This document shows positions 1 to 64,000 of a DNA stretch of 64,000 nt, piece by piece. This stretch comes from Thermoactinomycetaceae bacterium. Its GTDB lineage: Bacteria > Bacillota > Bacilli > Thermoactinomycetales > Thermoactinomycetaceae. Position 1 is the stretch's first letter. Each line of letters begins with the position of its first letter. Below the pieces are notes generated by a model. The model made no database searches, was not told the DNA's origin, and was given only the letters and a program-made list of their open reading frames with translations. The translations under genes were made by a program, and so were the position numbers. The stretch spans positions 1 through 64,000 of the forward strand of contig JANWIG010000058.1 of NCBI GenBank assembly GCA_025449975.1, read 5' to 3'.

Positions 1-93
1 GTAGACGATGCTACGAAAATCATCAAAGATGGGCAACAAATCCGTGTAGATGGAGATCAAGGATTTGTTGAGATCTTAGAAAATAATCCATGA
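1..93 (+). CDS. C-terminal end of a PEP-utilising enzyme (Pps / rifampicin phosphotransferase-like), partial
   Basis: Frame 1 is open from the window edge to a TGA at 91-93 and encodes 30 residues. The reading VDDATKIIKDGQQIRVDG followed by GFVEIL matches the end of the mobile phosphohistidine domain that closes PEP synthase and rifampicin phosphotransferase-like proteins of Bacilli. Those enzymes transfer phosphate through a swivelling histidine domain; the histidine, ATP-grasp and substrate domains lie outside the window, so the substrate cannot be stated. Only the tail is visible, hence moderate confidence. Confidence 0.6.
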   Translation, partial: VDDATKIIKDGQQIRVDGDQGFVEILENNP

Positions 94-113
94 TACATCG
101 TGTTTACCTTAAA

Positions 114-141
114 AAGGGCTCCGCAATCAAAGCGAAGCCCG
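114..141 (-). terminator. Rho-independent terminator of the YlmA-like gene
   Basis: GGGCTTCGC pairs with GCGGAGCCC (one mismatch) around a 7-nt loop and is followed on the minus strand by TTTTT. It lies just after the minus-strand stop at 148 and between two convergent genes. Confidence 0.7.
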
Positions 142-147
142 TTCGTT

Positions 148-981
148 TCACTTTGTGATGCTTTTGAGTAACGTTTGAGCAAAACCAGGCCCTTTTTGAT
201 CAAACGAAAGAAAATAGCGGTCATGCTTTTCCTCTACTTTGACAGGCAGATTAAAAAAGTCACTCAATATAGGTGATTGAAAGAGCTGCTTGGTTTCACC
301 CTGCTGAAAGCTTCTCCCTTTTTTCAGGAAGAATGTATGTGTAAAACAGGGCAAAATCTCTTCGATGTGATGCGTTACATAGATAAGTGTGGGAGCCTCT
401 GGTTGAGAGGCAATCTGTTCAATCGTTCGCAGTACTTGTTCCCGCGCAAACAGATCCAGCCCGATACATGGTTCGTCTAAGATGAGCAGGTTTGGCTTGC
501 TCATTAGAGCGCGAGCAATCATGATGCGCTGTTTTTCGCCCTGAGATAACGTTTGATAAGAGCGATTTACCAAATGAGCACATCCTAAAAAGTGCATCAG
601 CTCTTTAGCTTCAGATAAATCTTCTTTCGTATAAGAGTCATAGATGCCGATCGAAGCAAATTTCCCACTTAACACTACTTTTTCTGCTGTTTCGGTTCCA
701 TGAATGCGTTCGATCAAAGAGGAGCTGACCCAGCCGATCTGTTTCCGCAATTCTCTTAAGTCCACTCTTCCATACTGGTGACCGAGAACAGAGATCGTTC
801 CCTTACTAGGCCAGAAATAACCGCAAATCAGATTAAGTAAGGTTGTTTTTCCTGAGCCATTCAATCCAAGAAGACACCAATGTTCTCCCTTCTTAACTTC
901 CCAGTTGATATCGGATAAGATTGGTTTTTGATCTCGGATATAGTAGACGCTGTCTAGAGAAATAACCACAGTCTTCACCAT
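148..981 (-). CDS. ABC transporter ATP-binding protein, YlmA-like
   Basis: A 277-residue single ABC ATPase. Walker A GLNGSGKT is at residues 39-46, the signature LSQGE at 145-149 and Walker B LLILDEP at 165-171, followed by a switch histidine in THH. The usual Q-loop glutamine is not apparent: the segment reads IGWVSSSL, as I recall for YlmA-type proteins. No permease gene is adjacent, so it may act with an unlinked partner or as a non-transport ABC protein. The ATG at 981 has AGGAGG six bases upstream. Assignment to the YlmA group is by overall sequence pattern; its cargo is unknown. Confidence 0.8.
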   Translation of the reverse strand: MVKTVVISLDSVYYIRDQKPILSDINWEVKKGEHWCLLGLNGSGKTTLLNLICGYFWPSKGTISVLGHQYGRVDLRELRKQIGWVSSSLIERIHGTETAEKVVLSGKFASIGIYDSYTKEDLSEAKELMHFLGCAHLVNRSYQTLSQGEKQRIMIARALMSKPNLLILDEPCIGLDLFAREQVLRTIEQIASQPEAPTLIYVTHHIEEILPCFTHTFFLKKGRSFQQGETKQLFQSPILSDFFNLPVKVEEKHDRYFLSFDQKGPGFAQTLLKSITK

Positions 982-1047
982 CCTTACCCTCCTAGTTTAG
1001 CAGGAATGGGGTAAAGATAAAATGAGATAAAACAGTCTTTGCCCATT

Positions 1048-1926
1048 TTAGCCTGCTTTTCCGGCTAACTCCAACTCTAATTCTTTGATCTCCAATTGCC
1101 GCTTCTTCGTTTTGGTTTGGTGCTTCTCTTTTTTCATCAGATGTCTCTCTTCCGCGCGTTTTTCTTCCTTTTGTTGAATCTCCATTTTTTCTTTGATTCG
1201 TTTGATATCGATCTGATAATATTCTGTCTCAGCTGCTGCAAGCTTTCGGTTAAGCTTTAAGTTTTCTAGCCCTTCTTTTTTCTCCTCAATCGTTACGTGA
1301 TGCAACTCTTCTTCCAGCTTCTGCCTTTCCTTGCCAAGCTCATGGGCTTCCTTCTCTCTTGCTTCTGCTTTTTGATCCAGTTCCATCCCTAATTTGATCT
1401 GTTCTAACTGCTGTTTTTTGATTTCAGTATCCCATTCAAACATTTTTTCTTCCCGTTGCTCTTTCTTCTGTTGATTAGCGAGATCCGTTTCGATTCGTTT
1501 GGTATCTGCTTGATAATGTTTCGTCTGCATTTCTACCAGTTGACTTTCATGCTGTAACTTTTCAAGCTGCCACTTTCTCTCGGCCACTGCAATTTGATGC
1601 AATTCTGCCTTTCTTTCTTCTCTTTTTTTCGTTAATTCGATATGTAGTTTGTGGTTCTCCAATTCTATCTTTTTTATTTCCGCTTCAAATTTTGCTTTTT
1701 TGGCCTCATATTCTAATTTTTCCGCTTCAAATTCTAATATTTTCATCTTTAGTTTGATCTTTTCTGTCTCTTGCTCTATTTTAACTATCTCTTGTTTTCT
1801 CTTCTTCATTTCAAGCTGATGCAACTCTTCCTCCAACCTCATCTTTTGCTTTTCCATGCCAAAATAGATCACGATCGCCACGAACAACACAACCAATAGA
1901 CCAATCACCAACAAATCTCCCATCAT
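1048..1926 (-). CDS. Membrane-anchored long coiled-coil protein
   Basis: A 292-residue protein with one N-terminal membrane segment (about residues 4-22, LLVIGLLVVLFVAIVIYFG) followed by about 265 residues almost wholly composed of Glu, Lys, Leu and Gln in heptad-like order. No enzymatic motif is visible. Two stretches, about 105-182 and 207-289, align as an internal repeat: each opens with ELHQ/ELHH, passes through a (H/E)YYQ-like then KRI segment, then a Lys/Glu-rich QQK block, and ends in a LELxL-type helix. AGGGGG precedes the ATG (1923 is an alternative start). I do not recognise the family; a structural or scaffolding role is only a guess. Confidence 0.75.
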   Translation of the reverse strand: MMGDLLVIGLLVVLFVAIVIYFGMEKQKMRLEEELHQLEMKKRKQEIVKIEQETEKIKLKMKILEFEAEKLEYEAKKAKFEAEIKKIELENHKLHIELTKKREERKAELHQIAVAERKWQLEKLQHESQLVEMQTKHYQADTKRIETDLANQQKKEQREEKMFEWDTEIKKQQLEQIKLGMELDQKAEAREKEAHELGKERQKLEEELHHVTIEEKKEGLENLKLNRKLAAAETEYYQIDIKRIKEKMEIQQKEEKRAEERHLMKKEKHQTKTKKRQLEIKELELELAGKAG

Positions 1927-2006
1927 GCTGTCCCCCTATTGAATTATTTCTTAATAATAATTCAATTATATCAAAACGAAATATAGGTATCTTTGACAGC
2001 ATGACT

Positions 2007-3371
2007 TTAGTTTCTAACCTTTTCATTCTGCTTCTTTAGCAATATCATTGTGTTGATCAAGGAGACAAATGATAAAAGGATTAACAGGACAAATACTTGA
2101 TGCAAGTTTTCCGCCAACACGCTCCCTTTCAGTTGATCACTCAGCCATAAACCAGAAACGGCAATACCAATTGTCTGCCCAAGCTGACGCATTAACTGGT
2201 GAGAGCCCATGGCTGCTCCACGCAGATTCCATTCTACAGACGATTGGACTGTTACAGTAAAGGAAGTATAGGTTATTCCAAATCCCAGTCCAATGATCGC
2301 CGTAACCATCATCATCCAATAGATGCCGGTGTTTACCTCAAACAGGGTTAATCCGATGCACCCCAGTGTGATAATCATACAGCCAATACTGGATATTCGC
2401 CCAATCGGTGCTTTAATGAGCCACTTTCCAGTAAGCATCGAACCAAGCGGCCATGTGATCGACATGGGTAACATCGTCAGTCCCGAATAAGTCGCATTTA
2501 AACCCGTAACTCCTTGTACCCATAAAGGGATATAAAAAGTGACTGCAACAAGGACAAAGCCGAGCAAAAAGCCGCCTATGTTCGCAATCGAGATAGAGCG
2601 AATTCGAAACAATGACAGGGGCAACATGGGTTCTTTTCCTCTGGCTTCCACCCAAAGAAATAAACAAAGTCCGACAAAAGCGATAAGAAATAAAAAAATG
2701 ATTTCCATCGCAATTTGCTTCTGTTCTTTCCATAACGTTAGACCATATAGAAAAGAAGAGATCCCTAAAGTGAAAGTAATGATGCCTGCATAATCGATGA
2801 TTTGTTTTTTCTTCTCTACTTTTTCCTGCAAGGACGCCCACAATAATAGCAAGGAAACCAAACCAAATGGAAGATTCATATAAAAAATCCAACGCCATGA
2901 AATCGTATCCACAATAAAGCCGCCCACAAGTGGACCAATAATTCCAGAAATCCCCCAGATACTGCTGATCAATCCTTGAGCCTTCGCTCGCTGTTCAAAA
3001 GGGAAGACATCGCCAATAATCGTAAAAGGAATCGTGGTTAATGCCCCCGCCCCAATCCCTTGAATCAATCGGAATAAAACGAGCTGTTGCATCGTCTGCG
3101 CGAATCCCGATAGCATCGAACCAGCGAGAAAAACGATAACTCCGATCGTAAACATGATCTTTCTTCCATATAAGTCTGCCAACTTTCCAAAAATAGGAGT
3201 GGCAACGACTCCTGCCAATAAATAAACAGAAATGACCCAAGTAAACAACTGGCTTCCGCCTAAGTCTTCAACAATTTTGGGCATCGCTGTACTAACGATT
3301 GTTCCTTCAATTGCTGTAAGAAAAGTTGCAATCAATAAAGAGAAAATGACTTGTTTTCTTTTCTTTTGCAT
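2007..3371 (-). CDS. MFS drug exporter, DHA2 (EmrB/QacA-like) family
   Basis: About 454 residues with at least 12 hydrophobic helices, in the size range of 14-span DHA2 proton-coupled exporters. Hallmarks are an acidic residue in the first helix (FLTAIEGTIVSTAMP), motif A (GKLADLYGRK) after helix 2, and motif C-like glycines (GISGIIGPLVGG) in helix 5. An in-frame ATG lies four codons upstream at 3383, but only the ATG at 3371 has a spaced GGGTG Shine-Dalgarno. It stands alone between the coiled-coil gene and the EthD gene; the substrate cannot be told from sequence. Confidence 0.85.
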   Translation of the reverse strand: MQKKRKQVIFSLLIATFLTAIEGTIVSTAMPKIVEDLGGSQLFTWVISVYLLAGVVATPIFGKLADLYGRKIMFTIGVIVFLAGSMLSGFAQTMQQLVLFRLIQGIGAGALTTIPFTIIGDVFPFEQRAKAQGLISSIWGISGIIGPLVGGFIVDTISWRWIFYMNLPFGLVSLLLLWASLQEKVEKKKQIIDYAGIITFTLGISSFLYGLTLWKEQKQIAMEIIFLFLIAFVGLCLFLWVEARGKEPMLPLSLFRIRSISIANIGGFLLGFVLVAVTFYIPLWVQGVTGLNATYSGLTMLPMSITWPLGSMLTGKWLIKAPIGRISSIGCMIITLGCIGLTLFEVNTGIYWMMMVTAIIGLGFGITYTSFTVTVQSSVEWNLRGAAMGSHQLMRQLGQTIGIAVSGLWLSDQLKGSVLAENLHQVFVLLILLSFVSLINTMILLKKQNEKVRN

Positions 3372-3451
3372 AGTTTCACCCATTTTTTCTAAGGATCATA
3401 GCATCATTTCATTATCATATGATGACAGACCAACAGCAAATCGGAATTCGC

Positions 3452-3484
3452 TAAAAAAAGCCATGAATGCTGAGCATCCATAGC
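3452..3484 (-). terminator. Terminator after the EthD/cyclase genes
   Basis: An imperfect hairpin (GGCTATGGATGCT with AGCATTCATGGC) is followed on the minus strand by TTTTTTT. It lies about 30 bases past the stop of the EthD-like gene. Confidence 0.55.
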
Positions 3485-3513
3485 CAGAAAATCTTATGTA
3501 TAAGACAATTGAA

Positions 3514-3849
3514 CTAGATCCGCGGAAGCGAAAAAGTTACTTCTTTTCCCAAGAAAGCCCCTACAATTCCATTAAATTTCCTTGTGATTAACTTTGTCAA
3601 CTCTCTTCCTTCGATGGAATCCAATGCTTTCTGTAATGCTTCGATCGACTCATAGTAAGTTTCAACAATGACTTGCACATCTTCCAAACCAGGTGGTTGT
3701 TTCATCGCATCAGTATAATATAGTCGAGTAAAATCCATCTTGATCACACCAGAGACTTCTAAGATCCTAGGGGCAATTTCACTTGTATAAAACTTCTCAA
3801 ATTCATCTAAATCACGAATCCCCTTATATATACCAATGGTTTTATACAT
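3514..3849 (-). CDS. EthD-like small ferredoxin-fold protein
   Basis: A 111-residue protein with the layout of the EthD / dimeric alpha-beta barrel family: N-terminal MYKTIGIYKGIRDLDEFEKF, a central hydrophobic strand, and the LQKAL helix followed by a final beta strand. Family members are small dimeric barrels, some tied to ring cleavage or polyketide handling, most without known substrate. AAGGTGG precedes the ATG. It begins 33 bases after the end of the cyclase gene on the same strand, so the two are probably cotranscribed and may act on one small organic substrate (inference). Confidence 0.65.
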   Translation of the reverse strand: MYKTIGIYKGIRDLDEFEKFYTSEIAPRILEVSGVIKMDFTRLYYTDAMKQPPGLEDVQVIVETYYESIEALQKALDSIEGRELTKLITRKFNGIVGAFLGKEVTFSLPRI

Positions 3850-3882
3850 TTACGCCACCTTTCTTTCGTCCATCCGGTAAGA

Positions 3883-4680
3883 TTAAATATCCTCTTCAAT
3901 GATTGCGACGACGCGACTCCAGCCAGCGCTCGCTTTAGCGATATTGACCGGAAAAGCGGAGACACGAAAACCAAATGGTTTTGGGATTTGATCCAGATTA
4001 CAAAGCTTTTCAATTTGACAATATTCCTTCTCCCGTCCGAGCAAATGGGCATCCCAAAATTGTCCTTTTCCTTCTTTGGCTTCTTTGGCCATGACATTAA
4101 AAGGACGATCCAATCCCCACGCATCGATCCCAATCAGCCGAATTCCTTGATCTACCAACCATTCCGTACCTGCTCTTCCTAAACCAGGATGTTTAAAATC
4201 ATATCCAGCCGTTTTAAAATGTTTCGAAGCTCCTGTATGTAGTAAAACAATATCGTAAGGTTTTAACGTATAACCGATTCGCTCCAACTCGGCCTGCAAA
4301 TCTTCTACGGTAATCTCGTCACCGGCTTGTTTATGAGTCATATTGAGCAGTACACCATCTCCATAACACCAGCTGAGTGGAACTTGATCGATGGTTCGCG
4401 CTGGTTTACCTGCGGTTTCGGGTCCATAGTGATAAGGTGCATCCACGTGCGTTCCCGAATGAGTGGATAGTGTCACCTCCTCAACCGCCCATCCTTCCCC
4501 ATTGGGCCAATACGATTCATCCAGTCCCAAAAACTTTTTCGTCACTGGAATCGCTTCCTTATGACTCGAGTAATGAATCTTGTGACCACTGGGTTCAAAT
4601 GAACTCGTTTCATTTTCTAAGCGGTCACTTAAATCGATCAAAGTTATTTTTTTACCATTTCTAATAAAACTTTCTCTCAC
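3883..4680 (-). CDS. Cyclase / kynurenine formamidase-like metal hydrolase
   Basis: A 265-residue member of the cyclase family (PF04199). The metal-binding signature HSGTHVDAPYH is complete, with H74, H78, D80 and H84, and a second cluster lies near GIDAWGLDRPF. Family members are zinc or manganese hydrolases acting on amides or cyclic substrates, such as N-formylkynurenine. The start is GTG with AGGAGG seven bases upstream. No kynurenine-pathway gene is nearby, so formamidase activity is not implied. Coupling to the EthD-like gene downstream is the main clue to function. Confidence 0.8.
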   Translation of the reverse strand: MRESFIRNGKKITLIDLSDRLENETSSFEPSGHKIHYSSHKEAIPVTKKFLGLDESYWPNGEGWAVEEVTLSTHSGTHVDAPYHYGPETAGKPARTIDQVPLSWCYGDGVLLNMTHKQAGDEITVEDLQAELERIGYTLKPYDIVLLHTGASKHFKTAGYDFKHPGLGRAGTEWLVDQGIRLIGIDAWGLDRPFNVMAKEAKEGKGQFWDAHLLGREKEYCQIEKLCNLDQIPKPFGFRVSAFPVNIAKASAGWSRVVAIIEEDI

Positions 4681-4809
4681 TCATCTTCCTCCTCAGAGAC
4701 TAAATATGTTTAAAATAACAATAATTATATACTATCATAAAAAACGGGACCTATTAAAGTCTTCCTAAGACATGCTCTTATCCCAATATAGCTAAAACGA
4801 GTGAGCTTG

Positions 4810-5136
4810 TTAGGCGGCTTGTTTATTTAATTGAAGTAAGACCACACCGCAAATAATGAGCAGAATACCGATAATGGTGTATAACCCGACCTTTTCTTTC
4901 CAGACAATTACCCCAACAATGACTGTCAATGCGGTTCCTAAACCAGACCAAATCGCGTAAGCTGTCCCCAGTGGTATATGTTTTAGAGCTAAAGACAAAA
5001 AATAAAAAGCAGAGGCAAAGCCGATGACGACCCCAATACTCGGTAAAACTTTTGTCAAGCCTTCCGATGCTTTTAAACTGGATGTCCCCACTACTTCACT
5101 AAGGATCGCTATGAATAAAAAAAGCAGCCCTTTCAT
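4810..5136 (-). CDS. SMR family small multidrug / cation exporter
   Basis: 108 residues with four hydrophobic helices. The essential membrane glutamate of the family is present at residue 14 (ILSEVVG), and the YAIWSGLG loop of helix 3 is intact. SMR proteins work as proton-coupled antiparallel dimers exporting cationic compounds or guanidinium. It is a single gene rather than an EbrAB-like pair, so a homodimer is likely. No guanidine riboswitch (ykkC motif) was found upstream. A perfect inverted repeat at 5197-5216 lies 60-80 bases upstream of the start. Confidence 0.88.
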   Translation of the reverse strand: MKGLLFLFIAILSEVVGTSSLKASEGLTKVLPSIGVVIGFASAFYFLSLALKHIPLGTAYAIWSGLGTALTVIVGVIVWKEKVGLYTIIGILLIICGVVLLQLNKQAA

Positions 5137-5196
5137 TTTAATCCTCCTTCATTCATAAGGAATCAGATTCAATCCATAAATTAGTATACTACAAGG

Positions 5197-5216
5197 CTTA
5201 TGAGTAAGCTCATAAG
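5197..5216. promoter_or_regulatory. 8-bp perfect inverted repeat upstream of the SMR gene
   Basis: CTTATGAG-TAAG-CTCATAAG lies just upstream of a TATACT-like -10 box on the minus strand. It could be a repressor operator; no regulator gene is adjacent. Confidence 0.4.
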
Positions 5217-5220
5217 AAAA

Positions 5221-5249
5221 AGGACTGACCCATTTCGGTTGAGCCAGTC
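5221..5249 (-). terminator. Terminator of the truncated haemoglobin gene
   Basis: GACTGGCTCAACC pairs imperfectly with GGGTCAGTC and is followed on the minus strand by TTTTT, shortly after the stop at 5265. Confidence 0.6.
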
Positions 5250-5264
5250 ACGTACAACCAAAGT

Positions 5265-5630
5265 TTATTTATACAAAACATCCTCTCGCAAGGTTTCAAC
5301 GTGATCCGTCACTTGATCGATATCTGCTTGATCTACACCATAATGAGCCAATGCATCACGCAAATGTGTAACGATTGCATCAAAGTGGATGGGTTGTAGG
5401 TTCATCCCTGCATGTGCTTTACTCATCGATCTCCCCGTATATTGATTGGGACCTCCTAAAGCAAAGCTAATAAATTTCGTTTGATGGAGACGTTGCTTCT
5501 CCATATCGGTATTCTTGAAAAAATGATTGACAGTTGGATCCGCCAAGACCAAATCATAAAAGTAATCAACCACTTTACGGATCGCTGCTTCTCCACCGAT
5601 TTTTTCATAAAGCGTTTTCGTCTTTTCCAT
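5265..5630 (-). CDS. Group I truncated haemoglobin
   Basis: 121 residues from the ATG at 5630. The globin pattern is clear: YEKIGGEAAI at the start of the fold, YFYD with the distal-side tyrosine near residue 25, a hydrophobic E helix (FISFALGGP), and the proximal haem histidine in KAHAGM at H73. Group I truncated globins bind O2 or NO and often take part in NO detoxification. A GTG nine bases upstream is in frame but sits too close to the AAAGGA ribosome site, so ATG is preferred. Monocistronic, with its own terminator. Confidence 0.88.
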   Translation of the reverse strand: MEKTKTLYEKIGGEAAIRKVVDYFYDLVLADPTVNHFFKNTDMEKQRLHQTKFISFALGGPNQYTGRSMSKAHAGMNLQPIHFDAIVTHLRDALAHYGVDQADIDQVTDHVETLREDVLYK

Positions 5631-5759
5631 TTTGATCACTATCCTTTGCCTAGCGATGAGGTTTAGAAACCCTAATGAAGAGTATCCTCTTTTTTTCGGG
5701 TTTTAATCTCGAGGCAGCGAGGCTGTAGGAGTCCAAATTATGGGGACAAAAAAGAGCTA

Positions 5760-6119
5760 TCAACTGAGGCTTTCTCCTGCTAAAAAGCCAAGCAGTGCGA
5801 ACAAGATCCCCAGCGTATAGGTGAGGAAAAGGTATAGAAAAAATTTCCTCCACTGTTTATGCTGAAACAATTGCAGAGTCTCCCATGAAAAAGTTGAAAA
5901 GGTAGTAAAAGCGCCTAAAAAACCAGTTCCAAATAACCACAACCATTTCTCCGATAAAGAACTTCCCACCAGTCCTCCCAAAAGAAACGCTCCCGCTAAG
6001 TTCACCACCAACGTTCCATAAGGGAAATGTGGAAGTGGGCGATTCCATTTCTGGCTTAGAAGAAAACGACAAATCGCTCCAAAGAATCCTCCTACGCCAA
6101 CTAAAAACATTTGGCTCAT
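5760..6119 (-). CDS. crcB2: Fluoride channel FluC/CrcB, second subunit
   Basis: 119 residues with four hydrophobic helices and FluC hallmarks: an N-terminal GAICRF, the FPYGTLVVN loop and the FLGAFTTFSTFSWE motif that lines the fluoride pore and the central Na+ site. FluC proteins are dual-topology dimers that let fluoride leave the cell. The ATG overlaps the stop of the upstream FluC gene (ATGA), which implies translational coupling and probably a heterodimeric channel. No fluoride riboswitch was seen ahead of the pair. Confidence 0.85.
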   Translation of the reverse strand: MSQMFLVGVGGFFGAICRFLLSQKWNRPLPHFPYGTLVVNLAGAFLLGGLVGSSLSEKWLWLFGTGFLGAFTTFSTFSWETLQLFQHKQWRKFFLYLFLTYTLGILFALLGFLAGESLS

Positions 6120-6505
6120 CTCGATTTCCTCCTGATCTGTCTAACAGCGATGGAGTAACCGCACCATGCAAACAGCAATCCTCCCCATAAATGCAACAAT
6201 ACATGGATGGCTGCCATTGCCCATGCCCCTCCCCGAAACAAATCGATCACCTCAACACTCAAAGTGGAAAAAGTGGTAAAAGAACCAAGCAGTCCGCCAG
6301 TCAGTGCAAGACGAACAGGCTCTGAGAGTGATCTTATCTCTGACGACCAAATCATTAGCCAGCTAAGTAAGAAACAACCGATCCAATTCACCAGTAATGT
6401 TCCAAATGGAAAACCATCCAAACGTTCAGCCGGAAAGATCATTCCAACATAATAACGTAGGAGTGCTCCTACCACTCCAGCGGAACCGATCAATACATAT
6501 TTCAT
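6116..6505 (-). CDS. crcB1: Fluoride channel FluC/CrcB, first subunit
   Basis: 129 residues. It carries GALLRYYVG, FPFGTLLVNWIG and LLGSFTTFSTLS, the same three landmarks as its partner, and four helices. An in-frame ATG 42 bases further upstream lacks a ribosome site, whereas the ATG at 6505 follows AGGAAG. The two genes overlap by four bases and form one operon. Paired genes usually encode subunits of opposite orientation (family knowledge); counting charges to prove topology was not attempted. Confidence 0.85.
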   Translation of the reverse strand: MKYVLIGSAGVVGALLRYYVGMIFPAERLDGFPFGTLLVNWIGCFLLSWLMIWSSEIRSLSEPVRLALTGGLLGSFTTFSTLSVEVIDLFRGGAWAMAAIHVLLHLWGGLLFAWCGYSIAVRQIRRKSR

Positions 6506-6529
6506 CGATTCACTTCCTATCCTATACAA

Positions 6530-6567
6530 AGAAACTCCTACCAGCATTTCTACTGATAGGAGTTTCT
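6530..6567 (-). terminator. Strong terminator of the TrxR-like gene
   Basis: AGAAACTCCTA and TAGGAGTTTCT form a perfect 11-bp stem, with a small CAG/CTG stem inside the loop, followed by TTTG on the minus strand. It separates the flavoprotein gene from the fluC pair. Confidence 0.75.
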
Positions 6568-6603
6568 CACTTCGTTAAGTATCAACTCAGCTGATTATGT
6601 TTG

Positions 6604-7170
6604 TTACGCTTTAAGGATGTCGTGATCCACATAGCGTGTTCCGTTTAACTCACTAATAATGTTGATCGCTACTTTAGCGCCATCCCCAGCAGTAATGATC
6701 GTGTGAACGCTTACACCAGCAACTGTACCAGCAGCCCAAATGCCTTCAATGTTGGTTTTGCCATCTTGATCTACATCCAACACCTTTGGAATCCGTGGCT
6801 CTGTACCAGGTTTCGTATTTAATCCAATTTTTTCAGCCAAATTAACGGAAATACCGGTAGCCAAAATCACATGTTTCGCTGTAAACAGACCGTTTTCCGT
6901 TTCAATTTGAAAACCAGCATCATTCTTTACAATATTGGTGGCGGTGTCTTGCACGATCTCTGCACCAAACTTACGAGCTTGATTTTTTCCAAGCTCAATC
7001 ATATCGGGACCAGAGATTTCCGCTACTCCATAGTGGTTTTCCATCCAAGCACGTTTGGTTAAACCTTTATCGTTATCAATCACCAATGTCTTCTTACCTG
7101 CTTTTGCTGCAAACAAAGCCGCACTTGCTCCTGCTGGTCCAGCTCCAATAATCGCGATATCGTAACTCAT
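6604..7170 (-). CDS. Thioredoxin-reductase-like FAD protein lacking the NADPH domain
   Basis: 188 residues. The FAD dinucleotide fold is intact (IGAGPAGASAA near residues 8-18), as are the ILATGISV segment and the C-terminal GTVAGVSVHTIITAGDGAKVA block that closes the FAD domain. The usual NADPH-binding domain and the CxxC redox pair between these parts are absent, and the protein is about 60 percent of thioredoxin reductase length. Reading frame and ribosome site (AAGGGG before the ATG at 7170) are sound, so this is a natural short form rather than a broken gene. The electron donor is unknown. Confidence 0.75.
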   Translation of the reverse strand: MSYDIAIIGAGPAGASAALFAAKAGKKTLVIDNDKGLTKRAWMENHYGVAEISGPDMIELGKNQARKFGAEIVQDTATNIVKNDAGFQIETENGLFTAKHVILATGISVNLAEKIGLNTKPGTEPRIPKVLDVDQDGKTNIEGIWAAGTVAGVSVHTIITAGDGAKVAINIISELNGTRYVDHDILKA

Positions 7171-7510
7171 CACCAAAACCCCTTTCTCTATTTTTAAACT
7201 TTATTATTTATAATGTTGCTTATTAGGAATAAAAATAAACTTCTCTAGAAGATGATAAATCCGCTAGAAAAGAGATATTATTATTATACCCCGAAACACT
7301 CTTAAAATAAAGATTTTCGATGTTTAGAAAATATGACAATGGGATTGGAATTTGCTCATCATCTGCATAGAGAGGTCCTCTAGCAGATCATGCCTTATTT
7401 TACTTTCGATAGAGACTCTTATTTATATTCAAAAAAGTGAATCAAATCTATTTATATGCGTTAATTCGTATATTAAAATATATTTAGATCAAACAGAAGG
7501 AAGGGGAAAC
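7171..7510. other. Intergenic region between divergent transcription units
   Basis: 340 bases, AT-rich. It must hold the promoter of the flavoprotein gene (minus) and of the small membrane-protein gene (plus). I see no RNA gene, riboswitch or clear operator. Confidence 0.4.
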
Positions 7511-7728
7511 ATGGAATGGTTATCTAAAACTGTGATTCTCGTAGGCTTAGTGATTTCGCTTATGGCAGTGATCTACATTATCATCCTCATCTTTGAGAAG
7601 AAGAAACCTATCAAGAACAGAATCAGGTACGAATTGAAAAAGAAAATCCTGAGCCAGACGGAACAGTGATTGAAATTGAGTCCAAAGAAATGAAATCCGA
7701 AGAAATTAAGTCTGAAGAAGAGCGATAA
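7511..7728 (+). pseudogene. Small single-span membrane protein, apparent frameshift
   Basis: A good ribosome site (GAAGGAAGGGG) precedes ATG 7511. The first 29 codons give a clean membrane segment (TVILVGLVISLMAVIYII). The frame then runs to a TGA at 7667-7669 (52 residues). The other forward frame, from about 7597 to a TAA at 7726, reads as an acidic, coding-like tail (EEETYQEQNQ, then ESKEMKSEEIKSEEER). Restoring one base near 7596-7602 would join both parts into a roughly 73-residue protein with an N-terminal anchor and acidic cytoplasmic tail. Either the gene is frameshifted or the sequence lacks one base. Confidence 0.5.
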
Positions 7729-7768
7729 TTATAATTCCTTCTCCTTCTACTCACCACTCCTTAAAATC

Positions 7769-7989
7769 ATGGAAAATATCAAGAAAAATATAAAGAAATA
7801 CATTCTTCCGTTAATCTCGTGTATATGCGCAATGATTTTTTTGGGCTTCGTCTAAGTGGAGATCATCCTGTTCAAAGAATAATGGGATCCAGTCCTACCT
7901 CGGCATTCGTAGGTATTCTTTTCGATGTTTTCATGATTAGTATCGTCATTCTTAATATCTACTTAGTCCGAAAAGCGAGGTGGTGGTAA
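7769..7989 (+). pseudogene. Small two-span membrane protein, apparent frameshift in a T7 run
   Basis: ATG 7769 opens a frame with a basic start and a membrane segment (YILPLISCICAMIFLGF) that stops at 7853. From the T7 run at 7836-7842 a second frame continues with GLRLSGDHPVQ, a second membrane segment (FVGILFDVFMISIVILNIYLV) and ends RKARWW at a TAA in 7987-7989. One extra T would make a single protein of about 73 residues with two spans. Neither piece has a convincing ribosome site. It directly precedes the HTH gene. Confidence 0.4.
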
Positions 7990-7994
7990 ATAGT

Positions 7995-8216
7995 ATGTTT
8001 CCAATTAAAGATATCAACGAGCTGCGAGAGTTCTTTAAAAACGAGATCATGACTACTACCCAAGTAACAAAATACCTTAATGTGTCTCGCACAGCGGTAA
8101 AAAAAGCGATCACCGCAAAAAAGCTCAACCCTTTACCGCTAGAGACAGGAAATATTACTTTATTCCTCCGAAAAGAAGTGGAGGAGTATAAACAGAATAG
8201 GCGCAAAAGGAAATAA
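7995..8216 (+). CDS. Small helix-turn-helix DNA-binding protein (excisionase/MerR-type)
   Basis: 73 residues. TTTQVTKYLNVSRTAVKKAI forms a typical helix-turn-helix near the N-terminus, followed by a wing-like ITLFLRKEVEEY and a basic tail (NRRKRK), as in HTH_17 / excisionase-like proteins. GTG codons at 7980 and 7983 are in frame but too close to the GCGAGG ribosome site, so ATG 7995 is chosen. It follows the two damaged small membrane genes and may have been part of their operon; nothing identifies its target. Confidence 0.65.
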   Translation: MFPIKDINELREFFKNEIMTTTQVTKYLNVSRTAVKKAITAKKLNPLPLETGNITLFLRKEVEEYKQNRRKRK

Positions 8217-8240
8217 GGGCCATTGGGCCTCTCTTTTTTT
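8217..8240 (+). terminator. Weak terminator after the HTH gene
   Basis: A short GC-rich hairpin (AGGGCC/GGCCT) is followed by a run of seven T residues. Confidence 0.45.
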
Positions 8241-8358
8241 ATCTTCCTTGCTTCTTCTTCATATAAGATGCAAACGTCTCTTCCTTATTATCAAAGTACT
8301 AAGTCCTGAATAAAATTAACTGAATCATCTGTATCAATCGAAAGGAATGAGACCATTG

Positions 8359-10299
8359 ATGAAAAAAAGCCTGCTTTCCATCCTTGCCCTTTTTGTAGTA
8401 CTCGCTCTTGCTTCTCCGCCGATCGGTATTAAAGCCCAGTCGAAACAACAGGAAGCTACCATGACTGATCCAGAGATAAAAGACCGTGATGGAGATGGAA
8501 TCGAGGATGAGTTGGAAAGAAAGAAATACAAAACAGATCCTTTTAAGAAAGATAGCGACTTGGATGGCTTATCGGATGGTTATGAAATCGAGATCAACAT
8601 GAATCCACTAAAGAAGGACACCAATAGAGATGGAACCATCGATGGTAAGGAAATACAAACCTATCCTCTTCCCCAAAACAAATGGGGAATCGAAGGCACT
8701 TATTCAGGAATTGGCGAAATAAAGGATCAACTTCTGATTAGTGATACCCCTATCCTTCTTCTCCAAAAAATAAAAGCTCCCCTCACATTTGATATTCAAG
8801 TCTTGGATGCAGGACTCACCATCAAACTAAGTATACCGAATGCTCAGGAAACCGAGAAACTCTATCGATATGAGTACCAAAATAAAAACCTAAGTGAACA
8901 GCAGGCCATGCTAACCCCTGTTATCGAACAAACCTATGACCCTCAGAAAAAAACGATCGAAGCAACAGTAAAAGGCGGCGACTCATTCGTTGTTTTATCT
9001 GAACAGATCTTTCAAAAAGCCTTCCCCCAACAGAACTCCGTGACGATCCCCAGCAACAAGGCAACTGGAAACGTTTGGGTGAAAGGACTTCCGAATGTCG
9101 CCATTGACCTCACAGACAAAAGCGGAGATAACGAAATTGCGATCACACAAGAAGGGACGCTATATGATGCCGAAGCGCAAAAACATCGCCCCTATACGTA
9201 TCGGGCACATTATAAGATAAAGGAAATAGAGGTTGCCAATGGAGAACGCTATGCCACCTTAACCCCCACCACGGTCCAAACAGGGAAACCGATTGCCATC
9301 TTCTTGCACGGTGTCGCGATCGGTGATTGGGATCGATTAGGCGGGACGAGTGAAAGTATCGGGTTTGAAAACTTATGGGATAATCGCACGCTTCAAGAAC
9401 GGAAAGCAAGCCCAAACTGGTGGGTGCCTAAAGAAAAAACGTTTACCCAAACCGAATACCGTTATTGGGATTATCTTCCCTATAGCCATCCGGATGTGCA
9501 ATTTATCACCAAAGTTAACTTTGAATCCGATCCAACGAAAAATCCTGAAAAGATCGGCCCCTATTTCGTAAGACAAGGATACCGCGTCAATCAAGACCTA
9601 TTTATTTTTGAATACGATAATGATGCCAAAAACATTTACTGGAATAGTGAATTATTGGGGGATTTTATCGAGAATTTGCGACGGATCAAAATCGGCCATT
9701 CAAAGGTGAATCTTCTTACCCACAGTATGGGCGGACTGGTAGCAAGATACTTTATCGAAAATCTAGATGCCCGCGATGGAGATCTCGATGTCAAACAGCT
9801 ATTGACATTTGGAGCCCCTCATTTTGGCTCCCCCATCGCCAAAAAGGTCCATTTTCATGAGCTGGTCCGAGAAAACAGTTGCTTTTGGAACCCCAAAGGC
9901 AATGCTCAAGTCAAAGGAACGTGCGAACAACTCAAAGGCACCCATCCAGGTGTGCGTTATATTGGCTTTGCCGGGACAAATGATAAAAGCTCTGGATCCC
10001 CGCGATATGGTTTTTATGCTGTCCCCGATGAAACCGAGCTAACCGATCCTACTTACATGGACTGGGTTCGAAAAACCGTGAATCTTCCATCCGTGGAGTG
10101 GATCAGCGATGGACTGGTCAGCGTCGAGTCCGCTCTGGGATCCGATGCCGAAGTAACCAACCAACCACAAAAGCCCACTTTGGATTTCGATGAACGTTAT
10201 CTGATTGCCCATCCCCAATTTGGCGAACATTCCAAGATGCTGACAAATGGTCATATCAAAGCGAAGTCATATATTATTCTTACGACATTGGGATGGTAA
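8359..10299 (+). CDS. Secreted lipase/esterase with calcium-binding repeats
   Basis: 646 residues from ATG 8359. A signal peptide (MKKSLLSILALFVVLALAS) is followed by three thrombospondin-3-like calcium repeats (DRDGDGIEDELE, DSDLDGLSDGYEIE, DTNRDGTIDGKEIQ; about residues 40-95). An alpha/beta hydrolase domain fills the C-terminal half: oxyanion segment FLHGVAIGDW near 315-324, nucleophile Ser456 in HSMGG, likely acid Asp584 in SDGLVSVES and likely base His632 near the C-terminus. The middle, about 100-310, is not recognised. An upstream in-frame ATG (8347) abuts the ribosome site. The enzyme is probably exported and calcium-stabilised; the substrate is unknown. Confidence 0.8.
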   Translation: MKKSLLSILALFVVLALASPPIGIKAQSKQQEATMTDPEIKDRDGDGIEDELERKKYKTDPFKKDSDLDGLSDGYEIEINMNPLKKDTNRDGTIDGKEIQTYPLPQNKWGIEGTYSGIGEIKDQLLISDTPILLLQKIKAPLTFDIQVLDAGLTIKLSIPNAQETEKLYRYEYQNKNLSEQQAMLTPVIEQTYDPQKKTIEATVKGGDSFVVLSEQIFQKAFPQQNSVTIPSNKATGNVWVKGLPNVAIDLTDKSGDNEIAITQEGTLYDAEAQKHRPYTYRAHYKIKEIEVANGERYATLTPTTVQTGKPIAIFLHGVAIGDWDRLGGTSESIGFENLWDNRTLQERKASPNWWVPKEKTFTQTEYRYWDYLPYSHPDVQFITKVNFESDPTKNPEKIGPYFVRQGYRVNQDLFIFEYDNDAKNIYWNSELLGDFIENLRRIKIGHSKVNLLTHSMGGLVARYFIENLDARDGDLDVKQLLTFGAPHFGSPIAKKVHFHELVRENSCFWNPKGNAQVKGTCEQLKGTHPGVRYIGFAGTNDKSSGSPRYGFYAVPDETELTDPTYMDWVRKTVNLPSVEWISDGLVSVESALGSDAEVTNQPQKPTLDFDERYLIAHPQFGEHSKMLTNGHIKAKSYIILTTLGW

Positions 10300-10369
10300 T
10301 GAGCATAACACCATACCAGACTTCATATACTTTCTTAACTTTTATAAGGAGGTTGAGCAATCGAAAGCC

Positions 10370-10798
10370 ATGTATTATTATTTGGAAACACAAGACAAAA
10401 GAAAGGATCAGCTCATTCGTGCGATTGCGCAAGCGATAAAAGGGCAATATGAGGCCATCCATTATTACGCCAAACTGATCGAGCTAGCACCGACGAAAGA
10501 AGAGCAAGAACAGATTCGCGAAATTCGTAGAGACGAAAAGAAACATTATCATATCTTCGTTGAGATTTACCGAAGTCTGACAGGAAGAGACCCTAAGCGC
10601 CCTTCGAAGCCCTCTTTACCGACCAATTATAAGGAAGGGGTATTGGCCGCCTTTAAAGATGAGCAAAAAACGGTCGATTTTTACCTCGACATTGCTGATC
10701 AGACCAAAGATCCGTATATCCAACAGCAGTTTACCCGTGCCGCCCACGATGAACAAAATCACGCTGTCTGGTTTCTCTACTATTATTTAACGGCTTAA
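10370..10798 (+). CDS. Ferritin-like / rubrerythrin-type diiron protein
   Basis: 142 residues. Two pairs of metal-ligand motifs fit a four-helix diiron bundle: QYEAIHYY with RDEKKHYH in the first half, and FKDEQKTVDFY with HDEQNHAVW in the second. This resembles ferritin-like domain proteins of Bacilli rather than ferritin itself. The only in-frame ATG is 10370; AAGGAGG lies 17 bases ahead, an unusually long gap, and the frame remains open upstream into the lipase gene without a better start. The physiological reaction is unknown. Confidence 0.7.
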   Translation: MYYYLETQDKRKDQLIRAIAQAIKGQYEAIHYYAKLIELAPTKEEQEQIREIRRDEKKHYHIFVEIYRSLTGRDPKRPSKPSLPTNYKEGVLAAFKDEQKTVDFYLDIADQTKDPYIQQQFTRAAHDEQNHAVWFLYYYLTA

Positions 10799-10908
10799 TC
10801 ATCTCTTCCGAAACAACTTAGTCTCCTCATGATATAATAGAAACATATCAAAACAATAAGTTGCATATGAACTGTTTCTGCGATCATGAAAGAGAGGGCT
10901 GATTTTGG

Positions 10909-11928
10909 ATGGCTGAACATCAAGGAAACCCATTTCTTTTATATCAAATGATTACCTCTCATTGGCAGGCACAAGCAATTCATGTCGTTGCCAAACTGCA
11001 AATTGCCGATTTGTTAGCAGATGGACCGAAGACCAGTGAACAGCTAGCCACGCTTACGCAAACTCACCCAGAATCTTTGTATCGATTACTCCGCGCTTTA
11101 ACCCATATCGGTATTTTTCAAGAGGAGGAAGATAAAAAGTTCTCCTTAACGCCATTAGCCGAGTACCTGCGCTCGGATCGCGAAGACTCCCTGCGGGGAA
11201 TGGCTCTCGTCGTAGGAGATGACCATCATTGGGAAGCTTGGGGAAGCTTGCTCGACGGAGTAAAGAGCGGAAAAACCGTTTTCTCTCAAAAATTCGGGAT
11301 CTCCACTGGTCAGTATTTTTCACAATCCCCTGCCTATTCCAAAGCCTTTAGCGATGCCATGTTGGGTTTGACTAAAATAAATTTACCGTCTATTTTGAAT
11401 CACTATGATTTTTCGGATTTTGAGAGAGTTGTCGATGTCGGGGGAAATCATGGTCATCTATTGCTAGCTATTCTGGAACAAAATCGACAAGCAACCGGAG
11501 TTTTATTTGATCAACCCCATGTTGTCGAAATGGTAAGACCCCAATTAGCTGATTGCTCCGTGATTAACCGTTTAGAAATCGTCGGTGGAGATTTGTTTGA
11601 ATCCCTGCCTCCCGACGGCGACCTCTACATCCTTAAACATATTATTCATGGTTGCGATGATCAAACAGCAGTACACGCTTTGGAAAACTGTCGGAAAGCG
11701 ATGAAGCCGGATGGAACAATATTAATTATTGAATTTGTCATATCCAAACAACCTCATCCCCATGAATTGACTTCTTTTCTCGATCTAGAGATGTTGGTAA
11801 TGGCTGGAGGAAAAGAACGGACAGAACAAGAGTATGAAAAGCTGTTAGCGTCAGCTGGTTTTAAGATGACGCGTGTGATTCGTACTCAGGCTGGAGCCGT
11901 CTCGATCGTAGAAGCAAAACAAGCATAA
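10909..11928 (+). CDS. SAM-dependent O-methyltransferase (acetylserotonin OMT-like)
   Basis: 339 residues in two parts: an N-terminal winged-helix dimerisation domain (about 10-100, with TSEQLATLTQTHPESLYRLL) and a C-terminal Rossmann methyltransferase. The SAM motif VDVGGNHGHLL begins near residue 175, and LKHIIHGCDD corresponds to the catalytic-histidine segment (LKxIxHxW/CxD) of plant-type and secondary-metabolite O-methyltransferases. GAGAGGG precedes ATG 10909. A monocistronic gene with its own terminator. The acceptor is probably a phenolic or polyketide compound, which is family-level inference only. Confidence 0.8.
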   Translation: MAEHQGNPFLLYQMITSHWQAQAIHVVAKLQIADLLADGPKTSEQLATLTQTHPESLYRLLRALTHIGIFQEEEDKKFSLTPLAEYLRSDREDSLRGMALVVGDDHHWEAWGSLLDGVKSGKTVFSQKFGISTGQYFSQSPAYSKAFSDAMLGLTKINLPSILNHYDFSDFERVVDVGGNHGHLLLAILEQNRQATGVLFDQPHVVEMVRPQLADCSVINRLEIVGGDLFESLPPDGDLYILKHIIHGCDDQTAVHALENCRKAMKPDGTILIIEFVISKQPHPHELTSFLDLEMLVMAGGKERTEQEYEKLLASAGFKMTRVIRTQAGAVSIVEAKQA

Positions 11929-12005
11929 AATCCTTTTTCTTCTCTTTACCTATACCCCCTATAGGTTTATAATTATGTCTAGAACATTAATTTTTAAATC
12001 ATATC

Positions 12006-12032
12006 AAAATAGCCCAAACGGGCTATTTTTCT
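12006..12032 (+). terminator. Terminator of the O-methyltransferase gene
   Basis: AAAATAGCCC-AAAC-GGGCTATTTT is a perfect stem followed by TCTTATTTTTT. Confidence 0.8.
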
Positions 12033-12178
12033 TATTTTTTGAGGAAATAGCCCATTCGAGTCATACCGCATTCTCCCTAAAATAATTAAAATAAAAATTG
12101 TTTCCGATAACTTTTACGGAAGTCTCAAAGCACATGTTAAACCTTGCACATAGTTTGGTTTACTGGGAGGGAGAAAAG

Positions 12179-13243
12179 ATGAAAAAGCTCGCCGTAGGAC
12201 TGCTCCTTAGCCTCTTACTCTTACCAGCTTGTCAAGCTACCACATCCCAAGAGGTGATTTCTAAACAACAGACGCCGGCTCAACAAGATCCGATTCAATT
12301 GGAAGAAACCAAAGTTCCCAGCTGGGATGAAGGGGTACAGCTCTACCTCCGTCATAAGTTTGATGGCTCCAAACCAATCGATAAAAAGAAAGTTGTCCTC
12401 TTTTTAGAACCGTTTAGTGTTCCCACAGCGAAAGCCTTTGATGTCCCCGGATATTCGTGGATGGAGGAATATGCAAAAAAAGGATATGACACATGGGCGA
12501 TGGATTTCCGTGGCTTTGGTGACTCAACCCGTCCCAAAGAGATGGATGCGCCGCCAACCTCCAACAAACCAGTAGTGACCCATGAAGAAGCGTTAAAAGA
12601 CCTCACGGCAGTAGTGGAGTATATTAAAAAAACGCAAAAGGTAGATAAAGTTCATCTGGTCGGCTGGTCCTATGGTGCAGTCATTGCTGGGAAATACGCT
12701 GCTGAACAACCACAGAATGTGGACAAGCTAGTGCTTCACGGGTTTATGCATGGCTTTGAACTTCCGTTTATGACCGAACCGATGGAAACAAAAGAAAAAC
12801 CAGGGCAATTAAACGAACAGTTTCCTGCTTATCAAGTGGTGGATTTTGCAAAAGGAATGCATCATTGGCATATGATGCTGGGAAATAAACAGCTGGTAAC
12901 CGATGATGCGATGAAGAAAGTCCAAGAAGTGTTTGAGCAAGCCGATCCCGCAACCCAAAAACAAATGGGGAAAACGATTCGCCGTCCTCATGGACCATTG
13001 GTTGACCTGTATTATATTTGGAAGAACCAGCCTTTGTATGATCTAGGAAAAATAAAGTCTCCTGTCCTCATCATCCGAGGAAATCTCGATTTATTTGCCG
13101 AAAAAGAAGTTTTGTCTAAGCTTACTGGCACCAAGGTAAAAAAAGAAGTAATCATTCCAGATGCCACACACTGGGTTCTCTATGAAAAGAATCGCCAACA
13201 ATTGCTAGACGAAGTAGACCGCTTTTTGTCTAGCGAAAAATAA
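12179..13243 (+). CDS. Alpha/beta-hydrolase lipoprotein
   Basis: 354 residues. A lipoprotein signal peptide ends in LLPAC (Cys18), so the protein should be tethered to the outer face of the membrane. The hydrolase fold shows MDFRGFGDS, the nucleophile elbow GWSYG (Ser164), a likely acid Asp304 in RGNLDLF and catalytic His331 in DATHW. A long open frame extends further upstream, but GGGAGGGAG sits just before ATG 12179. The substrate is unknown; an ester- or lactone-hydrolysing role on exterior compounds is plausible. Confidence 0.8.
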   Translation: MKKLAVGLLLSLLLLPACQATTSQEVISKQQTPAQQDPIQLEETKVPSWDEGVQLYLRHKFDGSKPIDKKKVVLFLEPFSVPTAKAFDVPGYSWMEEYAKKGYDTWAMDFRGFGDSTRPKEMDAPPTSNKPVVTHEEALKDLTAVVEYIKKTQKVDKVHLVGWSYGAVIAGKYAAEQPQNVDKLVLHGFMHGFELPFMTEPMETKEKPGQLNEQFPAYQVVDFAKGMHHWHMMLGNKQLVTDDAMKKVQEVFEQADPATQKQMGKTIRRPHGPLVDLYYIWKNQPLYDLGKIKSPVLIIRGNLDLFAEKEVLSKLTGTKVKKEVIIPDATHWVLYEKNRQQLLDEVDRFLSSEK

Positions 13244-13270
13244 AAGACCTTGACGGGATATTCTCTTTTA

Positions 13271-13294
13271 CAATCAAAGTCTTCTTTGATTTTC
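13271..13294 (+). terminator. Possible terminator of the lipoprotein hydrolase gene
   Basis: AATCAAAG-TCTT-CTTTGATT is a perfect 8-bp hairpin followed by TTC, about 30 bases after the stop. Confidence 0.45.
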
Positions 13295-13373
13295 ACATAG
13301 ATTCTGAGCGCAATCTCGTTAAACTATCATCGGGTGACTCTTACCACCATCCAACCTCGCCTAAATAGACATT

Positions 13374-13405
13374 TGCCATCTAAGCTCCTTAGATGGCACT
13401 TTTTT
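13374..13405 (+). terminator. Strong terminator upstream of purU
   Basis: TGCCATCTAAG-CTC-CTTAGATGGCA, a perfect 11-bp stem, is followed by CTTTTTT. It closes a stretch with no open frame, so it may end a short untranslated RNA or be a backup terminator. Confidence 0.7.
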
Positions 13406-13537
13406 ATTGACCATCGATCATACACACAGAATCATAAACATAGTATAATATTCACGAAGTTCCTTAGATGGTTATAACAGGAAACATACAACTTCATCAA
13501 GTATTCAATATTGTACAAGGAAGTGTGAACATAGGAG

Positions 13538-14419
13538 ATGACCAAGAAACGACTAGCGAAGAAAAACATCGGACGCCTCTTGATTAGCTGTCCCGATCAA
13601 CCAGGAATTGTAGCATCCGTTTCCCACTTTTTATTCGAGCGAGGGGCAAATATCATTCATTCTGATCAGCATTCGACCTGTATAAAAGAAGGTTGTTTTT
13701 TTATGCGGATTGAATTTCATCTAGAGGATTTACCAAATAAATTAACGGATCTTCAGTCTGACTTTGTATCGATCGCCCGAGATTTTGAAATGGATTGGCG
13801 AATCACACAGGCCGCTTGTAAACATCGGATCGCAATTTTTGTTTCCCGTGAAGATCACTGCCTGCAAGAACTCTTTTGGCGCTGGCAGATTGGAGAGTTG
13901 GATGCGGAGATTGCGATGGTGATCAGCAATCATACATATATGAAGGAACTGGTTGAATCTTATGGAATTCCCTATCATCATGTCCCCGTAACCAAAGAAA
14001 CTCGGGAGGATGCAGCTCAGATTCATATGGAACTATTGGCAGAACAAAACGTAGATACCATTGTCTTAGCGCGATATATGCAGATCATTCCTCCCAGTAT
14101 GATCGACCGTTACCCCAATCAAATCATAAATATCCACCATTCTTTCTTACCGGCATTTGTGGGGGCGAAACCTTATAACCAAGCTTATGAACGCGGAGTG
14201 AAACTGATTGGCGCAACAGCTCATTATGTCACAGAAGAGTTGGATCAAGGACCGATTATTGAACAAGATGTACAGCGCGTTAACCATCGCCATGAAGTGG
14301 AAGATCTCAAACGGATTGGCCGCGATTTGGAACGCGTCGTCTTGGCTCGAGCCGTCCAATGGCATCTCAATGATCAAGTCCTTGTTTTTGGTAACAAAAC
14401 CATCGTCTTTTCAAATTAA
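13538..14419 (+). CDS. purU: Formyltetrahydrofolate deformylase
   Basis: 293 residues, the usual length. An N-terminal ACT domain (about 13-90, LLISCPDQPGIVASVSHFLFERGANI) senses glycine/methionine balance in known members; the C-terminal half is a formyltransferase fold with NIHHSFLPAF, GAKPYNQAYERGVK and TAHYVTEELDQGPII carrying the Asn/His/Asp catalytic set. It hydrolyses 10-formyl-THF to formate and THF. The start is uncertain by a few codons because GGAG touches the ATG. A TATAAT box lies at 13444. Confidence 0.92.
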   Translation: MTKKRLAKKNIGRLLISCPDQPGIVASVSHFLFERGANIIHSDQHSTCIKEGCFFMRIEFHLEDLPNKLTDLQSDFVSIARDFEMDWRITQAACKHRIAIFVSREDHCLQELFWRWQIGELDAEIAMVISNHTYMKELVESYGIPYHHVPVTKETREDAAQIHMELLAEQNVDTIVLARYMQIIPPSMIDRYPNQIINIHHSFLPAFVGAKPYNQAYERGVKLIGATAHYVTEELDQGPIIEQDVQRVNHRHEVEDLKRIGRDLERVVLARAVQWHLNDQVLVFGNKTIVFSN

Positions 14420-14424
14420 TCATC

Positions 14425-14463
14425 AAAAAAAGGGATGAACCAGAGCCGTTCATCCCTTTTTTC
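14425..14463. terminator. Bidirectional terminator between purU and valS
   Basis: AAAGGGATGAAC and GTTCATCCCTTT flank a 7-base loop, with A-rich and T-rich arms, so it can end both convergent transcripts. Confidence 0.8.
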
Positions 14464-14465
14464 AT

Positions 14466-17117
14466 TTAGCTTTGCAACTCAGCTAGACGAAGCTGTACTT
14501 TTTCCCTTTTTTCCAGATAATTTTTCTCTTTTCGTCTTTCCTCTTCGATGATATGAGCTGGGGCTTTATTGATAAAGCCTTGATTGGACAGCTTCTTCTG
14601 TACCCGCTCTACCTCGGCATGCAAGATCTTTAACTCTTTTTTCAAACGTTTTAGCTCTTGCTCAATATCGATCAGTCCAGCGAGCGGAATTAAAATCTCT
14701 GCTCCCGTCACCACAGCACTCATCGTTTTCTCGGAAAGTTGGATGTCTGAGCGAATAATTAGCTGATTCGGATTGCATTGTTGGCGAATCCATTTCTCAC
14801 CCAATTGCAAAGTGCGCAAGGTATCTTCCTGATCCGCTCGAATATAAATGTCTACTTTCTTGCTAGCAGGGACATTTACTTCGGCCCGGATGTTGCGAAC
14901 ACTACGAATCACTTCCATATAGAGATTCATTTTAGCAACAGACTCTGGATCTTTGAAGCGCTCTTCGGATTTTGGCCAATCCGCAACGACGATGCTGACC
15001 CCTTTATGTGGGAGATTTTGCCAAATCTCTTCAGTGACAAAGGGCATAAATGGATGAATTAAGCGCAAGATTTGATCCAGCACATAGCAGAGAACGGAGC
15101 GAGTCGTTTTCTTCGCTTCCTCATCTTTTCCATATAGCGACAGCTTAGCAAATTCAATATACCAATCACAGAATTCATCCCAGACAAATTCATATAAAAT
15201 TCGTCCCGCTTCACTAAAGTGATACTGCTCTAACTGCTTGGTCACTTGATCGATGGTTTCCTGTAGTCGCGTTAAGATCCATTGATCAGCAACATTCAAT
15301 GGACCCGTTAGATCCATGTCGTCCACACCGAAATCATCTAGATTCATCAAGACAAAGCGAGAAGCGTTCCAAATTTTATTGATGAAGTTACGAGCTGCCT
15401 CCACCCGCTCCCAGCGGAAACGCAAATCTTGACCAGGAGTAGAACCGGTTGAGATCATAAACCGCATCGCATCGGTTCCATATTGATCGATCACATCCAA
15501 TGGATCGATTCCATTGCCAAGTGATTTGGACATTTTGACACCATCGGCATCCCGAACCAATCCATGGATGAGAACATCGCGGAAAGGTTGCTGACCAGTA
15601 AATTTTAAGGACATGAATATCATGCGCGCAACCCAGAAATAAATAATATCGTGTCCAGTGATCAATACGTTATTGGGGAAATATCGCTTGATGTCAGACG
15701 TCTCTTCCGGCCACCCCATCGTGGAAAATGGCCATAATGCCGAGCTAAACCATGTATCTAAGACATCCTCATCCTGTTGAATGTTGTCGCTTCCGCATTG
15801 AGAACAAGCAGTGGGATCCTCCATCTCAACCGTCAAACCACCGCAATCTGCGCAATGCCATGCAGGAATCCGATGTCCCCACCACAATTGGCGTGAAATA
15901 CACCAATCACGGATATTTTTAATCCAATCCACATATATTTTCTCAAACCGCTGTGGTACAAAACGGACTTTGTCTTCCGTTTCTTGGAGCTCAACGGCTG
16001 CATCCGCAAGAGGTTTCATTTTGACAAACCATTGCGTAGACAAGTAAGGCTCGACGACTGCCCCACTTCGCTCACTATGTCCCACTGAATGAATATGTTC
16101 TTCGATTTTTACCATCACGCCGGACTCTTGCAGGTCTTTAATGATTTGTTTGCGTGCTTCAAAGCGATCCATTCCTTGATATTTTCCAGCGTTTTCATTC
16201 ATTTTTCCTGCTTCATCCATCACCACAACCTGTGGCAAATTGTGACGAAGACCCATTTCGAAGTCGTTTGGATCATGGGCAGGGGTAATTTTCACAGCAC
16301 CTGTTCCAAATTCTCTTTCGACGTATGCATCAGCGATAATCGGGATTTCACGATTTACTAATGGAAGAATAACGGTTTTCCCGATCATATCTTGATACCG
16401 CTCATCATCCGGATGGACAGCAACCGCAGTATCGCCGAGCATCGTCTCCGGACGAGTGGTCGCCACTTGGATATATCCAGATCCATCTTTTAGCGGATAG
16501 CGCATATGGTGAAGTGCGCCCTTCACTTCTTTATGAATCACCTCAATATCCGACAATGCGGTCCGTGCCTCTGGATCCCAGTTAATAATATATTTACCGC
16601 GGTAAATTAACCCTTGTTTATACAGATCGACAAACACTTTACGGACCGCTTTCGATAGACCCTCATCCATCGTAAACCGTTCTCGGGAATGGTCGACAGA
16701 AAAGCCCATTTTGCTCCATTGTTCATGGATGATATTGGCATAATGCTCTTTCCATTCCCATACCTTCTCCAAAAACTTCTCCCGACCGAGATCGTAGCGG
16801 CTAATTCCTTCTTTACGGAGTTTTTCTTCTACTTTGGCTTGCGTGGCAATGCCAGCATGATCCATCCCGGGAAGCCATAAGGTATCATATCCTTGCATTC
16901 GTTTCATCCGAATCAAGATATCTTGCAGCGTAAAGTCGAGTGCGTGCCCCATATGTAACATTCCTGTGACATTGGGTGGAGGCATAACGATACTAAATAC
17001 TTTTTTATCTGGATCACCGGAAGCTTTAAATAACTCGTTATCCAGCCAAAATTGGTATCTTTTTTCTTCCACCGATTTAGGATCATATTTGGTCGACATC
17101 TGTATTTTGTTACTCAA
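14466..17117 (-). CDS. valS: Valyl-tRNA synthetase
   Basis: 883 residues. The class I signature is complete: HMGH at 55-58 ([13 protein letters not shown]) and KMSKSLGN near 526-530; the large editing domain lies between them and a C-terminal coiled coil ([18 protein letters not shown]) is present. A Cys4 zinc-ribbon-like insert (CADCG then CSQCG) interrupts the catalytic region. Translation probably starts at TTG 17117, eight bases after AAGGAGG; ATG at codon 7 is an alternative. A Val T-box leader sits immediately upstream, so uncharged tRNA-Val should induce it. Confidence 0.95.
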
Positions 17118-17149
17118 AATAAAAACCTCCTTAAAACTTCCTGTATCGA

Positions 17150-17445
17150 AAAATCCAAAAAAACTCTTTTCGCCTCAAAGGACGAAAAGAGTTTCGCGGT
17201 ACCACCTTTGTTAACAAAGAAAGCATTCTTTGTTCACTCTTGACCTGTAACGTAGGCTGACGGCTCCAACTACTAATCGAGAATTTATATGAACCTGACG
17301 TTGGCAGGAGCAACTCGGGAGCTACATTCAACAGGTACAGCCCGAAGAATCTCACAGCTATCAACGGATCATTGATAGATTCTTCTCTCTGAGGGTGTAA
17401 TAACTGTCTACTCTTCTCCGTCAGTGCTTTTCTCAATATGAAAAA
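17150..17445 (-). promoter_or_regulatory. T-box leader of valS
   Basis: On the minus strand the conserved T-box AAAGGTGGTACCGCG lies at about 17197-17214, preceded by a stem I region with the AGTAGA motif near 17410 and a GAATGTAGC loop near 17325 in which GTA is a valine codon (likely specifier). A perfect terminator hairpin (17158-17194, AAACTCTTTTCG with CGAAAAGAGTTT then TTTTTTT) follows; the T-box competes with it when uncharged tRNA-Val binds. Confidence 0.9.
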
Positions 17446-17521
17446 TCGATTTTAGAAAGCTTCAGATCCATTGATCTCATTTCTGCGTGTAGTTTTAAGT
17501 GTTTTCACACTTTATGTTGAC

Positions 17522-17550
17522 ATTGTACCAGAGAATGTTATTCTAAGCAA
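17522..17550 (-). promoter_or_regulatory. Sigma-A promoter of the valS T-box transcript
   Basis: TTGCTT and TACAAT are separated by 17 bases on the minus strand, about 75 bases ahead of the T-box stem I. The transcript would have a roughly 400-nt leader. Confidence 0.6.
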
Positions 17551-17710
17551 TCCCCGCAATCAAGGATTGCTAAAGTAAAACGGCAGTACCCTATTTTTGG
17601 GTCAGATGGAGAACAAGGCTGAACATAAAGTTACATTCTCAATTTTTAATAATATCGGTTTTAAAAAAAGAAGATATTTATAATCGATATATCGTATTAT
17701 TGCGCTAGAA

Positions 17711-17739
17711 TAGACATAAATCACATACTTATTTATAAT
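17711..17739 (+). promoter_or_regulatory. Sigma-A promoter of the thiamine-uptake operon
   Basis: TAGACA-N17-TATAAT lies 30 bases upstream of the TPP riboswitch. Confidence 0.65.
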
Positions 17740-17765
17740 GATAACGAGCCAATCGAATAGATCTT

Positions 17766-17858
17766 CTGGGGAGCTGGAATTTGGGCCGGCTGAGAGTGTA
17801 TACCGAAATATACTGACCCATTGGACCTGACCTGGGTAATGCCAGCGTAGGGAGAATT
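17766..17858 (+). promoter_or_regulatory. TPP (THI-box) riboswitch
   Basis: The conserved GGGGAGC, CTGAGAG, ACCTGACCTGGGTAATGCC and AGCGTAGGGA blocks are present in order. It precedes the thiY-like gene. Ten bases of the aptamer (17827-17836, CTGACCTGGG) are exactly complementary to 17889-17898 in the downstream terminator, giving a plain antiterminator switch. Confidence 0.95.
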
Positions 17859-17879
17859 TTGCTTTATTATGCTTACAAG

Positions 17880-17911
17880 CGCCTTCTGCCCAGGTCAGAG
17901 GCGTTTTTTTC
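17880..17911 (+). terminator. Riboswitch-controlled terminator
   Basis: GCGCCTTCTG pairs with CAGAGGCGT and is followed by TTTTTTT. It should form when TPP is bound, ending transcription before thiY. Confidence 0.85.
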
Positions 17912-17939
17912 GTATCTCAAACATCTAGGAGGAGTCAGA

Positions 17940-18935
17940 ATGAAAAAATCAATGCTCGCACTACTAACCATTATTCTATTCAGTTTCGTAGCTTGTGGTA
18001 CCCCTCAATCAGGAGAAAACAATCCCTCACTAAAAAAAGTGACAGTTGTTCTCGATTGGACTCCCAATACCAATCATACAGGGCTCTATGTCGCTAAAGA
18101 AAAAGGATTTTTCAAAGAGGAAGGATTGGAAGTCAATATCATTCAGCCAGGAAAAACGACCGTAGAGCAAATGATCGCTTCCAATCATGCTGACTTTGGC
18201 GTGAGCTATCAAGAATCGGTCACGCATGCCCGTACCCAAAACGTACCGATCATTTCCATTGCTGCCGTCATTCAACATAATACTTCTGGCTTCGCTTCGC
18301 CGGTAGATAAGAACATTCAAACGCCAAAAGACTTTGAAGGCAAAAAATACGGGGCTTTTGGCTCACCTGCTGAAAAACAGGTGATTGGTTCGTTGATGCA
18401 AAAAGAGAACGCCGACGTAAACAAAGTTACCTTCGCAAACATCGGTAGTATGGACTTCTTTACTGCGATGAAACAAGGGATTGACTTCGCCTGGATTTAC
18501 TATGGTTGGACCGGCATCGAGGCAGAATTACGCGGTGAAAAGCTAAACATGGTCTATATCACGGACTACTCTAAAGAACTCGACTACTATACACCGGTTT
18601 TAATCACGAGCGAAGAGAAAACCGAGAAAGATCCGGAAACGATTCGCGCCTTTATGAGAGCCGTGTCCAAAGGATACGAGTTGGCGATCAAACAACCCAA
18701 GGAAGCAGCAGATATTTTGGTAAAAGCGGTTCCCGACCTCGATCCCAAGCTAGTGGAAAAGTCCCAAGAATGGCTTAGCACGCGCTATCAAGCAGACGCC
18801 AGCCAATGGGGAACTCAAAAACTAGAAGTGTGGGAAAATTATGCGCGTTGGATGAAAGAGCATCAATTGCTCGAAGGAGAATTTGATGCGAAGAAAGCCT
18901 TCACCAATGCCTTTCTCCCTGGGGGTGAAAAATAA
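17940..18935 (+). CDS. thiY: Thiamine-precursor ABC transporter, substrate-binding lipoprotein (ThiY-like)
   Basis: 331 residues from ATG 17940 (TAGGAGGAG upstream). A lipobox ends in VACG (Cys19), anchoring it outside the membrane. The NMT1/ThiY fold is recognised from VVLDWTPNTNHTGLYVAKEKGFF, GKTTVEQMIA and WIYYGWTG. ThiY proteins bind formylamino- or hydroxymethyl-pyrimidine for import. TPP riboswitch control supports a thiamine role. Its stop overlaps the next start by one base. Confidence 0.9.
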   Translation: MKKSMLALLTIILFSFVACGTPQSGENNPSLKKVTVVLDWTPNTNHTGLYVAKEKGFFKEEGLEVNIIQPGKTTVEQMIASNHADFGVSYQESVTHARTQNVPIISIAAVIQHNTSGFASPVDKNIQTPKDFEGKKYGAFGSPAEKQVIGSLMQKENADVNKVTFANIGSMDFFTAMKQGIDFAWIYYGWTGIEAELRGEKLNMVYITDYSKELDYYTPVLITSEEKTEKDPETIRAFMRAVSKGYELAIKQPKEAADILVKAVPDLDPKLVEKSQEWLSTRYQADASQWGTQKLEVWENYARWMKEHQLLEGEFDAKKAFTNAFLPGGEK

Positions 18936-19225
18936 TGGGTCATTCCCTTGTTAGCTTACAGATTATTCCTCGTACACCGAACGGTGACAGTGTGATCCCC
19001 TATGTCGATCGGGCCATCGAAATGATTGACCAAGCCGGTGTAGCTTATCGGGTTGGACCATTGGAGACGACCATGGAAGGAGAGCTTGGTGAACTGCTTG
19101 CACTCATTAAAAAGATCAATGAAGAAATGATCCGGCTGGGCTGCGAATCCATTATCTCTCAAGTTAAAATCTATCATCATGTTCATGGGGCATCCATGCA
19201 TGAGCTAACCAAGAAATATGACTAA
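18935..19225 (+). CDS. Thiamine-binding protein, MTH1187/YkoF-like
   Basis: 96 residues. VSLQIIPRTPNGDSVIPYVDRAIEMI, a GPLETTMEGE turn and a final ...HHVHG segment match the single-domain MTH1187 family (PF01910), ferredoxin-like proteins related to YkoF halves that bind thiamine in the cytoplasm. It is inserted between the binding protein and permease, overlapping both neighbours (one base, then eight bases), so it is translated with the transporter. It may carry or sense imported thiamine or its precursors (inference). Confidence 0.8.
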   Translation: MGHSLVSLQIIPRTPNGDSVIPYVDRAIEMIDQAGVAYRVGPLETTMEGELGELLALIKKINEEMIRLGCESIISQVKIYHHVHGASMHELTKKYD

Positions 19226-19973
19226 AAAACTACTACTTCCTCCCTTATTGTTAACGGTGATCCTTCTCCTTTTGTGGGAAGGATCTGTCCACTTCTGGGA
19301 GATCGAAGAATGGATTTTACCAGCCCCATCAGCGATCTGGGAAACGTTTCTACAGCACTTCCCAACTCTTTCAGCAGATCTGATGGCGACAACTTGGATT
19401 GCCCTCTTAGGCTTTCTTTTCGGAATCCTTATCGGCATCCTCTTTGCCACCATCTTGCATCTCTTTCCAGTTCTTGAAAAAGCCTGCTATCCCTTGATTG
19501 TTTTATCGCAAAACATCCCGATCATTGCTCTTGCTCCTCTTTTGGTCTTATGGTTTGGCTTCGGCACGTTGCCCAAAGTCCTGATCGTCGTCTTGGTTTG
19601 CTTCTTTCCCATCACCATCGCTACCTTGGACGGCTTTCGACAGATCGATCACACCTTGATTCAATACTTACGAATAGCGGGTGCCTCCCGCTGGCAAATT
19701 TTCTTAAAAGCCGAGTGGCCTGCTGCTCTTCCTTCTTTTTTCTCCGGATGCAAACTCTCTGCCACCTATAGTGTCATGGGAGCGGTGATCTCCGAATGGC
19801 TTGGTGCGGAGAAAGGATTGGGACTGATGATGCAGACCGCAGCGAATTCTTTTCGGACAGATCGGGTATTTGTGGCGATTGCGATCATCGTCATGCTCAG
19901 TCTGACCTTGTTCTTTCTGATTCATCTCTTCGAAAAAGCAATCATTCGCTGGAAACCGAAGAAAGGAGCATAA
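19218..19973 (+). CDS. thiX: Thiamine-precursor ABC transporter permease (ThiX-like)
   Basis: 251 residues, about six membrane helices. The binding-protein-dependent permease loop that docks the ATPase is visible as EAA-type motif LRIAGASRWQIFLKAEWPAALPSFFSG. It resembles SsuC/ThiX permeases. The ATG overlaps the previous gene by eight bases; the stop is followed one base later by the ATPase start, so the four genes form one unit. Confidence 0.9.
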   Translation: MTKKLLLPPLLLTVILLLLWEGSVHFWEIEEWILPAPSAIWETFLQHFPTLSADLMATTWIALLGFLFGILIGILFATILHLFPVLEKACYPLIVLSQNIPIIALAPLLVLWFGFGTLPKVLIVVLVCFFPITIATLDGFRQIDHTLIQYLRIAGASRWQIFLKAEWPAALPSFFSGCKLSATYSVMGAVISEWLGAEKGLGLMMQTAANSFRTDRVFVAIAIIVMLSLTLFFLIHLFEKAIIRWKPKKGA

Positions 19974-19974
19974 G

Positions 19975-20712
19975 ATGAAACTATCTTGTAACCAGCTGTC
20001 ATTTCGCTATAAAACGGAGAAAGTGATCGAAGGACTGACGATTCATGTCAACGATGGCGAATTTGTCTCTTTGATCGGTCCATCGGGAAGTGGTAAAAGT
20101 ACACTTTTTTATCTGATCGGTGGGCTATATCAGCCCGACGAAGGCGAAATCTATCTCGATCAGCAAAAAATCAATGGAAAACGCGGTCTCGTCAGCTATA
20201 TGCCACAAACTTTTTCCCTTTTTCCATGGCGAACCGTCAAAGAAAATATTTCTCTGGGACAAGAGATAGAAAAGCGACGCAATCCCCAGGAGATCGATCA
20301 ATTACTCGAGAAAGCAGGCTTGGCAGACTTCGCAAACCATTTTCCCTATGAGCTTTCCGGTGGAATGCAACAAAGGATCGCTTTTTTGCGTGCCTTGGCG
20401 AGCAAAAAAAATCTCCTATGTTTAGATGAACCCTTCGGTTCGTTGGATGCATTGACGCGGACGGAAATGCAGCGTTGGCTTTTTTCGATCTTAACAAAAG
20501 AAAAACGCACGGTCTTATTTATTACACATAGTGTCGAAGAAGCGATTCTCCTTTCGGACCGCATTTATGTCCTTAGTAGCAAACCGATGAGGGTAAAAGC
20601 AGAACAGACCGTCCCCTTTTCACGGGAAGAGCGATGGGAGAAACGAGAAACTTCCGACTTCCTGCAACTGCGAAAACAAATCGAAGAAATGTTATATACA
20701 AAAAGCCGCTGA
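19975..20712 (+). CDS. thiZ: Thiamine-precursor ABC transporter ATPase (ThiZ-like)
   Basis: 245 residues. Walker A GPSGSGKST, Q-loop VSYMPQ, signature LSGGMQQR and Walker B LLCLDEP are all intact, followed by FITHSVEEA. This is the ATPase of the NitT/TauT/ThiZ type. Last gene of the TPP-controlled operon; a terminator stem begins within its last codons. Confidence 0.9.
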   Translation: MKLSCNQLSFRYKTEKVIEGLTIHVNDGEFVSLIGPSGSGKSTLFYLIGGLYQPDEGEIYLDQQKINGKRGLVSYMPQTFSLFPWRTVKENISLGQEIEKRRNPQEIDQLLEKAGLADFANHFPYELSGGMQQRIAFLRALASKKNLLCLDEPFGSLDALTRTEMQRWLFSILTKEKRTVLFITHSVEEAILLSDRIYVLSSKPMRVKAEQTVPFSREERWEKRETSDFLQLRKQIEEMLYTKSR

Positions 20713-20730
20713 TACACACAGCGGCTTTGA
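20701..20730 (+). terminator. Terminator of the thi operon
   Basis: AAAGCCGCTG-N7-CAGCGGCTTT forms a perfect stem that overlaps the thiZ stop codon. Confidence 0.7.
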
Positions 20731-20752
20731 TCATTAATTAACATATTCGGTA

Positions 20753-21337
20753 TTAAATCATTACACGTGGGTTGGTCAACATCATAAATTGTAACAATTG
20801 ATCCAACGAAACGTTTTTACCGATCCGCGCCATCATAAAGTTCGCAGGATGCGCAGTCACATCGGGATAGTCCGTAAAGTACTGTTCCATTCCACACGTT
20901 TCTAAAAGATGCTTTAACATCCGTTGGTATTCATAGACGTTCAAGTGGGTATTTTTCAAGTCCCAATGCCAGTAGTACTCCATCGAGATCACAATCATAT
21001 CTTCTATGTCAGGACGATCAAACAGATGATCGATCAATCGTTTTGCTAAACCATTCCCCCGATGTTCCGGAACGATCTCCAATGCCCCCAACATTTGGAT
21101 ATAAGGTAGTTGGGCCCAACGATCATCCGGCTCAGGAGGTAAAAGTGTTACATAACCCACAATTGAATTTCCGTAAACGGCCAAGCTGACATCGGTAATG
21201 TCCTCTCGTACCATCTGCGTCATAATCAATTGCTGTTCTTTCGCACTACGAAACATATTCAAATCCTTATGAAACTGGTACTGCTCCAACAACTCTTGTA
21301 CCTCACATCTATCACTAACCACCGCACAGTTTTTCAT
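20753..21337 (-). CDS. acuA: Acetoin utilisation protein AcuA, GNAT protein acetyltransferase
   Basis: 194 residues. The GNAT core shows VGYVTLLPPEPDDRW, LGALEIVPEHRGNGLAKRL (acetyl-CoA loop) and the AcuA-typical EYYWHWDLKNT followed by HPANFMMARIGKNVS. In B. subtilis AcuA acetylates and inactivates acetyl-CoA synthetase. Here acuB and acuC are not adjacent. Two good cre-like sites lie 270-325 bases upstream, and two acetate-symporter genes occur further along the window, which fits a role in acetate balance. Confidence 0.9.
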   Translation of the reverse strand: MKNCAVVSDRCEVQELLEQYQFHKDLNMFRSAKEQQLIMTQMVREDITDVSLAVYGNSIVGYVTLLPPEPDDRWAQLPYIQMLGALEIVPEHRGNGLAKRLIDHLFDRPDIEDMIVISMEYYWHWDLKNTHLNVYEYQRMLKHLLETCGMEQYFTDYPDVTAHPANFMMARIGKNVSLDQLLQFMMLTNPRVMI

Positions 21338-21496
21338 GTTAATACACCTCTTTTGTAAACAGGTAAGTATCTTTACTCGAAGATCCTCACCCTTTTTGCT
21401 AAAACTTGATAGGCGGCGAACTAATCAAAAGGTAAGTAAGATCATAATGACTACAAATTCATCGGTTTAAAACTATTTTTATAAGACCACTTATTG

Positions 21497-21523
21497 TTAA
21501 GATAACTTAATATCTTATCTTAA
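21497..21523. promoter_or_regulatory. 9-bp perfect inverted repeat upstream of acuA
   Basis: TTAAGATAA-N9-TTATCTTAA in an AT-rich stretch between acuA and the cre-like sites. It could be an operator; no matching regulator is known here. Confidence 0.35.
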
Positions 21524-21609
21524 TTATATAATATTTACGGAGGAATGGAAGGGGGTCAACCATATATTACTAATTTCTTTTATTTACGAAGAGATCAAAT
21601 GGTCTGCCT

Positions 21610-21661
21610 TGTTGACGCTTTCAATAGGAAAAATCCCTATTTTCCTAGGAAATCGCTTTCA
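21610..21661 (-). promoter_or_regulatory. Two cre-like CcpA sites
   Basis: Minus-strand TGAAAGCGTCAACA (21610-21623) and TGAAAGCGATTTCC (21648-21661) each match 13 of 14 positions of the cre consensus TGWNANCGNTNWCA. A poorer copy, TGAAAGCGGTTCAA, is on the plus strand at 21690. The remaining 21338-21765 region holds no gene I can support. Confidence 0.5.
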
Positions 21662-21710
21662 TACGGCTTGCATGAAACGGAGCATTTTATGAAAGCGGTT
21701 CAATAAAACA

Positions 21711-21748
21711 GAAAAAACCTTTGTCAGATCGCGACAAAAGTTTTTTTC
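21711..21748 (-). terminator. Terminator after the frameshifted GerP-like gene
   Basis: AAAACTTTTGTC pairs with GACAAAGGTTTT (one mismatch) and ends in a T-run on the minus strand, about 20 bases after the stop expected from the frame-corrected gene. Confidence 0.6.
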
Positions 21749-21765
21749 GTCTCTTTTGTTTTTTT

Positions 21766-22064
21766 CTATTCCTGTATACTCGGAAATATCGTAATTTTTT
21801 CCGCGCCTTCTTCTTGTGGGTGATTCGTCTCTTTAGGCGAGCGGCTCTCCATTTTTTGGAATGAGCATCGTAAAGCAGTGTATCTACCTGATCCTGGTCG
21901 GCAAGAAAAGTGTAATTATGTTGAAAGACATTGTTTCCACATAGATTGCCGACCACATGCTGATCTTTCGACAATGTTCGAACGCCGATCTGGTTTTTAC
22001 CGATCAGTAGGGCTGTTCTACCATCGGACTCATTGATTAATATCTTGCGGAACGCGATCTTGAT
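21766..22064 (-). pseudogene. GerPA/PF-like spore protein, apparent frameshift and non-standard start
   Basis: The minus-strand reading LLIGKNQIG, VVGNLCGNNVFQHNYTFLADQDQVDTLLYD follows the GerPA/PF pattern shared by its neighbours. After DAHSKK the frame turns into an implausibly basic tail that runs through a terminator. Adding one base to the A6 run (T6 at 21852-21857 as printed) gives ESRSPKETNHPQEEG...IQE and a stop at 21766, just before that terminator. At the 5' end AGGGAGGAG is followed five bases later by ATC (22064), with no ATG or GTG in reach. It is either decayed or carries sequence errors. Confidence 0.5.
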
Positions 22065-22086
22065 AACGTCTCCTCCCTTCTAAAAT

Positions 22087-22118
22087 GAAAAAGCCGTCTG
22101 TTTATTTTACGCTTTTTC
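22087..22118. other. Hairpin in the 5' region of the GerP-like gene
   Basis: GAAAAAGCCG and CGCTTTTTC can pair around a 13-base loop between the divergent GerP-like genes. On the minus strand it is followed by ATTTT, so it could be a leader attenuator. Confidence 0.3.
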
Positions 22119-22173
22119 GATCGAGAGGTTCAGCCCACTTTAGGAAATCAACTGCACACACGTGCCCTGGTCG

Positions 22174-22182
22174 CATAGATTA
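22174..22182 (+). promoter_or_regulatory. Sigma-K-like -10 box before the GerP-like pair
   Basis: CATAGATTA fits the mother-cell sigma-K -10 consensus CATANNNTA, about 48 bases before the ATG at 22231. gerP operons are sigma-K dependent in known Bacilli. Confidence 0.5.
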
Positions 22183-22230
22183 TAGTACAATCCCACTCGA
22201 CCGCAAGGAATCTTTCTTAGGGGGGGTTAT

Positions 22231-22488
22231 ATGGCTGGATCTGTGATTTTTAACGCCATTAACACCGGGACAATGGCTCAAAACAACGCGATCATGGTTG
22301 GGGAGAATTCCGCTTCCGGCTGGGATTCTCATAGTAAAACCCAACTCTCATCCGGCTATGTGTTTAGTGCATTTGGAGCACCTAATGTATTTTTTTCGAA
22401 TCTCTATGTTTTGAACGATAATGATCTGTTAGATACGGTAATCGCCGATGGATTTGAAACCAAAGCCAGCCCAACTACCCAGGTGTAA
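22231..22488 (+). CDS. GerPA/GerPF-family spore germination protein
   Basis: 85 residues. The family core is clear: VIFNAINTGTMAQNNAIMVGEN, SGWDSHSKT, then an aliphatic stretch and NDNDLLDTVIAD. GerP proteins are made in the mother cell and help germinants pass the spore coat. AGGGGGGG precedes ATG 22231. The next GerP-like gene begins seven bases after the stop. Assignment within the family (PA versus PF) is not possible by eye. Confidence 0.75.
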   Translation: MAGSVIFNAINTGTMAQNNAIMVGENSASGWDSHSKTQLSSGYVFSAFGAPNVFFSNLYVLNDNDLLDTVIADGFETKASPTTQV

Positions 22489-22494
22489 TGGAAG

Positions 22495-22767
22495 ATGACG
22501 ATCCAAAAAAAAGATGGATATGATTTTATTCAATTTGATTCGATCAACGTCAACGTCGTTTCGGGCAACGCCGGAATATTTATCGGTACCAATTATCAAT
22601 TTTGTTGGAACTCACATTCCAAAGAAAACAGCGCTTTTGGTGGGATTTCCGGGCATTCCAATATTGTTCAGCAAAATATAAATCTCCTTGTTGACAATGA
22701 CCTCATCGATACCCCGATCGATGATCGCGATCTCTTTCTCCATCAACAACATTCATCTTCTGCTTGA
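22495..22767 (+). CDS. GerPA/GerPF-family spore germination protein
   Basis: 90 residues. It keeps the shared pattern: FIQFDSINVNVVSGNAGIFIGTN, CWNSHSKEN, FGGISGHSN, DNDLIDTPIDDRD. It is read with the preceding paralogue (seven-base gap). Its last 25 bases overlap the end of the convergent GerP-like gene on the minus strand, so the two mRNAs are complementary at their 3' coding ends. Confidence 0.75.
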   Translation: MTIQKKDGYDFIQFDSINVNVVSGNAGIFIGTNYQFCWNSHSKENSAFGGISGHSNIVQQNINLLVDNDLIDTPIDDRDLFLHQQHSSSA

Positions 22768-23054
22768 TTTTGTGCATGAGCAGCGATGTTTTGCATGGTT
22801 TTCTTAAGCCATTCGGGAAGCTCGTCTGAATTGGCTAGAGTAAACAGATCCATGAAAGCCCCATCTTCCAGCTCGGATTTTGTCCCCATAATCCGGCTAT
22901 AATCACCGCTGATCGAGCCAAACCCTTGATTTTGCTTTTGATGGCTTTGAAAATGAGTAGGTAAATTATTTCCTAAATTGATACAAGATGCTCCCTCAAC
23001 ACTCTTAATATGAATAGAACCAATAAAAAATTGGGGGGACAAAAAAGAGTTCAT
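22743..23054 (-). CDS. GerP-family protein (GerPE/PF-like)
   Basis: 103 residues. FFIGSIHIKSVEGASCINLGNN, then HFQSHQKQNQGFGSISGDYS gives the family signature; a helical C-terminal extension (LPEWLKKTMQNIAAHAQNQAEDECC) ending in two cysteines is extra and could cross-link into the coat (inference). GGAGGGG lies just before ATG 23054. It is the last gene of a minus-strand unit hsp20 - gerP-like - gerPC-like - this gene. Confidence 0.7.
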   Translation of the reverse strand: MNSFLSPQFFIGSIHIKSVEGASCINLGNNLPTHFQSHQKQNQGFGSISGDYSRIMGTKSELEDGAFMDLFTLANSDELPEWLKKTMQNIAAHAQNQAEDECC

Positions 23055-23055
23055 C

Positions 23056-23517
23056 TCAACCCCTCCGCTTTTTCCTTTCTATTTTTACCCTGTATCCCAA
23101 AAGGGTTTGTTCGATTTCCCGCTGTTCATGGAAATCCTCTTTCGAAGTCACCTTCTCATCATCCTGAAGAATCGATGCTGTCTGTATTTGATGGTTCCCC
23201 TCCTCTGATCGAACAGAATCTTTTTCTTTCTTTTTTGGTTCTTGCTCTTTTTTCATTTTGTAAATAGCATCTTTTTTTCTTTTTTCTTTCGTGACCATCT
23301 CAAAATTATTACCGATACTTAGTGAACCACTTAGCTCTTTTACATTGATCCGCTCAAGCTGGTATGTAAGATTTTCTAAATATGGATCATAGACCGTCAT
23401 CTGTTGGACTTGAAAATGTTGATGAACGGGTTTTTGCTTCAGTTGTTCCAATTTTTCCTCAATCGATTGCAATCGTTGTAAAATCTGCTCTAATTCCCCG
23501 CTCATTCCTTTTTCCAT
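23056..23517 (-). CDS. GerPC-like spore germination protein
   Basis: 153 residues. An N-terminal coiled coil (LEQILQRLQSIEEKLEQLKQK) is followed by HQHFQVQQMTVYDPYLENLTYQLERINVKELSGSLSIGNN in the GerPC manner, then a highly charged Lys/Glu tail. Its start overlaps the end of the upstream GerP-like gene by 16 bases; the stop is one base before the next start. AAGGGAAAC supports the ATG at 23517 rather than the internal one at 23505. Confidence 0.75.
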   Translation of the reverse strand: MEKGMSGELEQILQRLQSIEEKLEQLKQKPVHQHFQVQQMTVYDPYLENLTYQLERINVKELSGSLSIGNNFEMVTKEKRKKDAIYKMKKEQEPKKKEKDSVRSEEGNHQIQTASILQDDEKVTSKEDFHEQREIEQTLLGYRVKIERKKRRG

Positions 23518-23708
23518 GTTTCCCTTCCAGGAGATTTTACTGCGCTTATTCCTCCCTGAAAAGAACCATGATCACCGGAAACATCTCCAAATCCTTGATT
23601 TACTTTCTTCGAACTTCGCCAATAAAATAAATAATTGTCACCAGAAAAAACGCCTGATGATTTCGAAACCGATTGGACAATCAATTGACCTAACTTGATT
23701 TGAACCAA
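23502..23708 (-). CDS. GerPA/PF-family spore germination protein
   Basis: About 68 residues from TTG 23708, which is eight bases past AAGGGGAG; an in-frame GTG at 23717 touches that site. QIKLGQLIVQSVSKSSGVFSGDN, YWRSSKKVNQGFGDVSGDHGS shows the family core with SHSK replaced by RSSK. The following gene overlaps its end. It begins 14 bases after the Hsp20 gene, so it belongs to the same transcript. Confidence 0.7.
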   Translation of the reverse strand: MVQIKLGQLIVQSVSKSSGVFSGDNYLFYWRSSKKVNQGFGDVSGDHGSFQGGISAVKSPGRETWKKE

Positions 23709-23722
23709 ATTGTTCACTCCCC

Positions 23723-24172
23723 TTAGATCCCAAAACTGCTTTCGTCTGCGTATTCAACTTGGACTTCCATCTCGGGATGGCTCAACTTTTCAAGCTTCAC
23801 AGTCAGTAATCCCTGATTATAGCGAGCTTTGAGAGAGCTAGGATTGACAGCGCTGGAAAGTGGAATCTCTCTTTTAAAGCGTCCATGATAACGCTCTTTA
23901 AGTATTAAATCTTTCTCTACGACTCCTTCATAAAATTCCAATTTTCCTTCGACAATTAGCCTATTGTTGACCAGTTGAACTTTTATCTGATCAGGTCTCT
24001 TTATCCCTGGCGCTTCCACCACCACCACGATTCTTTTTTTGGTCTCATACGCATCTACCCGAGGACCCAAATTGGGCATCATCCCCATTATGTTTTGCCA
24101 AAAATCACTTCCTAACATTTCCGCTTGCGATTGGAGCGACTGCCAATCGAAGTGAGGGGGTTTATATTTCAT
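23723..24172 (-). CDS. Hsp20 / alpha-crystallin small heat-shock protein (possible spore coat type)
   Basis: 149 residues. The alpha-crystallin domain is seen from DAYETKKRIVVVVEAPGIKRPDQ through LIVEGK to SSLKARYNQGLLTVKL. ATG 24172 follows AAGGAAGG; a GTG nine bases upstream is too close. It heads the minus-strand GerP-like operon. B. subtilis CotP is an Hsp20-like coat protein, so a coat role here is reasonable but inferred only from the operon context. Confidence 0.8.
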   Translation of the reverse strand: MKYKPPHFDWQSLQSQAEMLGSDFWQNIMGMMPNLGPRVDAYETKKRIVVVVEAPGIKRPDQIKVQLVNNRLIVEGKLEFYEGVVEKDLILKERYHGRFKREIPLSSAVNPSSLKARYNQGLLTVKLEKLSHPEMEVQVEYADESSFGI

Positions 24173-24277
24173 CGGGATCACCTTCCTTATTTCCGCATGG
24201 TGTTATTCTCTTTATGTCAATATATGTATCCATTCGCCAACTTAGAAAGCAAAGTTATTATATTTCTTTCTAAATCG

Positions 24278-24312
24278 ACGAGCTGTCCCGATCATTGTGG
24301 GACAGCTCGTTG
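24278..24312 (-). terminator. Terminator of the cobalt transporter operon
   Basis: ACGAGCTGTCCC and GGGACAGCTCGT form a perfect 12-bp stem, 12 bases after the cbiO stop. The T-tract on the minus strand is short. Confidence 0.6.
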
Positions 24313-24323
24313 AAATATCAGAA

Positions 24324-25181
24324 TCAAAACCCCTGTTTCTGCTCTATTTTGTTTTTAACCAACCACTCATAAAACTCCTGAACATTCCGCGGTATCTTTT
24401 TTCCTTGACGCAGCGCTTGGGGAAACAAATCCCATAACTCTACCAGCAATGGGACGCCAAGTTTCAATTGGACAAGCAACTCTTTTTCACCAAACACCTC
24501 GGCGGGCTCTCCTTCGAGCACGATCTGTCCACGATGCATCACAAATACCCAATCCGCCCATGAGAGTACCCAATCGATATCGTGGGTTGCCATCAGAATC
24601 GTCGTCCCCGCTTGCTCAATTCGCTCCATTTCCTCCCGAAATTGATTGGTTTGAAACGGATCAAGATAAGCCGTTGGTTCATCCAGAATCAGTAGACTGG
24701 GCTTTAAGGCCATCACGCCAGCCAACGAAACCCATTTTTTCTGCCCGAGACTAAGATGGTGAAGCGGTTTTGCCGCTAGCTCCTCCAATCCAAAATCGAT
24801 CAGTGCTTGCTCCACGCGCCGTTTCACTTCTTCATCGCAAAGCCCCTGATTATAGAGACCATAAGAAAGATCTTCTTCTACCGTCGCTGCCACCAGTTGT
24901 TGCTCAGGATCTTGGAAAACGAGCCCGATTTGCTGTCGGATCTCGCTTAAACAACGACGGTTGTATTTTAGCGTCTTCCCTTTCCATAAGACCCTTCCAT
25001 GATTCGGGCGAAGCAATCCATTGGCATGTAAAAACAACGTCGATTTTCCGCAACCATTGTGACCCATTAAGACACACTTCTTCCCTTTGGGCACCTTCAG
25101 CGATAGATCACGTAAAGCTGGCTGCTTTTCACCTGGATAGGTAAATGTCAGATCGATGAATTCGAGTATCCATTTATCCAA
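24324..25181 (-). CDS. cbiO: Cobalt ECF-type transporter ATPase CbiO
   Basis: 285 residues from TTG 25181, which follows AAGGGGGAG. Walker A GHNGCGKST (40-48), Q-loop GLVFQDPEQQ, signature LSLGQKKW and Walker B LLILDEPTAYLD are complete. It powers Co2+ import with CbiQ and CbiMN. The start lies two bases past the cbiQ stop, implying coupling. Annotating from the upstream in-frame GTG would add eight codons inside cbiQ. Confidence 0.92.
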   Translation of the reverse strand: MDKWILEFIDLTFTYPGEKQPALRDLSLKVPKGKKCVLMGHNGCGKSTLFLHANGLLRPNHGRVLWKGKTLKYNRRCLSEIRQQIGLVFQDPEQQLVAATVEEDLSYGLYNQGLCDEEVKRRVEQALIDFGLEELAAKPLHHLSLGQKKWVSLAGVMALKPSLLILDEPTAYLDPFQTNQFREEMERIEQAGTTILMATHDIDWVLSWADWVFVMHRGQIVLEGEPAEVFGEKELLVQLKLGVPLLVELWDLFPQALRQGKKIPRNVQEFYEWLVKNKIEQKQGF

Positions 25182-25183
25182 TA

Positions 25184-25966
25184 CTAGCTCCCCCTTAGAT
25201 ACCAATCCAAGACCAGCAAAACAAGTACGCCCATCATCGACTCAAGCAAATAACGTTTGGAGACGGGTTTTGATGGTCGTTGATAGACACGGATCTCACC
25301 TGTAAATCCTCGAGCTGCCAGCCCCAGCGACAACTGCCGATAACGAATGAGCGTTTTTTGAAAAAGATTGGCGATGAGGAACCCCATACTGCGAAAACGC
25401 CGCTCCCCACCGCGCGCTTGGATCGCGATCCATTGCTGCTCGGCGCTCATCCAAAAGCTAAAAATAAAGCGATACATGACGAGGAGAATTTCTGTGATCA
25501 TGGTGGGACAACCGATCTTCCTTAAAAGCTGCATGATTTCGGCAAAAGGTGTCGTCAAAACGAGAAAAAGCAAACAAGAAACCGCTGCCAACGAACGAAC
25601 AAAGACGGTCCCTCCTTGCTCCAACCCCTGTTCACTTAGATAGAGAAACCAGTCTCCGATCGCCCATCCCCCCATGGAATCATCCTGTACAAGGGACTGT
25701 TCATCAAGTGGAACCACATGGACTACGAGCATCGGTAAGCTCATCAATAAAAAAAGAGAAATCATCCCCGTCATTTTTAAATAAAATGGAATCGGAATCC
25801 GAGCATAGACGACGATCCAAATCCCCATCCAGATGAAAATCATCATCTGGACGGGAACATGCGTAAAAAACGTCAAACCTAACATTCCCAATGCAAACAG
25901 CCCTTTTTGTTTCGCTGGTAGCCCCCTTAAACGATTGGTATAGGTGAGCCTTTCCAATGATGTCAT
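25184..25966 (-). CDS. cbiQ: Cobalt ECF transporter transmembrane protein CbiQ
   Basis: 260 residues with five or six hydrophobic segments. The coupling helices of the T component are visible (about 165-215), including AIQARGGERRF and LAARGF, the two Ala-Arg-Gly motifs that contact the ATPase. It overlaps the cbiN stop by four bases. Role: scaffold joining CbiM/CbiN to CbiO. Confidence 0.9.
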   Translation of the reverse strand: MTSLERLTYTNRLRGLPAKQKGLFALGMLGLTFFTHVPVQMMIFIWMGIWIVVYARIPIPFYLKMTGMISLFLLMSLPMLVVHVVPLDEQSLVQDDSMGGWAIGDWFLYLSEQGLEQGGTVFVRSLAAVSCLLFLVLTTPFAEIMQLLRKIGCPTMITEILLVMYRFIFSFWMSAEQQWIAIQARGGERRFRSMGFLIANLFQKTLIRYRQLSLGLAARGFTGEIRVYQRPSKPVSKRYLLESMMGVLVLLVLDWYLRGS

Positions 25967-26268
25967 GTTTTCTTTTCACCACGTCCCTTTACACGCCCCC
26001 GATAGAAGCCGATCGCATAGCCGATCACCCCTGCACCAATCGCAGCTTGTACAGAAAAAAACAGCGTCTCTGTTTCGCCTCCAGGCAATTCAATCAACGA
26101 CTCAAACCACGGCTCATAGGTTGGCGCAATCTCTTGAATCGCTTCTTCCGCTTGCCCATCGGCACCGGCAAACTCACTATCTTGGATGAGGATGAGCGGA
26201 ATAACCGCTAACAACACAACCGAGATCACCAAGACTAAATTCGTCCACATACGGCGCTGTTTCTCCAT
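25963..26268 (-). CDS. cbiN: Cobalt transport protein CbiN
   Basis: 101 residues with two membrane helices (about 8-24 and 70-90) and an extracytoplasmic loop bearing the family FAGADGQAEEAIQEIAPTYEPW pattern. CbiN assists metal loading into CbiM. Start and stop overlap the neighbours by one to four bases. Confidence 0.88.
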   Translation of the reverse strand: MEKQRRMWTNLVLVISVVLLAVIPLILIQDSEFAGADGQAEEAIQEIAPTYEPWFESLIELPGGETETLFFSVQAAIGAGVIGYAIGFYRGRVKGRGEKKT

Positions 26269-27026
26269 TATTTCGTCCCCTTCTTTCCAAAATGAAGTAA
26301 ACGCAGCTCTTTTTGGTTATAGGATTGAATTAAATTTAAGACCAATACCGTTAACAACCCCTCACTGATCGCTAACGGAACCTGTGTAATGGCAAAAATG
26401 CTCGCAAACTTTACAAACGAAGCGAGAACTCCACCTGCTTCTGCTGGGAAAGCCAAGGCAAGTTGCAGTGAAGTGACTACATAAGTGGTTAGATTAGCCA
26501 AAGCCGCTGCGAGAAAAACAGCGAAACCCTGTTTATCGCTGATCCGCATCATCAAGCGGTAAACGCCATAGGCGACCGCCGGTCCGACCACTGCCATTGA
26601 AAACGCATTGGCTCCTAAGGTTGTCAGCCCACCATGCGCGAGCAGCAACGCTTGAAATAACAAAACCATACTGCCCAGCACAGTCATCACCCACGGACCA
26701 AATACAATCGCTCCCAATCCCGTTCCCGTCGGATGGGAACTACTCCCTGTCACCGAAGGAATTTTTAAAGCAGACAAGACAAACGAAAAGGCTCCCACAA
26801 GCGCGACCAACAACTTTACCTCTGGATTCTCTTGGATCACGCGACGAAGTGAGCGAAGACCTAGAATAAAAAAGGGAAGAAATAAAACCCACCAAGTAAT
26901 CGCCCATCCCACGGGTAAAAAACCTTCCATGATATGCATCGCATGCACTTCTTGCGGTGTAGCAAAGGTGAAATAAAGAGTGAAACCGACCAGTAGAAGT
27001 CCTTTTAACCAGAATAACTTGTTCAT
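26268..27026 (-). CDS. cbiM: Cobalt-binding transport protein CbiM
   Basis: 252 residues. A 28-29 residue leader ends in EVHA, directly followed by [12 protein letters not shown]. In the family the metal site is formed by a free N-terminal Met-His, so cleavage after EVHA would expose it; that is a sequence-based inference. Further hallmarks are [28 protein letters not shown] and six or seven helices. First gene of the operon, controlled by an upstream cobalamin riboswitch, which argues for cobalt rather than nickel. Confidence 0.93.
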
Positions 27027-27077
27027 ATATTTTCTCCTTTCGGAAGATACTCAATCGACCACTATCTTTTCACAGCA

Positions 27078-27107
27078 AAAACCCCGACCAATCGATCGGT
27101 CAGGGTT
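27078..27107 (-). terminator. Terminator of the cobalamin riboswitch expression platform
   Basis: AACCCTGACC and GGTCGGGGTT pair on the minus strand and are followed by TTTG. It lies between the aptamer and cbiM. Confidence 0.8.
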
Positions 27108-27199
27108 GGTGATATTCCATAGACAAACAGACAGATATCTCTTTTAAAAAGACATCCGCTTTGACTACCACCTCCCTATCGACCGTAGGTTCACTGGTG

Positions 27200-27375
27200 A
27201 TGCGCAAACAGGCAGGTCTCCTGGCTTATGATCATCGCTTCTTACGTCTTCCCATTTCGCTAGAAATAGTGACATCGTGTAAGTCGCTCCCATTTACAGT
27301 GGCGGGACCGCTCCGGACTTGCACCGGTATTCCCTTTTCACACTTCGATTTGAAGTGACCTGTTTGATCAAGCTA
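27200..27375 (-). promoter_or_regulatory. Cobalamin (AdoCbl) riboswitch
   Basis: On the minus strand the aptamer landmarks occur in order: ACCGGTGCAAGTCCGGAGCGGTCCCGCC (27301-27330 region), CACTGTAA, and the closing AGCCAGGAGACCTGCC at about 27209. It precedes the cbiMNQO operon, so B12 should shut off cobalt uptake. Confidence 0.93.
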
Positions 27376-27422
27376 TTCATTTTTACATAGTTATTATCTC
27401 TCTCTCCTACTCTACTATATTT

Positions 27423-28188
27423 ATGTATCATTTAAAAGATATTAAATTTCGCGATTCGCTTTTCTTTGTTATCGTTGGACTTATGATATATTTCATATTT
27501 GAATCTTTACCTAAGTCAGAAAAGAATACTTCGCTAGCCTAGATATTCCTTATTTACCTTCTATAGGGGAACACTCACAGGTGGATAAAATTAATGGTCA
27601 ATTATCAACCAAAAAAAGGAAAGCATATATCTACATGTAAAAGAAGTAGATCCTGAAAAAGAAATACAGAGACTCGCAAAGAAATTGGGTTTGGAAAATA
27701 GGAAAGTAGAAAAGGGCGCTGATAGTTATCTTGTAAGAAATGGGAAGGAATCTATTGATCTTTTAATTGGTTCTGGATCGTTTACCTACTATTCAGGTGC
27801 TAAAGAATTTATTCCAGCAGGAGTACCATTACAGAGGTATAGCTGAAAATGTATCCTCTTCACTAGCTAGAAAAGAAATCACATCATATCAGGTGTTTTT
27901 TTCAGAAAAATAAATGGACTCCCTGTTTTCGGAGTGTATAAGATTTCAGTCACGATAGGAAAAGAAGTAGAGATCGTTTCACCAATGGAAGCTTTAAACA
28001 AAGTGAAACAAGGTGAGGGACGAGTTTATTTTGATGGACATGCGAAAGAAGCCAATATAGAAAAGGCTTCCCTTGTTTACTGGATGGAGGCTGCAATGGA
28101 AGAGCAAAAAGATGTCATCCCCATGTATCGACTAAAAGGGAAGACCGAAAAGGGTGAAGAGATCAATGCCGTAGCAGCGATTGAATAA
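27423..28188 (+). pseudogene. Decayed gene for a membrane-anchored secreted-domain protein
   Basis: Five coding-like segments follow each other in different frames. The first (ATG 27423) has one membrane span and ends at a TAG near 27538; the next reads DIPYLPSIGEHSQVDKINGQLS; then HVKEVDPEKEIQRLAKKLG...SGAKEFIPAGV; then AENVSSSLARKEITSYQVFF; the last (from about 27904) runs INGLPVFGVYKISVTIGKE to a TAA at 28188. The end, with PMEALNKVKQGEG and a KASLVYW...PMYRLKG pattern, recalls PepSY/YycI-like extracytoplasmic proteins. At least four shifts are needed, several at A or T runs. The former function is unknown. Confidence 0.6.
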
Positions 28189-28195
28189 AAATCAC

Positions 28196-28224
28196 CAAGC
28201 TCTGGTATGGTGTACCAGAGCCCG
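28196..28224. terminator. Bidirectional terminator between pseudogene and methyltransferase gene
   Basis: GCTCTGGTA-N5-TACCAGAGC forms a perfect stem, with T-rich sequence on both sides. Confidence 0.7.
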
Positions 28225-28234
28225 ATTATTTTAT

Positions 28235-28999
28235 CTATCCATTTTTTATTGCAACCACTCGAAGTCGTTTATAGTCAGCGATCCATTGGCCATCTTGCCA
28301 TAAGGTGGATCTTGTTTTTTCCTTGACCTGTGCGATGATATCGCTCTTTTCTTCCTCGCTTATTCCTTGGAAGAAGTCTCCTCCAAAGGCATTCAACCAG
28401 TGATTCAATCCATTTTCCCCTTCTGGAAGTGGAGTGGGACGGTCAAAGTGAACAGCATAGACGACCCGAAACCCTTGTTCTTCCAAAAGCATGCTATACT
28501 CTCCGATGCTTGGAAAATACCAAGGATTTCTTTCCTCAGAGGAAATCCCATAAGAGGATAAAACCTCTTCCAATGCTTGAACCATCGTCTCCACATTCCC
28601 TTTGCCACCCAATTCAGCGACCAATCGCCCGTTCGGTTTTAAAGCCAACCAGATGGACTGAGCGACTTGCTCGGCATTCTTCATCCAGTGCAAAGCCGCA
28701 TTGGAAAAAACGGCATCAAACGGCTTGGTAAACCGAACAGTTTCTGCATTCTCATGAAGAAACGAAATATGGGGATATTTCCTCTTCGCTTGTTCAAGCA
28801 TACTGGCTGCCAAGTCGATCCCCGTCACTTCAGCCCCTGACTGAGCAATTTCATTAGATAGATCTCCTGTTCCGCATCCCAAATCCAAAATTTGCTCCCC
28901 TGCTTGTGGTTGCAGCAAATCTATCAAACTTTTTCCATATCCCGAGACAAAGCCTAACTTTCCATCATATAGCTCGGCATTCCATTGATTGATTGACAT
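28235..28999 (-). CDS. Class I SAM-dependent methyltransferase (trans-aconitate methyltransferase-like)
   Basis: 254 residues. SAM motif I is ILDLGCGTGDLSNEIA, followed by VTGIDLAASML and the FDAVFSNAALHWM segment that is typical of Tam/UbiE-like enzymes. GGAAGGG gives better spacing to the ATG at 28999 than to an in-frame ATG nine bases upstream. The FSNAALHWM and LAELGGKGN patterns favour a small-acid methyltransferase, but the substrate is unproven. Confidence 0.8.
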   Translation of the reverse strand: MSINQWNAELYDGKLGFVSGYGKSLIDLLQPQAGEQILDLGCGTGDLSNEIAQSGAEVTGIDLAASMLEQAKRKYPHISFLHENAETVRFTKPFDAVFSNAALHWMKNAEQVAQSIWLALKPNGRLVAELGGKGNVETMVQALEEVLSSYGISSEERNPWYFPSIGEYSMLLEEQGFRVVYAVHFDRPTPLPEGENGLNHWLNAFGGDFFQGISEEEKSDIIAQVKEKTRSTLWQDGQWIADYKRLRVVAIKNG

Positions 29000-29230
29000 T
29001 TCGTTCATCCCTTCCGTAGGTTTATTTTTATAATACAGAATGGAAGGTTATTCGTCTAAGATATATAATCTATCTTATCCATAGTTTATATCTATGGAAG
29101 AAATGATTTATGGAATAGAGAAAAACGGATAGAAATATCCTTCTATTTTATCGTTAACTAATCTAACTTGAATTTAACGCACATTGGAAACCCCACTTTC
29201 AATTAAAGCATGCATACTTGGAGGATTACT

Positions 29231-30163
29231 ATGGAAATGCGTCTATTGGAATATGCTGTAGAAATATATCGCAAGCGAAGTTTTACCAAAGCCGCCCTTA
29301 GCTTGTGTATTACCCAGCCGTCCTTAAGTCAACAAATTGCCAAGTTGGAACGTGACCTTGGTGTCCGCTTATTTTTTCGGGGTCATGGATCGATCGAACC
29401 AACTCCGGAAGGAATTCGTTTTATAGAACAAGCCGAACAAATTTTGCAGATGCGCAATGATCTCCTGCGGGAAATGAGAGAACGTGGAGAAGGCATGGGG
29501 CGTGATCTCGTCATTGGAACCACCGCAATCACCGGTAGGCACGTTCTGCCTCCGCTCTTAAAAGAGTATGGAGATCGATTTCCCAATGTACAGATTCGTT
29601 TGGTCGAAGAGACCACAGCTCAGCTGACCGAACTAACTGGACAAGGACTGGTCGATCTATCCATTTTGGCTTTACCGATTGAAGACTCCCGTTTAACTAC
29701 AAAAACGATGTTTTCGGAGCCCTTGTATCTCGCTTTACCACGCATTCATCGCGAGTGGATGCCTGAGGAGATCAGATCGTTGATTCCCTCAGACAGTACA
29801 ACGGTTCTTCCGAACAGCCTTCATCTGCACTCTTTGGCCCAAGCCCCTTTGATCCTCTTAAAGCAAGGGTATGGCTTTCGTCGCACGGTCTTAGAGCTGT
29901 GCGCCAAGAGTGGTTTTCAGCCGACGATTGCTTATGAGACGAGCAGTATCGAAACAGCGCAAACGCTGGTTGCCTATGGTCTGGGGATCACGATCGTTCC
30001 CAAAATGGTGATCCAACAACGGAGTCCATCTACTCCGTTATACATTTTGCTCGAACCCCAATCCACTCGAACTCTTGTCTTTGCCTACCATCGGCAGCGC
30101 TATCTTAGTTTAGCAGCAAAGTCTTTTATTGAAATTTATGATCAGAGTAAGGAAGGGCGCTGA
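29231..30163 (+). CDS. LysR-family transcriptional regulator
   Basis: 310 residues. The N-terminal winged helix (SFTKAALSLCITQPSLSQQIAKLERDLGVRLFFR) is followed by a type 2 periplasmic-binding-like effector domain (about 90-295). TGGAGG precedes ATG 29231. It is transcribed away from the methyltransferase gene. A small inverted repeat (TCCATAG-N7-CTATGGA, 29078-29098) in the shared 200-base gap could be its operator. The effector is unknown. Confidence 0.85.
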   Translation: MEMRLLEYAVEIYRKRSFTKAALSLCITQPSLSQQIAKLERDLGVRLFFRGHGSIEPTPEGIRFIEQAEQILQMRNDLLREMRERGEGMGRDLVIGTTAITGRHVLPPLLKEYGDRFPNVQIRLVEETTAQLTELTGQGLVDLSILALPIEDSRLTTKTMFSEPLYLALPRIHREWMPEEIRSLIPSDSTTVLPNSLHLHSLAQAPLILLKQGYGFRRTVLELCAKSGFQPTIAYETSSIETAQTLVAYGLGITIVPKMVIQQRSPSTPLYILLEPQSTRTLVFAYHRQRYLSLAAKSFIEIYDQSKEGR

Positions 30164-30412
30164 TGATGATCTCCGCATGATTTTTTGTAACGTTATTATT
30201 TTGAATAATAATGGTTATTCATCATGCTAGAGTTTATACAATTAATAAACCAAAAAGGATATCCAAGAATAATCGCTGTCTACTGCTGGGTATCGTTAAA
30301 TAGATTTTTGTTTTACACTATTAGCATGCAGATGTATTGAACACTCCCTCCCCTGAGCTAGCATTAAGGGGGAAGGAATAGGAAAAATGATCGAAAAAAG
30401 GAGCTTCATAAA
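30164..30412. other. Intergenic region before mqnB
   Basis: About 250 AT-rich bases. No open frame, no riboswitch; TTACACT-like elements near 30315 could belong to the mqnB promoter but are not convincing. Confidence 0.3.
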
Positions 30413-31084
30413 ATGGAGTCTGGTCTTGACACAAATAACAACGAGCGTATACTCGTGATGACATCTGTCCAAGCTGAACAGGAAACCGTATTGCGTGGAC
30501 TTTGTGACTCCAAACAGTTTGATGTTGTCGTTGCTGGAGTCGGTTCCGTCGCCGCTGCCATCTCGACAGGATCAGCCTTGCACAAAGGGAAATATAGTCT
30601 CGTGATCAGTGCTGGGATTGCCGGTGGATTTATGGATCGGGCAAAAGTGGGATCATTGGTTGTCGCCGATGAAATCATCGCTGCCGACCTCGGCGCGGAG
30701 ACGCCAGAAGGATTTCTCAGTTTAGACAAGCTTGGATTTGGCTTTAGTCGCATTCAGCTTGATCAGCGTTTGGTTAAACAAGTGGCAGACGCCTTACATA
30801 CTGCTGGACTTACGGTCACTACGGGTCCGATTCTAACTGTTTCAACCGTGACAGGAACGGCTACCACTGCAAAGGAGTTGGCTACCCGTGTGCCGCGGGC
30901 GACCGCAGAAGCGATGGAAGGCTTTGGTGTAGCGAGCGCTGCTCAATCTCACCGTCTTCCCTTTTTAGAAATTCGCGCTATTTCCAACCCAGTGGGTCCG
31001 CGAAATCGAGATGCTTGGCAGATCGATCAGGCCCTCGAATCATTAGAAGCTGCTAGCGCAGTTCTATTGGAGGTTTTTAGATGA
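30413..31084 (+). CDS. mqnB: Futalosine hydrolase
   Basis: 223 residues of the nucleoside phosphorylase fold. ILVMTSVQAEQETV begins the fold, VVVAGVGSVAAAISTG and VISAGIAGGFM are the purine/phosphate-site loops, and EAMEGFGVASAA carries the Met-Glu ribose-binding motif. It removes hypoxanthine from futalosine in the alternative menaquinone pathway. AAAGGAG precedes ATG 30413. The stop overlaps the mqnD start by four bases, which makes MqnB more likely than MTA/SAH nucleosidase. Confidence 0.88.
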   Translation: MESGLDTNNNERILVMTSVQAEQETVLRGLCDSKQFDVVVAGVGSVAAAISTGSALHKGKYSLVISAGIAGGFMDRAKVGSLVVADEIIAADLGAETPEGFLSLDKLGFGFSRIQLDQRLVKQVADALHTAGLTVTTGPILTVSTVTGTATTAKELATRVPRATAEAMEGFGVASAAQSHRLPFLEIRAISNPVGPRNRDAWQIDQALESLEAASAVLLEVFR

Positions 31085-31911
31085 AAATCGCTTTTTCCCC
31101 TTGTCCCAATGACACCTTTGTCTTTCATGCTTGGGTGCACGGTCTGATCCCAGGCGCTCCCAAGTTAGATGTTACCTACGCCGATATCGATATTACCAAT
31201 TATTTAGCTCTTCAGCCCAATGGACCGGAAGTGTTAAAGATCTCATACGCCGCTTTACCTTGGGTACTCTCTCAATATGCCTTGGTTCCCTGCGGTGGAG
31301 CCTTGGGAAGAGGATGTGGTCCCCTCGTACTAACCGCAAATGGTTCGGACATCGATCCCGCTCAGCTTGCTGGCAAACGGGTCGCAGTACCAAGTGAACG
31401 CTCTACTGCTTACCTCCTCTTCCGGCTTTGGATGGCGCAACATGTCCCAAACGGTGTGGAGATCCATGTCATGCCCTTCCATGAGATTATGCCCGCAGTA
31501 AGGGATGGAAAAATCGATGCCGGTCTGGTGATTCATGAAGCACGGTTTACTTATCCATCCTATAGGCTAACTCTCTTAGCCGATTTGGGCGAATGGTGGG
31601 AAGCGGAAACTTCTCTACCTATTCCCCTCGGAGCGATTATCGCTCATCGCTCGTTGGATCGCGAGGCAATTACTCGCTGGACACGGGCTTCTGTGGAATA
31701 CGCTTGGACCCATCCGGAAGCATCACAAGACTACATTTTGCAGCATGCACAAGAGATGGATTTAAAAGTAGCACAAGCTCATATTGATCTATATGTAAAT
31801 CAGTTTACAGCCGATTTAGGTGAAGAAGGCTATGCGGCGATTGAATCCCTACTGGGGAAAGCAGCAGAAGAAGGACTGGTACCCAAAGTCGATTTTCAGG
31901 CACTGCGATAA
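31081..31911 (+). CDS. mqnD: 1,4-dihydroxy-6-naphthoate synthase
   Basis: 276 residues. It opens with the diagnostic FSPCPNDTFVFHAW, continues with SYAALPWVLSQYALVPCGGALGRGCGP, and has VPSERSTAYLLFRLW and DAGLVIHEARFTY. The fold is periplasmic-binding-like, and the enzyme converts cyclic dehypoxanthinyl futalosine to dihydroxynaphthoate. Coupling with mqnB shows that this organism makes menaquinone by the futalosine route; mqnA and mqnC must be elsewhere. Confidence 0.92.
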   Translation: MKIAFSPCPNDTFVFHAWVHGLIPGAPKLDVTYADIDITNYLALQPNGPEVLKISYAALPWVLSQYALVPCGGALGRGCGPLVLTANGSDIDPAQLAGKRVAVPSERSTAYLLFRLWMAQHVPNGVEIHVMPFHEIMPAVRDGKIDAGLVIHEARFTYPSYRLTLLADLGEWWEAETSLPIPLGAIIAHRSLDREAITRWTRASVEYAWTHPEASQDYILQHAQEMDLKVAQAHIDLYVNQFTADLGEEGYAAIESLLGKAAEEGLVPKVDFQALR

Positions 31912-31933
31912 ATAGCTTCCATAGGAACATCTA

Positions 31934-31968
31934 CAGGACACCCTGTCTAGACGAGAGTGTCCTGTTTC
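31934..31968 (+). terminator. Terminator of mqnBD
   Basis: CAGGACAC and GTGTCCTG form an 8-bp stem followed by TTTC. Confidence 0.6.
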
Positions 31969-32114
31969 TGCATTTTATTTCTCCCTGATGGATGTTCCGA
32001 TGCTTTTGCCAGATTCAGTATGATTATCATACCTCTCTTATTCTAAATTCAGCATAATCGATCCTCCAATCAAGCAAGATAAAAGTAGACTTTCTAGAAA
32101 GGTACGATCCCTTC

Positions 32115-33431
32115 ATGGCACAAACAACGGACCATTCCAAGCACTCTACCCGTTCTCCTGATTGGTTGCAAGAATATATCCATTCTCCGAAAAAGAAGCA
32201 AAAGCTATATCGAAAAACATTGATGATCGTTGTCCTATCTCAGATTTTTGGCGGAGCAGGCATTGCAACCGGTGTGACCATTGGAGCTCTATTGGCTCAA
32301 GATATGCTGGGAACAGATCAATACGCAGGCATTCCCGCTGCCTTGTTTACTCTCGGCTCTGCTGTGGCGGCGATGTTGGTAGGACGCATCTCCCAACGAT
32401 ATGGACGTCGTTTCGGTCTTTCGGTAGGCTTCCTAGCTGGTGGTATAGGGGCGATTGGCGTTATCATCTCAGCGGTAATCCATCATCTGCCGTTGCTATT
32501 TGTTTCCCTGCTGGTATATGGGGCTGGTACGGCAACCAACTTACAAGCGCGTTATGCGGGCACGGATTTAGCCCATTCCTCCCAACGGGCGACTGCCGTG
32601 AGTATTGCATTGATAGCGACCACCTTTGGCGCTGTAGCAGGACCCAATCTCATCGCGATCATGGGGCAATACGCTGAGTCGATTGGTGTACCTGCTTTAG
32701 CTGGACCGTTCATTCTTTCCGCTGTTGCCTTTATTCTCGCAGGATTGATCTTGCTCTTCTTTCTGCGCCCTGATCCTTTGATCGTAGCAAAAGCAATAGA
32801 GGAGTTAAAAAAGAAGGGTGAACAGCATCAGACCACTCTAGCCTTCGAAACACCTGATATGAAGAAGAAGGAAATCGTGATCGGAGCTACCATCATGATT
32901 CTGTCCCAACTAGTGATGGTCGCCATTATGACGATGACCCCGATCCACATGACTCATCATGGCCATGGTTTGCGTGAAGTAGGATGGGTGATCGGCATCC
33001 ACATCGCTGCCATGTACTTACCCTCTGTGATTACAGGGATCCTGGTCGATCGAATCGAACGGATCGCCATGGCCATTGCCTCTGGAATAACGCTACTCAT
33101 CTCTGGCATTCTTGCAGCTGCTTCTCCTCCCGATTCCATGTTCTTGCTTACGATCGCTCTTGCTCTGCTCGGACTAGGTTGGAACTTTGGATTAATCAGT
33201 GGAACCGCATTGATTGTCGATGCAACCACTTTTTCCAATCGCGCCAAAACACAAGGATCGGTAGATGTATTTATCGCTTTGGCAGGCGCTTCCGGTGGAG
33301 CGCTGTCTGGAATGGTCGTCGCCTATTCTAGTTATGCCACTCTCTCACTTGGAGGAGCGTTGCTTTCTCTACTGATGATCCCAATGGTTTTTTGGGCTCG
33401 TAATTCTTCAAACAGACGGAAAGGTCAATGA
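32115..33431 (+). CDS. MFS transporter
   Basis: 438 residues with about 12 hydrophobic segments after a hydrophilic 35-residue N-terminus. Motif A appears as GRISQRYGRRFGL between helices 2 and 3; the central loop (about 225-255) is polar and Lys-rich. Similar predicted exporters are common in Bacilli, with no known substrate. No ribosome site stronger than AGAAAGG near ATG 32115. Single gene with its own terminator. Confidence 0.82.
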   Translation: MAQTTDHSKHSTRSPDWLQEYIHSPKKKQKLYRKTLMIVVLSQIFGGAGIATGVTIGALLAQDMLGTDQYAGIPAALFTLGSAVAAMLVGRISQRYGRRFGLSVGFLAGGIGAIGVIISAVIHHLPLLFVSLLVYGAGTATNLQARYAGTDLAHSSQRATAVSIALIATTFGAVAGPNLIAIMGQYAESIGVPALAGPFILSAVAFILAGLILLFFLRPDPLIVAKAIEELKKKGEQHQTTLAFETPDMKKKEIVIGATIMILSQLVMVAIMTMTPIHMTHHGHGLREVGWVIGIHIAAMYLPSVITGILVDRIERIAMAIASGITLLISGILAAASPPDSMFLLTIALALLGLGWNFGLISGTALIVDATTFSNRAKTQGSVDVFIALAGASGGALSGMVVAYSSYATLSLGGALLSLLMIPMVFWARNSSNRRKGQ

Positions 33432-33468
33432 GCTGAAAAATTGAGCGGCAACGCTATTTGATTCAAAT

Positions 33469-33502
33469 CGCCGGTCCTGCTAGAGACCGGCGAGCTTTTT
33501 TA
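33469..33502 (+). terminator. Terminator between MFS and LOG genes
   Basis: CGCCGGTC-N8-GACCGGCG is followed by AGCTTTTTT on the plus strand. Confidence 0.75.
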
Positions 33503-34072
33503 TGACCGCCACTTAAATGGAACGGATGGCGGTTTATACTGCTTCATTCTTTCGATTAGTCTAAACGGATCCTCTTCCAAGATTAGCAATCCGGCATGGC
33601 TTTCCGAAATATACCCTTCTCTCTTCGCATGCTGAACGAGCTCGATTAGCGGTTGGTAATATCCATCAATATTGAATAGTCCTACTGGTTTTTGATGAAT
33701 CCCTATCGATCCCCAACTAACGACTTCAAAGATCTCTTCAAATGTACCATAACCTCCAGGTAAAGCGATAAAGCCATCCGACAACTCACTCATCTTCGCC
33801 TTTCTTTCATGCATCCCCTCTACTTGATAAAACTGAGTCACTCCTCGGTGAGCCGTTTCTTTGCAAAATAAACCTGATGGCATCACCCCGATCACTTTCC
33901 CTTCTCCCTGAAGCACAGTATCTGCCACTACTCCCATCAGACCATTGCAGGAACCTCCATAGACCATTTCTAATCTAGCTTCGACCAAAGCTTGTCCTAA
34001 CTCTACTGCTCCCTCTTTATATCTCGGATTACGTCCCATTCTAGAACCGGCAAATACACAAATTCGCTTCAT
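33500..34072 (-). CDS. LOG-family (TIGR00730) nucleotide 5'-monophosphate phosphoribohydrolase
   Basis: 190 residues. The Rossmann fold begins KRICVFAGSRMG; the two family motifs are GGSCNGLMG and PGGYGTFEE (catalytic Glu/phosphate loop). LOG proteins release free bases from nucleoside monophosphates, including cytokinin precursors; in Bacilli the physiological use is unclear. GGAGG is best spaced to the ATG at 34072 rather than that at 34078. Copy A of the repeated inverted-repeat element lies about 110 bases upstream of the start. Confidence 0.85.
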   Translation of the reverse strand: MKRICVFAGSRMGRNPRYKEGAVELGQALVEARLEMVYGGSCNGLMGVVADTVLQGEGKVIGVMPSGLFCKETAHRGVTQFYQVEGMHERKAKMSELSDGFIALPGGYGTFEEIFEVVSWGSIGIHQKPVGLFNIDGYYQPLIELVQHAKREGYISESHAGLLILEEDPFRLIERMKQYKPPSVPFKWRS

Positions 34073-34181
34073 TCGCATCCTCCATCTCTCTATTTGGTTA
34101 AGTGGTTGTTTATTATCATATGTTATGTGCTGTTGTTGCTATTACTAGTGAAAGTGAATTGAATGGTTTTTGTGTGGTATG

Positions 34182-34212
34182 GTTTGTTCTACAAACTAGT
34201 TTATATTTATTA
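34182..34212 (+). repeat. Inverted-repeat element, copy A
   Basis: GTTTG-TTCTA-CAAAC followed by TAGTTTATA. It shares the bases CTAGTTTATA with copy D. A weak TTGTTC-N17-TTATTA promoter would straddle it. Confidence 0.6.
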
Positions 34213-34530
34213 AAATGCAGTCATTTGATTTGTTTTGTAGCAATCCTATTGCAACGGTTTCTTAAACTAAGATTACAAAATAATAAAAAGCATCGAAAGA
34301 GATTCCTTCTAGAAAATCTTTTAATATTTCATATTTGGATCATAATTATACCATTTATACGGCGGATCACCAGATAACTTAACCATTTTACTTATCTATG
34401 TTCGATAACACTGCAAAAGGATTTTCTATACAGTTGTTCAAACTGACGATGTCTTTTTTGTTAGAATTAATGGGACTCATATCTTAAATATAATAACCTG
34501 AATGTTTCTTCATTCTATTGTAGATATGTT

Positions 34531-34555
34531 GTTTGCAATACAAACTGATTTGAAT
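34531..34555 (+). repeat. Inverted-repeat element, copy B
   Basis: GTTTG-CAATA-CAAAC followed by TGATTTGAAT. This is the most divergent copy downstream of the palindrome, and no good -10 box follows. Confidence 0.5.
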
Positions 34556-34844
34556 TTAGTTATATTCAATACCAGATCCATGATAACGTTTTACTCCCCT
34601 TTTTCGATCGCTGTTGCTCGATCTTTTTCTCTCTCTTTTATACACAAAGAACACATGATCTCTAGAACAACGGGTTGAGAATGAATCACAGCAAACCATC
34701 CGTGGGATCACAGAGGAAATTAGCAGCCAAAGTACTAGTCCCATCGATCCGAAAAATTGCTAGAAGCGGTACAATTATAGTACAGATGAATCACCTCTCT
34801 TCTCATTCAGCGGATCCAACTCCGTTAAAATGAGCTGAATCTTT

Positions 34845-34875
34845 GTTTGTGGTGCAAACTAATTTATGATATTTA
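34845..34875 (+). repeat. Inverted-repeat element, copy C
   Basis: GTTTG-TGGTG-CAAAC followed by TAATTTATGA. TTGTGG-N17-TATTTA gives a possible sigma-A promoter spanning the repeat, 125 bases before the Gly-rich protein gene. Confidence 0.6.
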
Positions 34876-35000
34876 AGAAAAGATTCATATACAAAAAAAC
34901 AGCGTTATGCCATAATAAACCTAAGATCGTATTCTCTACTACCTTCGGTTTGTTCTCTTGATCATCCACCCTATCATCCCCTAAAAAGGAGAAACATTCT

Positions 35001-35228
35001 ATGTTAGAAATTTTTATCATTGCCATCATCATTGCTGGTGTTGCATATTTTGTTGTTAATAAAAAGCGTTCGACGAAAAAGACCTCTCCTCGTAAAAAAA
35101 AGTACAGATCAACTCCTCCTCCCATCTGGGACTACTCGGTTAAAGGAGAAAACAGCAGTACGAATGATAGCGGTAGTGGAGGAGACGGCGGCAGCAGCGG
35201 TGGTGGAGATGGTGGCGGAGGCTTTTAA
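35001..35228 (+). CDS. Small single-span membrane protein with Gly/Ser-rich tail
   Basis: 75 residues. A membrane helix (LEIFIIAIIIAGVAYFVV, residues 2-19) is followed by a strongly basic stretch (NKKRSTKKTSPRKKKYRS), then PPPIWDYSV, and a tail made almost only of Gly, Ser and Asp ending GGGGF. AAAAAGGAG precedes the ATG. Not recognised. The positive-inside rule places the basic part and tail in the cytoplasm. It is preceded by copy C of the repeated element and followed by a strong terminator. Confidence 0.65.
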   Translation: MLEIFIIAIIIAGVAYFVVNKKRSTKKTSPRKKKYRSTPPPIWDYSVKGENSSTNDSGSGGDGGSSGGGDGGGGF

Positions 35229-35243
35229 AAACGGTAAAAAAAT

Positions 35244-35297
35244 AAAAACCATCTCTTCCTTATAATCCATTAAGTAATTGGAAGAGATGGTTTTTTG
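35244..35297. terminator. Bidirectional terminator between Gly-rich gene and 48-residue protein gene
   Basis: AAAACCATCTCTTCC and GGAAGAGATGGTTTT form a perfect 15-bp stem around a 20-base loop, T-rich on both strands. Confidence 0.8.
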
Positions 35298-35314
35298 CTA
35301 TGTTTCCCAATCAT

Positions 35315-35461
35315 CTATTCAAAGAGTTGTCCAATAAAAGTAGAACCCATGTCATGAACGGTATTTGCTACTTCCGTCGTTGCTTCCACTGCCACCTCTG
35401 CTACTTCGCCAATCGAATTAGTGGTTAACTCCATCAACTCACCCAAAAGCTGACCAAACAT
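35315..35461 (-). CDS. 48-residue acidic amphipathic protein, paralogue 1
   Basis: MFGQLLGELMELTTNSIGEV is followed by the shared core AEVAVEATTEVA and ends FIGQLFE; the whole protein is 48 residues. GGGGAGG lies just ahead of the ATG. It is 34/48 identical to the protein at 36541-36687, with only conservative changes, and about 16 of the identical codons differ silently, which is strong evidence for selection on the protein. It has no signal peptide or hydrophobic span; a long amphipathic acidic helix is predicted. No function is known to me. Confidence 0.75.
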   Translation of the reverse strand: MFGQLLGELMELTTNSIGEVAEVAVEATTEVANTVHDMGSTFIGQLFE

Positions 35462-35800
35462 GTTCCTCCCCTCTCTCCAAAAATCATATTATAATATCGA
35501 ATCATTGGATTGATCAAAAAACTAAATAACTATACTTTTATTCCACTTTTATCTTATTTTTAAACATATTTTCTTAAGGATTCGTCATCTAAATCTTGAA
35601 TGATCACTATTTATACACCTCTTTGATCTTTTATTCCATTATTCTAAATCATCGATAGATATGAGGTTATATTCTTCTATCGATGAAGTAATGTTAAACA
35701 CAAAATAGAAACTATTAAATTTAAAAAGAATCCATTTGAAATATTGTGCTATATATTTTATTTTGTTAGAGTTAAGCTGATTAATGATCTACGAGGTGCT
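35462..35800. other. AT-rich intergenic region
   Basis: About 340 bases between the divergent 48-residue protein gene and the lipoprotein gene. It must hold both promoters. I see no RNA motif or copy of the repeated element in it. Confidence 0.35.
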
Positions 35801-36331
35801 ATGATGAAAACACAAACGCGTACCTACAAAGTTCTCCATCTTGTTCTTTTCTGTTTTGTTTTCTTCATTGGATGCACAGATTCTCCTCGTTCTGCGCCTG
35901 ATCTGCAACCTTCTACAGAAGAAAAACGAGCTACTCCAGAGAAACGAGAATTAATTCGGGTGGAAGCGGAAAGACATGATAAGATTCGGTCTGAATTTTG
36001 GCATCACAGCAAGGCCGTATTTTTAGAAATGGTGGAACGGGTAGACGCTGTCAAAGCTGGTGGAGATTATAACTTTGACTTTAAACTATACGATGCATGG
36101 AAAACGCAATGGCTTGATGATGATTCTTTGACACTAACCTTAGAGGAGCTAGAACTAAGAAAGGATCTAACCCAATTGAATCTTTCATCCATGGAGTATC
36201 AATTTAAATTAGACGGAGTTGTATTAGGGGAAGAATTCGAAGATTATGATAAGAAAAGCACAGAAGAAGCTGAATCAGAGTATGAACGCGATAAAAAGAA
36301 ATTAGAAGATCTGTTCTATAAGTGGAAATAA
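35801..36331 (+). CDS. Predicted lipoprotein of unknown function
   Basis: 176 residues. A basic start and hydrophobic stretch lead to the lipobox FFIGC (Cys25, counting from 35801), so it should be an exported, lipid-anchored protein. The mature part is hydrophilic and mainly helical, with an acidic C-terminal coiled-coil-like end (STEEAESEYERDKKKLEDLFYKWK). CGAGGTG precedes two adjacent ATGs (35801, 35804). No family recognised. It sits between the two 48-residue paralogues. Confidence 0.7.
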   Translation: MMKTQTRTYKVLHLVLFCFVFFIGCTDSPRSAPDLQPSTEEKRATPEKRELIRVEAERHDKIRSEFWHHSKAVFLEMVERVDAVKAGGDYNFDFKLYDAWKTQWLDDDSLTLTLEELELRKDLTQLNLSSMEYQFKLDGVVLGEEFEDYDKKSTEEAESEYERDKKKLEDLFYKWK

Positions 36332-36455
36332 GAGGCGTATATATTACGCTTTTTTTATTTGAACCAGACCGTTTCTAATTTTGTTTTCATAATTAAAAAT
36401 CATCTGAATTATCCTAAAAACATCCGTGACTCCTACGAATAGATCAAGGAACGGC

Positions 36456-36498
36456 AAAACCATCCCTTTTGCTCATCGATCCGAGGGATGGTTTTTTA
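36456..36498. terminator. Terminator between lipoprotein gene and paralogue 2
   Basis: AAAACCATCCCT and AGGGATGGTTTT form a perfect 12-bp stem with T-rich flanks on both strands, mirroring the arrangement after paralogue 1. Confidence 0.75.
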
Positions 36499-36540
36499 GC
36501 TATCCTATCTTTCTCCTATCACTATATAAACCTATAAATC

Positions 36541-36687
36541 CTATTCAAAAATTTGTCCAATAAAGCTCGTTCCCATATCATATGTGGTTTCAGCCACCTC
36601 TGTCGTTGCTTCGACGGCTACCTCGGCAATCTCTCCTACTGAACCAGTAGCTACTTCCATCAAATCAGCAAATAGTTGCCCAAACAT
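36541..36687 (-). CDS. 48-residue acidic amphipathic protein, paralogue 2
   Basis: MFGQLFADLMEVATGSVGEI is followed by the core AEVAVEATTEVA and ends FIGQIFE; exactly the same length as paralogue 1. GGTGAGGGG lies just before the ATG. The constant N-terminus, core and C-terminus, with changes such as Glu/Asp, Ile/Val and Ser/Thr elsewhere, point to a constrained amphipathic structure. Both copies lie on the minus strand, each just after a bidirectional terminator. Function unknown. Confidence 0.75.
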   Translation of the reverse strand: MFGQLFADLMEVATGSVGEIAEVAVEATTEVAETTYDMGTSFIGQIFE

Positions 36688-37031
36688 GCCCCTCACCCTT
36701 TCCTTTGGATGCCCCTATACTTATAAAATAATTTTATAGCTTTAAAAAATAAAACATCTATTTTATCTTTCCACTATCTAGCTAACTTCAAACCCAATCT
36801 ATGATAATCTTTTTTTCGCTCGACTGAATTCGTCATTGTTTGCCTACCATCTGGAAATATATAAAAATTCAGACATAATTTAGATAATTTTTAACCCTTT
36901 GGGGCTGCAGGACTTTTGGTATATTGAATATAGTTTGTGATGCAAACTAGTTTATATTATAAAGATGCTAGTTGCCTCGCTTGTTTTAAGGCACACAGCG
37001 ATTTACGGTGAAGGACTGTTCCCCATTAAAA
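36688..37031. other. AT-rich intergenic region with repeat copy D
   Basis: No gene is supported. Copy D lies at 36932-36963; downstream there is a small hairpin (TGCCT-N11-AGGCA near 36975) and then the terminator of the convergent gene. Confidence 0.4.
36932..36963 (+). repeat. Inverted-repeat element, copy D
   Basis: AGTTTG-TGATG-CAAACT followed by AGTTTATATTATAAA. This is the clearest promoter-like copy: TTGTGA-N17-TATAAA spans the repeat, so the palindrome would occupy the -35/-10 spacer. Confidence 0.65.
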
Positions 37032-37072
37032 AGAGAAGATATTCGTCTCGCTTTTCGACGAATATCTTCTCT
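37032..37072 (-). terminator. Terminator of the YdhR-like gene
   Basis: AGAGAAGATATTCGTC and its complement form a perfect 16-bp stem, followed by TTTTTAA on the minus strand. Confidence 0.8.
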
Positions 37073-37085
37073 AATCGATTCTACC

Positions 37086-37394
37086 CTATCCTAATTTGGC
37101 TTGATTGATCCGGGATAAAGGTTCATTGACATCAAATACTTTGACACGAATATCCTTGATTCCAAATGATTTCAAGCGTGCCAAATGTTTTGTGAGATAG
37201 CGATTGGCTGACTCTTCATCTTGAAAGAGATAGACTCCGCCTTGTTCTCCTCTTTCTTTGCTTTCCGTCCATACTTTCCAAAGCAACCCAGGTTCATTCT
37301 TGATATCTTGGGCTAATTCCTGATATGTATCCGCCATCTCTTGTCCCCATGGACCAGCGGCTGGAAAATCGATCTGTACGATTTTATACGACAT
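37086..37394 (-). CDS. YdhR-like putative monooxygenase (dimeric alpha-beta barrel)
   Basis: 102 residues. YKIVQIDFPAAGPWGQEM, GLLWKVWTES, GGVYLFQDEESANRYLTKHLARL matches YdhR (PF08803), small ferredoxin-like barrels presumed to act on aromatic compounds. AAAGGAG is well spaced to the ATG at 37394 and too close to the one at 37400. Monocistronic; biological role unknown. Confidence 0.75.
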   Translation of the reverse strand: MSYKIVQIDFPAAGPWGQEMADTYQELAQDIKNEPGLLWKVWTESKERGEQGGVYLFQDEESANRYLTKHLARLKSFGIKDIRVKVFDVNEPLSRINQAKLG

Positions 37395-37450
37395 AAACAT
37401 TCTCCTTTACGATCATATATATTTTTTCATTCTAACAAAACAAAAATAAA

Positions 37451-37480
37451 AAAGCGACTCCAACCGACGGGAATCGCTTC
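37451..37480 (-). terminator. Terminator of argGH
   Basis: AAGCGATTCCC pairs with GGAGTCGCTT and is followed on the minus strand by TTTTTTATTTTTG, just after the argH stop. Confidence 0.75.
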
Positions 37481-37490
37481 ACACCCATTT

Positions 37491-38900
37491 TTATACCTCG
37501 ACTTGATGCTCAGAGAGCCATGAGGTTAATTTCGTTAACCGTTCTTGTTTCTGTTCTAATGTCTTTAAAACCTGTGCCTTCGCCGTACCTCCTTCGCTGG
37601 TACGCGCTTCGACCACAGCAATCGGATTGAGACGTTCAAAGATGTCTGCTTGGATCTCGGAAGAGAAAGATTGGAATTCTTCCAAACTGCAATCCAAGAG
37701 ATATTTTTGCTTTCCGATACAATAAAGAACTAACTGACCTACGATCTCATGCGCTTTACGGAATGGAATTCCTTTATTCACCAAATAATCCGCTAGATCG
37801 GTTGCATTGGCAAAGCCTTGTTCCACATTTTGTTGCATCCGCTGAACATTTACCTTCATCGTTTTGAGAATCTCTGCCATCAATTGCAAAGAGCCGGTCA
37901 ATGTTTTCACGGTATCAAAGACGCCTTCTTTATCTTCTTGCATATCTTTGTTATAGGTGAGCGGCAAAGCCTTTAAAGTCATAAGCAATGAAAGAAGATG
38001 ACCGGTCACCCGTCCTGTTTTCCCCCGAATCAGCTCAGGAATATCAGGATTTTTCTTTTGCGGCATCATACTACTTCCTGTACAGAAGGCATCATCCAAT
38101 TCAACATATTGGAACTCCTCACTCGACCAAAGGATCAACTCTTCAGATAACCGCGAAAGGTGGGTCATGATCAAAGATGAGATCGAAAGAAACTCCACCA
38201 AGTAATCTCGGTCACTAACTGCATCCATACTGTTATCATAGACCCGGGTAAATCCTAACTTTTTTGCAACATACTGGCGATCGATGGGAAAAGTTGTTCC
38301 AGCAATCGCTCCCGCCCCGAGCGGACAGACATTGACCCGTTTGTAGCTGTCCACTAACCGTTCGAGATCGCGTTCAAACATCGAGGCGTATGCCAGCAAA
38401 TGATGGGCAAGCCTTACGGGTTGGGCTCGTTGAAGATGCGTATAACCTGGTAAAAGGGTGTCGACGTGTTGGCTGGCTTGGTTTAACAACACTTCTTGCA
38501 ATTGCACCAATAGCTCCACCAAGTGAACGGTCTGTTTGCGGACATATAGATGCATATCCAGCGCAACCTGATCATTTCGGCTACGCCCCGTATGCAGTTT
38601 CCCACCGATGGGTCCGATCAAGTCGATCAGTAATTTCTCAATATTCATGTGTATATCTTCATTTTCGATCGAAAACTCTATTTCGCCGCTTTGAACCCGT
38701 TCCCGAATCGTCTTTAATCCTTCCGAAATTCGCGCCACATCTTCTTTGGGAAGAATGCCACACACACCGAGCATTTCCACATGCGCCAAACTTCCAGCGA
38801 TATCTTCTTCGACTAGTTCTTTGTCAAATGTGATCGAAGCGTTAAATTCTTCGACTAGTTGGTTAGTTGGTTTGGTAAACCGGCCCCCCCAAAGCTTCAT
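37491..38900 (-). CDS. argH: Argininosuccinate lyase
   Basis: 469 residues from ATG 38900 (MKLWGGRF is the usual start). [19 protein letters not shown] and the catalytic-serine loop [12 protein letters not shown] are intact. It splits argininosuccinate into arginine and fumarate. The open frame extends 32 codons upstream, but AAAGGAGG lies 12 bases before this ATG. Its first 38 bases overlap the end of argG in another frame, so the two are coupled. Confidence 0.95.
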
Positions 38901-40113
38901 TGCTGTCTTTGTCCTCCTTTGTTGCGTGAACTGATGCATATACGTTGGTTGGCAATCCCCAAAGTTTGATAAAGCCAACAGCAGCTTGATGATCAAAGCT
39001 ATCTTCTGGAGTATATGTCGCTAAATTCTCATCATACAAACTATAATCGGATTTTCTTCCTGTTACTACAGCATGCCCTTTATACAATTTCACCCGAACT
39101 TTTCCAGTGACCATTTTTTGGGTTTCATCGATAAAAGCATCCAATGCTTTTTTCAATGGTGAGAACCACAGTCCATCATAGATCATTTTTGCCCATTGCT
39201 GTTCAATAATGGGTTTGAAATGCGCGATATCACGAGGTTGGGTCAAAAACTCAAGCTCTTTGTGAGCAGTGATCAGCACCGTAGCTCCTGGGCATTCATA
39301 TACTTCTCTCGATTTGATCCCAACCAAACGATTCTCGACATGGTCAATCCGTCCAATCCCATGTTCTCCAGCAATTTTATTTAATTTGCTGATGAGCTCA
39401 TGCAGGGGCAATTGTTCACCGTTTAGTTCAGTTGGAATTCCCTCAACAAAAGTGATTTCAATTTCTGCAGGTGTATCCGGTGTATCCTCAAGGGCCTTCG
39501 TCAGTTCATATGCTCCTTTGGGTGGCGTAGCCCAAGGATCTTCCAACACACCGCATTCACAACTTCTTCCCCATAAGTTTTGATCCACACTATATGGATT
39601 ATCCAAATCAATCGGAATAGGAATATTATGTTCTTTGGCATAATTGATCTCTTCATCCCGTGACATCGCCCATTCCCGTACAGGGGCAATCACTTTTAAT
39701 TGGGGATCCAGTGCAGCGATGGAGACTTCAAACCGAACCTGATCGTTTCCTTTCCCTGTACAGCCGTGTGCAATCGCCGTCGCTCCTTCTTCTTTCGCCA
39801 CTTTTACCAACGCTTCCGAGATCAGCGGACGGGAGAGTGCTGAGACGAGTGGATATTTTCCTTCATACATTGCATTTGCTTTTAAAGCCGGCATCAAAAA
39901 GTCTTTGGCATACCATTCTTTTGCATCGATGACGACCGACTTGACCGCTCCTACTTGCAACGCTTTTTGTTTAATAAACTCCAGATCTTTTCCTTCCCCT
40001 ACATCCAACGCTACCGCAATGACATCGTAATTGTATTGTTCGCTTAACCATTTAATTGCTACCGATGTATCTAAACCGCCGGAATATGCTAATACGAGTT
40101 TTTCTTTCGCCAT
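38863..40113 (-). CDS. argG: Argininosuccinate synthase
   Basis: 416 residues, about a dozen longer than usual because the tail runs into argH. The PP-loop AYSGGLDTS is at 9-17; [14 protein letters not shown] and [13 protein letters not shown] are present. It joins citrulline and aspartate using ATP. ARG-box-like sequences lie 30-60 bases upstream, so argGH can be controlled apart from argCJBDF. Confidence 0.95.
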
Positions 40114-40138
40114 GAGTCGTTCCTCCCAAATATACTCT

Positions 40139-40175
40139 CCTAATAAATATTCATCCTTATGAATAAATATACCAA
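40139..40175 (-). promoter_or_regulatory. ARG-box-like sites before argG
   Basis: The plus strand reads TAATAAATATTCAT, then five bases on TGAATAAATATA; together they form a near-palindrome centred near 40156 and match the AhrC/ArgR box pattern (TGAATAAATATxCA-like). Confidence 0.55.
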
Positions 40176-40205
40176 ACCAACTAAAAAAAATCTATAGTAA
40201 CCTAT

Positions 40206-41165
40206 CTATCCCAGTAAAGAAAGCAATAATGCTTTTTGTGCATGCAATCGAGTCTCTGCTTGCGGAAATACGACAGATTGTGGACCATCCAATACACCTG
40301 CGGAAACTTCCAAGCCACGATACGCCGGTAAACAATGCATAAAAATAGCATCGCTTTTCGCCAACTGAAGTAGCTCTTCATTGACTTGATATCCAGCAAA
40401 GTCTTTGCTTCGCTTCTCTTTTTCATCTTCTTGCCCCATGCTGGCCCATACGTCGGTATAAATCGCATCTGCACCTTTTACCGCTTTTTTGGGATCATGG
40501 TCAAATTGAATCTCCGCACCCGTTTCCTTGGCGATTGCCATTGCCTCATCCCATACTTTGGACAAAGGCTCATACCCTTTTGGTGTGGAAACCGTCAATT
40601 TCATCCCTACCGCTGCTGCTCCATGCATCAAAGAATGAACCACATTGTTCCCATCTCCGACATAAGCAACATGGAGTTTATTTAAATCGCCTTTGTGTTC
40701 ATATAACGTCTGTAAGTCTGCCAGCGTCTGACAAGGGTGAAATAAATCCGTCAAGCCATTGATCACCGGTACGGTCGCATATTTGGCTAACTCTTCTACC
40801 AGCTCCTGAGAAAAGGTGCGAATCATAATCCCATCCACATAACCGGATAGAGTCCGTGCCGTATCTTCGAGCGACTCTCCTCGGCCGTACTGCAAGCTTT
40901 GGGTTGGCAATTCCAAGAAATGTCCGCCCAGTTGAGCCATTCCTACGGAGAAAGAAATGCGTGTACGCGTAGAGGCTTTATCAAACCATAAAGCCAATAC
41001 TTTTCCCTGCAATGAAATATTTTGTACACCTGCTTTTTGCTGCTTTTTTAAGCGAACAGCCAGCTCCACCAATGCTTCAATCTGTTCGGAAGTAAAATCA
41101 GTCAGTGTTAAGCAATCTTTTCCTTTTAAGGCTTCTAACGTCGTATCTAAATGGACAAAAGACAT
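40206..41165 (-). CDS. argF: Ornithine carbamoyltransferase
   Basis: 319 residues. Carbamoyl-phosphate motif DKASTRTRISF, HPCQTLADLQT and the ornithine-site HCLPAYRG are intact. It makes citrulline from ornithine. It begins 19 bases after the argD stop and is the last gene of the argCJBDF cluster. No carAB genes are interposed, unlike the B. subtilis operon. Confidence 0.94.
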   Translation of the reverse strand: MSFVHLDTTLEALKGKDCLTLTDFTSEQIEALVELAVRLKKQQKAGVQNISLQGKVLALWFDKASTRTRISFSVGMAQLGGHFLELPTQSLQYGRGESLEDTARTLSGYVDGIMIRTFSQELVEELAKYATVPVINGLTDLFHPCQTLADLQTLYEHKGDLNKLHVAYVGDGNNVVHSLMHGAAAVGMKLTVSTPKGYEPLSKVWDEAMAIAKETGAEIQFDHDPKKAVKGADAIYTDVWASMGQEDEKEKRSKDFAGYQVNEELLQLAKSDAIFMHCLPAYRGLEVSAGVLDGPQSVVFPQAETRLHAQKALLLSLLG

Positions 41166-41184
41166 TTTGGTAATCCCCTCTTTT

Positions 41185-42360
41185 CTATATCAAGACATGC
41201 TGTCTTGTTGGATCAAGCACTTTTCGAATCAGATTAACCGCTTCCTTGATTTGTGCTTCCGTAACGATCAGTGGAGGCAATAAACGTAAAACATTTTCGC
41301 CAGCTGAAACACAAATTAAACCTTCTTGCAGCAATTCTTTAATGAGAGGTAAAACGGGGCGATTGAGTTCGATCCCGACCATCAAGCCCAAGCCGCGAAT
41401 CTCTTTTACTCCTTCTAAACAGCTTACCTCTTCTTGCAATGTTTGAAACAAAAATTTTCCTTTTTCTTTTACTTCCGGTAAAAAAGAAGGTTGTATCATT
41501 TCTTCGATGACTGCCTTTGTTGTCGCCATCGCTAAAGGATTGCCTCCAAAAGTACTTCCATGTGTGCCTGGTCCCAAGTATGGTGTTAACTTTTCCGTTG
41601 CTAACATCGCTCCGACGGGAATTCCATTTCCTAATCCTTTGGCAAGAGTGATGATATCGGGCTGAATATCATAATTTTGGAAAGCGAATAATTCACCCGT
41701 CCGTCCCATTCCCGTTTGCACTTCATCAACGATCAATAAGATATTTTTCTCTTTGCACCATGCCGTTAATTCATGGACAAACTGATAATCAAAAGGTCGA
41801 ACGCCTCCTTCTCCCTGCACGAGCTCCAAGAAAACGGCTACCACTTGACTACCAAACACTTTTTTTAGTTGCTCCAGATCCTGATAAGGGACGGTGATAA
41901 ATCCGGCAGGCAGTGGTCCAAATCCCTGTTTTACTTTATCCTGCCCGGTCGCCGTGATGGTTGCTAAGGTACGACCATGAAACGACTTCGTAAAAGTGAT
42001 TATTTTGGGCTCCTCAATCCATCTCGCTTCATGTCCCCATTTCCGCGCCAACTTAATCGCTGCTTCATTGGCTTCCGCGCCGCTATTGCAAAAAAACGCA
42101 GCATCAAAGTGACTATAATGGCACAATAGCTCAGCGGCTTCTTCTTGCTGTCGAATGTGAAAGAGATTGGATACATGCCACAGCTGATCCACTTGGTTCT
42201 TAAGTGCTTCTGACACGCGGGGATGACAATGACCTAAGTTAGTCACACCAATTCCAGAAGCAAAATCCAAATACCGTTTCCCTTCCGCGGTGTAGAGATA
42301 GGGACCTTCACCTTTGACAAAAGAAAGTTCAAACCGACTATAGTTGGGAAATAAAGACAT
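41185..42360 (-). CDS. argD: N-acetylornithine aminotransferase
   Basis: 391 residues of the class III aminotransferase fold. CNSGAEANEAAIKLAR, LIVDEVQTGMGRTG and the PLP lysine in ITLAKGLGNGIP are present. It converts N-acetylglutamate semialdehyde to N-acetylornithine. The start overlaps the argB stop by 23 bases. Confidence 0.94.
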   Translation of the reverse strand: MSLFPNYSRFELSFVKGEGPYLYTAEGKRYLDFASGIGVTNLGHCHPRVSEALKNQVDQLWHVSNLFHIRQQEEAAELLCHYSHFDAAFFCNSGAEANEAAIKLARKWGHEARWIEEPKIITFTKSFHGRTLATITATGQDKVKQGFGPLPAGFITVPYQDLEQLKKVFGSQVVAVFLELVQGEGGVRPFDYQFVHELTAWCKEKNILLIVDEVQTGMGRTGELFAFQNYDIQPDIITLAKGLGNGIPVGAMLATEKLTPYLGPGTHGSTFGGNPLAMATTKAVIEEMIQPSFLPEVKEKGKFLFQTLQEEVSCLEGVKEIRGLGLMVGIELNRPVLPLIKELLQEGLICVSAGENVLRLLPPLIVTEAQIKEAVNLIRKVLDPTRQHVLI

Positions 42361-43132
42361 GATCCTTCACTTCTCCTTTTATTAAACGTGTCCCATGAGA
42401 CGAGTCCGTCAAACATCCTGAGGAGCTACCATTGACAATAACTACTTCTTCCACACTCCCCGTCAAGGATCGCAATCCCGAACGAACTTTGGGAATCATC
42501 CCTCCGGTGATCTCTCCACTTTGAATATAACCGACAATCTCTTCTTCTGTCGCCTGTTTGAGCGGCTTTCCATCAATTTTTATTCCATCTACATTGCTAA
42601 CTGAAATCAATTTTTTAGCAGAAAGTGCATCGGCAATCGCTGAGGCCACATCATCGGCATTGATATTATAATGTTGTCCCTGTGAATCGACTCCCAATGA
42701 AGCTATCACGGGAATCCATCCTTGGGCAAGAAATGTTTCAATCGCTTTGGAATCTATTGAAGCGACATGACCGACAAAGCCCAATTTCGAATCAGCCGGT
42801 GTTGCCTCGATCAATCCTAAATCAATCCCCGTCAAACCGATCGCTTGCGCACCAGCTAAACGAAACTGGGTAACCAACCATTTATTGACCGAGCCAGCTA
42901 AAACCATCTCTACAATCTCTAATGTTTTTTGATCGGTCACACGCAATCCGTCAACAAATTGCGGCTGAATGCCCGCTTGATCCATTCTCTCACTGATCAT
43001 GGGACCTCCACCATGTACAATCACAGGGGTGATCCCTTGCTTCATCAGCTGAATACATTCCTTAAAAAAAGCAGAATGTAAACTTTCTAAGATACTTCCC
43101 CCAATTTTAATAACTATTTTCAATTTCCTCAC
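42338..43132 (-). CDS. argB: N-acetylglutamate kinase
   Basis: 264 residues of the amino-acid kinase fold. VIKIGGSILES and VHGGGPMISERM form the phosphate loops; VDGLRVTDQKTLEIV and NINADDVASAIA are the substrate and nucleotide sites. No N-terminal arginine-sensing helix is apparent (the kinase fold begins at residue 4), so feedback inhibition may fall on ArgJ instead (inference). Confidence 0.94.
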   Translation of the reverse strand: MRKLKIVIKIGGSILESLHSAFFKECIQLMKQGITPVIVHGGGPMISERMDQAGIQPQFVDGLRVTDQKTLEIVEMVLAGSVNKWLVTQFRLAGAQAIGLTGIDLGLIEATPADSKLGFVGHVASIDSKAIETFLAQGWIPVIASLGVDSQGQHYNINADDVASAIADALSAKKLISVSNVDGIKIDGKPLKQATEEEIVGYIQSGEITGGMIPKVRSGLRSLTGSVEEVVIVNGSSSGCLTDSSHGTRLIKGEVKDHVFISQL

Positions 43133-43138
43133 CTACTA

Positions 43139-44353
43139 TTAGCTACGATAGCTACCATTGATTTTCACATAATCATAAGTTAAATCGCATCCCCATGCGG
43201 TAGCTTTATATTCCCCTTGTTTTAAATCCACCTTAATCAACACATTCTCACGATTCAAAATCTTAGCAACTTCCTCTTCATCAAAATCAACAGGTCCGCC
43301 TTCTTTCGATACTAAAATCGAATCGATGTAAATATCTGTCCGTTCTGTATCAATCCCAGGGGCACTATAACCAACTGCACATAAGATCCGACCCCAGTTG
43401 GCATCCGAACCAAAAATGGCCGTTTTTACTAAGCTAGAAGACGTAACAGCCCGTGCGACCACTCGTGCCAATTTTTCCGTCGGCGCTCCCAGCACTTCTA
43501 CCTCGATCAACTTGGTAGCTCCTTCACCATCTTTGGCGATCAACTTAGCTAGTTCCTGACAAACATATTGGAAAGCGGCTTGGAAATTGCTCCAGTCCGG
43601 ATGAGCCGGTGATAACGGCTTATTTCCCGCCAGCCCGCTAGCCATTACTGCTACCATATCATTGGTACTACAATCTCCGTCAACAGAAATCATATTAAAA
43701 GAATCATCCACTGTCGAGGAGAGCAACGCTTGCAGGTCAGAAGCCTCGATCACCGCATCGGTCGTCACAAAGCTGAGCATCGTTGCCATATTGGGATGAA
43801 TCATTCCAGAACCTTTGGCAACTCCAGCAATTTTTACTAATTGCCCATCTACTTTGACATGTGCTTCCGCTAGCTTCGTACATGTATCGGTCGTTAAAAT
43901 CGCTTTGGCAAAGGTACGATCCGGATCTTGATCAGCTTGATTGATGATTTGATCCAAACCCGTCAACAATGAATCCATCGGGAGATATTCGCCGATCACA
44001 CCGGTTGAAGCAAGAGCTACCTGATCAGCTGAAACCCCTAGCAAGTCTGCCATTTTCTGTCTCGTTGCCAAAGCATCATTCCGCCCGCGTTCACCTGTTC
44101 CGGCATTGGCTTGCCCGCTATTGACCACAATCGCTCGCAGGATCGGGCTCTCTTTCATACTTAACTTGGTAACCGTGATCGGAGCAGCCTGAAAGGCATT
44201 CATCGTATAAACAGCTGCTGACGTAGCTGGAACATCACAAATAATAACACCTAAATCTAGCTTTTTCTTCTTTAATCCTGCATGAATCCCTGCAGCACGA
44301 AAGCCTTTAGGGGAGGTAATATTCGGTTGATTGACTGCTTCAAATATACCCAT
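43139..44353 (-). CDS. argJ: Bifunctional ornithine acetyltransferase / N-acetylglutamate synthase
   Basis: 404 residues. The self-cleavage site KGSGMIHPNMATML is intact, so the precursor should split before the Thr into alpha and beta chains. SGQANAGTGERG and VDGDCSTNDM are conserved. It recycles the acetyl group from N-acetylornithine to glutamate. Whether it is mono- or bifunctional cannot be told from sequence alone. Confidence 0.94.
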   Translation of the reverse strand: MGIFEAVNQPNITSPKGFRAAGIHAGLKKKKLDLGVIICDVPATSAAVYTMNAFQAAPITVTKLSMKESPILRAIVVNSGQANAGTGERGRNDALATRQKMADLLGVSADQVALASTGVIGEYLPMDSLLTGLDQIINQADQDPDRTFAKAILTTDTCTKLAEAHVKVDGQLVKIAGVAKGSGMIHPNMATMLSFVTTDAVIEASDLQALLSSTVDDSFNMISVDGDCSTNDMVAVMASGLAGNKPLSPAHPDWSNFQAAFQYVCQELAKLIAKDGEGATKLIEVEVLGAPTEKLARVVARAVTSSSLVKTAIFGSDANWGRILCAVGYSAPGIDTERTDIYIDSILVSKEGGPVDFDEEEVAKILNRENVLIKVDLKQGEYKATAWGCDLTYDYVKINGSYRS

Positions 44354-44368
44354 CTTCTGTCTCTCCTT

Positions 44369-45400
44369 CTATGGAAATAAAGGGGAGAACTCTAGTCCAG
44401 CCGTCTCTGGCCAACCCATGCGCAAGTTGGCGTTTTGAACTGCCTGTCCTGCCGCCCCCTTCATCAAATTATCGATTACAGAAAGAACAATCACTCGATC
44501 GGTTCGTTCATCAACATGACAAGATATATCACAATAATTGCTTCCCCGAACATGCTTGGTTTCTGGCCAAAGATTTTCTTGCAGCCGTACAAATGGGGCA
44601 TTTTGATAAGTTTCTCTATATATATTAAGAAAATCTGCAGTGGTATAAGAGGAAGAAACCCTTTTGGCATAAATTGTCACCAAAATCCCCCGACTCATCG
44701 GGATCAGATGTGGGATAAAATTAACATGAACTTCCTCACCTGCAGCTTGACTAGCAAATCGCTCAATTTCTGGTATATGTTGATGCCCATCCACTTTATA
44801 AGGAGCTAAGTTTTCATTTACTTCGGTAAAAAGTAGATTTTGCCTTAAACTACGTCCGGCTCCCGTTACTCCCGACTTTGCATCTATAATGATCGAGGAT
44901 ACATCGAGCATTTTATTCTGCAATAATGGCAACAACGCAAGCAACGTCGCCGTCGGATAGCAACCTGGATTGGAAATGATCTGCGCTTTTTTTATCTCGG
45001 ACGCATACCATTCGCTGAGCCCATAAGCGGCTCGTTTCAACCATTCGACGGGTGCTGCCTCTTGTTTATACCACTTTTGATAGACTTCCGGACGATCCAA
45101 TCGAAAATCTCCTGATAAGTCGATGACGATTTTTCCGCGTTCAGCAAGTAAAGGCGTCCATTCCCTACTTACACCAGGCGGTGTAGCCAGAAAGATCAAA
45201 TCATTGCGCTCACATAATTGATCGAGATCCAACCCCTCCAGTGATGCCGCAAGATGGGACAAATGGGGGTATATTTTTGCAATGGGACCCTCCTGGGAAG
45301 TAGACACCAACATACCTAGCTTTAAATGGGGATGATTTTGGATGATTCGAATTAATTCCGCTCCACCATAACCAGTGGAACCAATAATGGCCGCCTTCAC
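44369..45400 (-). CDS. argC: N-acetyl-gamma-glutamyl-phosphate reductase
   Basis: 343 residues from GTG 45400, eight bases after AAAAGGAG; an in-frame GTG at 45409 abuts that site. NADP motif IGSTGYGGAEL and the catalytic-cysteine segment SNPGCYPTA are intact. First gene of argCJBDF. Its promoter overlaps ARG-box-like sequences. Confidence 0.94.
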   Translation of the reverse strand: MKAAIIGSTGYGGAELIRIIQNHPHLKLGMLVSTSQEGPIAKIYPHLSHLAASLEGLDLDQLCERNDLIFLATPPGVSREWTPLLAERGKIVIDLSGDFRLDRPEVYQKWYKQEAAPVEWLKRAAYGLSEWYASEIKKAQIISNPGCYPTATLLALLPLLQNKMLDVSSIIIDAKSGVTGAGRSLRQNLLFTEVNENLAPYKVDGHQHIPEIERFASQAAGEEVHVNFIPHLIPMSRGILVTIYAKRVSSSYTTADFLNIYRETYQNAPFVRLQENLWPETKHVRGSNYCDISCHVDERTDRVIVLSVIDNLMKGAAGQAVQNANLRMGWPETAGLEFSPLFP

Positions 45401-45437
45401 AGCAAACACTCCTTTTCCCTCTGCACAAAAAATAACT

Positions 45438-45474
45438 ATGCATTATTATACATTCAAATTAATATTTATTCAAT
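45438..45474 (-). promoter_or_regulatory. argC promoter overlapped by ARG boxes
   Basis: Minus-strand TTGAAT-N17-TATAAT (45473 to 45445). The spacer and flanks read TTGAATAAATATTAATT and TGAATGTATAATAATGCA, two ARG-box-like repeats, so ArgR/AhrC binding would cover the promoter. Confidence 0.65.
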
Positions 45475-46746
45475 CCGTTTTTCAAAAAAACCTACTCATT
45501 TTTTCGCCTGACACTCCTATGATTTTATCCATGGAATTCTTGGGAAGTCCTATCAAACCTTGGGTTTTCTCGCCTGCCATTTCATCGGCTCTTAGCCATC
45601 GTCCACAGATCCTGTCTGTCTCTTCCCTACTACGAAAAACGTATAAAACTCCATATGCTCCTTTTCCTCTCGCCACTTACCTACTGCTCTTTCCTTAAGG
45701 TAAAAGGAATCATGATCAATATTTCACTAAAGTCCCAACATAATTAGATCAAATCCTTCACCCATCTTTCTTATTAAACAACGAATAAAGTCTATGGAAT
45801 CAAAAAATATAATTAATTCTTTTCTCACATGTAGCTGAGAGAAAAAGAATAACCATTTTCCCAAAACCTACTATTCTTGCCAAGCCATCGCCGAACGATC
45901 GTTTTTATCGCTAAATTAATTATTTCCTTATTAATCCAGAAAGAATATAGTCTTTAGTCTACTGGAGAGGAAAAATTTTTCCTATAAACTATTGAAAATG
46001 AGAGAAATTTAAAATAAGATTATTACTGCAATCAAAATATTTTTGCCGGGATTAAAGTAAGATGAACATTTGGAGTGGAACCAATTAATCCCATTTCCAA
46101 CCTCAGCCGTCACTATTAGACATGCAGCCGTCTTGATATTTTGTTTGCAGATGCACAAAGTAATTACAAAGAATGAGTAGCAGCTCTTGCACTACACCAA
46201 GCTTATGTTTTGCCATTATCATCCATACAACGATCTCTGTGATCGGGATGCTTCCATACGAACTGCAGTTTACCTTTTGTATTTCTTAAGGGCAGGTGAC
46301 GAAAGAAAGTAAGAATCCCCCTACCTTCACCTTGATCTATCAACCACAACAACCCATCTTTTTCTTACTTTCGAAAAGACGGATTGCTGTCTTTTCTCTC
46401 ACCTTTCTTCCACCATTTGTCAAAAGCAAGGGTCTACTGCAACGCGAATGTTTTGCTGAAGCTTCCTCTTTATGTACAATCCTAGATTATTTTTACATTT
46501 GCAACACAGATTGCTGGAAAACTCGGTAAAAAATTCTCCAGCATCTTCTGGTTGCTAAAGCCATTTATTGTGCTAAAGTTCTATAGTTTACCATGAACGA
46601 GCTTCATATACTTTTTTACACAATAGGGGTTTTGAATAAAAGTACATTCTCTACTTAAATAGTTAGAAGAAAACTAATAAATGAACTACTGATATGTTCG
46701 CTCAAAGACGCTTGAATTAATGAAATTGTAGAAGGAATGATGTTGA
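45475..46746. other. 1.27-kb region without a convincing gene
   Basis: AT-rich. A 64-codon minus-strand frame (45482-45676, starting at GTG with a weak AGTAGG site) reads plausibly but uses many AGA/AGG/ATA codons; a plus-strand frame at 46296-46529 has poor composition. Around 46120-46230 broken reading (DAQSNYKE, stop, VAALALHQAYVLP) hints at a gene remnant. The glutamate dehydrogenase promoter must lie near its right end. Confidence 0.4.
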
Positions 46747-48015
46747 ATGGTAATGATAAAAAACCGCGTTGAATTAGAGACGATTAATCCATATGTGACT
46801 GCGCAAAGACAAGTAGAAGCCGCCGCTAGAAAATTAGGTATAGAAGAGCATGTTATCGAGATTTTAAAAAGACCCATGCGCGTTTTAACCGTCAATTTTC
46901 CAGTAAAAATGGATGATGGGACGATTCAGGTATTTGAGGGTTATCGCTCACAACATAACGATGTGGTCGGGCCGACCAAAGGTGGGATTCGCTTTCATCC
47001 TGATGTAACGCTCGATGAAGTGAAAGCACTTTCGATGTGGATGAGCTTTAAATGCGGCGTGGTTGGTCTACCCTATGGCGGCGGAAAAGGTGGCGTTATC
47101 TGTGATCCACGCAAATTAAGCAAAAGTGAGTTAGAGCGGGTAAGCCGTGGCTTTATTGAAGCGATTTCGCAAATTATTGGACCGGAAAAAGATATTCCTG
47201 CTCCAGATGTCTATACCAATCCACAAGTGATGGCTTGGATGATGGACAGCTTTAGCAAACTAAATGGTTCTTATTCACCAGCAGTAATTACCGGCAAACC
47301 TCTCATCCTCGGTGGATCAGAAGGTAGAAATGAAGCAACTGCTCGCGGCTGTGTCATTACCATCTGTGAAGCGATGAAACAGTTAAATCTTCCTCTCGAA
47401 GGCGCCACTGTTGCTATTCAAGGATTTGGAAACGCTGGTCGGATCTCAGCCAATCTTCTTGCTGAACTAGGTTGCAAAATCGTCGCAGTTAGTGACTCCA
47501 AAGGTGCAATCTATGATCCAGAAGGTCTCGATCTAGCAAAGGTTGAACAGCTAAAAGATGAAGCCACTATTTTAGATTATGGCACTTCCTATCAGATCGA
47601 CCCCTCCTCATTACTAGAACTAAACGTTGATGTTCTTGTTCCCGCCGCTTTAGAAAATGTGATCACCCAAGCAAACGCCGACCGAATCCAGGCAAAAATT
47701 ATTGCCGAAGCTGCCAATGGCCCAACAACTCCAGAAGCTGACGAAATTTTAAAGGCAAACGGCGTTCTCGTTATTCCAGACATTCTAGCTAATGCTGGTG
47801 GTGTTACCGTTTCCTATTTCGAGTGGGTACAAAACTTGATGAACTACTATTGGTCTGAAGAGGAAGTAAATGAAAAACTATCGACAATCATGGTACGTTC
47901 CTATCACGAAGTAAGCAAACTAGCGGAAGAATATGACACTGATCTGCGAACAGCTGCGTACATGATCTCGATTCTACGGATCAAAAAGGCGATGAAGCTA
48001 CGCGGTTGGATCTAA
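46747..48015 (+). CDS. gudB: NAD-type glutamate dehydrogenase (RocG/GudB-like)
   Basis: 422 residues. GYRSQHNDVVGPTKGGIRFHP, the catalytic-lysine segment PYGGGKGG, and the nucleotide motif GFGNAGR are intact. RocG and GudB share this length and cannot be separated by eye, so the symbol is tentative. It converts glutamate to 2-oxoglutarate and ammonia. GAAGGA precedes ATG 46747. No roc genes are adjacent. Confidence 0.9.
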   Translation: MVMIKNRVELETINPYVTAQRQVEAAARKLGIEEHVIEILKRPMRVLTVNFPVKMDDGTIQVFEGYRSQHNDVVGPTKGGIRFHPDVTLDEVKALSMWMSFKCGVVGLPYGGGKGGVICDPRKLSKSELERVSRGFIEAISQIIGPEKDIPAPDVYTNPQVMAWMMDSFSKLNGSYSPAVITGKPLILGGSEGRNEATARGCVITICEAMKQLNLPLEGATVAIQGFGNAGRISANLLAELGCKIVAVSDSKGAIYDPEGLDLAKVEQLKDEATILDYGTSYQIDPSSLLELNVDVLVPAALENVITQANADRIQAKIIAEAANGPTTPEADEILKANGVLVIPDILANAGGVTVSYFEWVQNLMNYYWSEEEVNEKLSTIMVRSYHEVSKLAEEYDTDLRTAAYMISILRIKKAMKLRGWI

Positions 48016-48065
48016 TTGGGTTTATGTTCCCTGTTTATATCATGCTTAGCATTTTCTTCTTTTAA

Positions 48066-48109
48066 CAAAAAGGTACTGACTCCATATTCAATGGATCAGT
48101 ACCTTTTTA
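48066..48109. terminator. Terminator between gudB and psuG
   Basis: AAAAAGGTACTGA and TCAGTACCTTTTT form a perfect stem around a 16-base loop, usable from both sides. Confidence 0.8.
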
Positions 48110-48117
48110 CTTTCCTT

Positions 48118-49038
48118 TTATTTTTCCTGTTTTTTATCCATATTCTTTAACGCCACGGCAATTTGTGCAGCGACTTTGGCATTGTGTTTGACTAAAGCAA
48201 TATTGGTAGCCAAACTTTTTCCATCGGTCATTTGTACGATTTGTTTAAGTTGAAAAGGAGTCACCTCTTTTCCGCTAACTCCTTGCTGATCAGCGATCTT
48301 CAACGCTTGAACAATCATCTCCTCGATCTCCTCACAAGGAATTTCCTCTTCCTTTGGCACAGGATTGGCGATCACCGCCCCTCCTTGTAAGCCGAGTCGC
48401 CATTTTGTATCCAATAGTCTAGCAACCTCTGCGGGCGAATTCAGACGAAAGTCTACAGGATGACCACTTTCCCGTGAATAAAACGAAGGGAATTGATCGC
48501 ACTTAAAACCGACGACCGGAACACCGTGAGTCTCGAGATATTCTAAAGTACGACCGATATCCAAAATCGATTTTACTCCGGCACAAACCACAGCGACATT
48601 GGTATGAGCCAACTCAAATAAATCCGCTGAGACATCCCAAGTCGTCTCTCCTCCTCGATGGACTCCTCCAATCCCTCCTGTTGCAAAGACTCGAATCCCT
48701 GCCATTTGCGCAGCAATCATTGTACCTGCTACCGTTGTTGCCCCGATCTTCCCCGTTGCCAATACATAGGAAAAATCACGACGGCTCACCTTTTCTACTT
48801 CAGAAGACTTGGCAAAGAGCTCTTTTTCCTCTAGGGTAAGACCGATTTTAATCTGTCCATCCATCAGCCCAATCGTAGCCGGTGTGGCTCCATTCTGGCG
48901 AACGATTTCTTCTAATTCTATTGCTGTTTCTAAATTTTCGGGATATGGCATTCCATGAGAGATAATGGTTGTTTCCAAAGCAACGACTGGCTGATTCATC
49001 TCCAGCGCTTGCTTTACTTCCTTGGTCAACGCTAGCAT
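48118..49038 (-). CDS. psuG: Pseudouridine-5'-phosphate glycosidase
   Basis: 306 residues from ATG 49038, after [36 protein letters not shown] and SADLFELA...[10 protein letters not shown] are the family landmarks, including the lysine that forms the Schiff-base intermediate. It splits pseudouridine phosphate into ribose phosphate and uracil. The start lies two bases beyond the psuK stop. The longer upstream frame is inside psuK. Confidence 0.92.
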
Positions 49039-49040
49039 AG

Positions 49041-50132
49041 CTAGATCCTTTCTACTAATGAATATATTTCTTTTGGATGCAATAAAGGAGAAACAGACTC
49101 TGTTGTCTGAACAGTCAATGTAGCCGAAGCCATTCCCAACTGACAAGCACGTAAGATATTCTCCTCATGAATCATTCCAAATAAAAATCCAGCAGCAAAA
49201 GCGTCTCCGACACCACTCACATCGACGACTTCAATATCTTTTAGTGGAATCAGGTGTCCCATCTCTCCGTTCGAAGCATAAAAGACTCCTTGATCCCCCA
49301 GCGTAACCACCACATTGGTCACGCCACGCTCCAAAATTCTTTTCGCTGCTTCACGACAATCTGCTAACGACTTGATCGGCATTTGCGCCAACCATTCTGC
49401 CTCCAACCGATTTGGCAAAATAGTATTGATTCCTTCTAAACGATCCGGTAGCTTTTGCACTTTTACCAGTGAGACGGGATCGATATATAATGGAATATTC
49501 TCTTCCTGACAACATTGAATGATGTATTGCAGAACATCTTTGGGCAAATCCGTATCTGCAAAGATCGCCTGTGAACTGGTTAAATAAGCCCGTTTTTCAC
49601 GAATCATCTCGGGGGTAATCCGATCAAAAATCGCCTGATCCAATAAAGAGACCAGCATCTCCCCATCATAATCAAAAAGGGTAGTCATTGTACTCGTCCG
49701 CTCATTTGGAAAGGTCCATACTTGGCTGACATCGACTCCATACTTCTGTGTCTCTTGCAGCAACCATTTCCCTTCTTTATCATTCCCCACACAACTCATT
49801 AAAGCAACATTGCAATCAAGGCGCCCTAAATTTTCAGCTACATTTCGGGCAAGCCCTCCGCAAGACTCTACTACATTGACTGGATTCATGGTGTGAAATT
49901 GAACCTTTTGCTTACCCAAAGCCTTCCGTTCCAAATTGGTTCCGCCAATGCAAGTAATCAGTGAAGGCTTTTTTAAAATATAGGCGCGTCCAATGATTTC
50001 ACCGCGTTTGGTTAAACTGGCAATATATCCAGCTACCGCGGAACGAGAAATTCCCATTTTATTCGCAAGCTCTTGCTGGGTAATAAATGGATTCATCTGT
50101 ATGTATTCTAAAATTTGTTTTTCCTTATCCAC
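49041..50132 (-). CDS. psuK: Pseudouridine kinase with N-terminal helix-turn-helix
   Basis: 363 residues from GTG 50132, which follows GAAGGATGGG. Residues about 5-55 form a winged HTH ([31 protein letters not shown]). A PfkB kinase domain follows, with [14 protein letters not shown] and the catalytic [14 protein letters not shown]. It phosphorylates pseudouridine for PsuG; the HTH suggests the enzyme also binds DNA, perhaps its own promoter (inference). Confidence 0.88.
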
Positions 50133-50426
50133 TAAATCCCATCCTTCGCTCTTTCCTAGATGTTTCTCCCAATCTCTTTTTTCAATCCATCCGCCATCGA
50201 CTTTTCGATCACTTCCAGAAAGGTCTTTGCTTTGCACGAGTTTAGTTTACTTAACCAAACCGTCTTATTTAAATATAAATGGCAAATTTACAAATAGCAA
50301 ATCAATAAACCCCTCTCTTTCTTTCCCCTGAACTGCCCTAGACAACGGTTCTACTAAAAACATAGAATAGATAAAGACATCTTTTTTAGAAAAGTGTCCA
50401 TCATACGATCAGATGGAGGTTTACAT

Positions 50427-51215
50427 ATGGATTTAGGGATTAAAAACCACGTAGCTCTGGTAGCGGCTTCGAGTAAAGGGCTAGGAAAAGCGACGGCATT
50501 TTGCTTAGCCAAAGAAGGAGCTAAAGTGATGATCACCAGCCGCAATCAAGAACAGCTAGCAGAAACAGCCAAAGAGATTCGAGCAGAGACAGGAGCGGAG
50601 GTCGATTATTACCCTGCTGATTTAACCAAAGCGGAGCAGATCGCACGATTAATCGACGAGACGGTCAAGCGCTTTGGCACCATCCATATTTTAATCAACA
50701 ATGCCGGTGGACCTCCTCCAGGCGACTTCGATCAATTTCAAGATGAAGACTGGCAAGCCGCCTTTGAATTAAATCTCCTTAGCACCATTCGCCTGATTCG
50801 TCATACCCTACCCTATATGCGAAAACAAAAATATGGTCGGATCGTCAACTTTACTTCTTCTTCTATTAAAGAACCGATCCCCGGTCTTATTTTGTCAAAC
50901 ACGATTCGCACTGCCGTCGTCGGCTTAGCAAAAAGTTTAGCTGCGGAGTTAGCTCCTGACCAAATTCTGATCAATACGATCGCTCCGGGACGGATCGCGA
51001 CGGATCGTCTCGCTTCTTTGGATCAAAACAAAGCGCAACAATTGCAGATTTCGGTTGAAGAGGTGCAAAAGCAATTTTTTGCGAAAATTCCACTGGGTCG
51101 CTATGGTGAACCAGCTGAGTTCGCAAAAGTAGCTACCTTCTTAGCTTCCCAAGCCAATTCATACCTCACGGGACAATCGATCTTAGTCGATGGTGGAATG
51201 GTTCGCTCGATTTAA
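50427..51215 (+). CDS. Divergent short-chain dehydrogenase/reductase lacking YxxxK
   Basis: 262 residues from ATG 50427 (GGAGG seven bases upstream). The fold is that of 3-oxoacyl-ACP reductases: INNAGGPPPGDF, VNFTSSSIKE, INTIAPGRIATDR and a C-terminal LTGQSILVDGGMVRS. The cofactor loop reads AASSKGLGKATA, and at the YxxxK site the sequence is SNTIRTAVVG, so Tyr and Lys are missing. This matches a known SDR subgroup without the standard tetrad; ordinary reductase activity should not be assumed. Confidence 0.85.
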   Translation: MDLGIKNHVALVAASSKGLGKATAFCLAKEGAKVMITSRNQEQLAETAKEIRAETGAEVDYYPADLTKAEQIARLIDETVKRFGTIHILINNAGGPPPGDFDQFQDEDWQAAFELNLLSTIRLIRHTLPYMRKQKYGRIVNFTSSSIKEPIPGLILSNTIRTAVVGLAKSLAAELAPDQILINTIAPGRIATDRLASLDQNKAQQLQISVEEVQKQFFAKIPLGRYGEPAEFAKVATFLASQANSYLTGQSILVDGGMVRSI

Positions 51216-51233
51216 TAGCTAAAAAATAAATCA

Positions 51234-51269
51234 ACAAAGCGGAGACTCGCATCGAGTTCTCCGCTTTCT
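51234..51269 (+). terminator. Terminator of the SDR gene
   Basis: AAAGCGGAGA-CTCG pairs with CGAG-TTCTCCGCTTT (small bulge), followed by CTTTT. Confidence 0.7.
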
Positions 51270-51296
51270 TTTACATGATCAATTATAAAGGATGAA

Positions 51297-51827
51297 TTAT
51301 TTCGAATAACTCGGTTCTAAGATATGCATCGCATACTGTTTGGCACTGAGTAAAATTTCCCGATCCGAAGCCAGATTCGCATTAAAAAACTTAAAAATCG
51401 GCATCATTCTCATTCCCGTTAAATTCGCCATCGCTTGAAAAGGACGGAATAATTCCTCAATAGTAAATAGATTAAAACCGCTTCGTTGATAAGATTCAGC
51501 TGGAGCCCCAATCGAAACCGCTAGAAAGATTTCTTTACCGCGCAATTTTAAACCATCCATTCCAGACCATAAATAAGTTAATACCTCATCTTGCCACTTC
51601 TTGACGAGATAAGGAGGACTAAACCAGAATAGTGGGAATTGGAAAACAATCCGATTATATTTAATAATCAGGTCTCGTTCAAAATAAATATTTATTTTTC
51701 CGTCTGGATATAAGCGGTATAGATCGTGTATGGTGATATCGGGATACTTTCCCAACTCTTCAATCCAACATCGGTTTACTCTAGAACGTTCAAAATTGGG
51801 ATGTGCTACGATTACTAAAGTTCTCAT
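51297..51827 (-). CDS. Flavodoxin-fold NAD(P)H:quinone oxidoreductase (KefF/YwrO-like)
   Basis: 176 residues. VIVAHPNFERSRVNRCW is the FMN-phosphate loop; FQFPLFWFSPPYLVKKWQDEV is the flavin-ring contact; SIGAPAESY follows. These proteins reduce quinones or electrophiles by two electrons, and some regulate Kef potassium channels. The ATG at 51827 is better spaced from AGAAGGTG than the upstream in-frame GTG. No kef gene is adjacent. Confidence 0.82.
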   Translation of the reverse strand: MRTLVIVAHPNFERSRVNRCWIEELGKYPDITIHDLYRLYPDGKINIYFERDLIIKYNRIVFQFPLFWFSPPYLVKKWQDEVLTYLWSGMDGLKLRGKEIFLAVSIGAPAESYQRSGFNLFTIEELFRPFQAMANLTGMRMMPIFKFFNANLASDREILLSAKQYAMHILEPSYSK

Positions 51828-51836
51828 ATATTTCAC

Positions 51837-52080
51837 CTTCTGGTTATGATAGTAGTTTAAATCCTCAAAAATGGAAAGATTATACAGACTGCGAAATTGT
51901 TCACTTTTTCACAATTCCCAACTCTGGTTTATTATAACTGAATTATACCGAAAGATTCCCCCAAAAAGTGAAAAAATATCTAAATTTTATTCAAAAAATT
52001 ACTATATTCATTTTTCTTTCTCCAGCTTATTCTAATGGAAAGAAATACAATTGCTTCGCTCAAGCTATAATCCCACAAAA
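51837..52080. other. Intergenic region before the quinone reductase gene
   Basis: AT-rich, no gene. It contains a partly palindromic TTGTGAAAAAGTGAACAA on the minus strand, loosely similar to a Rex or redox-sensor operator but with mismatches. Confidence 0.3.
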
Positions 52081-52082
52081 AA

Positions 52083-52112
52083 ACCCCACTCTTCCATAAG
52101 AAGAGTGAGGGT
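52083..52112 (-). terminator. Terminator of the gltP-like gene
   Basis: CCTCACTCTTC-N5-GAAGAGTGGGG followed by TTTTTTT on the minus strand. Confidence 0.8.
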
Positions 52113-52126
52113 ATATTCTCCCGCTG

Positions 52127-53383
52127 TCATGCACCACTTTCGACCGGAAGTTCCTTGTTGCCACGCTTTTCTTCCCCTTTCGCTACGACACACGCAACGA
52201 CCAAATCTCCAACCACGTTGGTAACGGTTCGACTCATATCGAGCAAACGGTCCACACCGAGTACAATCGCAATCCCTTCCACCGGTAAGCCAACAGCATT
52301 TAAGACCATCGCCAAGGTAATCATCCCTGCTCCCGGTACCGCAGCCGTTCCAATCGAAGCCAACGTCGCTGTCAGAATAATCATCAGCTGCGCTTGAATA
52401 TCTAACGGAATCCCATACAATTGGGCAATAAAGACCACGGCCACCCCTTGCATGATCGCCGTTCCGTCCATATTGATCGTCGCCCCTAATGTGAGGACAA
52501 AACTGCTAATCGATTTGGGAATCTTTAGATTCCGCTCTGCGCATTCCATGGTAACAGGAAGCGTAGCTGCACTACTACTTGTCGTAAAAGCGACTTCCAT
52601 TACTGGAAAAATCCCTTTTAAGAAAAAGACAGGGTTCATCTTAGCAAATAGAACTAACAAGATCGTATAACTAATAAACATATGGACCAATAGCGTGAAA
52701 ATAATGGTCAACATATACCAGCCCATCGAACCAATCAAATCGATCCCCGCTGCTCCTACGGCGCGGGCAATCAAAGCAAAAGCTGCATAGGGAGCTGTTT
52801 TCATAATCAAGGCGACTAGCTTAATCATCACTTCATTGCTCTGATCGATAAACTCTTTTACCCGCGATACCTTCTCACCTAATAACGCCATCCCTATTCC
52901 AAAAAACAAGGCAAATACAATAATTTGCAGCATTTCCGCCGATGCCAATGCTTGAACCGGATTTTCTGGAACAATATTCAGCAATGTTTCCTTTATATCA
53001 GGTGAAGCGCTGATCTCCGGTTTTTCTGTTCCCAGAGGAATATCGGTTCCTTCGCCTGGATTAATGACATTGGCTAGCAATAACGCAAATGTAATCGCTA
53101 CGGCCGTCGTAATCAGATATAAAGCAATCGTCTTACCGCCGATCCGGCCCAACTTTTTGGGATCTGCAATCCCTGCCGCTCCAATCGCAATGGAGAAAAA
53201 GACCAAAGGAACAACGATCATTTTAATGGCTTTAATAAACAGTACACCGATTGGGTCAAACAAATATTCATTTAACGGTTCAAAAATATGTGGAAAATAA
53301 ATATTTAAAATTAGACCGACCAAAGCACCTGAAACAATCCCGATTAAAATTTTGGTTGTGATAGACAGCTTCTTCTTCGCCAA
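52127..53383 (-). CDS. gltP: Proton/sodium-glutamate (dicarboxylate) symporter, DAACS family
   Basis: 418 residues with eight helices and two re-entrant loops. The loop motifs are FTTSSSAATLP (HP1), the metal-site NMDGTA in helix 7, and IGTAAVPGAGMI (HP2). It imports glutamate, aspartate or C4-dicarboxylates. Bacillus GltP and GltT are similar; the symbol is by resemblance. With a nearby glutamate dehydrogenase, glutamate use as carbon source is plausible. Confidence 0.9.
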   Translation of the reverse strand: MAKKKLSITTKILIGIVSGALVGLILNIYFPHIFEPLNEYLFDPIGVLFIKAIKMIVVPLVFFSIAIGAAGIADPKKLGRIGGKTIALYLITTAVAITFALLLANVINPGEGTDIPLGTEKPEISASPDIKETLLNIVPENPVQALASAEMLQIIVFALFFGIGMALLGEKVSRVKEFIDQSNEVMIKLVALIMKTAPYAAFALIARAVGAAGIDLIGSMGWYMLTIIFTLLVHMFISYTILLVLFAKMNPVFFLKGIFPVMEVAFTTSSSAATLPVTMECAERNLKIPKSISSFVLTLGATINMDGTAIMQGVAVVFIAQLYGIPLDIQAQLMIILTATLASIGTAAVPGAGMITLAMVLNAVGLPVEGIAIVLGVDRLLDMSRTVTNVVGDLVVACVVAKGEEKRGNKELPVESGA

Positions 53384-53697
53384 TAAAGATCACCTCTTGT
53401 TTATCATTTTAACTTTGAACTTCTGAGACCGAACAAACATCCATCTTTTGTTAAACTTCCCACGCTTTTCTAATGAATACATAATGTTCAGTTATCATTA
53501 TGACAAAATGTATTCGATATTTAATTTTATATATTCATTTTATCAAAAAAATCCCTCAATTAGAATGCGAAAAAATCATTTATTTTAGTTCCATCTGATT
53601 CTCTTTTATTCTTATTTTCCTAAGATTTTTAGTAAATATAGCAGGCTTTTCCCTCTTTATGGAAAATTTGATACCTATAATGAAAGGGGGAAGCTAC
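53384..53697. other. AT-rich intergenic region between divergent genes
   Basis: 314 bases, no gene or RNA element seen. It must contain the promoters of the symporter gene (minus) and of the unknown gene at 53698 (plus). Confidence 0.35.
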
Positions 53698-54495
53698 GTG
53701 ACCAATCGCTTGTTGATGATCGATGACATCCAGATCGATTTCACAAAATTAGAGCGACAATTTTACAAAAAGATACAGGTCAAATTTTTCGACTATATCC
53801 ATTTTATTGCTGAATGGTTTGCTTATTCGTGGCTTACAGATAGTAAAAATCAAAAACAATCCTTTCCAGCGAAACAGTCATTCTCGTTTCATTCCTATCC
53901 CCAACTCTACCATTATGTCCATGGGGATCGTCGTGAGAATTCACCATCTAAAAACCAAAAAGGTTTCGCCACTCACGAAACCGACTTAAATCAACTCGAA
54001 AATTTAACGGATATTTGGCTCACTGATCAGCTGGAAAACTTCCTCGGTGAACAATTTTCCCATCTCCCTACTCACCGTTTCAATCGCTTGCTCGGAAGTT
54101 GCTTGGAAACCTTCCAAGAATCCAAAAAGGTTTTAGCTTATGATCTCATTCAAAAAGTGTTGATCATGGATAGCAAATTTCTATTTGAACTGGGCAAAGA
54201 GCATGCACTCCTCCAGATCAAAAAAGAAGAGTTTGCAGATGTCATCCAAAAAAAACAGGAAGAAGAATTGGAACGCACGCGCTCCCTCTTGCTTAAAAAA
54301 CTTCAAAACCAATACAAACAAACTTACCACGAAAGTTTTCCTCTGCGGATCAACCGCCATTTATATGAAGATAAAATCAAGCCACTTCTTATTGAGCTTC
54401 TTAAGCAAGGAATTCCCCTTCATCATATTCGCTCGCTCAGCAAATATACTTGTTGGACAAAAAGCGTTTGCAATGAATTAAAAAAATTTCAATAA
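53698..54495 (+). CDS. Uncharacterised helical protein, possible C-terminal HTH
   Basis: 265 residues from GTG 53698, seven bases after AAAGGGGG. No membrane segment or signal peptide. Composition is rich in Lys, Gln, Phe and Tyr; about residues 165-215 form a charged coiled coil (KKEEFADVIQKKQEEELERTRSLLLKKLQNQ), and the end (IKPLLIELLKQGIPLHHIRSLSKYTCWTKSVCNELKKF) has the spacing of a helix-turn-helix. I do not recognise the family. It stands upstream of the acetate transporters but is separated from them by a strong terminator. Confidence 0.65.
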   Translation: MTNRLLMIDDIQIDFTKLERQFYKKIQVKFFDYIHFIAEWFAYSWLTDSKNQKQSFPAKQSFSFHSYPQLYHYVHGDRRENSPSKNQKGFATHETDLNQLENLTDIWLTDQLENFLGEQFSHLPTHRFNRLLGSCLETFQESKKVLAYDLIQKVLIMDSKFLFELGKEHALLQIKKEEFADVIQKKQEEELERTRSLLLKKLQNQYKQTYHESFPLRINRHLYEDKIKPLLIELLKQGIPLHHIRSLSKYTCWTKSVCNELKKFQ

Positions 54496-54509
54496 TCTAT
54501 CCCCTCAAC

Positions 54510-54557
54510 GAATCGATTTCGAACGATCCCGCTTTGCTCTTTTTTCGAAATCGATTC
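54510..54557 (+). terminator. Terminator of the unknown gene
   Basis: GAATCGATTTCGAA and TTCGAAATCGATTC form a perfect 14-bp stem around a 20-base loop, followed by CCTTCTTTC. The rest of the gap up to 54831 is very AT-rich and without a gene. Confidence 0.7.
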
Positions 54558-54831
54558 CCTTCTTTCTTCAATTTTTTTCACTTCTTTCCTTTTCTCGCTA
54601 ATTGCATTTTAATAAAAAATTTTATATAATTTTTAAATGAAAATAATTGATGTCAAAATTCCTTTGCATCACAAACCCATTTCTAAACATACTAAACATC
54701 TATATTACTGAAATTTCGAACTGATAAAAAGTGAAAAAATAGTTAATATTATTTCTGATAGCTAGCATTATATTTATTTCATGGTATATTTTCATTATCA
54801 CATCAAATTAAAAAAAGGAGGTTGGATCTCT

Positions 54832-55155
54832 GTGGCACCCCAGCAGCAGAGAAGAAAAAGTACAGCACCTGATTGGCAGGCCATTGCGAGTTCTGAAGAG
54901 TTCAAAAAACTGATGGCCAGAAAGAAACGATTTTTAGTCATTGCAACGATCTTCTTTATCGTCTACTATTTTTCGTTGCCAATCGCTGCCGGCTATTTCC
55001 AAGACATCTTAAATGTCAAAGTGATGGGGTCTGTCAATCTAGCTTATCTATTCGCCTTATCTCAATTTTTCATGGCATGGATTTTAGCAATCATTTATGT
55101 CCGTCACGCCAATAAAACGGACCAAATCATCGAAGAAATTAAGAAAAAATACTAG
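54832..55155 (+). CDS. DUF485 membrane protein, partner of acetate symporter, copy 1
   Basis: 107 residues from GTG 54832, preceded by AAAGGAGG. A hydrophilic start (APDWQAIASSEEFKKLMARKKRF) leads to two membrane helices (VIATIFFIVYYFSLPIAAG and VNLAYLFALSQFFMAWILAIIYV). DUF485 genes typically precede actP. It is 21 bases ahead of the symporter gene. The exact role, perhaps assembly or regulation of the symporter, is not established. Confidence 0.85.
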   Translation: MAPQQQRRKSTAPDWQAIASSEEFKKLMARKKRFLVIATIFFIVYYFSLPIAAGYFQDILNVKVMGSVNLAYLFALSQFFMAWILAIIYVRHANKTDQIIEEIKKKY

Positions 55156-55176
55156 AGTCTAAAGGAGGTTCCCCAA

Positions 55177-56691
55177 ATGCAATCTGCCCACACATCTGCC
55201 TTTATCACCTTTATCGCCTTTGTTGCCCTTACGATGCTCATTACATATTGGGCTTCGAAGCGAACTAGCAGTGCGGAAGATTTCTACACAGCTGGACGTA
55301 GTATTCCCGGTTGGCAAAACGGGATTGCGATTGCCGGGGATTACATGAGTGCTGCTTCCTTTTTAGGAATTGCCGGTTTAATTGCATTATTCGGCTTTGA
55401 TGGTTTTTTGTATTCAGTTGGTTGGCTCGTTGCTTACCTTTTGATTCTATTAGTGGTAGCGGAACCATTACGTAATACAGGTCGATATACTCTAGCTGAC
55501 ATGGTTGCCTATCGGATGCGTTCAAGATCCATTCGTTCGATTGCAGCACTGAACACGCTAGCTATTGTTACTTTCTATATGATTGCCCAATTGGTTGGCG
55601 CTGGATTGATTATCAATCTACTCATTGGGCTCGAAGTAGAAGTGGCTATTATCGTAGTAGGAATACTTATGATATTCTATGTGGTATTCGGTGGAATGTT
55701 AGCAACTACCTGGGTGCAGATCATCAAAGCATTCCTATTAATGGGCGGAACAGTGATCCTAACATTCCTCGTCTTAAAAGAATTTAACTTTAGTGTCATC
55801 GCTATGTTTGATCAAGTAGCCGATGAATTTGGACAAAGCTTCCATGAACCTGGATTAAAATATACTAGCCCACTCGATAACATTTCACTTTCCGTCGGTC
55901 TTATTCTAGGTACAGCCGGTCTTCCACATATTCTGGTTCGTTTCTACACCGTACCAAACGCTAAAGAAGCACGTAAGTCAGTTGTGTGGGCAATGTTTAT
56001 TATCGGTGCTTTCTATGTTATGACCATTTTCTTAGGCCTTGGCGCTGCAACTCTTGTAGGTCACAAAGCGATTAAAGCGGCTGATATTTCCGGAAACATG
56101 GCTGCACCACTATTAGCCGAAGTATTAGGTGGAGAACTTCTCCTCGCCTTTATTGCTGCGGTAGGTTTTGCGACCATTTTGGCTGTGGTAGCAGGACTGG
56201 TGATCTCCGGTGCAGGTGCTTTCGCCCACGACTTCTATGCATACGTCATACGCAATGGAAATGCAAGTGAAGAGGAACAAATCAATGTGGCTCGTTGGGC
56301 ATCTGTCGGTGTAGGGATTGTATCCATTATCTTAGCTTTGTTAGCAAAAGAGCAAAACGTTGCTTTCTTGGTTTCTCTCGCCTTTGCTGTTGCTGCAAGC
56401 GCTAACTTACCAGTTATTCTCTTTAGTATCTTCTGGAGAAGATTTAATACTTCTGGAGCAGTCATTGGAATGCTTGCCGGACTGATTAGCTCACTGGTCT
56501 TAGTGGTCCTCAGTCCAAACGTGATGGGAGAAGGATCTGCTATCTTCCCATTACAAAATCCAGCGCTTGTCTCTGTACCGATTGGTTTCCTAGGAGCGAT
56601 TATTGGTACATTCCTCACTCGCGATTACATTGCAGAAGAAAAACACACCGAACTCTCTGTTCGTGCAACCACCGGAATTGGTGCAGAATAA
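55177..56691 (+). CDS. actP: Cation/acetate symporter ActP, copy 1
   Basis: 504 residues, about 13 helices of the sodium:solute symporter family. [19 protein letters not shown], the family segment [36 protein letters not shown] and [16 protein letters not shown] are typical of ActP. It imports acetate and other short carboxylates. AAAGGAGG precedes the ATG. A second complete DUF485-actP unit follows at 57160. Confidence 0.92.
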
Positions 56692-56748
56692 GAGCTGAAG
56701 AATTATCCACAAAAAGATTCTCTCCATTTTTCTTCAAATCATCTGCTC

Positions 56749-56783
56749 TTTCCCGTTCAGATCAAGGCGATCTGGGCGGGAAA
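56749..56783 (+). terminator. Possible terminator after the first actP
   Basis: TTCCCG-TT-CAGATC pairs with GATCTG-GG-CGGGAA around a 5-base loop; T-tract weak. Confidence 0.5.
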
Positions 56784-57159
56784 TCTTCCTTCCATTTTCT
56801 TTTCCCTATTAGATCCAAACAAATAGCTTATCTATAGGTCTATGGTCTCTACTATTTCTACTATTATAGTGAGATTTGTAGACTAATTATTTACTAGTAT
56901 ATTTCACCACCTGATTTCCTACTCATTAAATCTTTACAAAAAATTCACTTACTTTCTATAAGAAAGCGCTTTATTTCTTCATTTTTATAAACATATTTAA
57001 CTACCAAGTTAAAAAATCATTTTGTCAATAATATCCGTAAGAATAATTTTATGCAAAATTTTGCTCTATCAATGTACAAATATAGTTATTATATGATATA
57101 TTTATATCAAGTCCTAATCACTACAAACTATTAAGGTTAATTACAAAGGAGGAATGACT
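56784..57159. promoter_or_regulatory. Intergenic region with a cre-like site before the second DUF485-actP unit
   Basis: AT-rich, no gene. AGAAAGCGCTTTAT at 56961-56974 has the palindromic AAAGCGCTTT core of a cre site (11 of 14 consensus positions), suggesting possible CcpA control. Confidence 0.4.
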
Positions 57160-57489
57160 GTGTCAACCCAACGGGAAAAAGTCTTGGCAAGTGGCATTGA
57201 CTGGCATGTAATTGCTGAGTCAGAGGAATTCAAACAAATGATGGCTAAAAAGAAGCGATTTACTGTAAGCGCTACCATTTTCTTTGTTATCTATTACTTT
57301 ACTCTTCCGATTCTCGCCGGATACTCTGAAATCCTTAACACACAGATCTTCGGTTCGGTAAACCTGGCTTATCTCTTTGCCTTATCCCAATTTGTCATGG
57401 CTTGGGTTCTAGCTATCGTTTATGTTCGTCACGCTGACAACCTAGACAAATTAGTTGACGCTATTATTCAAAAGAATAAAGGAGGTTAA
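57160..57489 (+). CDS. DUF485 membrane protein, copy 2
   Basis: 109 residues. GTG 57160 is seven bases past AAAGGAGGA; the ATG at 57154 touches that site. It shares HVIAESEEFKQMMAKKKRF, two helices and the FGSVNLAYLFALSQFVMAW segment with copy 1, so the pair arose by duplication. It is seven bases ahead of the second symporter gene. Confidence 0.85.
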   Translation: MSTQREKVLASGIDWHVIAESEEFKQMMAKKKRFTVSATIFFVIYYFTLPILAGYSEILNTQIFGSVNLAYLFALSQFVMAWVLAIVYVRHADNLDKLVDAIIQKNKGG

Positions 57490-57495
57490 TATATA

Positions 57496-58995
57496 ATGGC
57501 GTTTGCAATATTTGCTGCTTTTGTTATTGCGACTTTATTTATTACTTATTGGGCTGCGAAAAGAACTGCTAACACGGAAGATTTTTATGCTGCTGGCCGT
57601 AGTATTACCGGTTGGCAAAACGGGATCGCGATTGCTGGAGACTATATGAGTGCTGCATCCTTCTTAGGGATCGCAGGAATGATCGCTCTGTTCGGTTATG
57701 ACGGTTTTCTATATTCTGTAGGTTGGCTCGTAGCATACTTAGTCGTATTGTTGGTCGTAGCTGAGCCACTTCGTAACTCTGGTAAATATACCTTAGCAGA
57801 TATGCTCGCTTATCGGATGAATGCAAAACCTGTTCGCTCTGTTGCAGCACTTAGTACATTGGCAATCACCGCTTTCTATATGATTGCTCAGTTAGTAGGT
57901 GCTGGTGGAATCATTAAGCTTCTTTTAGATATTGACTATAACGTGTCCATTATTACCATCGGTATTCTGATGATGCTTTACGTAGTATTCGGTGGAATGC
58001 TCGCAACCACCTGGGTGCAAATCATTAAGGCTGTTCTCTTAATGGGAGGTACCGTTATCCTCAGTATAATGGTATTCGCTCAATACAACTTTAACATTGT
58101 TACCATGTTTGACCAAGTTTCCTTAAAGTTTGGTCAAGAGTTCTTAGAGCCTGGATTAAAGTTCACAAACCCATTAGAAAACGTTTCTCTCGGTTTGGCC
58201 TTGATCTTAGGAACTGCAGGTTTGCCACACGTCTTGATCCGTTTCTATACGGTACCAACTGCTAAAGATGCTCGTACTTCTGTTGTTTGGGCAATGTTTA
58301 TCATCGGTGCCTTCTACATCATGACCACTTTCTTAGGTTTCGGTGCAGCTATGTTAGTAGGACATGAAACCATTCTAAATGCGGATAAAGCTGGTAACAT
58401 GGCGGCTCCTTTGTTAGCACAAGCATTGGGTGGAGAATTCTTCTTGGCCTTCATTGCAGCAGTTGCCTTCGCTACGATTCTCGCGGTTGTAGCTGGATTG
58501 GTAATCTCCGCTGCTGGTGCATTCGCTCACGACTTCTACTCCAACGTAATCCGTGGAGGAAAAGCTTCTGAGAAAGAGCAAATGAAAGTTGCTCGTTATG
58601 CCGCTATCGGTGTAGGTGTTGTTTCGATCGTCCTTGCTCTAATGGCAAAAGACCAAAACGTAGCTTTCTTGGTTGCTCTCGCCTTTGCTGTAGCATCTAG
58701 TGCAAACTTACCAGTTATTCTCTTCAGCCTCTTCTGGAAGCGCTTTAACACAACCGGTGCTGTCACTGGAATGCTAACAGGACTAATCGCTTCTCTTACA
58801 CTTGTATTAATCAGCCCGAACGTAATGGATCCAGAAAATGCGATCTTCCCATTGACCAACCCTGGAATCGTTTCCATTCCGCTTGGATTCCTCGGAGCTA
58901 TTGTTGGAACATTCATGAGCCGTGAGCCTGAAGCTGAAAAGAAATTCGACGAATTGTATGTACGTTCCAACACCGGATTAGGTGCGGAAGAATAA
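57496..58995 (+). CDS. actP: Cation/acetate symporter ActP, copy 2
   Basis: 499 residues, closely similar to copy 1 throughout ([60 protein letters not shown]). Differences are spread along the protein rather than grouped, so the duplication is not recent. AAAGGAGG precedes the ATG. A strong terminator follows. Substrate or expression may differ between copies. Confidence 0.92.
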
Positions 58996-58997
58996 TA

Positions 58998-59042
58998 AAA
59001 AATACCTGCTATTGCCAAAACGGCATAGCAGGTATTTTTTTA
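58998..59042. terminator. Bidirectional terminator between actP and M42 peptidase
   Basis: AATACCTGCTAT and ATAGCAGGTATT form a perfect stem with GCC/GGC continuing it, flanked by A and T runs. Confidence 0.85.
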
Positions 59043-59049
59043 TACTCAA

Positions 59050-60117
59050 TCATTGCCCAATGATGGTTTGAAGAGCAGTTCGATCCAAGCGCTTGACCAC
59101 GGCAACGATAAAAGCTTTTACAGCTTCTAGATCTTCTTTATCAATAATGGAAGTATGCGAATGAATATATCGTGAACAGAGCCCTACAGCAGCTGAAGGA
59201 ACACCATTGTTTGCCATGTGAACTCGTCCCGCATCTGTTCCTCCTTGTGAGACAAAAAACTGATAAGGAATCTGTTCCGATTCAGCCACATCCAACAAAA
59301 AGTCGCGCATACTGGGTAATGGAACCATCGAGCGATCAAAGAGGCGTATCAAAACCCCTTTCCCCATTTTTCCAAATCCGTTCTTTACTCCTGGTGTATC
59401 GCCTGCAGGTCCTGCATCTACAGCGAAAAAGACATCGGGATCAATTAGATTTGCAGCAGTCGCTGCTCCGCGAAGCCCTACTTCCTCTTGAACCGTTGCC
59501 CCTGCATAGAGAACATTGGGGTGAGTCTCCCCTTGCAGCGTATTTAACAATTCGATTGCGATCCCACAGCCCATCCGATTATCCCAGGCTTTGCTCATAA
59601 TCCGTTTACCACCTTCCATTTCAGTAAACGGACCATCGGGAATAATCGAATCACCTAAACGAACTCCCCACTCGGCAACCTGCTCTTTCCCATCCGCACC
59701 AATATCGATAAACATCTCCTTGATCTCCAGTGGCTTTTTTCTTTTCTCAAGCGGCAAGAGGTGCGGCGGGATCGAACCGATCACTCCAGGAATTCTCTTT
59801 CCTTCTTCTGTATAGATATGTACTCTTTGTGATAGCAACGTTTGTGACCACCAACCACCTAATGGCTGAAAACGAATAAATCCTTGGTCGGTAATCTGGG
59901 TTACCATAAAAGCTACTTCATCCATATGACCTGCTACCCATACGGTTGGACCGGATTTGTCTCCAACTTTCTTCCCAAAGATTCCCCCCAAACGATCCCG
60001 AACGACCTCATCTGCGTATTTCTGCAAGTGGGTATGCATGATTTTTCGCACTTCGCCTTCAAATCCTGGCGCACCTGCTGCTTGCGTTAACTGTTCAAAA
60101 AGTAGCCAGTTGATCAT
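59050..60117 (-). CDS. M42-family metal aminopeptidase (YsdC/FrvX-like)
   Basis: 355 residues. Metal ligands and catalytic residues are visible in VAGHMDEVAF (His64, Asp66), SKAWDNRMGCG, VQEEVGLRGA (general-base Glu pair), FAVDAGPAGDTPG and, near the end, SRYIHSHTSI. M42 enzymes form dodecameric tetrahedral shells that degrade peptides with two zinc or cobalt ions. Cytoplasmic; no signal peptide. Its promoter region is shared with the divergent DUF896 gene. Confidence 0.9.
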   Translation of the reverse strand: MINWLLFEQLTQAAGAPGFEGEVRKIMHTHLQKYADEVVRDRLGGIFGKKVGDKSGPTVWVAGHMDEVAFMVTQITDQGFIRFQPLGGWWSQTLLSQRVHIYTEEGKRIPGVIGSIPPHLLPLEKRKKPLEIKEMFIDIGADGKEQVAEWGVRLGDSIIPDGPFTEMEGGKRIMSKAWDNRMGCGIAIELLNTLQGETHPNVLYAGATVQEEVGLRGAATAANLIDPDVFFAVDAGPAGDTPGVKNGFGKMGKGVLIRLFDRSMVPLPSMRDFLLDVAESEQIPYQFFVSQGGTDAGRVHMANNGVPSAAVGLCSRYIHSHTSIIDKEDLEAVKAFIVAVVKRLDRTALQTIIGQ

Positions 60118-60219
60118 ATGATGTCTCCTTTCACGACGAATTCCCTCATATTCAACTCATTGCTTCTTGCACTCCATCGACGCATTGATTACATTAAAGG
60201 GCAGAGGAGTGATAACCAT

Positions 60220-60405
60220 ATGATTGATCAAAATCTGATCAACCGGATCAACGAATTAGCGAGGAAGAAAAAAAAAGAAGGTTTAACCACTGAAGAAAAA
60301 GTGGAACAAGCCCGCTTGCGTCAACAGTACTTACAAGGAATTCGCGGGCAAGTGAAACAACAACTCTCACAGATTCGTTACAACGGGCGGCAAAAAAACG
60401 GTTAA
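60220..60405 (+). CDS. ynzC: DUF896 (YnzC-like) small protein
   Basis: 61 residues. INRINELARKKKKEGLTTEEKVEQARLRQQYLQGIRGQVKQQL is the standard DUF896 helical hairpin of Bacilli. AGAGGAG precedes ATG 60220; the frame extends upstream, but there is no better start. YnzC is cotranscribed with SOS genes in B. subtilis; no such neighbours occur here. Confidence 0.88.
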   Translation: MIDQNLINRINELARKKKKEGLTTEEKVEQARLRQQYLQGIRGQVKQQLSQIRYNGRQKNG

Positions 60406-60410
60406 TAAAG

Positions 60411-60450
60411 AAAAACATGCGGTTGGAACGAAGGACCTCATGTTTTTTCT
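60411..60450 (+). terminator. Terminator of the DUF896 gene
   Basis: AAAAACATG-GGT pairs with ACC-CATGTTTTTT (one mismatch) with a T-run. Confidence 0.6.
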
Positions 60451-60546
60451 ATGTCAAGTTTAAACGTTTCGAAACGGTGCGGCAAGTAAAAAGGCTCTCC
60501 TTTCCAACTGCTCTGATTTCTTCATCTTTTTAGCGGAAACAAACAC

Positions 60547-60587
60547 AAAAAAGCTTGGATCTCCATTAAAAAGATCCAAGCTTTTCG
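60547..60587 (-). terminator. Terminator of the Gmad2 protein gene
   Basis: AAAAGCTTGGATC and GATCCAAGCTTTT form a perfect 13-bp stem followed by TTTG on the minus strand. Confidence 0.8.
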
Positions 60588-60588
60588 A

Positions 60589-61287
60589 TTACCAAGGGAG
60601 CTGATCCATCCGTGTCACATATTCATGAATCCGATCTCCGATTCCAGACATGTCTTCTTCATATAAAATCAGCATGACGGCCCCATTGACCGGTAAATCC
60701 TTTTTAGGAATCGTAATCACTAGTTTAAATGTGCCCCATTCCGGTGCCCCATGGGAAGCTTGCGCAAATCCATTGGCCAAGATATTGTGTCCATCTTCTA
60801 CCTCATAGCCAAAAACAGCTTCAAAAACGCGCGCTTCACCAGTAACCACATACTCCACTTTTGGCGAGATTACCTTTACATTGCGGAATACATTGTTTTG
60901 ATACGTTTTTCCATAGTTACGATCCAAAGGAACGACGAGTTTATTGATGATTTTGCCATCGATCGGTCTTTTTTGATAGAGCTCCAAGGTAATATTTTGC
61001 TTCCCTTTTACTTGCTGTTTTGTTAAAGAAATCACCTTATTCAGCTTTCCCCAGTTGAGGGTATTTTGGGTTACATAATCGGATCCCTGAACCAAAACCT
61101 GTTGATCCGCACGCACTAAGTAATAATAGCGACCTTTCGCCAACTTGGCTTCCCCTTGAACCTCATACTTGATTTTGCTCGATTCCACTTTGACATTCCG
61201 AAACGCAGGATGTTGCTCTGCAGCGATTGCGCTCAAGGGGGTAAGTAGTACCAGTAACAAACTAAACAAGGGTGCTACGAGTCTCAT
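60589..61287 (-). CDS. Secreted protein with two Gmad2 immunoglobulin-like domains
   Basis: 232 residues. A signal peptide (LVAPLFSLLLVLLTPLSAIAA) precedes two similar beta-rich domains: the first from FRNVKVESSKIKYEVQGEAKLAKG, the second from FRNVKVISPKVEYVVTGEARVFEA with FGYEVEDGHNILANGFAQ and EWGTFKLVITIPKK. This is the Gmad2 (PF10648) pattern found in spore germination proteins such as GerM-associated exported proteins. Only the second domain keeps the FEAxxxYEVxDG consensus closely. Role unknown, probably cell-envelope or spore related. Confidence 0.75.
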   Translation of the reverse strand: MRLVAPLFSLLLVLLTPLSAIAAEQHPAFRNVKVESSKIKYEVQGEAKLAKGRYYYLVRADQQVLVQGSDYVTQNTLNWGKLNKVISLTKQQVKGKQNITLELYQKRPIDGKIINKLVVPLDRNYGKTYQNNVFRNVKVISPKVEYVVTGEARVFEAVFGYEVEDGHNILANGFAQASHGAPEWGTFKLVITIPKKDLPVNGAVMLILYEEDMSGIGDRIHEYVTRMDQLPW

Positions 61288-61595
61288 CACTTCCTGCTAC
61301 ATTTACATAGAAGTTGGGCTGTTTCTACTTCGGATGCAACTGATCTGGATACCCATCTATGCTTCAATAGCAGTTTCCCCTCCCTTCGATCAAATAGGTC
61401 CCAAGGAGCCTAATTAATAGTATTTACCAAGACCGTAAAAAGCTGACTCCTTATTTTAATATAAACAATTACTATACATTTTTCAACTTTCGGTCAATAT
61501 ATCTGTTTATTTTACATTTGATTTGGTCTATAATACAAACTAGTTAGTAATTCACTAACAACTTCTCGATCCGCCAATCGAAAGGAGCCGTTCAT
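61288..61595. other. Intergenic region between Gmad2 gene and winged-helix regulator gene
   Basis: 308 bases, AT-rich, holding divergent promoters. It contains copy E of the repeated element and an adjacent GTTAGT-N5-ACTAAC inverted repeat just before the regulator gene. Confidence 0.45.
61524..61560 (+). repeat. Inverted-repeat element, copy E, in the regulator promoter
   Basis: GTCTA-TAATA-CAAAC followed by TAGTTAG. The 12 bases TACAAACTAGTT are identical to copy A. TATAAT at 61529 overlaps it, and GTTAGT-N5-ACTAAC follows immediately, so a repressor here would block the promoter. Confidence 0.55.
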
Positions 61596-61940
61596 ATGAT
61601 GCCATTTAAAGAAATGGCACGATTAAACAAAGTAATCCATGAACCAGCTCGTCTAGCTATTATGAGTGCTTTAGCTGCTTGTAAAATGGCCGAATTTCTT
61701 TTTTTACAAGAACTGACTGGTCTAACCAAAGGGAATCTATCTTGTCATTTAAGCAAATTAGAAAAAGCTGGCTATCTTGTCATCGACAAAAAATTTGTCC
61801 GCAAAAAGATTCCCCATACTACGATCCAGATTACACCGGCTGGACAGACAGCCATTGAACAGCATTGGGATCAGTTAGAACGTATTCGCGAGGTTACGAA
61901 ACAGTGGAACAACTCTGCTCACCGATTGGAGAAGCTATAA
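61596..61940 (+). CDS. Winged-helix transcriptional regulator (HTH_34 / MarR-like)
   Basis: 114 residues. LNKVIHEPARLAIMSALAA, then FLFLQELTGLTKGNLSCHLSKLEKAGYLVI and a wing (KIPHTTIQITPAGQTAIEQHW) match single-domain winged-helix repressors of PF13601. GAAAGGAG precedes the ATG. No dedicated ligand domain is present. Copy E of the repeated element overlaps its promoter, suggesting autoregulation and making it a candidate regulator of the 34-37 kb locus (inference). Confidence 0.8.
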   Translation: MMPFKEMARLNKVIHEPARLAIMSALAACKMAEFLFLQELTGLTKGNLSCHLSKLEKAGYLVIDKKFVRKKIPHTTIQITPAGQTAIEQHWDQLERIREVTKQWNNSAHRLEKL

Positions 61941-62197
61941 GATATGTTGTCAAAGTGGGTCATTTGTTTGAAGCAAATCCCTATTGTAAAATAAATGAAA
62001 CCAGTAGCTTTCAAGAACAGAACTTTGCCAACACTTTGCGATCCTTATGCAGGAAAATTACCACAAAAAGATAGAAAGTTTGATGACATTTTAGTAAAAC
62101 CCCTACCTTCTTGAATTATTAAAGGATAAGGTTAGATAACAGATATAGTTTAGAAAAACAAACAACATCCACTATTGTGATCGAAAGGTGTGTCCGT

Positions 62198-63235
62198 ATG
62201 CCCAAGCGTCCATTTAACGATACCTTTTTAAAAGCTTGTCGGCAAGAGCCGACCGAATACATACCAGTGTGGTACATGCGGCAAGCGGGCCGTTACCAAC
62301 CGGAATACCGACAAATTCGTCAGAAGTATTCATTCTTTGAAATGAGCGAAATTCCCGAAGTTTGTGTGGAGGTAACCAGTTTACCCGTTAAACAGCTCGG
62401 TGTAGATGCGGCTATTTTATTTGCGGATATTATGACTCCTCTCAAACCGATTGGGATCAATGTGGAAATCCGCTCTGGAGTAGGTCCTGTGATCGCTAAT
62501 CCCGTTCGCACTGCACACGATGTCGAAAAGCTAAGTTCCCTTCAACCGGAACAAGATGTCCCCTTTGTAATTGAAGCGATTCAAAAATTAACCAAACAAC
62601 TATCTGTTCCTTTGATCGGCTTTGCTGGAGCTCCCTTTACCCTCGCTAGCTATATCATCGAAGGCGGTCCATCAAAAAACTACCATAAGACAAAAGGATT
62701 TATGTATTCTCAGCCTCAAGCATGGAACGCTCTAATGGAAAAACTAGGAGATATGACAATTAAATATCTTCAAGCGCAAATTCAAGCTGGAGCACAAGCT
62801 GTTCAAATCTTTGACTCATGGGTAGGCGCTCTGCATGCAGCTGACTATCACCACTATATCGCTCCCATCATGTGGAAAATCGTTTCAACATTGAAAGAGA
62901 CGACTTCTGTCCCCATTATCTTATTTGGGATCGGCACAGGTCATCTGCTAAAAGAATTTGACCAGCTACCCGTTGATGTCATCGGTTTAGATTGGCGGAC
63001 TTCGATTCAAACCGCACGTCAGATGGGCATTCAAAAGACACTTCAAGGAAACCTCGATCCATCTCTTCTCCTTGCTCCATGGGAGTTGATCGAGAAAGAG
63101 GCAAAAGCAATTTTGGACCAAGGGATGGAGCAACCAGGATATATCTTTAATCTCGGACACGGTTTATACCCAGAGGTCCAAGTAGAAACATTACAGCGGC
63201 TAACCGAGCTCGTCCATAACTACACGCAAAAGTGA
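62198..63235 (+). CDS. hemE: Uroporphyrinogen decarboxylase
   Basis: 345 residues from ATG 62198, preceded by [21 protein letters not shown] (substrate-binding arginines), [15 protein letters not shown] and [16 protein letters not shown] are characteristic, and GLDWRTSI is near the C-terminal part. It removes four carboxyl groups from uroporphyrinogen III. It is 10 bases ahead of hemH, the usual hemEH order of Bacilli. Confidence 0.95.
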
Positions 63236-63245
63236 GGGAAAAAGG

Positions 63246-64000
63246 ATGTCGACAAAGGAGAAAGTTGGACTCTTATTCATGGCATACGGAACTCCACGTA
63301 AGCCAGAAGAAATTGAGCCTTACTATACCCATATTCTTCGTGGTCGCAAACCATCACCCATGCTACTTCAAAACTTAATTGAACGTTATCAAGCGATCGG
63401 TGGGATCTCTCCACTTGCACATATTACCGACCAGCAAGTTGCGAAAGTAGAACAATATTTGAATTCAACACAAGACGACGTCACTTTTCAAGCTTATCTG
63501 GGTTTTAAACACATTGATCCTTTTATCGAAGATGCTGTCAGCATGATGGCCGAAGATGGCATCAAAACAGCGATCTGTATAGTGCTCGCCCCGCATTATT
63601 CTACGTTGAGCGTAAAAACGTACCATGATCGGGCGCGAGCAAAAGCGAAAGAAGTAGGAGGAATCAGGCTTCATTGTATTGATAGCTGGTACAAAGAACC
63701 TAAGTTTATCCAGTATTGGGCTCGACAGCTAAAGGAAACCTTTCTAAAAATCCCACCGAAAGAGCAAAAACAAAGTGTCGTCATTTTCTCAGCTCACAGT
63801 CTACCCGCTCATATCACGAAGCAAGGGGACCCTTATGTAAAACAATTGGAAGAAACAGCCGAGCTCGTTGCTCATGCTGCTCAGATCCCGAACTATGCCA
63901 TCGGCTGGCAAAGTGCTAGCAACAACTCGCCAATCCCTTGGCTCGAACCCGATGTCTGTGATCTGACTCGGCAGCTTTACCAGCAAAAAGGTTATCAATC
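63246..64000 (+). CDS. hemH: Coproporphyrin/protoporphyrin ferrochelatase, 3'-truncated by the window
   Basis: 251 codons are visible; the gene continues past 64000. [24 protein letters not shown], then [18 protein letters not shown], and SAHSLPAH (catalytic histidine region) identify ferrochelatase, and it matches B. subtilis HemH along its length. In Gram-positives this enzyme inserts iron into coproporphyrin III. AGGGAAAAAGG precedes ATG 63246. A hemY gene is expected downstream. Confidence 0.94.

Follow-up and report, generated by a model that had tools for sequence, protein, structure and literature searches.

The window analyzed here, i.e., the whole 64 kb stretch of DNA from a Thermoactinomycetaceae bacterium (contig C58 of a 2.52 Mb assembly), contains a compact two-strand cluster of genes for small GerP-like proteins together with a gene for an Hsp20/alpha-crystallin sHSP (Table 1). 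The plus-strand unit A-B (22231–22767) converges with the minus-strand unit Hsp20-E-D-C (24172–22743), and the tails of C and B overlap by 25 bp. Genes A and B are separated by 6 bp, D and C by 1 bp, and in the ATGA at 23505–23502 the stop codon of E overlaps the possible start of D. Because the minus-strand genes follow each other almost without gaps, they look like a single operon. As a previous sequence-only reading had proposed, Hsp20 stands first in this unit; its best start is the ATG at 24172, with a GTG at 24181 as an alternative, and its stop ends at 23723. No repeats or inverted repeats of at least 18 bases were found around the cluster. Beyond it (24324–27026, minus strand), genes of an ECF-type transporter were recognized by eye, encoding an ATPase, an EcfT-like and a CbiM/N-like protein.

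Table 1. Genes and sequence features of the GerP-like/sHSP cluster in the window.
Feature	Position	Strand	Evidence or remark
A, GerPA/PF-like, 85 aa	22231..22488	+	no Pfam match at E<1
B, GerPA/PF-like, 90 aa	22495..22767	+	PF10676, E 6e-4, 20.5 bits, below cut-off of 27.3
C, GerPA/PF-like with acidic C-terminal tail, 103 aa	22743..23054	-	PF10676, E 8e-5, 23.3 bits, below cut-off
D, GerPC-like, 153 aa, start possibly at 23505	23056..23517	-	profile comparison with canonical GerPC
E, short GerPA-like, 71 aa, GTG start	23502..23717	-	PF10676, E 0.08; orthologous in position and sequence
Hsp20/alpha-crystallin sHSP, first gene of the minus-strand operon	23723..24172	-	PF00011, E 1.9e-13, 50.8 bits, cut-off 20.8
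F, decayed GerPA-like paralogue, divergent from A	21690..22079	-	E 6e-9 to the expanded family model
Sigma-K-like promoter (candidate), AC-N16-CATAGATTA	22156..22182	+	48 bases 5' of the ATG of A

The sequence-only reading had counted four intact GerPA/PF/PE-like proteins, one GerPC-like protein and one damaged paralogue. Four intact small proteins (A, B, C and E) are indeed present, but the label GerPE had to be given up since the genome contains no match to PF10970. Protein E has no terminal D-x-D-x-x-D; the same is true of 28 of the 68 orthologues (the one from the window included), so it represents a normal short form, and we dropped the idea that E is a damaged paralogue. The damaged gene is F, which lies, however, outside the interval 22231–24172 to which it had been assigned. 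The usual start codon is absent from its normal place in F and the frame crosses a terminator-like hairpin (21746–21712); F is best read as a relic. A core common to all GerPA/PF-like members had also been described, but 'SHSK...DNDLxDT' occurs literally in A and B only, while C and E contain S-x-x-K-x-N-x-G-x-G-x-x-x-GD.

Assignment to families by HMM, suggested earlier as a check, succeeded directly for Hsp20 alone, whose alpha-crystallin domain scored above the cut-off. The other proteins missed the Pfam cut-offs: in the comparison with PF10676, A gave no match, B and C scored as listed in Table 1 and E reached 13.6 bits, while D had no match to GerPC (PF10737; cut-off 22.4 bits). NCBIfam named only Hsp20 among the cluster proteins, with a score below the cut-off. 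Since the Pfam matches were sub-threshold or absent (Hsp20 excepted), family alignments were built from orthologues and compared with alignments of canonical GerP proteins from relatives of the same class that carry the full operon. All these alignments were small (effective sequence numbers 1.8–3.7), so the following E-values are approximate: the D family matched canonical GerPC with E 9.5e-10, the B family matched canonical GerPA/F with E 1.5e-7 (probability 94%), and the matches of the A family (E 9e-5, 59.5%) and the C family (E 3.2e-4, 38.6%) to GerPA/F were modest. By the same approximate measure, the B and C families matched each other with E 3.2e-13, GerPE and GerPB shared the first part of GerPA (E 1.5e-6 and 4.3e-5, respectively), and the comparison of the GerPC and GerPA profiles gave no match.

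The match of D to GerPC covers the first 50 of 175 columns. It includes the N-terminal coiled coil and the L-x-G-x-L-N-I-G motif of GerPC, represented in D by a coiled-coil-like stretch and L-S-G-S-L-x-I-G-N-N; the C-terminal part of GerPC (columns 51–175) is unmatched. Thus, the GerPC-like gene of the earlier reading is borne out. AlphaFold models of C and B were of low confidence (mean pLDDT 55.9 and 52.1, respectively). Taken together, the proteins of the cluster other than Hsp20 are distantly GerP-like and are not GerP by curated thresholds.

To describe the distribution of the cluster we started from protein C, its most conserved member. A search of genome contigs with C matched 162 stretches, 106 of which encode a relative, and the best 80 of these 106 were kept; within them the identity to C is 41–60% over the best segment. 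The carriers among these 80 include Paenibacillus, Cohnella, Halobacillus, Sutcliffiella, Bacillus, Fictibacillus, Alicyclobacillus and others, as well as Thermoflavimicrobium dichotomicum, a member of the same genus group as the window. Gene profiles revealed an sHSP gene in 79 of the 80 loci, and the only one without it (L196) has just 423 bases before C. The GerPC-like gene D was present in 80/80. The order of the window, counted as sHSP, an optional second sHSP, E, D, C and then two opposed GerPA-like genes, recurs in 47 of these best 80 loci across Bacillaceae and Paenibacillaceae, so the arrangement is more than chance and the two-strand cluster with Hsp20 reported earlier is real. In loci of Paenibacillus and Bacillus, the outer gene on the minus strand is the orthologue of A. 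Judged by sequence comparison, the cluster is a widespread, apparently undescribed gene neighbourhood of spore-forming bacilli.

Most carriers also possess GerPE, the marker of the canonical operon, which was found in 22 of the 29 searched genomes with the cluster. The seven genomes without it belong to T. dichotomicum, Shimazuella soli, three Alicyclobacillus, Pullulanibacillus pueri and Paenibacillus glucanolyticus. We regard the locus as a distant paralogue of gerPABCDEF, one that generally occurs alongside GerPE.

In the order to which the window belongs the situation is different with respect to GerPE. Neither GerPB (PF10803) nor GerPE (PF10970) was detected in the genome of the window or in any of the 42 genomes of the order; among the 61 genomes searched they were found in seven and six, respectively, all outside the order. 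This agrees with the earlier view insofar as no canonical gerPABCDEF operon was found elsewhere in the genome, and it means that an entire order of spore formers manages without these two proteins in the form recognized by Pfam. GerPC scored above its cut-off in 37/42 genomes, PF10676 was present in 39 and PF00011 in 40, and the last two were found within 1.5 kb of each other in 36. Seven of the 42 genomes contain a strong match to C (E at or below 5.2e-29).

The search with PF10676 revealed a second GerP-sHSP locus in the genome of the window, on contig C14 (G000:C14:5209-6762, L004). It encodes GerPF (55.4 bits), an Hsp20 (33.2 bits) and a divergent GerPC (50.1 bits), as well as two further proteins: a short one that resembles GerPA/GerPB and has a tail rich in proline, and one that is GerPA-like (31.4 bits). 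Read by eye, the short protein stands for GerPB; PF10803 gave no match to it. Its proline-rich tail occurs in most relatives. For the C14 GerPF, as for the family of C, no solved structural relative was found by sequence. GerPC, sHSP and GerPF occur together in 19 of the 20 fetched C14-type loci; the exception, L080, covers 3 kb of a short contig and includes just the GerPA part. The C14-type locus is order-wide and is the nearest thing to a lineage-specific replacement of gerP. In an order without GerPB and GerPE the window-type locus exists beside a second GerP-sHSP locus.

The sHSPs of the different loci were compared in a tree of 60 sequences. The sHSPs of the C14-type locus (cluster 1) form one group (12 rows, support 82/91), as does the second sHSP, h2, of the window-type locus (cluster 2; 10 rows, 100/99). 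The main sHSP of cluster 2 (20 rows) and the unlinked sHSPs (15 rows) required two changes each on the tree, compared with one each for cluster 1 and h2; each of these numbers was matched by 0/500 shuffles. The sHSP of the window falls among the cluster-linked sequences, outside the main unlinked group. Three sHSPs with long branches (L224, L225 and L107) could not be placed, the warning of the tool covering L224 and L225. In the L107 locus (G048), an Hsp20 gene lies divergently beside gerPA of a canonical gerPABCDEF-type operon.

The proportion of linked sHSP genes varies between genomes. In Bacillus tequilensis all three PF00011 genes (L222, L224, L225) are located beside GerPA-like genes, and L224 also contains a GerPC-like gene. 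We take L224 to be the yocL-yocM-yocN region and L225 to be cotP-ydgA-ydgB, the neighbours of the latter presumably being ydfR/ydfS and expZ. Two of three sHSP genes are linked in Paenibacillus elgii (G066) and in the genome of the window, and one of three in Bacillus sp. RO1 (G063) and in H. dabanensis (G067), where the surroundings of two of the three were inspected. In the order as a whole, 37 of 83 PF00011 matches lie within 1.5 kb of PF10676 and 46 are unlinked. The link between GerP-like genes and sHSPs is therefore strong, not universal.

A sigma-K-like box before the plus-strand pair had been noted by the sequence-only reading and was found, CATAGATTA being located at 22174–22182 with AC 16 bases upstream, as in the sigma-K consensus. 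Full matches of the type AC-N16-CATAGATTA occur four times in the 64 kb window, against 1.0 expected, so that the box alone is no more than suggestive. Nor is it conserved upstream of A in other loci, where CATANNNTA was found in 4/56 cases (2.8 expected). The main cluster-2 sHSP is preceded by CATANNNTA in 34/73 loci (5.4 expected) and C in 1/81 (3.6 expected), but many of these loci, including the Paenibacillus ones, are close relatives, so that the counts lack independence. AC at a spacing of 15–17 is absent from all 34 sites that precede the sHSP, and the sHSP of the window itself is not preceded by CATANNNTA. Most Paenibacillus sites share a further conserved block, CCATAATCC/CCATATTCC, which we take to resemble the sigma-E -35 element.

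Comparison of the window with other carriers revealed an affinity to Paenibacillus. Identity to Paenibacillus/Cohnella proteins is 51% for A, 52–54% for B and 57% for C, as against 31, 35 and 44%, respectively, for the congener T. dichotomicum. In a tree of A+B+C (57 rows) the window groups with five Paenibacillus species (100/97), while T. dichotomicum sits among Bacillaceae-like rows; pairing of the two was rejected (p-AU 2e-8), with the reservations that the window is on a long branch and that the tested pair was picked after the identities had been seen. Since A, B and C group with Paenibacillus and not with the congener, the copy may be acquired; it probably descends from a Paenibacillaceae-like lineage or has a common origin with one, and a transfer is likely. 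Contamination by a foreign contig was considered as a source of this affinity and rejected, as tetranucleotide usage of the window flanks looks native (0.66 and 0.68 with C14, 0.59 and 0.68 with T. dichotomicum, 0.35 and 0.48 with Paenibacillus). A comparison with empty sites gave no result, the flanking EcfT-like protein being unmatched in three genomes (G001, G002, G003).

The main alternative for the origin of the copy, compatible with any reading of its function, is vertical inheritance with hidden paralogy and no transfer, the window and T. dichotomicum having retained different ancient copies. The long branches and tree warnings are in line with it, as is the host-like tetranucleotide usage of the 3.6 kb cluster (0.50 and 0.43, against 0.29 for Paenibacillus), a measure that is noisy at such length. 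On the other side, the seven genomes of the order in which C has a strong match contain only one such match each, so no genome shows both copies. We consider hidden paralogy a serious possibility, somewhat short of probable. The data also show that GerP-like loci underwent duplication and may have moved between families.

The copy in T. dichotomicum differs from that of the window in other respects. A frame change has disrupted its E, and its D is without the N-terminal part. A short frame at L054 2387–2587 resembles, by eye, the start of the second sHSP type, which is absent from the cluster in the window. A cupin-like gene, also recognized by eye (L054:2623-3816), separates the broken E region from the gene for the main sHSP, as if inserted there.

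The cluster resembles the gerPABCDEF operon of B. subtilis, B. cereus and B. anthracis in combining small GerPA/PF-type proteins with a GerPC-type protein. It differs from it in the two convergent units, in the presence of an sHSP, in the absence of GerPB and GerPE matches and in the GerPC-like protein, which is without the C-terminal half. GerP proteins are located in the inner coat, where channels through which germinants pass are thought to be formed by them (PMC11841064). B. anthracis has two extra gerPF copies, gerPF2 and gerPF3, with overlapping germination function, and B. subtilis and B. cereus are said to possess two untested gerPF orthologues (PMC2817736). Like the cluster, gerPF2 and gerPF3 are extra paralogues outside the operon, but they are closer copies of GerPF (79 and 59% nucleotide identity), and the accessible part of the source mentions no sHSP (PMC2817736).

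Two kinds of loci described above are nearer to the cluster in that they include an sHSP. The C14-type locus likewise combines GerPA/F- and GerPC-type genes with an sHSP; in contrast to the cluster, its members exceed the Pfam cut-offs, its sHSP belongs to another group and it has the short proline-rich protein. In the B. tequilensis loci L225 and L224, presumably cotP-ydgA-ydgB and yocL-yocM-yocN, an sHSP also adjoins GerPA-like genes, but the gene order is different and the sHSPs are too diverged to be placed in the tree. In the open-access literature, searched mostly by titles and abstracts, we found no paper tying GerP-like genes to sHSPs (Hsp20, CotP, YocM or alpha-crystallin), which is weak evidence of novelty.

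We lean towards the explanation that a spore-coat locus widespread in Bacillales, a GerP-like/sHSP module served by its own sHSP, is present in the window in one copy, and regard this as somewhat probable. According to this model, the genes would be expressed in the mother cell of sporulating bacteria, and in the inner coat the GerPC-like protein would provide the scaffold for the GerPA-like proteins. These are small and probably oligomeric, and the sHSP may be their assembly chaperone or structural partner, keeping them in solution until their incorporation into the coat. Once assembled, the GerP-like proteins might, like GerP itself, modulate how small germinants traverse the coat. The conserved linkage across Bacillales suggests a testable answer to the question of what the clients or partners of these sHSPs are, namely the GerP-like proteins, and it bears both on germinant passage via GerP and on the role of alpha-crystallin-like coat proteins.

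The genes could instead encode general structural inner-coat proteins comparable to CotP/YdgA/YdgB; these would take no part in permeability or germination, and the sHSP would be just another coat protein. Locus L225 of B. tequilensis, with its sHSP and two GerPA-like genes that we take to be cotP-ydgA-ydgB, would suit this explanation, and ydgA is described as sigma-K-regulated in the accessible part of one source (PMC9319509). The constant GerPC-like partner, found in all of the best 80 of 106 loci, points to a GerP-type assembly, and we regard a purely structural function as unlikely, if still worth keeping in mind. Less plausible still is a protective role of the sHSP, which would guard sporulating cells or spores against aggregation and have the GerP-like genes as neighbours by co-regulation only. 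YocM is reported to be protective in B. subtilis under salt stress, according to a title cited in PMC10536567, and the 46 unlinked PF00011 matches of the order (by the 1.5 kb PF10676 measure) are consistent with such a function; however, several locus types pair different sHSP groups with GerP-like genes, which is more than co-regulation alone would need and makes this quite improbable. Finally, the earlier proposal of a lineage-specific split and expansion of the gerP operon, replacing gerP for coat permeability, accords with the absence of GerPB and GerPE from the order but is very improbable, given the same arrangement in other families (47/80 among the best 80 of 106), GerPE alongside it in 22/29 genomes, strong C matches in only 7/42 genomes of the order and the C14-type locus (19/20) as a better candidate.

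Beyond the single locus, we tentatively suggest that spore formers may carry several parallel GerP-like coat assemblies, each with a dedicated sHSP serving as a chaperone or built-in scaffold of the layer through which germinants pass; this is conceivable, and we would not yet call it probable. If it is true, GerP-like partners would explain the function of coat sHSPs such as CotP.

It should be added that other arrangements of GerPA-like genes were observed in individual genomes. At L096 (G016:C21, 4100–5673) five or six GerPA-like genes lie in tandem on one strand, a local expansion; neither an sHSP nor a GerPC gene was seen in its vicinity. At L097 (G016:C24) and, in Shimazuella soli, at L137 (G020), several GerPA-like genes form mixed clusters with an sHSP whose type is distinct and matches weakly.

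Follow-up and report, generated by a model that had tools for sequence, protein, structure and literature searches.

A genus-restricted family of 48-residue acidic proteins with a predicted hendecad helix in Thermoflavimicrobium

Organisation of the two genes and their surroundings

The window, that is, the whole stretch of 64,000 nucleotides analysed from a Thermoactinomycetaceae bacterium, carries two small minus-strand genes that each run from an ATG to a stop codon and encode a protein of 48 amino acids (Table 1), in line with the preliminary description of this DNA. The two products are identical at 34 of 48 residues, and 17 of the shared residues were counted to use different synonymous codons, close to the earlier estimate of about 16. 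Across the coding sequences, 41 of 144 positions differ between the paralogues, with 10, 4, and 27 differences at the first, second, and third codon positions, respectively. The paralogous DNA repeat extends over 157 nt (72%), covering the ORF together with the ribosome site and little more. An in-frame GTG is located three codons upstream of the paralogue 2 ATG; the ATG is favoured as the start, because all three homologues (see below) are then exactly 48 amino acids long.

The 48-residue proteins carry a net charge of -8 or -9 with at most one Lys/Arg (0-1), and no signal peptide was seen in their sequences. They had been described as acidic, amphipathic, and lacking a signal peptide or membrane span; neither signal peptide nor span is apparent, and, as a correction, their GRAVY values lie above zero (+0.22 to +0.46), which marks them as hydrophobic for proteins so acidic.

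Table 1. Features at and around the two small genes (window positions).
Feature	Position	Strand	Basis
48-aa acidic protein, predicted single helix, paralogue 1	35315..35461	-	ORF and homologue comparison, AlphaFold
48-aa acidic protein, predicted single helix, paralogue 2	36541..36687	-	ORF and homologue comparison, AlphaFold
Sigma-A-like promoter TTGATC-18-TATAAT, -10 box 26 nt before paralogue 1 ATG	35488..35517	-	Motif; such sites not above chance in the region
Purine-rich ribosome site GAGAGGGGAGGAAC before paralogue 1	35462..35475	-	Read from sequence
Purine-rich ribosome site AAAGGAAAGGGTGAGGGGC before paralogue 2	36688..36706	-	Read from sequence
Terminator hairpin with a perfect 16-bp stem and T runs on each strand, serving paralogue 1 and the YxzE-like gene that converges on it	35244..35295		Stem and T runs
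Perfect 12-bp hairpin AAAACCATCCCT/AGGGATGGTTTT downstream of paralogue 2	36456..36495		T run of 6 T on +, 4 T on -
Neighbour, 75 aa, N-terminal hydrophobic segment, Gly/Ser-rich tail	35001..35228	+	Sub-threshold Pfam YxzE, 39.3 bits vs cut-off 40
Neighbour, putative lipoprotein, 175 aa, without known family	35804..36331	+	Translation and family search

Vegetative expression by sigma-A may be presumed from the promoter-like site suitably spaced upstream of paralogue 1, with the reservation that sigma-A-type sites in the region are no more numerous than in shuffled sequence. Both genes had earlier been said to follow a bidirectional terminator. The hairpins are present, and each comes after the stop codon, so that each gene leads into its hairpin; the first is a strong bidirectional terminator, and the second, with only four T in the direction of the small gene, is a weak one on that strand.

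The convergent neighbour of paralogue 1 resembles YxzE, a Pfam family labelled "putative bacteriocin", and within the bacterial family this gene is present in this genome alone. The putative lipoprotein has a weak paralogue in the same genome (25% identical; L022, C65), and the remaining 22 genomes of the family yielded none. Because both neighbours are confined to this genome within the family, a linked function with either of them was rejected. A ydhR-type monooxygenase gene is a further neighbour in the window.

Distribution and conservation of the family

A homologue search, as the preliminary description had proposed, led to the identification of one homologue in a sister species of the same genus, Thermoflavimicrobium daqui FBKL4.011 (NZ_KZ845663.1, 730,946 bases), where an unrelated locus encodes a 48-residue protein that shows 67% identity to one window protein and 71% to the other. 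The three sequences are approximately equidistant (71-76% DNA identity), suggesting that the gene may have duplicated at around the time when the two species diverged. The remaining genus genome (G022) lacked a homologue, leaving the family in two of the three genus genomes, and searches of further genomes from the family, order, and class detected none. Within a class sample of 399 genomes, only the two window copies matched. T. daqui was the sole match among GTDB genome contigs, a GTDB contig scan with a single query sequence returned nothing, and weak profile matches elsewhere in the order (E 0.015-0.53) fell mostly within long frames and were taken as chance. A mobile or phage origin was also rejected, as viral contigs, phage records, and plasmid records contained no homologue and the dispersed 22-nt repeat of the window (described below) is not near the T. 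daqui copy.

The T. daqui copy sits between a convergent M15-peptidase-like gene with a peptidoglycan-binding region and a divergent excalibur-like LPxTG-type gene, with a serine recombinase gene nearby; these names were read from translations, not obtained from database searches. No neighbour is common to the window and T. daqui loci, and because the context differs between the two species, each copy is regarded as a stand-alone gene that points to no partner. A conserved gene context was further rejected from the argH-LOG interval, which in both relatives holds other genes without a homologue: a phosphatase-like gene in each, accompanied by a peptide-transport operon in T. daqui and by one other small ORF in G022.

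Chance was excluded as the source of the conserved frame, because none of 20,000 neutral simulations, each applying as many random substitutions as separate the real sequences, gave an open frame at the observed amino acid identity in any of the three pairs; for the two paralogues, the frame stayed open in about 19% of the simulations, and the observed identity was never reached (0/20,000). An RNA element was discarded as a candidate, since no credible Rfam family was detected in the region. The dN/dS comparison that had been suggested for the paralogues was run on that pair and on the pairs with T. daqui (NG86), giving dN of 0.17-0.22, well below dS of 0.8-2.9, in all three; dS is close to saturation and imprecise for such short sequences, and the codon-position pattern is alike in each pair. 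The genes are thus under purifying selection in all pairwise comparisons, which bears out the selection on protein sequence claimed earlier from synonymous codons. In total, 27 of 48 columns are invariant among the three homologues.

Pfam, NCBIfam, and PADLOC returned no match to the 48-residue proteins, which also do not match the model of the YxzE-like putative bacteriocins (PF25184). In PHROGs, one of the three members weakly matched phrog_9123 (residues 5-41, E 0.013), a group without assigned function; this likeness to one member only is most likely compositional. The best matches in a PDB profile search were low-scoring and mostly designed helical proteins (E 0.015 or worse). Identity with a known family was therefore rejected, and no published description was found in a literature search that covered related themes. 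Given the third homologue, the purifying selection, and the absence of any wider or library match, we conclude that the proteins form a real, constrained, genus-restricted orphan family, upholding the earlier proposal of an undescribed small-protein family. The family is ordinary in kind, and its distinctive trait is the hendecad helix.

Predicted helix and eleven-residue periodicity

One continuous helix spanning residues 2-47 was predicted by AlphaFold2 for the monomer, from an alignment of three sequences (mean pLDDT 79.7, pTM 0.39). Mean hydrophobicity shows a single clear periodicity, with a spectral maximum at 97.5 degrees, corresponding to 3.69 residues per turn (hendecad, 98.2 degrees), and with an amplitude of 0.387 compared with 0.108 at the heptad angle, and a fraction of only 0.0002 of shuffled sequences matched the peak amplitude at any angle. 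The best hendecad a/d/e/h register places a at residue 6 (core minus rest 0.85; shuffle fraction 0.0002), and heptad a/d registers are not significant (0.64). A quindecad register scores as well (0.0036), which makes the lack of a heptad more certain than the precise length of the repeat. Split into blocks of eleven beginning with residue 2, the sequence of a window protein is FGQLFADLMEV / ATGSVGEIAEV / AVEATTEVAET / TYDMGTSFIGQ / IFE. Core positions are no more conserved than the rest (9/17 versus 18/31), which suggests that the outer face of the helix is constrained too.

An 11-residue repeat with hydrophobic residues at a, d, e, and h has been described as the hallmark of right-handed hendecad coiled coils (PMC6131620), and this pattern was found in the 48-residue proteins. 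The periodicity, absent from the preliminary description, points to helix-helix packing. The family is alike in repeat length and a/d/e/h core to the ATP synthase b-subunit stalk, tetrabrachion, and Arabidopsis MOM1 CMM2, the last of which contains four consecutive hendecads within a dimeric coiled coil (PMC3276543), the same number as in the 48-residue proteins. Unlike those examples, which are segments of larger proteins, the repeat here makes up the whole protein, and no sequence homology to hendecad coiled-coil proteins has been established.

Possible functions

We favour the reading that each protein is a free-standing, strongly acidic amphipathic helix built on a hendecad repeat that associates with itself through its hydrophobic stripe, and we put the probability of this reading at roughly one half, or slightly below. 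The stripe at a, d, e, and h (F/V/T/G; L/I/V/F; M/A/A/I; F/A/A/T/I) would pack the helices into a straight or right-handed bundle, either as homo-oligomers or as hetero-oligomers of the two paralogues, while Glu and Asp, mostly at c, f, and j, would face the solvent and keep the assembly soluble. Oligomerisation is suggested by the periodicity together with the charge, and a cytoplasmic location is probable in view of the missing signal peptide. The assembly might be structural, act as a scaffold, or modulate a partner. In a bolder version, which we regard as quite unlikely, the four-hendecad proteins would form a thermostable right-handed bundle or filament in which the paralogues alternate, serving as a lineage-specific structural or surface-active material in Thermoflavimicrobium. 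Should self-assembly prove true, the family would offer very small natural proteins consisting entirely of hendecad repeats, a simple system in which to study right-handed coiled coils and to design proteins in a thermophile; failing that, it would add to the lineage-restricted small proteins that length cut-offs and family libraries overlook.

The proteins could instead be leaderless exported amphipathic peptides, comparable to staphylococcal PSM-beta or leaderless bacteriocins and working as a surfactant, a biofilm or aerial-growth factor, or against competitors. PSM-beta peptides are 43-45 residues long, negatively charged, and folded into three helices (PMC10778951), and in S. capitis they are encoded in multi-gene loci, with the neutral peptides being more active (PMC5585272). 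The 48-residue proteins are similarly short, acidic, and amphipathic, lack an apparent signal peptide, and occur as several paralogues per genome, a likeness that is not specific; their positive GRAVY and high amphipathicity also fit, as does the convergent YxzE-like neighbour just under the bacteriocin family cut-off. By analogy, a PSM-beta-like way of working is possible. However, hmmscan gave no match of the 48-residue proteins to the PSM-beta (Staph_haemo) model PF05480 (cut-off 25 bits) at E<=10, and scanning this genome and that of T. daqui gave matches elsewhere only, at chance level (11 bits; E 0.96 or worse); membership was therefore ruled out, and the resemblance is one of analogy only. 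In addition, one continuous helix is predicted, albeit from a shallow alignment, rather than the V-like three-helix shape of PSM-beta, the genes are separate transcription units whereas those of PSM-beta form an operon, and the family is strongly acidic, unlike PSM-beta. A charge of this size is also unlike that of antibacterial peptides, and no export, immunity, or modification gene was recognised adjoining any copy. We consider this secreted-peptide explanation unlikely.

Rather than packing against one another, the helices might act like SpoVM, attaching within the cell to a membrane or another lipid or protein surface and serving in the spore envelope or in the sensing of curvature. The 11-residue periodicity also occurs in lipid-binding helices of the alpha-synuclein and apolipoprotein type, so it is by itself no proof of oligomers, and the chief other role for the hendecad stripe would be lipid binding. 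The amphipathic helix extends over the full length, and the organism belongs to a spore-forming family. Small SpoVM-type spore proteins are likewise amphipathic helices in spore-formers, but the charge here is opposite to what membrane binding needs, and the family is not conserved among spore-formers. The membrane-surface interaction raised in the preliminary description is still conceivable, yet disfavoured, because a helix at -8 or -9 with no more than one Lys/Arg should be repelled by anionic bacterial membranes. Its suggestion of a spore role found no specific support: only loose matches to sporulation promoters, differently placed among the copies, were seen and none was convincing, and paralogue 1 has a good sigma-A-type site, such sites being not above chance. 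As homologues are absent from G022 and all other family genomes searched, the protein is no core spore protein. Intracellular surface binding is held to be quite improbable.

Lastly, the size, acidity, and stand-alone genes recall many small modulators and the sequence is constrained over its whole length, so that small regulators or antitoxin-like partners capping a hydrophobic surface of another protein might be envisaged, but no partner gene is common to the window and the T. daqui locus and PADLOC gave no match; this reading is likewise held to be quite improbable.

Other elements in the window

A dispersed 22-nt element, GTTTGTDNTGCAAACTARTTTA, was observed at 34182-34203, 34531-34552 (a weaker copy), 34845-34866, and 36933-36954 (+) of the window. 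It consists of two overlapping palindromes, AGTTTG-n5-CAAACT and AAACTAGTTT. With up to two mismatches, six copies were found in this genome, four in T. daqui (G021), and nine in G022, and a reversed control pattern gave none. Several copies lie 25-100 bp past the stop codon of an opposite-strand gene, and one G022 copy is within the matching argH interval. The element may be an operator, a promoter, or a mobile-element remnant. About 80 nt downstream of the copy at 36933, just past the ydhR-like gene, a perfect 16-bp inverted repeat, AGAGAAGATATTCGTC, with a 9-nt loop (37032-37072) could be a terminator or the end of a short transcript.

Three regulatory RNA elements were noted elsewhere in the window: a cobalamin riboswitch (27194-27378), a T-box leader (17175-17433) ahead of a valyl-tRNA-synthetase-like gene, and a TPP riboswitch (17757-17870) ahead of a thiamine-precursor-type uptake operon, the latter two gene names being taken from translations.
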